A stretch of 37,233 bases of DNA from assembly GCA_027034975.1 (NCBI GenBank), contig JALVWQ010000036.1, positions 1-37,233 on the forward strand, in the 5' to 3' direction. A program made the translations under genes and the position numbers. The stretch is from Campylobacteraceae bacterium (GTDB lineage: Bacteria; Campylobacterota; Campylobacteria; Campylobacterales; Sulfurovaceae). Below are positions 1 to 37,233 of this stretch, one piece after another. Position 1 is the first letter of the stretch. Every line of letters starts with the position of its first letter. Under the pieces are notes generated by a model that was not told where the DNA came from, did not search any database, and was given only the letters and a program-made list of their open reading frames with translations.

Positions 1-860
1 GCAATTGAACTAAGCGTATCGCCCTTTTTTACAACAATAAATCGCATCTCTTTTGCTCTTTGTGCTGCCTCTTTCGATAACTCTTTTACATATTTCACAC
101 TCTTTGTCTCTTTCTGAACATCTTCACTCTTCAAGATAGAGTCGATCTCTTGTGCAAGTTTTGTCAACTCGTCATTATTGGCACCCTTATCAGATACAAT
201 AACTTTATTAAAAGTATCTACTTTTTTGCTACTACCAGCCTTAACATCACTTTTCAGATTTGCTGTTACTGTTGTTTGCTCATTTGCTAAAGTATCTGTT
301 TGTGCCTGCTCAAGTTGGGCTGCTAATGCTGCATCATCTTGTGCACTACTGCTTTGTTGCTGCGTACTCTTTGTGGTAGCCTGTGCTGGTTTTGCATTTT
401 TAGATTTTGCCAACTCTTTGGCAACTAAAGCAGCAATTTTGGCTAAATCCTCTTGTGAAAGTACTTTCCCTGTTGTAGCTTGTACAGCGTGTTGTATCGC
501 TTTTTCTTCTTTCATTGTATTTGTTTTAATTGCTTTTTGTGCCTCCTCTTTTACCACCATCTTCTCCAATTCACTTACCTCTTGTGCTGTAGCTTTTGGC
601 TCCGAAACTTGCGTTGCTGTACTATTATTTTGTAACGGTGCAACAGCTACTGTTTTTGCAGCAACTTTACCATTATCATTTTGAGAAAAATATTTTCCAC
701 CTAAAAATGCTATTAAGCCAATTGCCAATAGAAAGAGAATTAAAAGTGCAATAAGCAATATATAAAGTATTTTCTTATCGCTTCCACTCTCTTTTACAAT
801 AATTGGAGAACCTCCACTTGTCCCAATCAAATCATCTAAATTATTCTTTTCATTTCCCAT
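1..860 (-). CDS. LysM-domain, single-pass membrane protein (partial, C-terminus outside window)
   Basis: I read this open frame from the reverse strand: it starts at the ATG at 860 and stays open to the left edge, 286 codons. Visible parts: a polar N-terminus of about 30 residues, one strong membrane segment at about 31-55 (rich in I, L and A), a long Ala/Gln/Lys/Thr-rich stretch at about 60-265 that looks extended or coiled, and from about residue 274 the sequence FIVVKKGDTLSSIA, the start of a LysM peptidoglycan-binding repeat. Likely topology is an inner-membrane anchor with a periplasmic stalk carrying LysM to the cell wall. An AAAAGGAG ribosome site lies just before the ATG. The rhodanese gene ends 24 bp upstream on the same strand, so the two are probably co-transcribed. 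The role is inferred: wall attachment or scaffolding. The rest of the protein is not visible. Confidence 0.85.
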   Translation of the reverse strand, partial: MGNEKNNLDDLIGTSGGSPIIVKESGSDKKILYILLIALLILFLLAIGLIAFLGGKYFSQNDNGKVAAKTVAVAPLQNNSTATQVSEPKATAQEVSELEKMVVKEEAQKAIKTNTMKEEKAIQHAVQATTGKVLSQEDLAKIAALVAKELAKSKNAKPAQATTKSTQQQSSSAQDDAALAAQLEQAQTDTLANEQTTVTANLKSDVKAGSSKKVDTFNKVIVSDKGANNDELTKLAQEIDSILKSEDVQKETKSVKYVKELSKEAAQRAKEMRFIVVKKGDTLSSI

Positions 861-884
861 TCTCTACTCCTTTTATCAAATTTA

Positions 885-1538
885 TCATTGTTGTTTAAGT
901 ACTTTTAATCCTAAAATTTGCCAATACTGCATACCTCCACGGTAGTAGTTTATCTTCTCTTTAGGATAACCAATCTTAAGTAAATTTTTCATCGCTCTTA
1001 CCCCCTGCTGACACCATGGACCATTATCAAATACTGTCAATACCTGAGCGTTTGTAAAATCCCATTTACCATCCTTTTTTTGAGCACCCAAAATTGGTAA
1101 CACTTGGTCTAAATATTGATTCGACCCATCAGGATGCAAAATTGAAAATGGTAAGTTTATTGCTCCGGGTATTGTCCCCTCTTTATACCATTTTGGGAGA
1201 CGAGCATCCACCAATACCCCTTGGTTATTTGAGACTTCATTCTTTAAAAAATCTATTAATTCTAACTCACCAAAAGTTTTGATCCCTTTTATTGGTTCAA
1301 AAGGTTGTACACAAAAAGGTGGACAGGGTCTTGATGTCTTAGTGTAGGAGTTTTTTAGTCGATATGAAGTATCTTGTATTCTATCGATTCGTACAGCTTC
1401 TCCTAACACATCAACATCTACATAGGGCAGATCTTGCGTAATCTTTACTTTATACTCCTTCGTATCCTCTGCTGCCCACAAACAATTTTGTATAACGAGC
1501 AAACCAATAATCAATATTGATCGTTTCATTTTCATCAT
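885..1538 (-). CDS. Periplasmic rhodanese-like domain protein
   Basis: A 217-aa protein with a signal peptide (MMKMKRS, then a hydrophobic core, likely cut near A22/A23). The rhodanese fold occupies about residues 80-215: LVDARLPKWYKEGTIPGAINLP, followed by the active-site loop with cysteine C176 in WCQQGVRAM and the typical closing YRGGMQYW. Known family members move sulfane sulfur or bind anions through this cysteine; the loop is intact, so activity is plausible. The substrate cannot be read from sequence. A CPPFC pair near residues 72-76 could form a disulfide in the periplasm. AAGGAAG precedes the start; ATGs at 1535 and 1529 are alternatives. It heads a probable two-gene unit with the LysM protein. 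Confidence 0.88.
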   Translation of the reverse strand: MMKMKRSILIIGLLVIQNCLWAAEDTKEYKVKITQDLPYVDVDVLGEAVRIDRIQDTSYRLKNSYTKTSRPCPPFCVQPFEPIKGIKTFGELELIDFLKNEVSNNQGVLVDARLPKWYKEGTIPGAINLPFSILHPDGSNQYLDQVLPILGAQKKDGKWDFTNAQVLTVFDNGPWCQQGVRAMKNLLKIGYPKEKINYYRGGMQYWQILGLKVLKQQ

Positions 1539-1689
1539 CTCTTCCTTTCGTATTCAAATAGTACCATATAATCAAGCATATGAAAAAAAATATTGCATTT
1601 TTTTATTTTTGCTTTAATTTGCGTATATTTCATAGTAGATATTATCACATTTTGTAATATTTTTCAATTGTATCTCTCTTAGAAAATAC

Positions 1690-1780
1690 TCTTTTTTGCT
1701 TTTTTTAAGCTATTTTAAATTTTTTTGCCTTTTTTCTCTTTTTTTCGCACCAAATATGTTTATTTAGTGTATAATACATA
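1690..1780 (+). promoter_or_regulatory. Promoter of the CAP-domain gene with phased T-tracts
   Basis: A perfect TATAAT lies at 1770-1775, 30 bases before the ATG at 1806. Upstream there is no -35 box. Instead six T-tracts are centred near 1694, 1703, 1714, 1723, 1732 and 1742, close to one per helical turn. Periodic AT stretches replacing the -35 box are known for the housekeeping sigma factor of Campylobacter and Helicobacter. The rest of the 267-bp gap (1539-1689) is AT-rich and holds no recognisable gene. Confidence 0.65.
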
Positions 1781-1805
1781 GCATTATTTCCATAAAAGGA
1801 TATAT

Positions 1806-2432
1806 ATGTACAGAAAGCATATTTTACCGATAGTTCTAACAAGCACACTTCTAATGGCACAAGGTAGCAGCTCTTCACAAGATAGATTCGAAAAAGCACC
1901 AAATTTGCAACAAGCAAGCATAAAGCAGCAAGTAGCAGCAAAGCAGCAACAACCTACTACCAAGAAACTCACTATTAAAGAGGCAGCTTTAAAAGCTGTT
2001 AACAGTGTCCGTACCCATCCACAAATCTGTTCAAAAGGGGCAAAACCGCTCCAGTGGAGTCCTCATCTATACAATATGGCAAAAGAGCACTCTATCGATA
2101 TGGCTGTTACAGGGCTCTTACAACATAATGGTTCAGGAACAAAAACAGATATCACAGCTAAACGCCTTAATCTTAAACGAGGCTCATTCTTTTTTGAAAG
2201 AGTTAACCAAAAGATCAACTCTAAAAACCTCTATAGTGGCGAGCTTATTGTTCGAACGAGTCTTGACACGCTTGCTTCCCCAAAAACTCTTATAGATTAC
2301 TGGATTAAACAGCCTAAAGATTGTCAACTTATTATGAATCCAAACTTTACAAACTTTGCTATGGCAAAAGTCATTAGCAATAAAGATAACCGTGCTTACT
2401 GGACACTTTTACTATCAGGCAAGCGAAAATAG
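1806..2432 (+). CDS. Secreted CAP-superfamily (SCP/PR-1-like) protein
   Basis: A 208-aa protein with an N-terminal signal peptide (MYRKHILPIVLTSTLLMA), a Gln/Ala/Lys-rich linker at about 34-54 and a CAP domain from about 58 to 205. Recognisable CAP features are the first helix with LKAVNSVRTHP, PLQWSPHLYNMAKEHS with H95, LLQHNGSG with H107, and SGE with E146. These resemble the His/Glu cavity residues of the family, although a full tetrad cannot be confirmed by eye. Bacterial CAP proteins are exported and mostly of unknown function. It is a single gene with its own promoter. It converges on the DUF255 gene with one base between the two stop codons, so no separate terminator fits between them. 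Confidence 0.85.
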   Translation: MYRKHILPIVLTSTLLMAQGSSSSQDRFEKAPNLQQASIKQQVAAKQQQPTTKKLTIKEAALKAVNSVRTHPQICSKGAKPLQWSPHLYNMAKEHSIDMAVTGLLQHNGSGTKTDITAKRLNLKRGSFFFERVNQKINSKNLYSGELIVRTSLDTLASPKTLIDYWIKQPKDCQLIMNPNFTNFAMAKVISNKDNRAYWTLLLSGKRK

Positions 2433-2433
2433 C

Positions 2434-4476
2434 CTACTTCTTTGGAGCAAAGAGCTGACTCTTGCCGCTCTTGATAGTGCTGCTCCTTCTGATCTCATCT
2501 ATCACCTTTTGTACAATTGCATCTATACTCTTTGCATAGGCGAAACAGCGGTCACTCTTGCAGGCAAGTATTGTTCCATCTTTGCTCTCTTTAAAGGCAA
2601 TATATGGATATGTTGTTCTCTTTAAGAGTGCTCGTTTAATCTTTGGTAGCAGCTCCTTTTTGGCTTTAATTACTATATATTCTCTCCTCTTTGCCAAAGC
2701 AAAATCTACAGCTGTTGCGTTTGCAGGTGGGTATGCTGCTATCTCGTTTTTTGACGCTTTGTAGAGTTTTTTTGCCTCTTGCTCAAAGTGTAAATCGGAG
2801 CTTAAGAGAGCTAACCTTAAGAGATTCTTCCCCATAGTGGCTAATGCACTTCTGTAGGCATCATCTCCAATTGAAGCTTTTGACTTTAGTTTCCCTTGAC
2901 TGTTGTACCAACTGCCACCCTTTTTAAACTTTTGCATCGCACTCTGTGTGAGTTTTTTTGCAAAATTAAGATAGTGCCTATTTTGCGTATATTCAAAAAT
3001 ATCTAGGAGTGCAGCGATGTAGTATGCGTAATCCTCCATTACCGCTTTTATTTTTGCTTTTTTCCCTGGAAGCAGCTGATGGTAGAGTACTCCGCCTCTA
3101 TAGAGTCTCTTCTCTATAGTATCTACAATCTCTTTTGCCTCAGCAACTCGCCCAGCCTTATAGAGTCCATGAACAAGCAGTGCATTCCATGCTGTAAGCA
3201 TCTTTTTGTCGATAAATGGATACTCTCTTTTTTTTCTAAGTGCTTGGAGTGCCGCTTTTGCTTTTTGAAACTCTTGAGGAGCAACTTTTATACTCTTAAC
3301 TCTAACTGGATTGCTAAAACCATTATGGAAGTTCCCCTCCCAACTAATACCAAAGTGCTCCAATACCCGCTCGGCATCTTTTACCTTTGCCTTTTCGAGT
3401 GCCTTGAGGGCTTCATCATACTTATAGATGTAATAATACCCCTCCTCTTTTTTGCCACTTGGGGTCATACTATCTGCATCACTTGCACCATAATAGAGCC
3501 CACCATTTCTATAGTATTTTTTTAGGAATGTTACTATCTCTCCTACTACCTCTTTATAGCGTTTTTTGTGCGTTATCTTATAAGCCTTCGCATATGCCTC
3601 TAGGAGTTCTGCATTAGTGTAGAGCATCTTCTCAAAGTGTGGTATAGTCCAAGAGACATCGGTACTATAGCGGTAAAAGCCACCCTCTATCTGGTCATAA
3701 ATACCGCCATTTGCCATATGATCTAACATCAGCGTTGCCATCTTAAGTGCCTTTTTATCGCCACTTACCGAGTAGATATTTAAGAGTGTATTGATTGTCG
3801 GAGCCTGCGGAAATTTAGGGGCTCTCCCTATTCCACCATTTTCGTAATCGAAGCGTTTCGATACAGCATCTACAAAGGCTTTTGCTAATTTGCCTTCGTC
3901 CACTTTAGATGGTGCAAATTTTGCTTGCTCAATCTTTTGCATTGCTCTTTCTACACTTTTAGCAATATCTGCAATCTTCTCTGGGTTCTTCTTTTTCATT
4001 TCGACAATTTGCTTTAAGATGCTCCAAAGACCGGCAACACCATAACGGGGCTCTAGCGGTATATATGTACCTGCAAAAAAGGGTTTTTTATCTGCTGTCA
4101 TTATGATTGTTAACGGCCACCCACCACCTCTGCCATTCATTACCTGATAAACCTTTTGGTAGTAGCTATCGATATGGGGCATCTCCTCTCTATCGACTTT
4201 AATTGGTACAAAGTGTCTATTTAAAAATGTTGCTAACTTTTTATTCTCAAATGACTCATGCTCCATCACATGACACCAGTGGCAAGTACTATAGCCTATT
4301 GAGAGAAAGATAAGTTTATGCTCTCGCTTCGCCTTTTTAAATGCAGCCTCTGACCACGGCATCCAATCGACTGGATTATCTGCATGCTGTTGCAGATAGG
4401 GTGACTCTTGAGACTTCAGTGCATTTGCCTCAAGGCCAATAAGGAGCAACGCTAAAACTATAAGAATCTTTTTCAC
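2434..4476 (-). CDS. DUF255 thioredoxin-fold protein (YyaL / SPATA20 family), exported
   Basis: About 680 aa from a GTG start at 4476. The frame is open to an ATG at 4512, but a TGTTATACT promoter box (4498-4503) lies inside that extension and AAAGGA sits correctly before the GTG. The N-terminus is then a clean signal peptide (MKKILIVL...EANA). Next comes the family hallmark [14 protein letters not shown] and a thioredoxin-like domain with CHWC at C65/C68, RGGGWPLTI and FFAGTYIP. The rest (about 180-600) resembles the six-hairpin glycosidase-like domain of this family, with [18 protein letters not shown] and [14 protein letters not shown]. The cellular job of the family is not established; the export signal puts the CxxC in the periplasm. 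It is encoded alone, convergent with the CAP gene. Confidence 0.9.
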
Positions 4477-4497
4477 AATACTTTTCCTTTTTAATCT

Positions 4498-4506
4498 AGT
4501 ATAACA
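4498..4506 (-). promoter_or_regulatory. Extended -10 promoter of the DUF255 gene
   Basis: On the reverse strand TGTTATACT is an extended -10 (TGnTATACT) about 21 bases before the GTG start at 4476. Transcription would start near 4491, leaving a short leader of about 15 nt that contains the AAAGGA ribosome site. Confidence 0.55.
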
Positions 4507-4729
4507 TATCAACTGTGTAGTATCTCTGTATTTTAACGATATTTTTAATAATTACCCCTATCCCTTACTATTCAAAAGTACAAAAAACGAAATTTGGCTA
4601 CATTACGGGCGATTATGAGGTTATGAGTGAATTACACACTTTTTGAAGCTACAAATATTAATATTATTTATTATTTTTTATAAGATATTTTAATAATTGA
4701 TTTGAAGAATATTTAAGTGCTAATGCAGA

Positions 4730-4980
4730 TTGCGTACTATTCACCCTAAAAGTTTCAATTGCAAAATAGGGTTAGAGTGCGTAAGATTGTACTGGAGATT
4801 TAAAAGCTGACATTCAAGCAGAGCGTCAAATATCTAGTATTAAGTTGCACGCAATTCACCCTAAAAGTTTCAATTACCAAATAGGGTTAGAGTGCGTAAG
4901 ATTGTGCTGGAGATTTAAAAGCTGTACTTAAAGTACAGCGTTAAATATCCAGTGCAAGGTTGCGTGCTATAACCCTATTC
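4730..4980. repeat. 115-bp tandem repeat, two full units and a partial third, behind purB
   Basis: Unit 1 is 4730-4844, unit 2 is 4845-4959, and the start of a third (4960-4980) runs into the purB stop codon. Near-identical cores include TTCACCCTAAAAGTTTCAAT, AATAGGGTTAGAGTGCGTAA and CTGGAGATTTAAAAGCTG. Each unit folds as two hairpins. The first pairs TTGCGTAC..ACCCTA with TAGGGT..AGTGCGTAA. The second pairs CTGGAGATTT with AAATATC(C/T)AG around an inner stem; in unit 2 the inner stem is perfect (GCTGTACT at 4921-4928 with AGTACAGC at 4932-4939). Several differences between units keep pairing, for example G-U replaced by G-C. The remainder of the 4477-4974 gap (4507-4729) is plain AT-rich sequence with no gene that I can see. 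Confidence 0.8.
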
Positions 4981-6303
4981 AAAGACTCTTTTGAAGATTG
5001 CGTCTACATTTTTTGTATAATACTCATAATCAAAACAAGCCCTAATCTGCTCTTCGCTCAGTTTCTCTCGAAGCTCTTTATCTTCAAGGAGATATTGCAA
5101 GAAGAGGCTCTCCCCTTTTTCGTTTGTTGTTGCTTTTCCTTGTTGGATCTCCTCCCACACCTTCATTGCGTTTCGCTGTACTATTTTATAAGCATCTTCA
5201 CGGCTTACGCCTGCTTTTGGTAACTCTAAGAGTACTCTTTGTGAGAAGACTAACCCACCTGTGAGGTTCAGGTTTTTCATCATATTCTCTGGCATAACTG
5301 TCAATTTAGAGATTACACCATTCATTCTATGGAGCATAAAATCGCTTGTAATAAATGAGTCTGGAAGCCAGAATCGCTCTGTTGATGAGTGACTAATATC
5401 TCTCTCGTGCCAAAGAGCTACATTCTCCATAGCTGGGATTACATAAGCACGAATCATTCGTGCAAGCCCTGTAATGTTCTCTGTTAATATTGGGTTTCTC
5501 TTGTGTGGCATTGCAGAGGAACCCTTTTGCCCTTTTGCAAAAAACTCCTCTGCTTCGTAAACCTCTGTTCTTTGGAGATGTCTTACTTGTACAGCAAACT
5601 TCTCGATTGATGATGCTAAGAGTGCTAGTGCTGAAGCGAGTCTTGCGTATCTATCTCTATGCACTACTTGGTTCGATACCGGCTCTGGTTTGAGACCAAG
5701 CTCTTGCATCGCTAACTCTTCGAGCTCTAGTGGTGCGTGTGCAAAGTTCCCCATCGCTCCGCTTATTTGCCCAACTGAGATTACTTCTAGTGTCTCTTCG
5801 AGGTTTTTAAGGTGGCGTTTGAGTTCATCATACCATACTGCAAGTGTTAAGCCAAAGGTAATTGGTTCCCCGTGAATCCCATGGCTTCTACCAACCATAA
5901 GCGTATATTTGTGCTCATAGGCTCTCTTTTTTACCGACTCCATAAGCATCTTAACATCGTCGATAATAATATTTAGAGAGTCTCGCATCTGTAGTGCCAC
6001 TCCTGTATCAACTGCATCTGAGCTTGTCATACCGTAGTGGAACCATCTACTCTCTTCGCCTAAAGACTCTGCAACGCTTGTATTGAAAGCTATAAGATCG
6101 TGCTTTGTCTTTGCCTCTATCTCCTCAATTCGCTCTACTGAGAATTTTGCATTCTTAACAATTTTTTCGCAATCCTCATCTGGAATTAAACCTAATTTAT
6201 TCCACGCTTTTACAGCTGCTTTTTCTACCTCTAACCAAGCTGCATACCTTGCCTCTTGTGTCCAGAGTTTTGCCATCTCATCTCGTGCGTATCGCTCTAC
6301 CAT
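4975..6303 (-). CDS. purB: Adenylosuccinate lyase
   Basis: A 442-aa protein, normal length for the short bacterial PurB type. It splits succinylaminoimidazole carboxamide ribotide and adenylosuccinate, releasing fumarate, in purine synthesis. Seen: the fumarase/aspartase signature GSSAMPHKRNP at 261-271 with the catalytic serine, the TSSDAVDT loop at 93-100 and the catalytic histidine region GRSHGIHGEP at 138-147. The C-terminal helices (DAYKIVQRNAMKVWEE) also fit. It appears to stand alone: the RluA-type gene diverges upstream, and downstream lies the 115-bp tandem repeat, whose third partial copy includes the TAG stop. A structured 3' UTR on the purB transcript is therefore likely. Confidence 0.97.
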   Translation of the reverse strand: MVERYARDEMAKLWTQEARYAAWLEVEKAAVKAWNKLGLIPDEDCEKIVKNAKFSVERIEEIEAKTKHDLIAFNTSVAESLGEESRWFHYGMTSSDAVDTGVALQMRDSLNIIIDDVKMLMESVKKRAYEHKYTLMVGRSHGIHGEPITFGLTLAVWYDELKRHLKNLEETLEVISVGQISGAMGNFAHAPLELEELAMQELGLKPEPVSNQVVHRDRYARLASALALLASSIEKFAVQVRHLQRTEVYEAEEFFAKGQKGSSAMPHKRNPILTENITGLARMIRAYVIPAMENVALWHERDISHSSTERFWLPDSFITSDFMLHRMNGVISKLTVMPENMMKNLNLTGGLVFSQRVLLELPKAGVSREDAYKIVQRNAMKVWEEIQQGKATTNEKGESLFLQYLLEDKELREKLSEEQIRACFDYEYYTKNVDAIFKRVFE

Positions 6304-6324
6304 TCCTATCCCTTTTAAAAATTA

Positions 6325-6333
6325 TGGTAATAT
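6325..6333 (+). promoter_or_regulatory. Possible extended -10 promoter for the RluA-type gene
   Basis: TGGTAATAT reads as an extended -10 (TGnTAATAT) 29 bases before the ATG at 6362, in the 58-bp gap to the divergent purB. No clear -35 box is visible. Confidence 0.4.
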
Positions 6334-6361
6334 TTTACACTAATTTATCTAAAGGTCATCT

Positions 6362-7264
6362 ATGCCGTTTGCTTTTGATTCGTTTATTGTAGAGGAGGAG
6401 AAACCAGCCTTTGCGATACTAATGCGTCACTACAATATCCCCATGCGAGAAGCACAAAAAATTATCGACAAGGGGCGTATGCTTTGTAATGAAATTACCG
6501 TATCTCAAAAGAATCAAAGGGTTGCAGGTGTCATTAAAGTCTTACGGTTTATTCCTAAAAGCCGTAACCATCCACCTTTTTTTAGCACGCAAAATATTAT
6601 GGTTTTCGAAAAACCTAGTGGCATTTTAGTACACCCTAACAAGGTACTTACCCCCTACTCTATGCTTGATGAAGTTCGCCATTTTGGTGGCGAGAGTGCA
6701 AACAGTGTCCACCGTATAGATATGGAGACATCTGGACTTCTCTTGGCAAGTAAAAATAGTGAGACAGAGATGCAGCTTAAAACTATGTTTGAGCAGAAGA
6801 AGATCCAAAAGAGTTACCTTGCCTGGGTTCGTGGCAATACAGCCGACTCATTTAGTGTCGATGCCCCTATAAAGGTTCGGCAAGATTACACTACTTCTAA
6901 GCATAAAGTTGCTATCGATTCAAGTGGCAAAAGTGCCCAAACAGAGTTTACAAAGTTGCTTTACAACCCTCAAAAAGATGTCTCACTACTATCTATTAAG
7001 CCGTTGACAGGACGCACACACCAAATACGGATTCATCTGTTTCACATGAAACATCCTATCATTGGCGACCCACTCTACGGTACAAATTTTGATATTGCAG
7101 AAGCCTACTTGGAGGAGCGATTAAAAGAGGTTGACAGAGTAAAATTTACAGGAGCAAAGAGATTAATGCTCCATGCACAAAGCCTAGAGTTTAAACTAGA
7201 TTGTCACTACTACATAAAGAGTCAGGTTGACTTTAGCAAAGAGATAGAGAGTATCTATAGATAG
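6362..7264 (+). CDS. RluA-family RNA pseudouridine synthase
   Basis: A 300-aa protein with an N-terminal S4-like RNA-binding segment (about 17-60, PMREAQKIIDKGRMLCN) and a catalytic domain. The active-site motif is HRIDMETSGLLL, with the catalytic aspartate at D120. Also present are FEKPSGILVHP at 82-92, the closing LTGRTHQIRIHL and HPIIGDPLYG. Family members convert specific uridines in 23S rRNA or tRNA to pseudouridine; which site this one modifies cannot be told from sequence, so I give no symbol. Two parS-like 16-mers fall here: one is inside the gene at 7038-7053, coding for FHMK just before HPIIGD, and the other supplies the TAG stop codon. The gene converges on the rlmN operon. Confidence 0.92.
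   Translation: MPFAFDSFIVEEEKPAFAILMRHYNIPMREAQKIIDKGRMLCNEITVSQKNQRVAGVIKVLRFIPKSRNHPPFFSTQNIMVFEKPSGILVHPNKVLTPYSMLDEVRHFGGESANSVHRIDMETSGLLLASKNSETEMQLKTMFEQKKIQKSYLAWVRGNTADSFSVDAPIKVRQDYTTSKHKVAIDSSGKSAQTEFTKLLYNPQKDVSLLSIKPLTGRTHQIRIHLFHMKHPIIGDPLYGTNFDIAEAYLEERLKEVDRVKFTGAKRLMLHAQSLEFKLDCHYYIKSQVDFSKEIESIYR
7038..7053. promoter_or_regulatory. parS-like site 1 (inside the RluA-type gene)
   Basis: TGTTTCACATGAAACA differs from the classical ParB-binding parS consensus TGTTTCACGTGAAACA at one central base. It lies within coding sequence. An identical copy begins 227 bp downstream. Assignment as parS is by similarity only. Confidence 0.6.
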
Positions 7265-7283
7265 TGTTTCACATGAAACACTA
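7262..7283. promoter_or_regulatory. parS-like site 2, extended palindrome joining two convergent genes
   Basis: The core TGTTTCACATGAAACA (7265-7280) is flanked by TAG and CTA, so the inverted repeat spans 22 bp and is perfect except at its central two bases. Its left TAG (7262-7264) is the stop codon of the RluA-type gene; its right end read on the other strand (7283-7281) is the TAG of the 29-aa peptide gene. It could also fold in RNA as a terminator-like hairpin, but no T-run follows on either strand. Confidence 0.65.
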
Positions 7284-7370
7284 CTTTCTTATCTCTCGAA
7301 TAATACCCCAAAGACCAACTAAAACAACAATAATAATAAATCCATAAAGCAGTTTATCTAATAGTGTCAT
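7281..7370 (-). CDS. 29-aa single-pass membrane peptide, coupled to rlmN
   Basis: Sequence MTLLDKLLYGFIIIVVLVGL, continuing with WGIIREIRK: one hydrophobic helix (about 8-22) and a basic C-terminal tail. Its ATG overlaps the rlmN stop as ATGA, and GGAG of the last rlmN codons forms a ribosome site at the right distance, so translational coupling is very likely. Its TAG lies in parS-like site 2. I recognise no family. It could be a small regulator or stabiliser of a membrane complex, but nothing in the sequence names a partner. Confidence rests on the start context and the clean amphipathic layout. Confidence 0.6.
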   Translation of the reverse strand: MTLLDKLLYGFIIIVVLVGLWGIIREIRK

Positions 7371-8440
7371 TGTACTTCTCCTGATAATTTTTGTTCACGC
7401 AACTGTCCGCACGCTGCGGAGATGTCAAGCCCTTTTGACTCACGAATCGTACAGAGTACGCCTTTTGAGAGAAGATACTCTTGAAATTTTTTTACACTCT
7501 CTGTATCTGGGCGACAAAATGGACTGCCTGGGTAAGGGTTAAAATAGATCAAATTAACTTTTGATTGAATACCATTGAGTAGTTTTACAAGCTTTTTTGC
7601 ACTAGCGATATCATCATTTACATCTTTAATGATAAGGTATTCAAACATCACTTTTTTGCGTAAGTTAACAGGGAAACGACGAACAGCTTCCATAATGGAT
7701 GCGATATTGTAGGCTTTATTGATTGGCATTAGCTGTTGACGCAGTTCATCATCAACTGCATGAAGCGAAATAGCGAGATTGATACCTAGATCCATCTTAG
7801 CTAATTTGTCAATTTTACTACTTAATCCAGAAGTAGAAACAGTTTGCCGATGTGGCGATATAGAGAGACCATTAGGGTCTTTAAAGACTTTAATAGCTTG
7901 TGCTAAATTTTGAAGATTATCTAGTGGCTCACCCATACCCATATAGACAATATTAACTCTGCGATTCGAGTCAATATCGTTATCGTTATAGACTTGTAAG
8001 ATCTGTTCTACTATTTCACTAGCTTCTAAATCTCTTATAAATCCACCTTTCGCGGTAAGACAAAACGCACATCCTACTTTACAGCCAACTTGGCTAGAGA
8101 CACAAACCGTATATTTTGGTAGATGTTTAATTGATCCATCTTCGTTATATTGCGTATCTCGCATAAGAAGCAGCACCGTCTCTACAGTGTGCCCATCATG
8201 CAATTTAAAGAGATACTTTATAGAGCCATCACTGCTAATTTGTTTATTGACAATAGTTGAGTTATAAATAACATATTTAGCGTCGAGCTCTTCACGGAGG
8301 TTTTTTGGAATATTTTGCATCTCATGAAAACTATCTACTCTCTTATTATAGATCCAGTTATAGATCTGCTTTGCCCTAAATTTTGGCGAGACGAGAGTCT
8401 CTAGCTCTTCTAGTGTATAGTTTAAAATGGATGGTTTCAT
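7367..8440 (-). CDS. rlmN: Dual-specificity 23S rRNA / tRNA adenine-C2 methyltransferase
   Basis: A 357-aa radical-SAM enzyme that methylates C2 of A2503 in 23S rRNA and of A37 in some tRNAs (known for the family). The [4Fe-4S] motif CKVGCAFC has cysteines at C120, C124 and C127, followed by TAKGG. YMGMGEPLDN is the SAM-binding GEP motif and STSGL another family block. The C-terminal catalytic cysteine, C344 (DISAACGQL), is present. The start overlaps the stop of the upstream nucleosidase-like gene (ATGA), and the stop overlaps the start of the 29-aa peptide. All belong to one operon read from hisF. Confidence 0.96.
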   Translation of the reverse strand: MKPSILNYTLEELETLVSPKFRAKQIYNWIYNKRVDSFHEMQNIPKNLREELDAKYVIYNSTIVNKQISSDGSIKYLFKLHDGHTVETVLLLMRDTQYNEDGSIKHLPKYTVCVSSQVGCKVGCAFCLTAKGGFIRDLEASEIVEQILQVYNDNDIDSNRRVNIVYMGMGEPLDNLQNLAQAIKVFKDPNGLSISPHRQTVSTSGLSSKIDKLAKMDLGINLAISLHAVDDELRQQLMPINKAYNIASIMEAVRRFPVNLRKKVMFEYLIIKDVNDDIASAKKLVKLLNGIQSKVNLIYFNPYPGSPFCRPDTESVKKFQEYLLSKGVLCTIRESKGLDISAACGQLREQKLSGEVQ

Positions 8441-8967
8441 ACTAAGCCTTTTTTTCTTAAATACTGATCGAGGAGTTGCATCGCATTAGAGTGATTCTTT
8501 TTAAACTCATCGTGTGCCGATTCATAGCAATAGTTTGTAACAACAAAGATTCCAGCAACAGGAATATTAAACTCTTTGGCAACCTTAAGGACAGAAAAAA
8601 ACTCCATATTCTCTAAATCGATATTTAAAGAAAGGTATCTTTTAGATAGCTCTTTAGAGGCTGTTATGTAATTTGAGGAGTTGACAATAGTTTCTCGTGA
8701 AACATTCTCGCTAGCACTCACTACATTATCGATTGGAGTATAAGCAGTTTTATTTAAAAATGAGTGTTCTATATTCGAAGCGACCCTACTCTCGACAATA
8801 TCAAATATCTCTTTTTTGCCATAGCTGCCGGCAGTACCTATAAAAACTAAATATTGAGGTGGACTCATTAAAATTAATCGACTAAGATTGATAGCACTAT
8901 CAACCAAACCAATACCAATGGGTGTAGCAAAAGGGAACTGCTCAATATTACCTGCACAAACTATCAT
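8437..8967 (-). CDS. Short purine nucleoside phosphorylase / MTA-SAH nucleosidase superfamily protein
   Basis: 176 aa, whereas MTA/SAH nucleosidases are usually about 230. Seen: LVFIGTAGSYG (40-50), equivalent to the glycine-rich phosphate/ribose loop; DLENMEFFSV with the ribose-binding Met-Glu (E122); and IPVAGIFVVTNY. At the position where MTA nucleosidases have the purine-binding SD aspartate, this protein has asparagine (N145). Asn at this spot is known in enzymes preferring 6-oxopurines, so substrate preference may differ; this is inference. The N-terminal strand of the usual fold seems shortened, with no upstream start. The ribosome site AGGA overlaps the hisF stop. A degenerate parS-like site lies at 8689-8704. 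It could equally be a futalosine-type nucleosidase or a non-catalytic relative. Confidence 0.75.
   Translation of the reverse strand: MIVCAGNIEQFPFATPIGIGLVDSAINLSRLILMSPPQYLVFIGTAGSYGKKEIFDIVESRVASNIEHSFLNKTAYTPIDNVVSASENVSRETIVNSSNYITASKELSKRYLSLNIDLENMEFFSVLKVAKEFNIPVAGIFVVTNYCYESAHDEFKKNHSNAMQLLDQYLRKKGLV
8689..8704. promoter_or_regulatory. Degenerate parS-like site 3
   Basis: AGTTTCTCGTGAAACA matches the parS consensus TGTTTCACGTGAAACA at 14 of 16 positions and keeps the central CG. It lies inside the nucleosidase-like gene, about 1.4 kb from site 2. Supporting evidence only. Confidence 0.35.
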
Positions 8968-8975
8968 AAGTAATC

Positions 8976-9740
8976 CTATATTCTCACTGGAATATTTTGA
9001 TCTTTTAAGTAGTGCTTTAGATCTAAAATATCAATCTCTTTAAAGTGGAAAATAGAGGCAGCTAAAGCGGCATCAGCATCTCCTTTGGTAAAGGCATCTT
9101 TAATGTGCTCCATCGTACCAGCACCCCCACTAGCAATGAGTGGGATAGGAACCTGTTGCGAAATTAAACGGTTTAATTCGTTATCATATCCTGCTTTAGT
9201 ACCATCAGCATCCATACTTGTAACAAGTAGCTCGCCGGCACCTCTACTGTATGCCTCTTTTGCCCACTCGATAGCATCAATCCCAGTATCGTTGCGTCCG
9301 CCGTGCGTAAAGATGTGCCAAGAGCGATCCCCTACTCTTTTTGCATCAATAGCTACCACAATACATTGACTACCAAAACGGTTTGCCCCTTCGGTTATAA
9401 ATTCAGGGCGTTTAATAGCAGCAGAATTTATACTAACTTTATCACAACCAGCATCTAAGAGATTGTAGATGTCTTCTAAAGTACGAATACCGCCGCCGAC
9501 TGTGAGTGGAATAAAAACCTCTTTGGCAACCTCTTTAACTATATCGACAATTGTTTTTCGCTCCTCAAAAGTAGCAGTAATATCTAAAAAGGTAAGCTCA
9601 TCTGCTCCCTCAATATTATATCGTTTTGCAACCTCCACAGGATCACCAGCATCCTTTAAACCAACAAAATTAACCCCTTTGACAACTCGTCCATTATCAA
9701 CATCTAAACAAGGTATTATTCTCTTTGCAAAATAGTCCAT
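8976..9740 (-). CDS. hisF: Imidazole glycerol phosphate synthase, cyclase subunit
   Basis: 254 aa, full length for the (beta/alpha)8 HisF. With HisH-supplied ammonia it turns PRFAR into IGP and AICAR in histidine synthesis. The catalytic aspartates are in the expected places: D13 in [14 protein letters not shown] and D132 in VVAIDAKR. Phosphate-binding loops [24 protein letters not shown] and IASGGAG are intact. It leads the hisF / nucleosidase-like / rlmN / peptide operon; the nucleosidase-like gene starts 8 bases after its stop. No other his gene is in the window, so hisF is dispersed from the rest of the pathway. Confidence 0.97.
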
Positions 9741-9766
9741 TTCTACTTCTTATAAAAATTTTAAAT

Positions 9767-9775
9767 AGTATAACA
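9767..9775 (-). promoter_or_regulatory. Extended -10 promoter of the hisF operon
   Basis: On the reverse strand TGTTATACT (TGnTATACT) ends 27 bases before the hisF ATG, in a gap containing A/T tracts. Same form as the box before the DUF255 gene. Confidence 0.5.
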
Positions 9776-9801
9776 AAAAAGTTTTGTAAAAAGGTAATAA
9801 G

Positions 9802-9829
9802 TACTATTAATGGGGATCCATTAATAGTA
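9802..9829 (-). terminator. Perfect 12-bp hairpin at the end of the antiporter gene
   Basis: TACTATTAATGG (9802-9813) and CCATTAATAGTA (9818-9829) are perfect inverted arms around a 4-base loop. The antiporter TAA (9821-9823) lies in the stem. On the reverse strand the hairpin is followed after about 8 bases by CCTTTTTAC, so it is a terminator or 3'-end stabiliser rather than a textbook intrinsic terminator. Confidence 0.5.
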
Positions 9830-10996
9830 AGTTGCAATTATTGCATAACAGACAAAGAACATCAGGTGAGAGATTCCCTCAAAGTAGTTGGTGTGTCCCT
9901 CTTCTGTCGCTTTCCAAGCTAGAATTATAGTCATTATAAGTGCACCAATTTGGAGTGGGTTGAAGTTGAGCATTAGATTGTGAATGCCACTTATATATGC
10001 TAAAAGTAGTAAAATTGGTACAGTTAGTAAAATCGAAACAACCGATGCACCCATAGCAATATTGACAACTCTTTGAATCTGGTCATTTCTTGCTGCTTTT
10101 ACTGCAGTAAAGATCTCTGGAGAGACTGAGATAATGGCAATAATTAAACCAGCTAAACCTGCAGAGATACCATACTCTTTAGCAAGCTTGACACCATCAT
10201 TGGCAAAGAGCTCTGCCCCAAATGCGATAATTGCAATAAGCACAAATATAATCAAAAAGTTTGATAGGTTATTAAATCGCTCAAAGATATAGTCGCTATT
10301 TTCATCTTCGTCAAACTCGTCTTGATCTTGCATCTTTCTCTTAAGACGCAAAAGACGACTTCTAGCGGTAGCCTGGAAGAATTTAGTGTGCGTTTTTGTC
10401 TGGAAGATGAATATAATAATATAAAAGAGCATCAGTAGTGCAGCAATAATATAACTTACTTCTAAAACAACCTCTTGAGAGTGGCGATGCGACTCACTTA
10501 AGAGGCTAGGAACCAAAAGAGCCAAGCCAGCAACAAAGAGTATAGTTGTATAGGTGCTCGATGTCTCTTTGTTGTGCTCTTGCTCAACAAACTTCAAGCC
10601 ACCAATAAAAACTGAGAGTCCTAGGAGGACATTCATATCAACAATAACTGCAGAGATAATACCCCCTTTGACAGTTTCGACAATTTCAGGGGACTCTCGT
10701 GCCTCTAAGAGAATTATATAAAGCAGCACAATCTCTACAATAACAGCACTAAAGGTTAATACCATACTCCCATAGGGTTCCTGAAGTCGTTCAGAGAGAA
10801 TCTCTGCAATTTCCGATACAGTAAGCGAGAGTGCTGCAATACCAATTGCAGAAGAGATAGTAGAAAGAGTTCCATAACCGCTTTTATGTAGATAAAATGC
10901 TATGATAATAGCAATTATACCAACTACAATGTCCCAATAGTCTTCGACATAGTAGCTTAAAGAGTGCGACGCTTCGCTATTCCTCTGAGGTTCCAT
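9821..10996 (-). CDS. CaCA-family Ca2+/H+ (cation) antiporter, ChaA/YfkE-like
   Basis: A 391-aa polytopic membrane protein with about 11 hydrophobic segments in two halves. Each half carries an alpha-repeat typical of cation/Ca2+ exchangers: ALSLTVSEIAEILSERLQE with PYGSMVLTFSAVIVEI, and ISVSPEIFTAVKAARN with NIAMGASVVSI. The conserved glutamates sit in membrane helices as expected for ion binding. The halves are joined by a charged cytoplasmic loop (about 210-240) with the acidic run DQDEFDEDENSD, which resembles the acidic linker of ChaA-type exchangers. Probable role: proton-driven export of Ca2+ or Na+; the exact ion cannot be told. A TATAAT box (11034-11039, reverse strand) and AAGGA precede the start. 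It appears monocistronic, closed by the hairpin at 9802-9829. Confidence 0.85.
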   Translation of the reverse strand: MEPQRNSEASHSLSYYVEDYWDIVVGIIAIIIAFYLHKSGYGTLSTISSAIGIAALSLTVSEIAEILSERLQEPYGSMVLTFSAVIVEIVLLYIILLEARESPEIVETVKGGIISAVIVDMNVLLGLSVFIGGLKFVEQEHNKETSSTYTTILFVAGLALLVPSLLSESHRHSQEVVLEVSYIIAALLMLFYIIIFIFQTKTHTKFFQATARSRLLRLKRKMQDQDEFDEDENSDYIFERFNNLSNFLIIFVLIAIIAFGAELFANDGVKLAKEYGISAGLAGLIIAIISVSPEIFTAVKAARNDQIQRVVNIAMGASVVSILLTVPILLLLAYISGIHNLMLNFNPLQIGALIMTIILAWKATEEGHTNYFEGISHLMFFVCYAIIATYY

Positions 10997-11032
10997 TTAT
11001 CTTTAAATCCTTTAAATTAATTTAAATGCGGG

Positions 11033-11039
11033 TATTATA
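11033..11039. promoter_or_regulatory. Overlapping divergent -10 boxes
   Basis: TATTATA reads as TATTAT on the forward strand (44 bases before the YchJ-like ATG at 11083) and as TATAAT on the reverse strand (38 bases before the antiporter start). The two promoters would share the same melted region and could not both be occupied at once. Confidence 0.4.
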
Positions 11040-11082
11040 CCATATTTTCTTTCGTGTTATACAAAGAGAGAGTGGAGGAACT

Positions 11083-11517
11083 ATGAGAATTGGAGCAAAT
11101 AGTAACTGTCCGTGTGGGAGTGGTTTAAAGTATAAAAAGTGCTGTAGTCGCTTCCATAAAGGGATGCTTGCTAGAAACGCATTAGAGCTCATGAAGAGCC
11201 GCTACAGTGCCTATGCCCTCTCTAATGCAAAGTATATTATAAAAACTACACACAAAAATAATGGCGACTATAGTGACGATAGAGAAAAGTGGAGCCAAGA
11301 GATACTCGCCTTTACAAAGAGTAGAGATTTTGAAAAACTAGAGATTATAGAGTTTATCGATGGAGAAACAGAGGCATTTGTAACCTTTATTGCAACACTC
11401 AGTAGCGAAAAGATGATCGAAAAGAGTCGCTTTCTCAAAGAGGAGAATCAATGGCTCTATGAGAGTGGAGAGTTTTTAGAAGAATCAGATATTAGAGAGC
11501 TTAATAGCAATAGTTAA
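11083..11517 (+). CDS. YchJ-like SEC-C zinc-motif protein
   Basis: 144 aa from the ATG at 11083, which has a strong GGAGG site 6 bases upstream; the open frame runs back to 11026, but those codons lack a ribosome site. The N-terminus NCPCGSGLKYKKCC is the SEC-C motif, a zinc-binding CxCx(n)CC cluster like that at the C-terminus of SecA. It is followed by a YchJ-type domain (ALELMKSRYSAYALSNAKYI, FVTFIATL, and the closing EENQWLYESGE) with an NTF2-like layout. The molecular function is not established. The stop codon overlaps the murE stop of the opposite strand in TTAA, so the two genes converge with no spacer. Confidence 0.88.
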   Translation: MRIGANSNCPCGSGLKYKKCCSRFHKGMLARNALELMKSRYSAYALSNAKYIIKTTHKNNGDYSDDREKWSQEILAFTKSRDFEKLEIIEFIDGETEAFVTFIATLSSEKMIEKSRFLKEENQWLYESGEFLEESDIRELNSNS

Positions 11518-12803
11518 GCAGTAGATTCGAGAGCCTCTTTTGCAACTACTCTATCATCAAATGGTATCTTTTGCCCATTAATTTCGATGCTATCTTCGTC
11601 ACCTTTGCCCAGAATAAGAAGTACCTCACCCTCCTCTAACTCTTTTACTGCACGATAGATAGCCTCTTTACGGTCTTCAATTTTATACACGCCCTCTTTT
11701 CCAGTAAGTGGCTGTGCAATATCTTCAATAATATCGCTTGGATTTTCACTTCGTGGGTTATCGCTTGTGATATATACCTTCTTTGCAAATTTTGCAGCCA
11801 CAAGTCCCATTTTGGGGCGTTTATCTCTATCTCTATCACCGCCAGCACCAAAGACTACCGATATATCTCGATCTTTTATACTCTCTAAGACTTTCAGCAT
11901 ACCATCAGGCGTATGGGCAAAATCGACAATCACTAAAGGATCGTGCGAAACAACCTGCATTCGTCCACTCACACCACCAAAATGAACCACCTCTTCGCAT
12001 ATTCGCTCAAGAGGTTCATCAGTAAGCAGTTTCACTGACGCTATAGCAGCTGCTAAGTTGTAGACATTAAAGAGCCCCACAAGATTGGACTCAAATGTCT
12101 GCATCTCGCCCAAGTAGTTAATAGCTGCTTTTATGCCACCACTTAGCGAAAATGCCTCTATCTTAAAGCTCGATGGCTCATCGAGTGAGTAGCTATAGGC
12201 TTTATGCTCATTAAAAACAATCTTCTTTGCCTCATCTTTATTGATAAGTTTTAGACCATCATCGCTAAAGAAGCGACTCTTCACAGCACGATACTCAGCA
12301 ATTGTCTTATGGTAATCGAGATGATCTTGAGTAATATTTGTCAAAACCTTCAGAGCAAACTTAATTGCCTCAATTCTGTTTTGATCGATTGCATGAGAGC
12401 TGACCTCCATAACAAAGTACTCTGCCCCACTCTCTTTTGTACGGAGCATATTATGCAAAGTGTGTAGAATCGATGGAGTGGTTAGGCTCTTCTCTTCAAT
12501 TCTACTATCATTTAGAAAGAAGCCTCTTGTCCCTTGCAATCCACAACCATAGCCTAAATCGGTAAGTAGCGAGTATATAATTGCAGCAGTTGTTGTTTTA
12601 CCATTCGTGCCTGTTATACCAACTACTTTTAAGCTCTCTAACCCCCACTCTTTATAGAGCTCTTCTGGGGTGATAATTTCTATATTTTTATCCAGAGTAT
12701 CGATATATTTAGAATTTTGAGCTGTCTTTAAAAAGTGTGTATTTGTATCAACTTCTCGGGTATCTTCGGTAATAAATAACCCATCTCTCAATGGGTATTT
12801 CAC
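11514..12803 (-). CDS. murE: UDP-MurNAc-L-Ala-D-Glu:meso-diaminopimelate ligase
   Basis: A 429-aa Mur ligase adding the third stem-peptide residue in cytoplasmic peptidoglycan synthesis. ATP loop GITGTNGKTTT at 62-72, the middle-domain VMEVSSHAID and TNITQDHLDYH, and DNPRSENP at 347-354: the DNPR box marks meso-DAP rather than lysine as substrate. The N-terminal uridine-binding domain is shorter than in E. coli MurE (about 495 aa in total). The start is GTG overlapping the TPR gene stop (GTGA) with AAGGGG upstream, so the two are translationally coupled. Confidence 0.96.
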   Translation of the reverse strand: MKYPLRDGLFITEDTREVDTNTHFLKTAQNSKYIDTLDKNIEIITPEELYKEWGLESLKVVGITGTNGKTTTAAIIYSLLTDLGYGCGLQGTRGFFLNDSRIEEKSLTTPSILHTLHNMLRTKESGAEYFVMEVSSHAIDQNRIEAIKFALKVLTNITQDHLDYHKTIAEYRAVKSRFFSDDGLKLINKDEAKKIVFNEHKAYSYSLDEPSSFKIEAFSLSGGIKAAINYLGEMQTFESNLVGLFNVYNLAAAIASVKLLTDEPLERICEEVVHFGGVSGRMQVVSHDPLVIVDFAHTPDGMLKVLESIKDRDISVVFGAGGDRDRDKRPKMGLVAAKFAKKVYITSDNPRSENPSDIIEDIAQPLTGKEGVYKIEDRKEAIYRAVKELEEGEVLLILGKGDEDSIEINGQKIPFDDRVVAKEALESTA

Positions 12804-13360
12804 ATCTGCCCCTTAGGGAGTAACGAGTAGAGCGTTAATATATCTTGATCATTTTTATAATAACTCGCATGGCTCTCTAAATAATCTAATGCAACACCAT
12901 AGTAGCCATTCTCTGCTAAGCGTTTAATAAAATCGATAAATTGAGACTTCTTAGAGATAATTACCTTTGTAGAGAAGATAGCATCCTCAAACGCTTCACG
13001 AAAGTTCTCTTTATCTTCAATGATATCTAAAAAATCGTCATAGTCAATACCATCATCAAGAGCAACATCGGCATCGATAAGGTTAAATATATCTTGTGTA
13101 CTTGAAGTGAGCGTATCTACTAACATCTCTATCGACTCTTTAGGGTTCTTAGCACTCGATTTAATTGTCTGGTAGTAGTAGTAGATAACTTGTGCATCAT
13201 CTTTAAAATCAAACCCTAAATCGCAAAGTATTGCACCAATATAGGCTTCTGTATTGCTACTCTCTTTTTCAAGAGCAAGAGCATAGAGTTTCAGTGCATT
13301 AGAGTAATTCTTCTCTAGGAACAATCGTTCAGCACGATCTAAAAGTTCACTGATTTGCAT
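12800..13360 (-). CDS. TPR-like helical protein coupled to murE
   Basis: 186 aa with no signal peptide or membrane segment. The N-terminal part has a TPR-type helix pair (LLDRAERLFLEKNYSNALKL, then YALALEKESSNTEAYIGAIL). A middle Asp-rich stretch (DADVALDDGIDYDDFLDIIE) follows and the C-terminal part is again helical (LAENGYYGVALDYLESHA). TPR folds usually bind other proteins. Direct coupling to murE suggests a cell-wall-linked role, which is inference. It starts at ATG with AAAAGGAGC upstream. A possible -10 (TATAGT) lies within the inverted repeat at 13391-13432. Confidence 0.7.
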   Translation of the reverse strand: MQISELLDRAERLFLEKNYSNALKLYALALEKESSNTEAYIGAILCDLGFDFKDDAQVIYYYYQTIKSSAKNPKESIEMLVDTLTSSTQDIFNLIDADVALDDGIDYDDFLDIIEDKENFREAFEDAIFSTKVIISKKSQFIDFIKRLAENGYYGVALDYLESHASYYKNDQDILTLYSLLPKGQM

Positions 13361-13390
13361 TTTGCTCCTTTTTTCATATTCTATAAGCTA

Positions 13391-13432
13391 CTATACACTA
13401 TTTATATTAACTAATAGTAAATAGTATTATAG
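13391..13432. repeat. Imperfect inverted repeat between prfA and the TPR gene
   Basis: CTATACACTATTTA (13391-13404) is mirrored by TAAATAGTATTATAG (13418-13432) around a 13-base AT spacer. It overlaps the presumed promoter of the TPR-murE unit, so it could be an operator; its low GC content makes it a poor terminator. The remaining 13433-13568 is AT-rich with no gene visible. Confidence 0.4.
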
Positions 13433-13568
13433 CACAACTTAAAAAGAGACTATTAATTATATGTAATTAAGAAATATTGAGTAGAAGCGTAACTTTTAAA
13501 GACATATTTTTACAATATTTTCAAAAGAATAAGAGTTGTTATACATTTTAAATCCAATAGATGGATAT

Positions 13569-13587
13569 AAAAGAGGATTCCCTCCTA
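13569..13587 (-). terminator. Weak terminator overlapping the prfA stop
   Basis: On the reverse strand AGGAGGGAATCCTCTTTTAT forms a short stem (GAGG/CCTC extendable to 6 pairs, GAAT loop) followed by TTTTAT, right at the prfA TAG. Confidence 0.4.
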
Positions 13588-14658
13588 TTCGCCCTTCTCG
13601 GCTGCTTGGAGTGCTTCGGCCTGGGCGTGTGCAATGAGTGGATCGATTACTAAATCTAGGGCACCATTATTCATAACATCATCAAGTGCATAGATTGTTA
13701 AACCGATTCTATGGTCTGTAATACGGCTTTGTGGGTAGTTGTATGTACGGATCTTTTCGCTTCTATCACCACTACCAACTTGGAGCTTTCTATCGGCTGC
13801 GAGCTTATCCATCTGCTCACGCATCTGTGCTTCGTAGACTCGCGATTTGAGAACTTTCATCGCTTTATCGCGGTTTTTATGCTGTGACTTCTCATCTTGG
13901 ATAGCTACAACTATCCCTGTTGGAATATGGGTTAATCGTACCGCAGAATCGGTTGTATTAACGCTCTGCCCTCCACAACCACTTGATCGGTAGACATCCA
14001 TCTTAATCTCATTAGGCTTAATATCGACCTCAACATCACCAACCTCAGGAATAACTGCAACAGTGATAGCTGAAGTGTGCACCCTTCCTTGTGTCTCAGT
14101 TGCTGGAACTCGCTGTACTCTATGGGTTCCTGCTTCAAACTTAAGCTTACTATAGACGCTCTCACCCTTAATAAGAATAATCAACTCTTTATAGCCACCT
14201 GCAGTCCCCTCTGAAGAGCTAACAATTTCGACTTTCCAGCCCATCTTATCGGCATAACGGCTATACATCTTAAATGCATCCTCCACAAAAAGGGCACTCT
14301 CGTCACCACCGGTTCCTGCTCGAAGCTCTAGATAGATATCTTTATCATCGTTGGGATCTTTTGGAATCATTAGGATTTTAATCTCCTCCTGGAGCTCATC
14401 GAGCTTTGGCTCTAGGTGTGCTAGCTCCTCTTTTGCCATTTCGCCAAAATCTGGATCGCCTAGCATCTCTTTATTCTCTTCGATCGCTTCTGCAACTTCG
14501 ATAATCTCTTTGGCTTTATTAACGATCGGTTCAAGTTGTGACTGCTCTTTACTAAGCTCTGTCATCTTTTTTATATCGCTTGCAATCTCAGGTGTACTTA
14601 GTTGTGCGGTAATTTCGTTATATCTATCTATAAATGGTTGGAGCTTACTTTTAAGCAT
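13585..14658 (-). CDS. prfA: Peptide chain release factor 1
   Basis: 357 aa, full length. RF1 ends translation at UAA and UAG. Seen: the GGQ loop at 229-231 ([10 protein letters not shown]) that enters the peptidyl transferase centre, and the stop-codon-recognition tripeptide PAT at 185-187 ([15 protein letters not shown]), which marks RF1 rather than RF2. The N-terminal helical domain (1-100) and [10 protein letters not shown] are typical. It follows rpsT by 46 bases on the same strand, the usual Campylobacterota order. The only ribosome site visible is a modest TAGGAT. Confidence 0.97.
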
Positions 14659-14704
14659 TAAAGAATCCTAGTAGTTTAGGTGTTTTTGCCCAGAGGCAAG
14701 GGGA

Positions 14705-14974
14705 TTAAGCAGCCTCTAGTGAGTTTACTAATTTGTGAAGACGGCTTACTTTACGAGAAGCAGTCTGTTTCTTTAAGAAACCTTTACTTACAAAGTGGTG
14801 AAGCTGCTTATTTGCAACTTTGAACGCCTCTAATGCTGCCTCTTTATTACCCTCTTCAACAGCAGCTCTCACAGCTTTTACGATATTTTTATATCTCGTT
14901 CTATAGTATCTGTTTCGCTCGGTCTTCTTAATTGTCTGTTTTGCTCTCTTCTTAGCAGACTTATGATTTGCCAT
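14705..14974 (-). CDS. rpsT: 30S ribosomal protein S20
   Basis: 89 aa, very basic and helical: [20 protein letters not shown] at the start and [20 protein letters not shown] near the end, the standard S20 pattern. S20 binds 16S rRNA early in 30S assembly. AAGGAAA precedes the ATG. It is the first gene of an rpsT-prfA unit, diverging from glmM across a 154-bp AT-rich gap. A 5-bp hairpin (14686-14699) lies between it and prfA; its role is unknown. Confidence 0.97.
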
Positions 14975-15095
14975 ACATTTTCCTTGGAATTGATAAATTT
15001 TTTAGGTAGTAAACCCAAAATATTAAAGTTTGCGAATAATATCTAATTTTTATTTAATTTTTTATTAATAGGAGTAAATTTTTCACTTTTTTCGA

Positions 15096-15101
15096 TAGAA
15101 T
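15096..15101 (+). promoter_or_regulatory. -10 box of the glmM-lspA unit
   Basis: TAGAAT lies 27-32 bases before the start, preceded by T-tracts (ATTTTTCACTTTTTTCG) instead of a -35 box. Confidence 0.5.
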
Positions 15102-15128
15102 ACTACTCAAAGAATAGAGTTGGAGTAG

Positions 15129-16469
15129 ATGATGGAACTATTTGGCACAGATGGAGTGCGAGGAAAAGCGGGTATTAAGGTAACAGCACCAGCTGCAATG
15201 CGTCTAGCTATGGCAACTGGAATATACTTTAAACCCTACACAAAAACAAATAAAATTCTTGTTGGTAAAGATACAAGACGAAGTGGCTATATGATCGAAA
15301 ATGCAATAGTTTCTGGTTTAACAGCAGTTGGCTATGATGTTATTCAAATAGGGCCAATGCCAACCCCTGCGATTGCATTTATTGCTAATAATATGCGGTG
15401 TGATGCAGGAATAATGATAAGTGCAAGCCACAACCCCTACTACGATAATGGTATAAAGTTTTTCGATGCCGATGGAAACAAGCTCGATCGCGAAGTAGAG
15501 TCGAAAATCGAAGCGATCTATAAAGATGAAGAGAAGATATTTAATGCACAAGTTACAGATCGAAAAATTGGTCGTTCAAAGCGGATTGATGATGTGATTG
15601 GTCGCTATATTGTCCATATTAAAAACTCTTTTCCGCAGCACCTTTCACTCAGTGGGCTCCGTGTTGTTATCGATTGTGCCAATGGGGCTGGCTATATTGT
15701 TGGTCCAACAGTTTTAGAGGAGCTTGGAGCAGATGTAATTGTAATTAATAACCAGCCAAATGGCTACAATATTAATGAAACTTGCGGGGCAATGCACCCA
15801 GAGGTTTTAGCAAAAGCAGTCCGCGACACTCGTGCTGATATAGGTATTGCACTTGATGGCGATGCAGATAGAATAGTTGTAGTCGATGAGAATGGCGATG
15901 TTGTAAATGGCGACAAACTCATGGGGGCACTTGCCCACTATCTCCACCAAAAAGGGATTTTGAACAATAGTAGCTTTGTCACTACAGTTATGAGCAATAA
16001 AGCACTCGATGACTATCTTGCACAATTTGGTATTCAAACCTACCGAAGTAGCGTAGGCGATAAGAATGTTGTAGAGCTCATGAAGAAGGTGGGCAGCAAC
16101 TTTGGTGGCGAAGAGAGCGGGCATATTATCTTTAGTGACTATGCCAAAACTGGTGATGGTATCTTGAGTGGACTCCAGACGCTTGCCTTTATCTTAGAGA
16201 GTGGCAAGAAAACTAGCGAAGCACTCAATCCATTCGAGCTCTACCCACAAGAGAAGATAAACCTCGAAATTGAAGAGAAGATTCCATTCGAGAAGATTCA
16301 AGGCTTAGAGGAGCTGCAAAAAGAGATCGAAGATCTTGGCATTCGCCACCTCTTCCGCTACTCAGGAACAGAGAACAAGATACGACTACTCCTTGAGGGA
16401 AGCAATACAAAAGAGCTCAAAAGACTTATGGAAAAGAGCGTAGATTTCTTCAAAAAGGCACTCAACTAA
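15129..16469 (+). CDS. glmM: Phosphoglucosamine mutase
   Basis: 446 aa. Converts glucosamine-6-phosphate to glucosamine-1-phosphate on the way to UDP-GlcNAc, feeding peptidoglycan and LPS. The catalytic phosphoserine is S100 in [13 protein letters not shown]; the Mg2+ loop is LDGDADR; the sugar-binding loop GEESGH and phosphate-binding [10 protein letters not shown] are present. The N-terminus [11 protein letters not shown] is the family standard. Two adjacent ATGs exist (15129 and 15132); GGAG at 15122-15125 is better spaced for the second, so the true start may be 15132. The stop overlaps the lspA start (TAATG). Confidence 0.97.
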
Positions 16470-16915
16470 TGCGTAAATTTATAATTTTTGGCTTTACACT
16501 AATAGGGATCTTTCTTATCGACCAAGGCTTAAAAGATCTCTTTGAGGCTGGTTACAATTGGCAAAGTAAGTGCATCTCTTTGGAGCTTCACTACAATAAA
16601 GGGGTGGCTTTTAGTATGTTTGCATCTCTTGGAGCCTACTTAAAGTGGATTCAAATTGCACTTGTAACACTCTTAGCTTACTTTGCAATACAAGAGGGGT
16701 GGCTACAACGATACCCTTTGAGTGTTGGGCTTATAGCTGCTGGAGCACTTGGAAATATCTATGATCGCTTCACCAAAGAGGGTGTTGTAGACTTTGTCTA
16801 CTGGCACTGCGGTTTTGATTTTGCTGTTTTTAACTTTGCCGATGTCATGATCGACCTTGGGATAGTGCTTATCCTTATTCAAGAGCTTCTACGGATGAAG
16901 AGTCAAAAGAGTTAA
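16469..16915 (+). CDS. lspA: Lipoprotein signal peptidase (signal peptidase II)
   Basis: 148 aa with four membrane helices. It cuts the signal peptide of prolipoproteins after lipid attachment. Catalytic aspartates: D99 in GALGNIYDRF and D125 in FNFADVMID; HYNKGVAFSMF and the N-terminal LIDQG are also conserved family blocks. It is coupled to glmM through the overlapping TAATG. The genome therefore makes lipoproteins; one candidate substrate is the small protein at 22918-23211. Confidence 0.96.
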   Translation: MRKFIIFGFTLIGIFLIDQGLKDLFEAGYNWQSKCISLELHYNKGVAFSMFASLGAYLKWIQIALVTLLAYFAIQEGWLQRYPLSVGLIAAGALGNIYDRFTKEGVVDFVYWHCGFDFAVFNFADVMIDLGIVLILIQELLRMKSQKS

Positions 16916-16918
16916 ACT

Positions 16919-17839
16919 ATGCAAAGATCCCTTATCCTCTCTACACTACTCCTGGTACTCACAGCCACCCTATTTGCAGTGAATATTGCTCCAAAAAATT
17001 ACAACGGAGATATAAAATTTATCCAACAAATCGAACTAAATTCTAGTTTTGATGGTATTGACTTTAGCGAACTCTCTGGATTGACTTACGATAGCACCCA
17101 TAAAAAACTCTATATGGTTAGCGATAAAGGGATACTCTATACATTCAATGCTCGTTTTGGCGAAAATAACTTTACACTCCAGCCCATTGAGGCACACTAT
17201 CTTAAACGAAAAAGTGGTAAAAGGCTAAAGAAGAAAAAACGAGATAGCGAAGATATTACACTCGATCCAAAAGGAGATATCTATATTGCGTTTGAGGGGA
17301 AACCTAAGATAGCCCAATTTCGTAAAGATGGCACTAAAGTTAAAAAGGTAGATCTCCCAAACATTTTAAAAAATGCAGAGCTTCGGTCATCAAATAAGTC
17401 GCTTGAATCTTTAACTTTTCATCCAAAGTATGGATTTATCACGGCATTAGAGTACCCTCGCAAAGGGGATAAAAAGAGTCACCAAAGCATCTACTCCACA
17501 AGCGGTAAAATATGGAAAATAGAGCTAGACCCAATAAAAAATAATGCAATCACCGCTATAGAGGTTATGGATGATGGTAATCTCTTAGTACTTGAGAGAG
17601 CTTTTTTGGGTTATTTTGAAGGGTATATAACAACACTCCAAAAAGTCTATATCAACAGTTGCAAAAAGAGCCCTTGCAAAACCAAAACGATCCTACAGAT
17701 GCGAAGTAGTGATGGCTGGAAGTTAGAGAATTTCGAAGGTTTAGCTAGAGTAGGAAAAAACCGATACCTCCTCGTAAGTGATGATAATGACAACCCTTTC
17801 CAAAGAACACTTCTTATCTACCTTCAACTCAAGGAGTAA
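16919..17839 (+). CDS. Exported phytase-like (esterase-like activity of phytase) beta-propeller protein
   Basis: 306 aa with a signal peptide (MQRSLILSTLLLVLTATLFA). The mature part matches the pattern of the phytase-like domain family: FSELSGLTYDSTHKKLYMVSD near the start, SEDITLDPKGDIYIAFE, SLESLTFHPKYGFITALEYP, LLVLERAF, and LENFEGLARVGKNRYLLVSDDN at the end. These repeats suggest a propeller with Asp/Glu metal sites. Substrate is unknown; true phytase activity has not been shown for most members. The KRKSGKRLKKKKRDS stretch is unusually basic. It lies 3 bases after lspA and is probably co-transcribed. Confidence 0.8.
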   Translation: MQRSLILSTLLLVLTATLFAVNIAPKNYNGDIKFIQQIELNSSFDGIDFSELSGLTYDSTHKKLYMVSDKGILYTFNARFGENNFTLQPIEAHYLKRKSGKRLKKKKRDSEDITLDPKGDIYIAFEGKPKIAQFRKDGTKVKKVDLPNILKNAELRSSNKSLESLTFHPKYGFITALEYPRKGDKKSHQSIYSTSGKIWKIELDPIKNNAITAIEVMDDGNLLVLERAFLGYFEGYITTLQKVYINSCKKSPCKTKTILQMRSSDGWKLENFEGLARVGKNRYLLVSDDNDNPFQRTLLIYLQLKE

Positions 17840-17884
17840 TAGATAATTTCTAAACAATCATATCGGTTTTTTAGAGGAATTCGC

Positions 17885-17890
17885 TATAAT
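17885..17890 (+). promoter_or_regulatory. -10 box of the ligase / glycosyltransferase unit
   Basis: A perfect TATAAT lies 31 bases before the GTG start at 17921, in the 75-bp gap after the phytase-like gene. Confidence 0.5.
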
Positions 17891-17920
17891 TTTTATCAAA
17901 GTAACTATTAGGAGATGAGA

Positions 17921-19183
17921 GTGATTAAACAGTTATTGCAATACTCTTTTATTCTTTTTGCATTCACACTCCCCCTCTCTCGTGGTGCATTTAATTTTTT
18001 CTTTGCACTCTCGCTCCTCTTTTGGCTCTTGGAGGGGAATTTTAAATACAAAATCGTAGCCATTAAAGAGAGAAAGATTCTTTGGATATTCCTCCTCATA
18101 GCACTTCTTACAATGCTCTCCGCACTCTTTAGTAACTCTTACCATAATGGCTTTTTAGCACACGGAGAGAAATCGATTTTACGAGTCATTACAACACACT
18201 ACTTTCTCGTACCACTAATTATTGTTATCATGGTTACAAGTATCAAAAGAGAGACACTTCAGTTAGCGATCTCTGCATTTTTACTAGCAATCTTTATAAG
18301 TGAAATCTCATCTTATCTTGTTTTCTTTCATCTCATCGATGTAGACTACTTTAAATCGATCCATATCATCTATAAATACTCAACTGTGGATAACCCTAGT
18401 CCGTTCATGCAGCATATTGAGTACTCTGTCTATTTGAGTATCGCTATCCTCTTTATGCTACAGCAATTAATTGTAAACAAAAATATCTGGATACGAGCAT
18501 TTATACTTATATTCTTCATTAGTGCTACTGTAAACCTCTTTATTAATGGTGGTAGAACAGGGCAATTAATCTATATACTCTCTATGCTTACATTCGCTCT
18601 TGTCTACTTTCGATTTAGTCTTAAGATGATGATAGCAGCAGTAGTTTCTATTGCAACTATAATCTTTATAGCATACAACTTTAGCTCCACATTCCACAAC
18701 CGTGCACATGAAGCTCTAATGAATATAGAGCAGATGCAAAGAGGTGACTTTAACACCTCTTGGGGCTCAAGAGCTGCATCAAATATCGTTACACTCGATT
18801 ACCTTACAAGCTCTCCAAAACGCTTTTTATTTGGTGCTGGTGCTGGCGATGCAAGAGAGATCTATCTAAAGTATGCCAAAGAGCATTTTAGCCCAAACTA
18901 CCACGAGGCAATAAAGTATTTAGCTCATACACACAATCAATACTTGGAGTACTGGATGGATGGTACTCTTTTCTCACTACTACTCTTTTTAGCCTATTTT
19001 GTGCTACTGCTCAAACTACAAGTACCTAAAGAGTATAAACCTCTTCTCTATGCTTTTGCGGTTGCAGTTGCGGTTGCAGCCTCTACCGATGTTCCGCTCT
19101 TTCGCTATCAACCAGCGATGTTGGTAATGTTTATCACAGGGTACTTTATTGCTCTATCGTGCCCAAAAGAGGATACTCTTTGA
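17921..19183 (+). CDS. O-antigen ligase (WaaL/Wzy-C)-like membrane protein
   Basis: About 420 aa with 10-12 membrane helices. Start taken as GTG at 17921: GGAG sits 6 bases before it, while the in-frame ATG at 17915 touches the GGAG. The family signature is the large periplasmic loop (about 255-345) preceded by FINGGRTGQ, with LFGAGAGDAREIY and HTHNQYLEYWMDGTLF, the conserved His/Asn/Tyr patch of O-antigen ligases. Family members either transfer glycan from undecaprenyl pyrophosphate to lipid A core (WaaL) or to protein, or polymerise repeat units; sequence alone does not decide. It is followed with overlapping codons by a GT25 enzyme, supporting a glycan-assembly unit. Confidence 0.8.
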   Translation: MIKQLLQYSFILFAFTLPLSRGAFNFFFALSLLFWLLEGNFKYKIVAIKERKILWIFLLIALLTMLSALFSNSYHNGFLAHGEKSILRVITTHYFLVPLIIVIMVTSIKRETLQLAISAFLLAIFISEISSYLVFFHLIDVDYFKSIHIIYKYSTVDNPSPFMQHIEYSVYLSIAILFMLQQLIVNKNIWIRAFILIFFISATVNLFINGGRTGQLIYILSMLTFALVYFRFSLKMMIAAVVSIATIIFIAYNFSSTFHNRAHEALMNIEQMQRGDFNTSWGSRAASNIVTLDYLTSSPKRFLFGAGAGDAREIYLKYAKEHFSPNYHEAIKYLAHTHNQYLEYWMDGTLFSLLLFLAYFVLLLKLQVPKEYKPLLYAFAVAVAVAASTDVPLFRYQPAMLVMFITGYFIALSCPKEDTL

Positions 19184-19956
19184 ATATATACATTATCAAT
19201 CTCGACAAAGATAGAGAAAGAAGAGCATTCCAAGAAGAGCAGATGCAAAGCTTGCATCTCGAATATGAAATTATAAGTGCTACCACAACCCACGATATTG
19301 GCACACTCTACAAGAGTCATAAAGATGATTGGCAACGCCCCTTGCGAGAGGTAGAGCTTGCATGTTACTTTTCGCATCAGAAGCTCTGGCAGAGAATCTT
19401 AAAAGAGCAAAAACCAGCACTCATCCTAGAAGATGATGCTCTAATTTGCAGCGAACTCCCTAAAATTTTAGAGTTTTGCAGCACTCTTAAAGGAGTCGAC
19501 CATATTAGCCTAGAGAGTGTTGGACGCAAAAAGCTCTTAGGAAAAAAACCGATCTCAGTTCCAATAGATGGATTTAAACTCTCTCCACTCTTAATCGATC
19601 GAAATGGTGCAGGTGGCTATATTCTCTACCCAAGCGGTGCCAAAAAACTCCTAGAGCATGAAGCAAAAAATGGTGTTGCACTTGCAGATGCCCAGATAAC
19701 AAGCTGCTTTACGCTTCGATCTTACCAGCTCGAGCCAGCCTGCATTATACAGATGGATCAATGTCATAAATATGGTCTCACATCACCTATTGAGGTACTC
19801 TCTAATATCACAGGAACACAAAAGTGTGCCATCCCACAAGAGAAATATATTACCTTTAAGAGAAAACGAATTGTGCACCAGATAAAATTAGCACTAAGAG
19901 AACTCAAATATATCTTTTGTGCAAAACGACGCAAGATAGATTTAAAACATAAATAA
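19180..19956 (+). CDS. Glycosyltransferase family 25 (LPS-type)
   Basis: 258 aa from a TTG start at 19180 that overlaps the upstream TGA (TTGA), with AGAGGA 8 bases before. This gives the standard GT25 N-terminus MNIYIINLDKDRERR; the frame is open to an ATG at 19159, but that would overlap the ligase by 25 bp. The LILEDDA motif (E84-D85-D86) holds the acidic metal-binding residues, and ELACYFSHQKLWQRI is the usual histidine block. Known members add galactose or similar sugars to LPS or lipooligosaccharide. The C-terminus (KRKRIVHQIKLALRELKYIF) is basic and amphipathic, suitable for membrane association. Confidence 0.87.
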   Translation: MNIYIINLDKDRERRAFQEEQMQSLHLEYEIISATTTHDIGTLYKSHKDDWQRPLREVELACYFSHQKLWQRILKEQKPALILEDDALICSELPKILEFCSTLKGVDHISLESVGRKKLLGKKPISVPIDGFKLSPLLIDRNGAGGYILYPSGAKKLLEHEAKNGVALADAQITSCFTLRSYQLEPACIIQMDQCHKYGLTSPIEVLSNITGTQKCAIPQEKYITFKRKRIVHQIKLALRELKYIFCAKRRKIDLKHK

Positions 19957-19965
19957 AGGCATTCT

Positions 19966-20694
19966 ATGGATAGAGTTAATATAATATGCATGAAGTGGGG
20001 CGATAAATTTCCGCCTCTGTATGTAAATCGTCTCTATGCGATGGTAGAGCGGAACCTTTCGCTCCCATTTCGATTTATCTGTTTTACAGAAAATAGTGAA
20101 GGTATTCGTAAAGAGGTAGAGATCCAACCGCTTCCGGAACTCGATCTTCCTGCGCACCTTCCAGAGCGAGGGTGGCGTAAACTTACAGTCTTTGCTAAAG
20201 ATTTTGGTGGCTTGAGTGGTAAAACCCTCTTTTTAGATCTTGATGTGGTTATTGTTGACTCTATAGATGCATTCTTTAGTTATCCGGGGGAGTTCCTCAT
20301 CGCTCGAGACCACTTGCGAAAAAATAGAATCGAGGGGAACTCCTCTGTCTTTCGTTTTGAAATTGGTAAATATCCTGAGATTTTAGATTTCTTTATTGAG
20401 AATTTTGATCAAATTAGAGAAGAGGTAAGGCATGAACAAGCCTATCTCTCTCGAGAGATGCTGAAGCTTGGCAAATTAGAGTTTTGGCCAGAGAGTTGGG
20501 TACCAAGCTTTAAATACCAGTGTGCTCCATCGTGGATAAAGTCGTGGCTTGAGGCTCCCAAAATCCCTAAAGGGAGCAAAATCATCCTCTTTCATGGACT
20601 CCCAAACCCACCAGAAGCCGCAAAAGGAATCAGTGGCAAGTGGTATAGGCATATCAAGCCATCCCCATGGATCCTAGAGCACTGGAGGGAGTAG
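19966..20694 (+). CDS. GT-A type glycosyltransferase with DxD motif
   Basis: 242 aa, soluble. Begins VNIICMKWGDKFPPLYVNRL, then FRFICFTEN, and has a DxD metal site in KTLFLDLDVVIVDSID (D91-L92-D93). WYRHIKPSPWILEHW closes the protein. The order (nucleotide-sugar fold, FTD-like segment, DxD, a late FHG in IILFHGLPNP) resembles GT8-like or related retaining transferases. Donor and acceptor cannot be told. It lies 9 bases after the GT25 gene and likely acts on the same glycan. A hairpin at 20696-20716 ends the unit. Confidence 0.78.
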   Translation: MDRVNIICMKWGDKFPPLYVNRLYAMVERNLSLPFRFICFTENSEGIRKEVEIQPLPELDLPAHLPERGWRKLTVFAKDFGGLSGKTLFLDLDVVIVDSIDAFFSYPGEFLIARDHLRKNRIEGNSSVFRFEIGKYPEILDFFIENFDQIREEVRHEQAYLSREMLKLGKLEFWPESWVPSFKYQCAPSWIKSWLEAPKIPKGSKIILFHGLPNPPEAAKGISGKWYRHIKPSPWILEHWRE

Positions 20695-20695
20695 A

Positions 20696-20716
20696 AAAGT
20701 TCCTCCAAGGAACTTT
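20696..20716. terminator. Hairpin terminator between convergent genes
   Basis: AAAGTTCC (20696-20703) pairs perfectly with GGAACTTT (20709-20716) around TCCAA. Short T-rich tails occur on both sides (TTTCTATACTGTTT forward, CTTTTCTAC reverse), so it can serve the glycosyltransferase gene and the acidic hypothetical gene. Confidence 0.6.
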
Positions 20717-20735
20717 CTATACTGTTTAAAGAAGC

Positions 20736-21410
20736 TTAATTCTTCTCAAAATCATCGACATAGCAGTCGGTGCCTATTATTCGCTCTCCTCCAACTTCTA
20801 ATCGTGTTAGCATATAAGTTTCCGACTCTTTATCAAAGCGTGCACTATAGAGGGCATCTACTATAACATTGGCATCAAAATAGGCACTGTCCTCTTCTAG
20901 GAAAGCATCTTTTACATCCATACTATCGATATCAATTGTGTCGCAGAAGCTTTCAATTATATCCTCTGTAATTATATTATCAAGCACCTCGGTACACTCT
21001 ATGTATCCCAACTCTATACTCTCATTATCAACTGTTTCACTATTGGTTTCGAAGGTAAATTCGCCATCGCCTACTCTTCGTAAAAGATAGAAGAGATCAC
21101 CCTCTTCTATGGAATTGAGCAACTCGCTCAACTCCCCTAATTTACGATTTTTGAGTCTAAAGTCATCAATTCCAAAACTCTCACTCCCTATCGATACCTT
21201 TAGAGAGTCAGCATAGAGTAGTCGCAGTTGCATAATCGCAGAGAGAGACTCAATTTCATTGCTATCTATTCTCTCTTTCAGAGCTTCATAAAGCTCCTCT
21301 TGCCCCTTTTTCGACGCCATATTGAAACTTGTGAGATCAAAGCCCAAATCTTCTCGTAAATTATAGAAAGCTACGAATTCACCTCGTCCCTCTATAACTA
21401 TCTGTGCCAT
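20736..21410 (-). CDS. Acidic soluble hypothetical protein
   Basis: 224 aa, strongly acidic (many Glu/Asp, few Arg), with no signal peptide and no membrane segment. I recognise no family. Visible features: a GRGEFVAFYN start, an alternating pattern of strands and short helices, the acidic runs TEVLDNIITEDIIESF and DTIDIDSMDVKDAFLEED, and a late LTRLEVGGERIIGTDCYVDD. The composition fits a cytoplasmic protein, perhaps a binding or immunity-type protein, but this is only a guess from charge. It stands alone with its own TATAAT (21442-21447, reverse strand) and AAAGGAA site. It should be treated as a real but uncharacterised gene. Confidence 0.65.
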   Translation of the reverse strand: MAQIVIEGRGEFVAFYNLREDLGFDLTSFNMASKKGQEELYEALKERIDSNEIESLSAIMQLRLLYADSLKVSIGSESFGIDDFRLKNRKLGELSELLNSIEEGDLFYLLRRVGDGEFTFETNSETVDNESIELGYIECTEVLDNIITEDIIESFCDTIDIDSMDVKDAFLEEDSAYFDANVIVDALYSARFDKESETYMLTRLEVGGERIIGTDCYVDDFEKN

Positions 21411-21441
21411 TGTTAATTCCTTTCTATCAGCTAATAAACTA

Positions 21442-21447
21442 ATTATA
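21442..21447 (-). promoter_or_regulatory. -10 box of the acidic hypothetical gene
   Basis: Perfect TATAAT on the reverse strand, 31-37 bases before the ATG at 21410. Confidence 0.45.
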
Positions 21448-21589
21448 CCCTAAAAAGAGTCCAAGGAAGCAAGAGCTTCAAAAAATTATTCACTTTTTCG
21501 CCACTTAGGGGAACATCTAATAAGTACTATAAATGAGAGGTATAAGTCTATCTTGTTGTTCATCTTTTCATCATAAACTATTTTACAAC

Positions 21590-21611
21590 CATCACTTTAC
21601 AAACCGTGATG
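21590..21611. other. Short hairpin in the 490-bp non-coding stretch
   Basis: CATCAC (21590-21595) pairs with GTGATG (21606-21611). It lies in the gene-free stretch 21448-21900, whose only large feature is the inverted-repeat element at 21721-21885. No T-run follows, so its function is unclear. Confidence 0.3.
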
Positions 21612-21720
21612 CTAAAGGTACTATAGAGTATCATGTTCTCAATTCAAGCAGCAAGAAAAAACTCTATCTCTCCCAAAGATAGATCTGAATTATTTTTATA
21701 TTGTCAACTCAAAAGATTTA

Positions 21721-21885
21721 ACCCAAATTTTGCATTAGAATTAGCAAAGATTTGGCAAATGCTTTATTTTGGGGTGTTTGCAAAAATCTTGAGGTTAACT
21801 CGAAGGTTAATTGATAGATTTTTGTAAATACCCTAAGCTAAATGATTTACTAAAGGTTGCTAATCTCTAATACAAAATTTGGGTT
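21721..21885. mobile_element. 165-bp long-hairpin inverted-repeat element (MITE-like), full form
   Basis: The left end ACCCAAATTTTGCATTAGA matches the reverse complement of the right end (ACCCAAATTTTGTATTAGA). The symmetry continues inward: AGCAAAGATTTGGCAAAT opposes AGCAACCTTTAGTAAAT, and GGGTGTTTGCAAAAATCT opposes GGGTATTTACAAAAATCT. The tip TTAACT-CGAA-GGTTAA closes the fold. The whole element is thus one long imperfect hairpin without a coding gene. A shortened, inverted relative lies at 36249-36314. The pattern fits a non-autonomous element moved in trans or a hairpin-forming intergenic repeat; no target duplication is obvious. A 64-codon frame crossing it is probably chance. Confidence 0.75.
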
Positions 21886-21900
21886 TAATACAACTACAAA

Positions 21901-22224
21901 TTAAGAGGATTGTGAACTTAAGTGCAATCCAACGACACCAGCAATAATAAAGAGAATACTGACAAGCTTTAGAAGAGATAACTCCTCTTTAAAGAGGAAG
22001 AGTCCAATTATAGTAATGAGTGCTGTCCCAATACCTGCCCAGATCGCATATGCTATACTCATCTCTATCTTTTTAAGAGCCATCGTTAATGCAGCTAGCG
22101 AGAGGATATAAAAGAGCAACATCGCTACAGATGGAACAATTTTACTAAACCCCTCTGATAGCTTCATAGATGTTGTGCCCAAAACCTCAAAAAGAATTGC
22201 TAAAGCTAAATAGAACCAGTACAT
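21901..22224 (-). CDS. Small multidrug resistance (SMR) family transporter
   Basis: 107 aa with four membrane helices. The essential membrane glutamate lies in the first helix (LAILFEVLGTTSMKLSEGF), and SIAYAIWAGIGTALITIIG and the third-helix to fourth-helix region FKEELSLLKLVSILFIIAGVVGL are standard SMR blocks. Known members are proton-coupled dimers exporting quaternary amines, guanidinium or polyamines. The KLSEGF and AYAIWAG features resemble the EmrE/QacE side, but the substrate is not decidable. AAGGAG inside the end of the phosphatase gene serves as ribosome site, 2 bases after that stop, so the two form a unit. Confidence 0.93.
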   Translation of the reverse strand: MYWFYLALAILFEVLGTTSMKLSEGFSKIVPSVAMLLFYILSLAALTMALKKIEMSIAYAIWAGIGTALITIIGLFLFKEELSLLKLVSILFIIAGVVGLHLSSQSS

Positions 22225-22226
22225 CT

Positions 22227-22668
22227 TTACTCCTTAGCCAAAGAATCGAAAATTTTATCAATAGCAACAGTTATCATCTCCCAGACCTCATCCTCTTTGT
22301 GGGGTTCATAGTAGAGATCGGCAACATCTTTGCCACCAAAGCCAAAATCGCCCAACTTCTTTACGCTACTCAAACCTAAGCTTAAAAGCTCTTGCTTATT
22401 ACCCTCATCCATAGCAATAATGAGGCTATAGCTTTTTAAATCAAAGTCACTTATGTGTTGTGAGCGAATAGCACTTAAATTAACTCCATTCTTTCGAGCA
22501 AGATTTAACGATACACTACAAAGGCATCTCGCCATTATGGTAGCGAGAGAGCCCAGCAGAATCAACTTGCATATCTAAACCTTGCTCCTTAATAAGATGC
22601 CTTGCATACCCCTCAGCCAATGGGGAGCGACAAATATTGCCTAAGCAGACAAAAAGTATAGAGTGCAT
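22227..22668 (-). pseudogene. Low-molecular-weight protein tyrosine phosphatase, one-base frameshift
   Basis: Read from the ATG at 22668 the first frame gives MHSILFVCLGNICRSPLAEG, the classical catalytic loop C(x)5R (C8 to R14), then VDSAGLSRYHNGEMP, and stops at TAG. The next frame resumes exactly where the family continues: CSVSLNLARKNGVNLSAIRS, then SLIIAMDEGNKQELL and VADLYYEP. Removing one T from CCTTTG (near 22519-22524) restores one protein of about 146 aa, normal LMW-PTP length. The catalytic aspartate region reads ADLYY where DPYY is usual. Members dephosphorylate tyrosine (often on polysaccharide-export kinases) or act as arsenate reductases. Either a recent loss of function, a sequencing slip in a T-run, or a shift-dependent product. 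TATAAT at 22688-22693 (reverse strand) is its promoter. Confidence 0.85.
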
Positions 22669-22687
22669 TGTTTGACCTTTTTACACA

Positions 22688-22693
22688 ATTATA
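22688..22693 (-). promoter_or_regulatory. -10 box of the phosphatase-SMR unit
   Basis: Reverse-strand TATAAT, 20-25 bases before the ATG at 22668. The rest of the gap 22694-22880 shows no gene. Confidence 0.45.
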
Positions 22694-22880
22694 GTATATT
22701 TTACTTATCATTGTAAAATAGGTACTCAATGAACTTTTCTCAAGATTTCTTTTAACACTAAAAAACAGCACATTAAAACAATTATAGATAAAAGTAATTT
22801 TTACAACCACCATTAAAAGCACTTCTTTATGGGTATCTACTTGCCTCATTATAATATCTATTTATGTCAATTTTGAGATA

Positions 22881-22889
22881 TGCTATAAT
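22881..22889 (+). promoter_or_regulatory. Extended -10 promoter of the small lipoprotein gene
   Basis: TGCTATAAT (TGnTATAAT) is a perfect extended -10 box 28 bases before the ATG at 22918; AAAAGGA follows as ribosome site. Confidence 0.6.
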
Positions 22890-22917
22890 ATAATTAAATT
22901 TTAAAAGGATCAATTCG

Positions 22918-23211
22918 ATGAAGACTAAAGCCCCTTTTTTTATATTAGGAACTTTGCTATTAGAAGCATGTATGCATGGTCAAAATATTGAACTCGAAGG
23001 CACAATAAAGTATGTTGGTGCAACACCCCACCACTATTTAGCCCTAGAGGATAGCAAACAACACCTCTTTAAAATCAGTAACCCCCAAGCTTTTAAACTC
23101 GAGAAGCTACAAAACCATAGAGTAAAAGCAAAAGTTGCTATTATTAAAAAAGCAGTTGGACCAGGCTTTCCACCGATCATAAAGATTCTTGATATTCAAG
23201 AAAAAGAGTAA
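22918..23211 (+). CDS. Small putative lipoprotein
   Basis: 97 aa. The N-terminus MKTKAPFFILGTLLLEACMHG is a short signal peptide ending in LLEAC; Cys18 would be lipidated, although Glu at -2 of the lipobox is unusual. The remaining about 80 residues (GTIKYVGATPHHYLALED, HLFKISNPQAFKLEKLQNHR, VKAKVAIIKKAV) look like five beta strands, as in small OB-fold proteins. I do not recognise a named family. It has its own promoter; the next gene has a separate one. Confidence 0.65.
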   Translation: MKTKAPFFILGTLLLEACMHGQNIELEGTIKYVGATPHHYLALEDSKQHLFKISNPQAFKLEKLQNHRVKAKVAIIKKAVGPGFPPIIKILDIQEKE

Positions 23212-23238
23212 AAGAAGCAACATTTTTTAGATAAAGAA

Positions 23239-23246
23239 TGTATAAT
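23239..23246 (+). promoter_or_regulatory. -10 box of the WbaP-like gene
   Basis: TGTATAAT (TATAAT at 23241-23246) lies 30 bases before the GTG start. The same TGTATAATAC string occurs before the CAP gene (1769) and, on the reverse strand, before the large glycosyltransferase (28174-28179). Confidence 0.55.
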
Positions 23247-23275
23247 ACACAGTAGCAAAATGGCAAAGAGGATTC

Positions 23276-24592
23276 GTGAAAGATATTATCTCTAAAATTC
23301 TATTTATTATATTCGATCTCATTGTCATTGTCCTTTCTCTCTATCTCGCATTCTTAGTTAGAAATAGCTTTGAGGGTGCAATAGCTCATACCATACCATT
23401 TAGTACCTATTTAGAGTTTTACCCTATCTATATTGTCGTACTACTACTCTTTACCTATGAAGGGATCTACACCTACCGTTACGACTTTTGGCATGAGAGC
23501 CGCTTGATTTTAAAAGCTTTGATCTTTGCAGCCCTTTTGGTCTTCGCTTACTTGGCAATGACAAAAACGGTAGAACACTACTCTCGTTTCGTTATTGGGG
23601 TAAGTTTTCTCTTTATGATTTTTCTCGTTCCACTCGAGAAGAAGTTTATTAAAACAGCACTTGCTACACTCAATATTTGGCGAAAAAAGGCAAAGATATA
23701 TGGTGACGACCCATTCCTTACTAAAGAGATCTACGATAATAGCTACCTTGGCTACTGCAAGCCTAAAAATGGAGAGCACTTCGCTACCATCTTTATAAAC
23801 TCCAATAAAAGCGATCCAAAGACTCTTAAAGAGCGGCTTGCTACGCAATTGAAAAAACGGGATGAGGTGATATTTATCCCTATCGTAAACGACTACAACC
23901 TCTCATTAGCACATATTTATGAGCTTTTTGCAACAAAGAGCAACCTTATTGTCTACGAAAATCGCCTCAAAAGTTGGTATAGAAGACTCTTTCAAAATGT
24001 TGTAAACTACCTTTTAGCACTTCTCATGCTTCCTATTCTTTTACCAATAATTGGAATTATTGCTATTTTTATCAAATTTGAATCCCCTGGTCCAATATTC
24101 TTTATCCATAACCGAATAGGAAAAGATGGTAAAACAATCCCAGTTATTAAGTTCCGCAGTATGTACAAAGATGCCAAAGAGCGTTTAGAGGAGCTTTTGC
24201 AAAGTGATGAGTGCATCAGAGAAGAGTGGGAGAGCTGCTTTAAACTCAAAGAGGATCCACGCATTACAAAAGTAGGGAAATTCTTGCGAAAAACTTCGCT
24301 CGATGAGCTCCCACAAATCTTTAATGTACTTCTAGGGCACATGAACTTTGTAGGTCCTCGCCCTGTTATTCAAGAGGAGATCGATAACTACTACAAAGAG
24401 GATGCCGAATACTACTTTATGGTAAAACCTGGAATTACTGGCCTTTGGCAAGTGAGCGGCCGCAGTGACACCGATTACGATTTCCGTGTCGCAACCGATA
24501 GATGGTATGTCGTCAATTGGACATTATGGCTCGATATCGTTATTCTTTTAAAGACAGTAAGCGTTGTCTTTAAACGAGATGGGGCTTATTAG
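23276..24592 (+). CDS. WbaP-type polyprenyl-phosphate sugar-1-phosphate transferase
   Basis: 438 aa from GTG with AGAGGA upstream. N-terminal membrane part with four helices (to about 120), then a cytoplasmic soluble segment, then the catalytic bacterial sugar transferase domain from about 235: membrane-entering helix 243-267, PIFFIHNRIGKDGK, the KFRSM motif at 292-296, the catalytic DE pair in SLDELPQIFNVL (343-344), MNFVGPRP and PGITGLWQVSGRS. The enzyme loads a sugar phosphate onto undecaprenyl phosphate at the inner membrane face, starting surface-glycan synthesis; sugar unknown. In this layout it is the first committed step for the nearby transferases and the ligase-like protein. Downstream genes are on the opposite strand. 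Confidence 0.93.
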   Translation: MKDIISKILFIIFDLIVIVLSLYLAFLVRNSFEGAIAHTIPFSTYLEFYPIYIVVLLLFTYEGIYTYRYDFWHESRLILKALIFAALLVFAYLAMTKTVEHYSRFVIGVSFLFMIFLVPLEKKFIKTALATLNIWRKKAKIYGDDPFLTKEIYDNSYLGYCKPKNGEHFATIFINSNKSDPKTLKERLATQLKKRDEVIFIPIVNDYNLSLAHIYELFATKSNLIVYENRLKSWYRRLFQNVVNYLLALLMLPILLPIIGIIAIFIKFESPGPIFFIHNRIGKDGKTIPVIKFRSMYKDAKERLEELLQSDECIREEWESCFKLKEDPRITKVGKFLRKTSLDELPQIFNVLLGHMNFVGPRPVIQEEIDNYYKEDAEYYFMVKPGITGLWQVSGRSDTDYDFRVATDRWYVVNWTLWLDIVILLKTVSVVFKRDGAY

Positions 24593-24604
24593 GAAAATAG
24601 AAAT

Positions 24605-25006
24605 TTAGCTATATAGCTTCTCTAATCTCTTTATAGATTGGAGATATTTCTCTTTAAAAATCAGCTTTAAAATGACATAGGTTGCAGCAAGAAGCGTTGT
24701 ATAAAAACCACCAACAGTATTAACAGTTGCAATTAAAACAACTAGCATAACACCAAAACGAATAGACTCAATGAAACCCCAGTATTTAAACCGAAAATGT
24801 ACCATTAAGACTCTATAGGTAAAGAGATCGTAAAGAGCAATGAAACTACCTAGCACAACCGAAAGAACAACATATCGAAAACTTATATTGTCTGTATAGA
24901 TAAACAATGTTCCAGTAGCCACAAAAACAATGAGTAGCTGCATATAGATCTTTTCATATGCTATTTTTAGCTGATTAATATAGTTTGAACTCTTTGCAAA
25001 ATCCAT
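24605..25006 (-). CDS. Small four-helix membrane protein of unknown function
   Basis: 133 aa with about four hydrophobic helices: LLIVFVATGTLFIYT, YVVLSVVLGSFIALYDLF, IRFGVMLVVLIATVNTV and FYTTLLAATYVILKLIF. The tail KEKYLQSIKRLEKLYS is basic. I do not recognise a family; size and layout recall accessory membrane proteins of glycan pathways such as GtrA-like proteins, but no GtrA motif is visible. Its ATG overlaps the stop of the large glycosyltransferase (TAATG), so it is translated with it and may work with it. Confidence 0.7.
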   Translation of the reverse strand: MDFAKSSNYINQLKIAYEKIYMQLLIVFVATGTLFIYTDNISFRYVVLSVVLGSFIALYDLFTYRVLMVHFRFKYWGFIESIRFGVMLVVLIATVNTVGGFYTTLLAATYVILKLIFKEKYLQSIKRLEKLYS

Positions 25007-28000
25007 TATAAAAACTCTTTTTGAATCTTCTCTAATACCGCTTTTGCACTCACCTCATCAACAATATGCCCTTTTGGGTACTTCTTTACTCGCTCAGCTG
25101 GGGCACCGATATTAAAGACAATGAGTGGCAACTCCATCTGCATTACCTCTTCGGAGGTGTAGGAGAAGGTCTCTGGCCATATTGAGGGAATTAAGAAGGC
25201 ATCGATTTTATTCTCTCGTATAAGTGATGGGAGTTTTGCACGATCGTATCTTCCGGTAACTTTAAAGTGCTTGCTTGTAATCACTTCGGTAATTTCACCA
25301 ATTACAACTACATTTATATTGAGCCCTTGCTGCTCTATTAATCCTACAAGCTCTTTAATAATTGATGCCCCTTTTGAGTAGTTAATCCCTCCTAAAATGC
25401 CTATTACAAAGGGCTCTTCGCTACTCTTTTGTGGCATCTGGAGCGGTTTAATATCTTCTACTTTATGCGGGATCAGTTTATATTTACTCTCCTCAATATC
25501 TGGATACGCCTTTTGCATAAGAGCTTTTGAAGCCTCTGAAAAAACAAGTATTGAATTGCTTTTATGCAGCAATTTCGCCCACAATTCACGCCACGAGAGG
25601 ATATCTATCTCTGCTGCAAAGAAGTTTCGCCACTCCTGTTTGCTCTTTTGCATACACTCATTGCATCGTTTCACACTTGGCACACCACAATAGTTGCCGT
25701 TATCATCTAAAAGGTTATAGCTTGGGCAGATTGCAAAGTAATCGTGTATCGGTATGGTAAGGCTTAAAAACTCTCTTTCGGTAATCCTATCGAGAGCCTC
25801 CAAAATCTCCTTTTGCTGCGGATAGCTTACAAGTGAATTTAAGAATATCTCTTCGATTGTACAGTAGGAGAGGAGCTCCTCTATAGCCTCTACACTCTTA
25901 GGTATAAAGTCAAATTGGTACTCTTTGTAGTGGTAGTAGCACTTATACTCATTTGTGTAGAAGTCGTAGGTGATCTTTAGTGTATTTCGCTGTGCCTCTT
26001 TCTGCTTTTGGAGTAACTCTTCAGCATAGTGATTTGCACCCCCACCGATTGCATGGTCAAAGATCACCCAAAGCGGATTGGCACTACTTGAAGCACTTAT
26101 CACAAGCAGTTCTCGCAACACTTTATGTGGATCTTTTTTTACATACTCTTGCACCTGTTTTTCGTAGCTTGGGTGTTTTTGGAGCAGCTTTGCGTAGTTC
26201 TCTCCTAAGAGTTTTTGTTTGAGGTCTGCTGCAAATGAGCCCCCATGCTTATGGTAGACAAAGAGATTTGGCACAAGCAGATTCTTATAGCCATGCTCAA
26301 TTGCTCTTTGACACCAGTCATTCTCTTCTCCATACCCTTTTCCGAAGCTTGCTTCATCAAAAAATCCTATCTCTTGGGTCAATTTGTAATTAACCCCCAT
26401 ACAGAAGCCCACGCCTGTAGGCATTGCCGCATAGTGATTCTTGGCATTAACCTGCCAAAAGTGCTTATCTAACTCATCAAGCGGTAAGCCCTCGAAGATT
26501 GCATTATCCTCTAAAAACTTCGGAAAACTCGCAATTGTACCGGCATTGGTAAATGGCGTCGTCGAAGCAACGCTCTCCATCTTTTTAATCGGATAGAGCA
26601 GCCGCTCTAGCCAAAGTGGTGGTACTTCGGTATCGGTATTGAGAATTACAAAGTCATTCTCTACTTTTTGGAGTGCGCGATTGACACTCTTTACAAAGCC
26701 TAAATTCTCCTCATTTTCAAGTAGTATCGTCTCTTTATGCTCTTGCAGCAGCTCTTTAAGCAGCGGCTTCACATTGCTATCTGGGCTGCAGTCTTCGACA
26801 ACAATCAATCGATAGGCAGCTGTTGTATTCCTCTTTATACTCGCAAAGAGTGGCTTTAGATACTCAATACCGTTATAGACAGGAATAATAATATCTACCA
26901 CCTCCCCATCAAGCGAGTACTCTTTAACATCAAAGGGGACAAAATACTCCTTTGGCTCCACAACTGCAAAATCTTTAGAGTTTGCTAAGTTTTTTTTTAT
27001 CTTCTCTTTTGCTTTGGTATAAAGGTACTTGATCTCCCCTCGTTTAAGATAGTACCATGCCTTTTTAAAAACTTGTGGATTCTTTGCAATTTGTGAAACT
27101 GGAGCTATCTTTTGCTTTAGCTCACCACTTTTAACCATCTCTTGTAGTTCAAAAAGAGTGCTTTGAATAGCTTGCACTTTTGATTTACATCGCTCAACTA
27201 CTGTTTTAGGAAGCCTCTTTAAACGGTTCTTTAATCGCATATATTCGACTAACTCATTGAGTTCATTTATCTTCTCATAAACATCTTGTCCAGCATACTG
27301 CTGCGAAAGCACTAAAGCAGCTGTCTGCTCTGCAACATCTCCTGGCAACTTATTGTAGTCAGCTGGACTTGGGAGAATCTCCATCCCCTTTGCCTGCACT
27401 AAAATACCAAAGAATCGCTCGATAGCATGGGCAATGGTATGATCTTTTTGTCCTCTCTCCTCTTCAAACTTTAATCTGCCACTCTCAAAGAGATCCATGA
27501 GAGGCTTCAGAAGATCTGTTCTTGTCCAGAACATTGTACCACCTGCAAAGGTGTACTCTTCATGAAAAGGCACCCCACACTCTTTACAGAGCCACTTAAT
27601 CTTACCGTTATTCCCATAGGCGTAGCGTTTCGAATCGAGTACCGTATTCTTCCCTGTAATCTGCCCAGCCTTTGGATTGCTCTTGAAAGTCTCAATAATC
27701 TCCCCAACCCACTCTTGCGAACCAATAAGATCAAAATAGAGGAGTTTTCGCCAAACATGCCCAAGTGGGCTATCGCCTGTCTTTTTTGTATGGAGCTTAC
27801 AGATATAGCTGTAGTTCTCAATTCCAATATGTGAGAGTGTCTGTAAAAAAGGCAAAACATCACGCCCTCGATTCTCTGACATATAGATATTGATTTCAGG
27901 AAGATCAGCAAAAAGCTCCTTTAGTCTCTCTAGCTCAATATGTGGCGGTACAGTAATATAGAGATCATAAGGGGTTGTCAGCTGCTTAAGATAGGCAAAA

Positions 28001-28131
28001 ATCTCTCTCCAAAGGTCAATATAAAAAACATGTGCAATAATCGCAACCTCTGCATTTGGAACAACACGCTTTGCACTCTCTTTGACTACTTTACCATCTC
28101 TATAGAAAATCTGCTTAAATAGATACTTCAC
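25006..28131 (-). CDS. 1041-aa three-domain glycosyltransferase (RgpF-like + GT2 + GT4)
   Basis: Starts at GTG with only a weak ribosome site (AAGGG some distance upstream). Residues about 20-260: a rhamnan-synthesis-F-like domain (VAIIAHVFYIDLWREIF, ENRGRDVLPFL, YICKLHTKK, FAGGTMFW). Residues 270-400: a helical linker. Residues 412-650: a GT2 domain (VDIIIPVYNGIEYLKPLFAS, VVEDCSPD, the DTE metal site at 500-502, GFFDEASFGKGYGEENDWC). Residues about 690-1041: a GT4-like domain beginning WVIFDHAIGGGANHY, with a cysteine cluster CGVPSVKRCNEC and the donor-site block IPSIWPETFSYTSEEVMQ. Three sugar-transfer modules in one chain suggest assembly of a repeat, possibly rhamnose-containing, on a lipid carrier; the sugars are inferred. 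A TATAAT precedes it (28174-28179). Confidence 0.88.
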   Translation of the reverse strand: MKYLFKQIFYRDGKVVKESAKRVVPNAEVAIIAHVFYIDLWREIFAYLKQLTTPYDLYITVPPHIELERLKELFADLPEINIYMSENRGRDVLPFLQTLSHIGIENYSYICKLHTKKTGDSPLGHVWRKLLYFDLIGSQEWVGEIIETFKSNPKAGQITGKNTVLDSKRYAYGNNGKIKWLCKECGVPFHEEYTFAGGTMFWTRTDLLKPLMDLFESGRLKFEEERGQKDHTIAHAIERFFGILVQAKGMEILPSPADYNKLPGDVAEQTAALVLSQQYAGQDVYEKINELNELVEYMRLKNRLKRLPKTVVERCKSKVQAIQSTLFELQEMVKSGELKQKIAPVSQIAKNPQVFKKAWYYLKRGEIKYLYTKAKEKIKKNLANSKDFAVVEPKEYFVPFDVKEYSLDGEVVDIIIPVYNGIEYLKPLFASIKRNTTAAYRLIVVEDCSPDSNVKPLLKELLQEHKETILLENEENLGFVKSVNRALQKVENDFVILNTDTEVPPLWLERLLYPIKKMESVASTTPFTNAGTIASFPKFLEDNAIFEGLPLDELDKHFWQVNAKNHYAAMPTGVGFCMGVNYKLTQEIGFFDEASFGKGYGEENDWCQRAIEHGYKNLLVPNLFVYHKHGGSFAADLKQKLLGENYAKLLQKHPSYEKQVQEYVKKDPHKVLRELLVISASSSANPLWVIFDHAIGGGANHYAEELLQKQKEAQRNTLKITYDFYTNEYKCYYHYKEYQFDFIPKSVEAIEELLSYCTIEEIFLNSLVSYPQQKEILEALDRITEREFLSLTIPIHDYFAICPSYNLLDDNGNYCGVPSVKRCNECMQKSKQEWRNFFAAEIDILSWRELWAKLLHKSNSILVFSEASKALMQKAYPDIEESKYKLIPHKVEDIKPLQMPQKSSEEPFVIGILGGINYSKGASIIKELVGLIEQQGLNINVVVIGEITEVITSKHFKVTGRYDRAKLPSLIRENKIDAFLIPSIWPETFSYTSEEVMQMELPLIVFNIGAPAERVKKYPKGHIVDEVSAKAVLEKIQKEFL

Positions 28132-28173
28132 AACAAGGAACCCTTTTACCTGATATATACTTTACTCTATAGT

Positions 28174-28179
28174 ATTATA
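28174..28179 (-). promoter_or_regulatory. -10 box of the large glycosyltransferase
   Basis: Reverse-strand TGTATAATAC, identical over ten bases to the box before the CAP gene; 43 bases before the GTG start. Confidence 0.5.
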
Positions 28180-28227
28180 CACTAAATGATTTAGCTTTTA
28201 TGGTAATCTTTGCACCAAGCAAGCAAC

Positions 28228-29631
28228 TTAAATACTAAACTCATTACAGCGATACGACATCTCTACAGGGTAGTTAAGCTTTTGAGCGATTGTTTTGCTT
28301 CGTTGAGTAATATCGCTCTCTTTTAACTTTTTTAATCTGGATATATCAAAAAGCTCATCTGTAGCTTTTGCAACTGCGGCATCTTTTACTATCTCTTTTA
28401 CCATATCGACTACAGAGGAGACTTTTACTATTTCACACCGTGCATAGTTTGGCATTGGAAAGGCCACCTCTGCGACTCTTCGGCTTGGGTCATCCCCTGG
28501 GATTTGTTGGATACCGTAGAGTGGTTGTGAGCCCACTTTTGCCTCTTTAAATTTAGGAAAAAAGTGTGCAAGGTAATCTATTGCTCTTTTTGTTCGCTTA
28601 ATATACTTCTCTTTACTCCAACCATACTCTATAATCTCTAAAAGCTCTTTGCTAAGCTCTGGATAGCTGCCATCTTCGCTACTCTTTACGAGGCACTCTT
28701 TACAGAGTGTAATATCTTCTGTCATAGCGTGCAGCTGCACATAGCCATCACAATATGGGGTAAATTGCCCCATTCCTCTTGGGGTGCCTCGCTCACCATG
28801 AAAAATCACCTCTGGCCAAAAATCCTCTCGCGACTCCCACCTAGAGGTATAGGCGGCTTTAAACTCCAGAAGCCTAGGCTCTTTTATCCCTAGATATTGG
28901 TCGATGATCCCTGTTCTAAAACCTGCTGCATTGATTAAATAATCGAAGCTCTTCTTATCCTCTTTGCTTTGTACCATAAAGGCTTGCTTCCTCTTTTGAA
29001 CGCCAACCACCTCGCTCTCTCTTCGTATAGTCACATTTGGCATCTGCTCAAGTACTAACCCAGCAACCGCACCGACTCGAAAGAGGTTTATTCCATACTC
29101 TTGCACAACAATAATTGGAAACTTAATTCTCTCAAAATCGATACTTTTTGCAAAAGGAATCAACCACTCTCGATTACTTTGGGGTCTGCTCTTCTCTTTA
29201 GCATCCAATAACTCTAAAAGCTCCTCTTTGCTAAAGAGCTCATAATAATCCTCTGCTTCACCTAAAACTCTGTTTGCTAGATCGCTCTCTATCAGTTTTG
29301 CATACTCAGCTTGCAAAAATTCCAACCTTGATAGAAGCTCTTTGGGATCTTGTTTATCATACTTGGGAAGGGCTATCACTGTAGGGCGTTTATCGATCGC
29401 TTGAGGGTAGAGTTTTGCAAAATCGATCGATTGTCTTAGAAGCGTTGCACATTGTGCATCAGAAATTTCACGGTAGAGGTTTCCACCTGCGTGAAGGTGA
29501 CAAAATGGAGGGCCACTGATAAGGGTTTTATTCTTTTCATAGAGGGTAACTTCTACTCCCCTATTCCCAAGTACTAAAGCAGTCGTAACTCCTGCAATAC
29601 CACCACCAATTATTGCAACTTTTTTTGCCAT
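28228..29631 (-). CDS. FAD-dependent oxidoreductase (DAO-like)
   Basis: 467 aa, cytoplasmic. The N-terminal dinucleotide fold VAIIGGGIAGVTTALVLGNR with the acidic end of strand two (VTLYEKN) binds FAD. PFCHLHAGGNLYREIS follows the flavin motif. Residues about 225-245 (DYLINAAGFRTGIIDQYLG) are a second FAD contact. The rest is a mixed substrate domain; no clear signature of a named enzyme is visible. Similar proteins are annotated as D-amino-acid-oxidase-like or malate:quinone-like, which I cannot confirm. It lies 52 bp after the first bactofilin gene on the same strand. Confidence 0.78.
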   Translation of the reverse strand: MAKKVAIIGGGIAGVTTALVLGNRGVEVTLYEKNKTLISGPPFCHLHAGGNLYREISDAQCATLLRQSIDFAKLYPQAIDKRPTVIALPKYDKQDPKELLSRLEFLQAEYAKLIESDLANRVLGEAEDYYELFSKEELLELLDAKEKSRPQSNREWLIPFAKSIDFERIKFPIIVVQEYGINLFRVGAVAGLVLEQMPNVTIRRESEVVGVQKRKQAFMVQSKEDKKSFDYLINAAGFRTGIIDQYLGIKEPRLLEFKAAYTSRWESREDFWPEVIFHGERGTPRGMGQFTPYCDGYVQLHAMTEDITLCKECLVKSSEDGSYPELSKELLEIIEYGWSKEKYIKRTKRAIDYLAHFFPKFKEAKVGSQPLYGIQQIPGDDPSRRVAEVAFPMPNYARCEIVKVSSVVDMVKEIVKDAAVAKATDELFDISRLKKLKESDITQRSKTIAQKLNYPVEMSYRCNEFSI

Positions 29632-29683
29632 ATCTCACCTGTTTTTTAGGAGCTACTTTAGCAAAAAAAGCTTAGAAAACTAC

Positions 29684-30493
29684 TTACTTTTTATCGTCAG
29701 GTATTCTCTTTATTGCTGACTCCTCTTTTTTAGCATACTTTTTCATATCATCTGGCTTGATCTTTATAAGATTCGCAATCTCAGGATCAATATCTACATT
29801 TTCATCACTTTTTGCTGCAATCTTCTCATCTATTGCACTATCTTTACTGTGTATCTTCTCATCATAAGTTTGGATATTACCAACAATAGAACCGCCCTGC
29901 TCTGTCCGTATACCTTTTGTGATAATGTCACCCTCAATTGCACCAGTGCTAACAACCTCTAAGAGTTCACTTGCAACCACACGCCCTTGTACTTTACCCT
30001 CTACTTTTATCTTCTTACTCTTCGCCTCTTTCGTATCAACTTTCCCTGTTTTAGTAATCTCTAAAGAGTCAATAGAGCGAACTGTCCCTTTAATATCACC
30101 ACCAAGCGATGTTTTGTTAGCATGAATGGTTCCATTAAATGTTCCGCTCTTTGTTACCTCAACAGCAGTTGCATAGACTGTTCCCGTAAAGACTCCTGCA
30201 ATTTTTACATTCTTTGCATGGATTGTTCCCTCACACCTTGCATCTTTCTCGATAAAGAGAGTATCATCAATAGTAATATCCCCTTCAAACTCTCCACCAA
30301 TAACTAAAGAACCTTTCCCTTTCATTGTTGCTTTAACTACAAAGTTCTCTTTTATAATTGAAAGATTATTAGTTGGCGTCTTGATCATATCTGTAGATAC
30401 AGGCACCTTTTGTGCTACAGGTTTCGCCTGAATCTCCTCTTCTCTTCTCTTAACTGGTTGACTCTCCTCTTTTTTACTGCTAAAAAAACCCAT
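29684..30493 (-). CDS. Bactofilin (polymer-forming cytoskeletal protein), long form
   Basis: 269 aa. A short tail MGFFSSKKEE and a charged linker lead into a right-handed beta-helix at about 48-210 with the bactofilin repeat pattern: VIGGEFEGDITIDDTLFIEK, CEGTIHAKNVKIAGVFTGTV, EVTKSGTFNGTIHANKTSLG, GKVQGRVVASELLEV, GAIEGDIITKG. The C-terminal 60 residues are charged and disordered (ending SAIKRIPDDKK). Bactofilins polymerise without nucleotide and scaffold cell-wall enzymes; in Campylobacterota a known one (Helicobacter CcmA) helps set helical shape. A second bactofilin gene lies just upstream. TATAAT at 30528-30533 and AGGAGAGG precede the start. Confidence 0.92.
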   Translation of the reverse strand: MGFFSSKKEESQPVKRREEEIQAKPVAQKVPVSTDMIKTPTNNLSIIKENFVVKATMKGKGSLVIGGEFEGDITIDDTLFIEKDARCEGTIHAKNVKIAGVFTGTVYATAVEVTKSGTFNGTIHANKTSLGGDIKGTVRSIDSLEITKTGKVDTKEAKSKKIKVEGKVQGRVVASELLEVVSTGAIEGDIITKGIRTEQGGSIVGNIQTYDEKIHSKDSAIDEKIAAKSDENVDIDPEIANLIKIKPDDMKKYAKKEESAIKRIPDDKK

Positions 30494-30527
30494 CTATCCT
30501 CTCCTAGTATCTAATAGTTCATATACT

Positions 30528-30533
30528 ATTATA
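30528..30533 (-). promoter_or_regulatory. -10 box of the long bactofilin gene
   Basis: Reverse-strand TATAAT preceded by an A8 run, 35-40 bases before the ATG at 30493. A weak AT hairpin (CATAAAA / TTTTATG near 30592-30613) sits between the two bactofilin genes. Confidence 0.45.
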
Positions 30534-30639
30534 GTATCTTTTTTTTAGAGATTCCCTTAAGCTCTCTTTTTTATAAATAGTAAAAACTATCCATAAAAAA
30601 GGGGGATTTTATGTCGAAAAATTCAATACTTTCAACTCT

Positions 30640-31239
30640 TTAGCCATACTGCAAGACTTGCTCCTCTTCGATACTACCACTCTCACTACTCTCATCGATT
30701 CTGCTAATTGCACCAAATATCTTTCCAGAACCTTCACTGCGTAACTCTTTTACTTGTACATCACCCTCTATTGTAGCAGTTGCTCGAATATCTAGAAGCT
30801 CTTTTGCTGTTACCTCTCCCTGAATATACCCTTTTGTGATAATCTGCTCCGAAATAGTCTCATATGCTATAACGCGTCCACTCTCACACACCTCCAAGGA
30901 CTCTCTAGCTAATATATCTCCATCGACACTTCCAGCAACTCGCACCTTAGAGGCAACTATATACCCTGTAAGCTGCGAACCGACACTAAGCTCTACCCGT
31001 TCAGCCTCTAAAGGACCTTCGCAAAGCCCCTCTAAGAGTATACTTTTAGCTTCAATCTTTCCAACTACCCTACTCCCTTTATGGAGAACTACACTATCAT
31101 CGCAAAGAATATCTCCATTGACAATACCATCTATAATAATTGGTTCACACGACTTTAAATCACCATTTACAACCATACATCGTGATACTTTTCCACCAAC
31201 TTTTGGAGCTTCTACTAATCTTGCTGCTTCATCAACCAT
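30640..31239 (-). CDS. Bactofilin-like protein, short form
   Basis: 199 aa. Beta-helix repeats from about 18 to 175: RCMVVNGDLKSCEPIIIDGI, VNGDILCDDSVVLHKGSRVV, GKIEAKSILLEGLCEGPLEA, YIVASKVRVAGSVDGDILAR, GYIQGEVTAKELLDIRATAT. Ends with an acidic tail (DESSESGSIEEEQVLQYG). Same fold as the next gene but diverged, and without the basic N-terminal tail. It may co-polymerise with or cap the other bactofilin, which is inference. The ribosome site AGGAGGG is partly inside the hairpin at 31249-31275. Confidence 0.85.
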   Translation of the reverse strand: MVDEAARLVEAPKVGGKVSRCMVVNGDLKSCEPIIIDGIVNGDILCDDSVVLHKGSRVVGKIEAKSILLEGLCEGPLEAERVELSVGSQLTGYIVASKVRVAGSVDGDILARESLEVCESGRVIAYETISEQIITKGYIQGEVTAKELLDIRATATIEGDVQVKELRSEGSGKIFGAISRIDESSESGSIEEEQVLQYG

Positions 31240-31248
31240 AGTATCCCT

Positions 31249-31275
31249 CCTTTTTCTCTATTTTACAGAAAAAGG
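31249..31275 (-). promoter_or_regulatory. Leader hairpin abutting the ribosome site of the short bactofilin gene
   Basis: CCTTTTTCT (31249-31257) and AGAAAAAGG (31267-31275) pair perfectly over 9 bp. In the reverse-strand transcript the second arm contains the first GG of the AGGAGGG ribosome site, so folding would partly hide it. It could instead be a terminator for the upstream flavoprotein gene, but no T-run follows. Confidence 0.45.
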
Positions 31276-31322
31276 CAAGGGATTAGTTGTTCTATGACAA
31301 TTTGAAAGATTTTCTATCGATT

Positions 31323-32279
31323 TTATCGCTTTTTTATAATATCATTTACAATTCTATATCCGTGATTCAGAGCTATTGCAATCGATCCACCACTTTTGAA
31401 TGCTATATCTCCTGCAATATAGATACCATCAACTGATGACTCTAAATTCTCTTTAATTATTGGCTCACCACGGGCATCTAACTCCAAATTGGCACTCTTT
31501 AAAAAATCTACTGGTGTGGTACCACCAATTGCGTAGATAACACGATCATAGATTTCGCTTGTTCCATCTTTAAAGTTTACCTTAACTAAACCATGCTCTG
31601 CCTCAAGCGACTCAATATCGACCCCTAACTTTGGCTTTACTAAACCGCTCTCAAAAGCTTCTGTGATATTTTTTACATTGGTTGGGTTTGGTCGAGTTAA
31701 TTGATCTCTTCGGTAGTTGAGTGTTACATCATTCTCTCTTCCAAGCTCTACTGCATACTCTGTTGCACTATCGCCACCACCAACTATTAAAATCTTTTCT
31801 CCCTTTGAGCAGTTATCGAGATTAAAATTGACTCTTTTTCGAATTGATGGAGGTATTTTGTAGCTCGGTTTATTTGGTTTTCCCATTCTACCAATTGCAA
31901 TTACAACATTTTTGGCTAAAAACTCTCCCTTGCTTGAGCGTACTCTAAAAAGACCATTCTCCTCTTTTGTAATCTTATCTACTTCGCAATTAAAGTGGTA
32001 ATCGATCTCATGGTCATCAATCATTTTATCAAAGAAATCGAGTGTTGTCTCTTTTGTGCCATCACTAAAGGGAACATTCCCCTCGATCTCTACAATCTGC
32101 CCTTGCCAATCCTTATCAACCCGTTTATTATCTTTATAGAATCTTCGGATCGTATCGGAGTGGTTATCGCTCTTCTCTAGCAGTAGAATCTTCTCTAATC
32201 CTAACACTTTTGCCTCTATTGCACTCCCTATTCCACCTGGACCACCACCAATTATTATAATGTCATAGATTTCATTCAT
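31323..32279 (-). CDS. NAD(P)/FAD-dependent disulfide-reductase-like flavoprotein (YpdA/TrxB fold)
   Basis: 318 aa from ATG at 32279 (GTG at 32282 is too close to the GGAG). Two dinucleotide folds: IIIIGGGPGGIGSAIEAKVL for FAD and ILIVGGGDSATEYAVELG for NAD(P)H, then YAIGGTTP and GIYIAGDIAFKSGGSIAIAL. The redox CxxC of thioredoxin reductases is absent; only a lone Cys (LDNCSKGE) lies near that place. This layout fits YpdA-like or ferredoxin/flavodoxin-NADP reductase-like members rather than TrxB. The physiological partner is unknown. An extended -10 TGCTATAAT (32303-32311, reverse strand) gives it a separate promoter. Confidence 0.85.
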   Translation of the reverse strand: MNEIYDIIIIGGGPGGIGSAIEAKVLGLEKILLLEKSDNHSDTIRRFYKDNKRVDKDWQGQIVEIEGNVPFSDGTKETTLDFFDKMIDDHEIDYHFNCEVDKITKEENGLFRVRSSKGEFLAKNVVIAIGRMGKPNKPSYKIPPSIRKRVNFNLDNCSKGEKILIVGGGDSATEYAVELGRENDVTLNYRRDQLTRPNPTNVKNITEAFESGLVKPKLGVDIESLEAEHGLVKVNFKDGTSEIYDRVIYAIGGTTPVDFLKSANLELDARGEPIIKENLESSVDGIYIAGDIAFKSGGSIAIALNHGYRIVNDIIKKR

Positions 32280-32302
32280 CACTACTCCTTCTTAATGAGA
32301 TA

Positions 32303-32311
32303 ATTATAGCA
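32303..32311 (-). promoter_or_regulatory. Extended -10 promoter of the YpdA-like gene
   Basis: Reverse-strand TGCTATAAT, 24-32 bases before the start; the same nonamer as the box before the lipoprotein gene at 22881. Confidence 0.55.
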
Positions 32312-32381
32312 ACTTTCTCTCTCCAAACAGACAAAAGCTTGCTTATGTTATATAAAAAAACCTTATAAGTGTTACATTTGC

Positions 32382-33797
32382 TCAACTCTTTGCATCTTCC
32401 TCAATAGAGGGGAGGCTCTTTTTTGTCTTTGCACTGAGATTGCCAACTCGCTTTATCTTACTAAAGAGGCTTCCTTGCCCATTAACAAGCCGCTGTTTTG
32501 CACTATCATAGGCATTTTGTGCCTGCACTAGCCGCTGCTCTACTACCAAAAACTCCTCCAAAAAGAGGGCAAACTTATCATGCATTAAAGCTGCTTCGCT
32601 CGCTAACTTTTGCATATTCTTATCGTGATTTGCCAACTTCCAAAGGGTTGAAACAGTCTTGAGTGTTGTTAGAAGCGTTGTTGGAGTAACCACTGCAACT
32701 TTTCGCTCAAAGGCGTACTCAAAGAGGTTGCTATCAAACTCTATTGCCGCAAGGTAGGCTGCCTCGATTGGGATAAACATAAGGGTAAACTCTGGTGCTT
32801 GAAGCTTATTTAACATATGGTACTGCTTAGTAGCGAGGGTATCTATATGCTTCTTTAAACTCACAATATGAGCCCTTTGTGCACGCTCCCTCTCCTCTTT
32901 GCTGCCTGCTTGCACCATCTTGCTATAGGCACTCAATGAGACCTTCGCATCGATCACAATATGTTTTTGCTCTGGTAAGTAGAGTATTACATCTGGACGC
33001 AAACTCCCCTCTTCACTCTTAAAATTCACCTCTCGCTTATACTCAACTCCTTCGCGAAGCCCACACGCCTCAAGAGCCCTCTCTAAAATCAGCTCCCCCC
33101 AATCTCCTTGTACTTTACTATCGCCTCTAAGTGCTTTTGTTAGGGCACTTGCTTCGTTTGCAAGCGTTTGATTAAGCGACTTTATTTGCAAAATCTCACC
33201 ACGAAGCGAAGCGAGTGAATTGTGCTGGTTGGTATGGAGTTGCTCTAGACGACTTTGAAAGCTTTTTAACTCACTCTCAAAGGGCTCTAAGAGGAGCTTT
33301 AACTGCTCTTGCGAGCTACTTTGCAAACTCTCTTGCTTCTGCTCTAGAACTTCGCTACTTAAGAGCTTAAACTCCTTTGTCATCTCCTCACGCATATTTT
33401 TAACAATACTCTTTTGGCTCTCTAAAAGCTCCTCTAAACTGGCAACTCGCTCTTTATACTCATAGAGGGTTTTAAGCTGCTCTTTTGTGACACTTAGCTC
33501 CGCTTCTATACGCTTATGGTGCTCCTTAAGGCTGCTATGCTCCCCTAAAAGCTCATAATATTTATTCTCAATTGCTTGCAACTCTTCGAATTTCGCTAGC
33601 TTACCAGCCAAATTCTCATGCTCTATTTTGTAGTGAAGGTTTGTTTCGTTTAGCTGCTGATTCTCCTCTTTAAGGGCTCTATTAAGCGATAAAAGCTTCT
33701 CATTTTTGCGATAGAGGCTAAAGAGAGTGTAAAAAATGATAGACAATATCAAAAGAACAATCGTTACTTCTAAATATTGTTGCGATATTGTTGTCAA
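32382..33797 (-). CDS. rmuC: DNA recombination protein RmuC homologue
   Basis: 471 aa from TTG with AAGGA upstream (no better start nearby). A membrane helix at about 8-28 is followed by a long coiled coil (about 35-215, rich in E, L, K and Q) and the RmuC catalytic-like domain: DWGELILERALEACGLREGV, DVILYLPEQKHIVIDAKVSL, FTLMFIPIEAAYLAAI, VAVVTPTTLLTTLKTV. RmuC limits inversions at short inverted repeats in E. coli and has a PD-(D/E)XK-like nuclease core, here with D..DAK. It diverges from lemA. Confidence 0.93.
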   Translation of the reverse strand: MTTISQQYLEVTIVLLILSIIFYTLFSLYRKNEKLLSLNRALKEENQQLNETNLHYKIEHENLAGKLAKFEELQAIENKYYELLGEHSSLKEHHKRIEAELSVTKEQLKTLYEYKERVASLEELLESQKSIVKNMREEMTKEFKLLSSEVLEQKQESLQSSSQEQLKLLLEPFESELKSFQSRLEQLHTNQHNSLASLRGEILQIKSLNQTLANEASALTKALRGDSKVQGDWGELILERALEACGLREGVEYKREVNFKSEEGSLRPDVILYLPEQKHIVIDAKVSLSAYSKMVQAGSKEERERAQRAHIVSLKKHIDTLATKQYHMLNKLQAPEFTLMFIPIEAAYLAAIEFDSNLFEYAFERKVAVVTPTTLLTTLKTVSTLWKLANHDKNMQKLASEAALMHDKFALFLEEFLVVEQRLVQAQNAYDSAKQRLVNGQGSLFSKIKRVGNLSAKTKKSLPSIEEDAKS

Positions 33798-33825
33798 TTT
33801 TTTCCTTTTTGTTTACAATTTTAGC

Positions 33826-33831
33826 TATAAT
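33826..33831 (+). promoter_or_regulatory. -10 box of the lemA-DUF2207 unit
   Basis: Perfect TATAAT preceded by T-tracts (CAATTTTTTCCTTTTTG), 41-46 bases before the ATG at 33872. Confidence 0.5.
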
Positions 33832-33871
33832 ATTTTAAAGCAAAATTACAAAATCAATTTAAAGGCAAAGA

Positions 33872-34435
33872 ATGAAACTATCTAACATTATCCTTCTTCT
33901 ACTAATTATTGTGGTTATCTATGCAGTGATGGCATACAATAACCTTGTTGGACTACGCCAAAAGCTCCTTGCAGCTTGGTCTGATATTGAGGTGCAGCTT
34001 AAGAAACGCTACAACCTTATTCCAGCCCTTGTAGATACAATTAAGGGGTACACAAAGCATGAGAGCGAAACGCTTGAGAATGTTATAAAGGCTCGAAATA
34101 TGGCTTTAAATGCCCACAATGCTGGCGAAGCAAGCCAAGCTGAATCGCTCTATAAGAGTGCTGTAAGTGGTCTCTTTGGATTAAGCGAAGCCTATCCAGA
34201 GTTAAAGGCAAATGAGAACTTTATCAATCTGCAAAATCAACTCCAAGCGATCGAAAATGATATTGAGAGTGCAAGACGCTACTATAATGCCGTAGTTCGA
34301 GACTATAATGCAAAGCTCGAATCTTTTCCAGATCTCTATATTGCAAAGCAGTTTAACTTTACCCCATATGAGTATTTTGAGGTTGATGAAGCGATCGAAG
34401 CAGATGTCTATAAGATGCCAAAAATCGACCTATGA
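33872..34435 (+). CDS. lemA: LemA family membrane protein
   Basis: 187 aa. An N-terminal membrane helix (4-22, IILLLLIIVVIYAVMAY) is followed by the LemA helical bundle: NNLVGLRQKLLAAWSDIEVQ, LKKRYNLIPALVDTIKGY, YPELKANENFINLQNQLQ, and ESARRYYNAVVRDYNAKLES. The family is widespread; its molecular function is unclear, with roles suggested at the envelope. The stop overlaps the start of the DUF2207 gene (ATGA), a pairing seen in many bacteria. Confidence 0.95.
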   Translation: MKLSNIILLLLIIVVIYAVMAYNNLVGLRQKLLAAWSDIEVQLKKRYNLIPALVDTIKGYTKHESETLENVIKARNMALNAHNAGEASQAESLYKSAVSGLFGLSEAYPELKANENFINLQNQLQAIENDIESARRYYNAVVRDYNAKLESFPDLYIAKQFNFTPYEYFEVDEAIEADVYKMPKIDL

Positions 34436-36222
34436 GAGCACTCACTCTTCTTTTTCTCTTTACCCTATGGCTCTTTGGGGAGGCTATTGAGAGCTACCAC
34501 ACCGACTTAGTAGTGCTAAATAACCAAAAAGTAGTAGTTACTGAAGATATTACTTATAACTTTGGTACTATTCGTAAACATGGAATCTATCGCGATATTC
34601 CAAAAAATAAGACAAAATTAGAAAATCTTAAAGTTACCCAAAATGGCTACCCAGTTGCTTTTAAACTCTTTAGAAAAAAGGAGTATTACCGTATACGAAT
34701 AGGCGATCCAAACTACTATGTCACTGGCGTTGTAAGATATAAAATCTCCTACAATTTAGAGGGTAAAGTTGTAAGAAAATTAAACCAGAAAAATGCAATT
34801 ATCTTCGATTTTATTGGGACTGGATGGAGTGTTCCAATCAAAGAGGCAAGTGGGCGACTCTTTTTGCCAAAAGAGCTTCAAAAGGGCTCTTTAGAGATAG
34901 AGGGGTTTCGTGGGCGATTTGGCTCCAAAGAGCCTATAAAGATAACTCGAAGCGGCTCGCTTCTTGAGTTTCACACCTATAATTTGCAGCCTAAAGAGGG
35001 TGTAACACTCTTAGTTGCATTTGATCCTTCACTTATGGAGGCTAGTAAAGAGCCAAGCAGCCCCTCTTACAAAAACCCTCTCTACTACCTCTTTTTCGCT
35101 CCAATCCTTGCCCTCTTTTACTACTTTGCAAAAGAGTATAACCTCTTTGGAGATATTGGCTCTATCGCCCCTCGCTATAGACCCCCAAAAGAGTTAACCA
35201 TCCTTGAGGCAGGGCTCTTAAAAGATAACTTTGTCGATTTTGAAGAGCTTAAAGCTGCCATTATTGAGCTTGCTAATTTAGGCTACTTAAAAATAGAGAA
35301 GATCGATAGTGAACTCTATCTTAAAAAGCTCCCAAAAGAGAGTAGTGCTTTAAGTTTAGATCAGCAGCGGCTCTTAGAGGAGATCTTTAGTGTTGGTGAA
35401 CTTGTACCCAATAGTCAAATAAGAGTAGAAAAAGGGCTCTTTGAGCGGCTAAAAGAGGGGCTTCATCAATCTCTAGTCGATAAAGGATACTTTGGCTCTA
35501 AAGTCTCTACTGCTCGCCAACTCTTCCTCTTTGCAGCTACTGCTTTGGGGCTTTTAACTCTTGCTGGCTTCTTCTACTACGCCTTTAGAGAGAGTGGATA
35601 CGAAGCACTTGTTCCTGCTGCAGTTGCCTCCTTCTTTATTATGCTTGGGGTGGTCAATTTTATTGCAGCATATAAGAGTAAAAGCATCTCTACAATGCTC
35701 TTTTTTAGCCTCTGGATACTCTTTTCATTGCTCTTTTTAGCCACCTCTTTACAGTCAAAAGATCTCCTTATCTCTATAGGGCTTATGGTACTAGTTATTG
35801 TGGTTGGAGGCTATATTATCTATAGAGGTATGAATACACTTACTCTTAAAGGAGTTTTAGCAAAACGGCATCTTTTGGGATTAAAAGAGTTTATAGAGCG
35901 GGCAGAGAGAGATAAGATTAAATTTTTCCTAAAAGAGGATCCTCGCTATCTCGATAAATTGCTCCCATATGCAGTGCTTTTTGGACTCAATAAACACTGG
36001 CTCAAACTCTACCAAGAGCTCAATTCTGATCTTCCAGAGTGGTACGAGGGTGATTTTAGCAACTTTAGCTCTTTAGACTTTAACCCACGCTACTATAGCC
36101 CAGAGAGTAATCAATTTGATGGCTTTACACCAAATGATATATCTATTAATCCAGGTGACTTTGGTGACTTTGGCGGCTTTAGCGGCGGCGGCTTTGGCGG
36201 CGGCGGTGGTGGGAGCTGGTAA
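34432..36222 (+). CDS. DUF2207 membrane protein, LemA partner
   Basis: 596 aa. Signal peptide (MRALTLLFLFTLWLFGEA), an extracytoplasmic beta-rich DUF2207 domain (about 20-205; DLVVLNNQKVVVTEDITYNF, RKHGIYRDIP, WSVPIKEASG), a membrane helix near 212-228, a cytoplasmic domain with PPKELTILEAGLLKDNFVDF (winged-helix-like), then several more helices at about 360-465. It ends in a glycine-rich tail (GGFSGGGFGGGGGGSW) typical of the family. Function unknown; likely forms a membrane complex with LemA, from gene coupling. Confidence 0.92.
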   Translation: MRALTLLFLFTLWLFGEAIESYHTDLVVLNNQKVVVTEDITYNFGTIRKHGIYRDIPKNKTKLENLKVTQNGYPVAFKLFRKKEYYRIRIGDPNYYVTGVVRYKISYNLEGKVVRKLNQKNAIIFDFIGTGWSVPIKEASGRLFLPKELQKGSLEIEGFRGRFGSKEPIKITRSGSLLEFHTYNLQPKEGVTLLVAFDPSLMEASKEPSSPSYKNPLYYLFFAPILALFYYFAKEYNLFGDIGSIAPRYRPPKELTILEAGLLKDNFVDFEELKAAIIELANLGYLKIEKIDSELYLKKLPKESSALSLDQQRLLEEIFSVGELVPNSQIRVEKGLFERLKEGLHQSLVDKGYFGSKVSTARQLFLFAATALGLLTLAGFFYYAFRESGYEALVPAAVASFFIMLGVVNFIAAYKSKSISTMLFFSLWILFSLLFLATSLQSKDLLISIGLMVLVIVVGGYIIYRGMNTLTLKGVLAKRHLLGLKEFIERAERDKIKFFLKEDPRYLDKLLPYAVLFGLNKHWLKLYQELNSDLPEWYEGDFSNFSSLDFNPRYYSPESNQFDGFTPNDISINPGDFGDFGGFSGGGFGGGGGGSW

Positions 36223-36248
36223 TTCTATTTTAGTAATAAAATTTCAAT

Positions 36249-36314
36249 CCAAGTTTTGCATTAGAGATTAACAACCTTTAGCAAATCTTTACTAATTCTA
36301 TTGCAAAATTTGGG
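36249..36314. mobile_element. 66-bp inverted-repeat element, deletion form of the 21721 element
   Basis: CCAAGTTTTGCATTAGA at the left is mirrored by TCTATTGCAAAATTTGG at the right. Compared in inverse orientation with 21721-21885, the left 38 bases match its right end and the right 33 bases match its left end; about 100 internal bases are missing, with the junction in the shared AAATC. It lies between the convergent DUF2207 and SdrD-like genes. Confidence 0.7.
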
Positions 36315-36363
36315 TCCAACTTATATATTAAAACTATAATTAAGTAAAATGATTTACATACAT

Positions 36364-36437
36364 AGAGTACTAATAGTACTCTCATCTCTTTAGAGAGCTT
36401 AGCTTTAATGCTTTTAGAGTACTACTCTCTATACTCT
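36364..36437. other. Cluster of short hairpins in a convergent gap
   Basis: AGAGTACT (36364-36371) pairs with AGTACTCT (36375-36382). CTCT/AGAG follows at 36386-36397, and AGAGTA (36416-36421) pairs with TACTCT (36432-36437). These could end transcription from either side or be repeat debris; no strong T-run is present. The rest of 36223-36482 holds only the inverted-repeat element. Confidence 0.4.
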
Positions 36438-36482
36438 AGATCGACAACTGCAAAATATCCACTTCTTATGCTATTCTTATAT

Positions 36483-37233
36483 TTACAATTCATATTTATT
36501 CTCTTCTCTTCTTTTAAATACTAAAAGAAGAAGATTTACAATTGAAACTAGTGCACCATAAATACTCAATGCTGGTGCCCCTGAACTATTGTAATTTTTG
36601 GGATTCACTTTATAGTCATCACAATCACAGTAAATTCCTGTATCCAAACTATAATCGTCTTTTAAAGCTTTTTTAACGATTATAATACCATTTTTATCTG
36701 CATCTGAATCTTTGTTGTCATCTCCAATTTTATTTTGAAAAATTGTATAATAATCAACTGGCACATCAACTTTAATTTTGTAATCTTGTGCTGGTTTTAA
36801 GTGGCAGAAGCTGTATTTGCCTTTAGCATTTGTTTTTGTTGCACTTACTTTATTTCCGTAAACATCTGTTACCGTACTGCCATCTGCATAGCTTAAGTGA
36901 ACTTTAACACCAATTACACCCGGTTCATTCGCATCTTGAACGCCGTCTAAGTTTTTATCATACCATACAAAGTCACCTAAGCAGATTTCTTTTACATAAC
37001 CTGCAAACACAGTTTGGTTATTTATTCTGCTGTTTACCGTTACAGGGTCTGTAATTACTTTACCATCTTTATACTCTTCGGTATCGCTGTCTTTATTATC
37101 GCTGCCAATATTTTGTCCGGTTGTAAATCTTGGAGCTCCGTTTTCATCTGCCGGGGCTTCAAACATTACTCTGTATTTACCGGGAATCAATCCGCAGAAT
37201 TGATATTTACCGTCTTTATCTGTCTGAATTGTT
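36483..37233 (-). CDS. Surface protein with SdrD-B-like domains and IPTL-CTERM-like tail (partial, N-terminus outside window)
   Basis: The frame is open from the right edge (first codons read TIQTDKDGKYQFCGLIPGKY) to the stop at 36483, about 249 codons; a TTG at 37190 is an internal leucine, not the start. Two prealbumin-like SdrD-B units are visible: one ending GSDNKDSDTEEYKDG and a full one from ICLGDFVWYDKNLDGVQDAN to GDDNKDSDADKNG, with Asp/Asn-rich calcium-type loops. After CDCDDYKVNPKN the C-terminus is GAPALSIYGALVSIVNLLLL followed by VFKRREENKYEL: a P-A-L-S-x-x-G motif, a membrane helix and a basic tail, like IPTL-CTERM sorting signals. No sorting enzyme is in the window. Probably a large adhesin or matrix protein. 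Confidence 0.85.
   Translation of the reverse strand, partial: TIQTDKDGKYQFCGLIPGKYRVMFEAPADENGAPRFTTGQNIGSDNKDSDTEEYKDGKVITDPVTVNSRINNQTVFAGYVKEICLGDFVWYDKNLDGVQDANEPGVIGVKVHLSYADGSTVTDVYGNKVSATKTNAKGKYSFCHLKPAQDYKIKVDVPVDYYTIFQNKIGDDNKDSDADKNGIIIVKKALKDDYSLDTGIYCDCDDYKVNPKNYNSSGAPALSIYGALVSIVNLLLLVFKRREENKYEL

Follow-up and report, generated by a model that had tools for sequence, protein, structure and literature searches.

The window, the whole 37,233-nucleotide stretch of DNA that was analysed, carries at positions 21722-21883 a 162-bp element that we assign with strong confidence to a palindromic MITE with IS1380-type ends. We consider it probable that this element is non-autonomous and moved in trans, and that the fold of its plus strand aids its multiplication. 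The novel aspect is the strand-specific, covarying body, which is strongly supported as a pattern; the mechanism proposed for it below is drawn from sequence comparison. Bacterial MITEs are usually regarded as passive remnants whose ends define them. The body described here appears to be under strand-specific structural selection that fades after landing, so whether a MITE's own folded strand aids its jumping becomes a testable question.

Identification and borders of the element

Positions 21701-21905 have a folding energy of -74.3 kcal/mol; 200 shuffles average -34.1 (z -9.85), and none of them folds as well. This bears out the preliminary description, which reported a stretch folding back almost wholly on itself up to a CGAA tip; the predicted fold places that tip at 21801-21804 (plus strand). 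The surrounding 490-bp gap that it reported also holds, and lies between ORFs at 20736-21410 and 21901-22224, both on the minus strand. The second ORF is predicted to encode an SMR-type small multidrug resistance protein (Pfam PF00893, E 4e-29). An Rfam search of the element gave no gathering-level match, and sub-threshold matches to miRNA hairpins were rejected as chance.

The element had been placed at 21721-21885 (165 bp). The hairpin stands, and its exact limits are corrected here. The orthologous locus of the congener G001 lacks the element: the window up to 21721 and from 21884 aligns to it, with a single TTTAA between. This empty site, together with copy comparison, defines a mobile element of 162 bp (21722-21883, CCC...GGG, no coding gene, plus strand the better folding) and a 5-bp target duplication, TTTAA, at 21717-21721 and 21884-21888 (plus strand). 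The flanking A and T of the earlier borders therefore belong to the duplication. The left terminal inverted repeat, CCCAAATTTTGCATTAGA, spans 21722-21739 (plus strand), and its core has matches in the genome. The right repeat at 21866-21883 (minus strand) is its complement with few mismatches. The hexamer TAGAAT at 21736-21741 (plus strand) may be a -10-like sequence pointing inward.

The home genome is a 1.77 Mb draft from which copies were collected stretch by stretch. It holds about 24 near-full-length copies with 74-91% identity to the window element, plus many shorter ones. The terminal motif ACCCAAATTTTGCA, with at most one mismatch, occurs 66 times in this genome and its reversed control not at all, and 23 of 60 relatives have matches to the element. 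Its presence differs between the window genome and G001; in the reciprocal case, G001 has a copy adjoining a site that lacks one in the window (about 20708-20725). The 5-bp flanks are identical in 18 of the 24 home-genome copies (shuffled mean 6.2, maximum 13 in 2000 shuffles), and perfect duplications include TTGAA, TTTAT, TTAAT, and ATAAA. Flank agreement in these 24 copies at 4, 6, or other lengths shows no excess like that at 5 bp. Further copies from other genera have a perfect 5-bp duplication in 27 of 40 cases (shuffled mean 5.4, maximum 14). At three loci (L006, L017, and L025) copies are inserted right against the end of another copy, with a TTAAA-like junction common to both, as if the target duplication itself were a preferred target.

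The window element is short, multi-copy, bounded by terminal inverted repeats, and lacks a transposase gene, as a MITE does. The preliminary description had offered a MITE or a processed structured repeat, and had proposed a genome-wide copy count and a comparison of empty sites. The many dispersed copies, the perfect empty site, and the significant 5-bp target duplications support a MITE. The two options are compatible, since the body of this MITE also shows the evolution of a structured RNA or ssDNA.

Relationship to IS1380

The IS1380 family (ISEcp1/ISEc9, PF13701 transposase) resembles the element in having CCC ends and a 5-bp AT-rich duplication; unlike its members, the MITE has no transposase gene, is 162 bp long, and has a fully palindromic body. 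Terminal repeats are common to the MITE and two decayed IS1380 elements, with which the left repeat of the window element agrees. One is in genome G103 (locus L204), which also hosts the MITE; here the ends CCCAGATTTTGCAATAGAG and CCCAAATTTTTCATTAGAT surround an IS1380 transposase remnant and are nearly identical to the MITE ends of that genome (17 of 18 bases by inspection). The other, in G032 (locus L189), has the left end CCCAAATTTTGCAATCA. An intact IS1380 in G297, a genome of the same class, occurs in near-identical copies with CCCAAATCCGTAAATAG ends (CCC) and 5-bp duplications. The duplication size of 5 bp, found for both this IS1380 and the MITE, fits the 4-5 bp published for the family (PMC12116815). 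IS1380 and the MITE co-occur beyond expectation in 298 genomes of the class (Fisher p 0.003). The MITE family is widespread in Campylobacterales and ties IS1380 to MITEs, a link for which we found no report in the literature searched.

The home genome has no PF13701 match even at E 1, where assembly loss is possible because the genome is a draft. The transposase is also absent from most genomes carrying the MITE. A transposase in the same genome is usual for MITEs and is not required for all of them; the parent may be gone. For seven isolated end matches, stretches of 4-5 kb were collected (L097-L103). One of these is a 163-bp copy, and L103, which was read for ORFs, has no transposase. Because this draft yielded no IS1380 gene, mobilisation in trans is a proposal. 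An IS1380-family transposase would cut at the CCC/GGG ends and insert the element at TTWAA-like sites.

One locus (L321 in G188) has the same hairpin with different ends (CCCAAATCTCGAAATAGA) and the duplication AAAAC, resembling the G297 IS1380 ends. Judging by these sequences, the hairpin body may have changed transposase.

A strand-specific fold conserved across genera

Across many genera of Campylobacterales the copies remain 162-168 bp long and fold into a hairpin of about 50-72 pairs, although their interiors have diverged to about 40-60% identity; the median identity of representatives is 56%. When copies were oriented by sequence alone, the plus strand folded better in 87 of 87 (mean -77.6 versus -50.4) and in all 40 further copies, giving 127 of 127 mutually related copies, which are not 127 independent events. 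The plus strand folds better because the mismatches are G-U on this strand and A-C on the minus strand. G-U is counted 655 times and A-C 165 times. The preference also holds in 127 of 127 with DNA parameters, and RNA parameters widen the energy gap. TAGAAT is found at the plus end in 72 of the 127 copies and at the minus end in three.

We compared the copies with 200 neutral simulations starting from a palindromic consensus. Paired cells reach 88% in the copies versus 64 ± 3% (maximum 72%) in the simulations, and compensatory pairs number 38 versus 19.5 ± 3.2. In an independent count using 26 representatives, both sides have changed in 31 of 40 pairs versus 20 in shuffles, and none of 500 shuffles reaches any of five covariation measures. 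The simulation and shuffle tests both point to covariation supporting one secondary structure.

ERIC, Correia, and Yersinia palindromic MITEs are also gene-less, mostly intergenic elements of 100-170 bp with an RNA hairpin (see the review PMC10969869). They differ in their terminal repeats and in their duplication, which here is 5 bp and TTWAA-like; for the present family, strand-specific covariation across genera is demonstrated.

Selection on the fold and its possible role

Ancestral states were assigned by simple parsimony on a fast tree. The ratio of G-U to A-C outcomes is 51:16 on ancestral branches (p 2e-5); on terminal branches it is 77:57 overall and 20:15 for home-genome copies. Double compensations are more frequent on ancestral branches (39/152 versus 26/261, p 4e-5), and inserted home-genome copies shed pairs at a near-neutral rate. 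This contrast between ancestral and terminal branches indicates that the fold is kept in the spreading lineage and decays after landing; the hairpin structure seems to serve propagation and not each host site. Transcription-associated mutation was considered as a source of the G-U excess, and the transition counts on terminal branches do not support it.

From the strand-specific fold, the selection on ancestral branches, the TAGAAT hexamer, and the lack of a clear orientation bias, we infer a self-made folded plus strand that aids propagation. The molecule that acts would be this strand in its folded state, in all likelihood as a short transcript begun at the left end, and it would contribute to some step in the multiplication of the element; the hairpin would not be maintained as a service to each host site. 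The pattern points to a possible importance of a folded RNA (or single DNA strand) for the spread of the element. More tentatively, the family may be an IS1380-type MITE whose mobility depends on its own RNA (or ssDNA), a hairpin of about 162 nt that is selected only in spreading copies; as part of this joint claim, which we hold at somewhat below even, the hairpin would be conserved by structure and not by sequence across one bacterial order.

The strand asymmetry is also present with DNA parameters, so ssDNA is possible as the folded form. We regard it as unlikely, however, that selection acts on a single DNA strand that folds during transposition or replication and is recognised by its structure like an integron attC site. 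Selection acting in the spreading lineage would fit such a strand, as does the preference of all 127 copies with DNA parameters, but the target duplications and IS1380-type ends suggest ordinary double-strand DDE transposition, and the energy gap is greater with RNA parameters.

A host-serving structured RNA spread by transposition is a quite unlikely explanation of the hairpin, be it for 3' end processing, mRNA stability, termination, or as an RNase III site. A comparable host role has been proposed for ERIC and Correia elements, and the copies are mostly intergenic and often close behind stop codons (the window copy has its right target duplication 12 bp from the SMR stop). Good folding is nevertheless confined to one strand, and yet their orientation relative to neighbouring genes is near random, with no clear bias; pairs are lost almost neutrally in the home-genome copies, and the presence of the element differs between congeners.

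A plain MITE, with the palindrome a functionless relic of inverted duplication of IS ends that template-switch correction keeps near-palindromic, is improbable and already disfavoured. Inserted copies do drift almost freely and short derivatives exist, but the copies retain much more pairing than is left in neutral simulations begun from a palindromic root. Correction would be expected to bring back Watson-Crick pairs, whereas one-strand G-U pairs persist at many positions, and transitions on terminal branches have no strong strand bias able to create them.

Variants, in-frame copies, and other repeats

Several copies of the family that we interpret as a MITE propagated with the aid of its folded plus strand are apex-less versions of 67 and 93 bp, some with target duplications. 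These derivatives indicate that insertion does not strictly depend on a complete hairpin. The window contains a 67-bp member consisting of the two ends only (36248-36314, minus strand), with flanks TTCAA and TCCAA that match at 4 of 5 positions; it adjoins a gene with an SdrD B-like domain.

A GC-richer 163-bp subfamily occurs in frame inside ORFs. With the 5-bp duplication, the insertion is 168 nt and adds 56 codons to genes such as nadD. In-frame copies are found in a NadD-like adenylyltransferase (L113, 5301-6029, minus strand), where a C-terminal SSSEIRE motif follows the insertion, in a DUF4153 protein (L170), in a patatin-like protein (L107), and in another ORF (L348). Clear mid-gene copies are seen only in the 163-bp class, which has the frame-keeping length. 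One 165-bp copy precedes a ThyX domain, and the true start codon of this gene may be further in. The few in-frame 163-bp relatives recall Rickettsia palindromic elements (RPE), hairpins of about 150 bp found in frame in protein genes; the hosts differ, most copies of the present family are intergenic, and the window copy is outside genes.

Versions of 188 bp and 242-245 bp (L021, L024, L110, and L120) have an additional structured module inserted at the tip of the hairpin (e.g., GTGCAAGTGTGGGTTCCCTTCGGTCACGAGG), which in part resembles the motif GTACAAGTGTGCGACGCAAGG of Chitinophagaceae elements whose ends are the same. Elements that combine these ends and 5-bp duplications with other interiors are found in MAGs assigned to Bacteroidota, Calditrichota, and others; covariance-model matches in other phyla are weak, and examples with other interiors were left out of the covariation analysis.

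The window also contains, at 4730-4979, two tandem 115-nt units (83% alike) accompanied by a third, inverted partner; the ends are AATAGGGTTA and TAACCCTATT. This repeat is directly downstream of a 442-aa ORF (4975-6303, minus strand) and is possibly another palindromic repeat.
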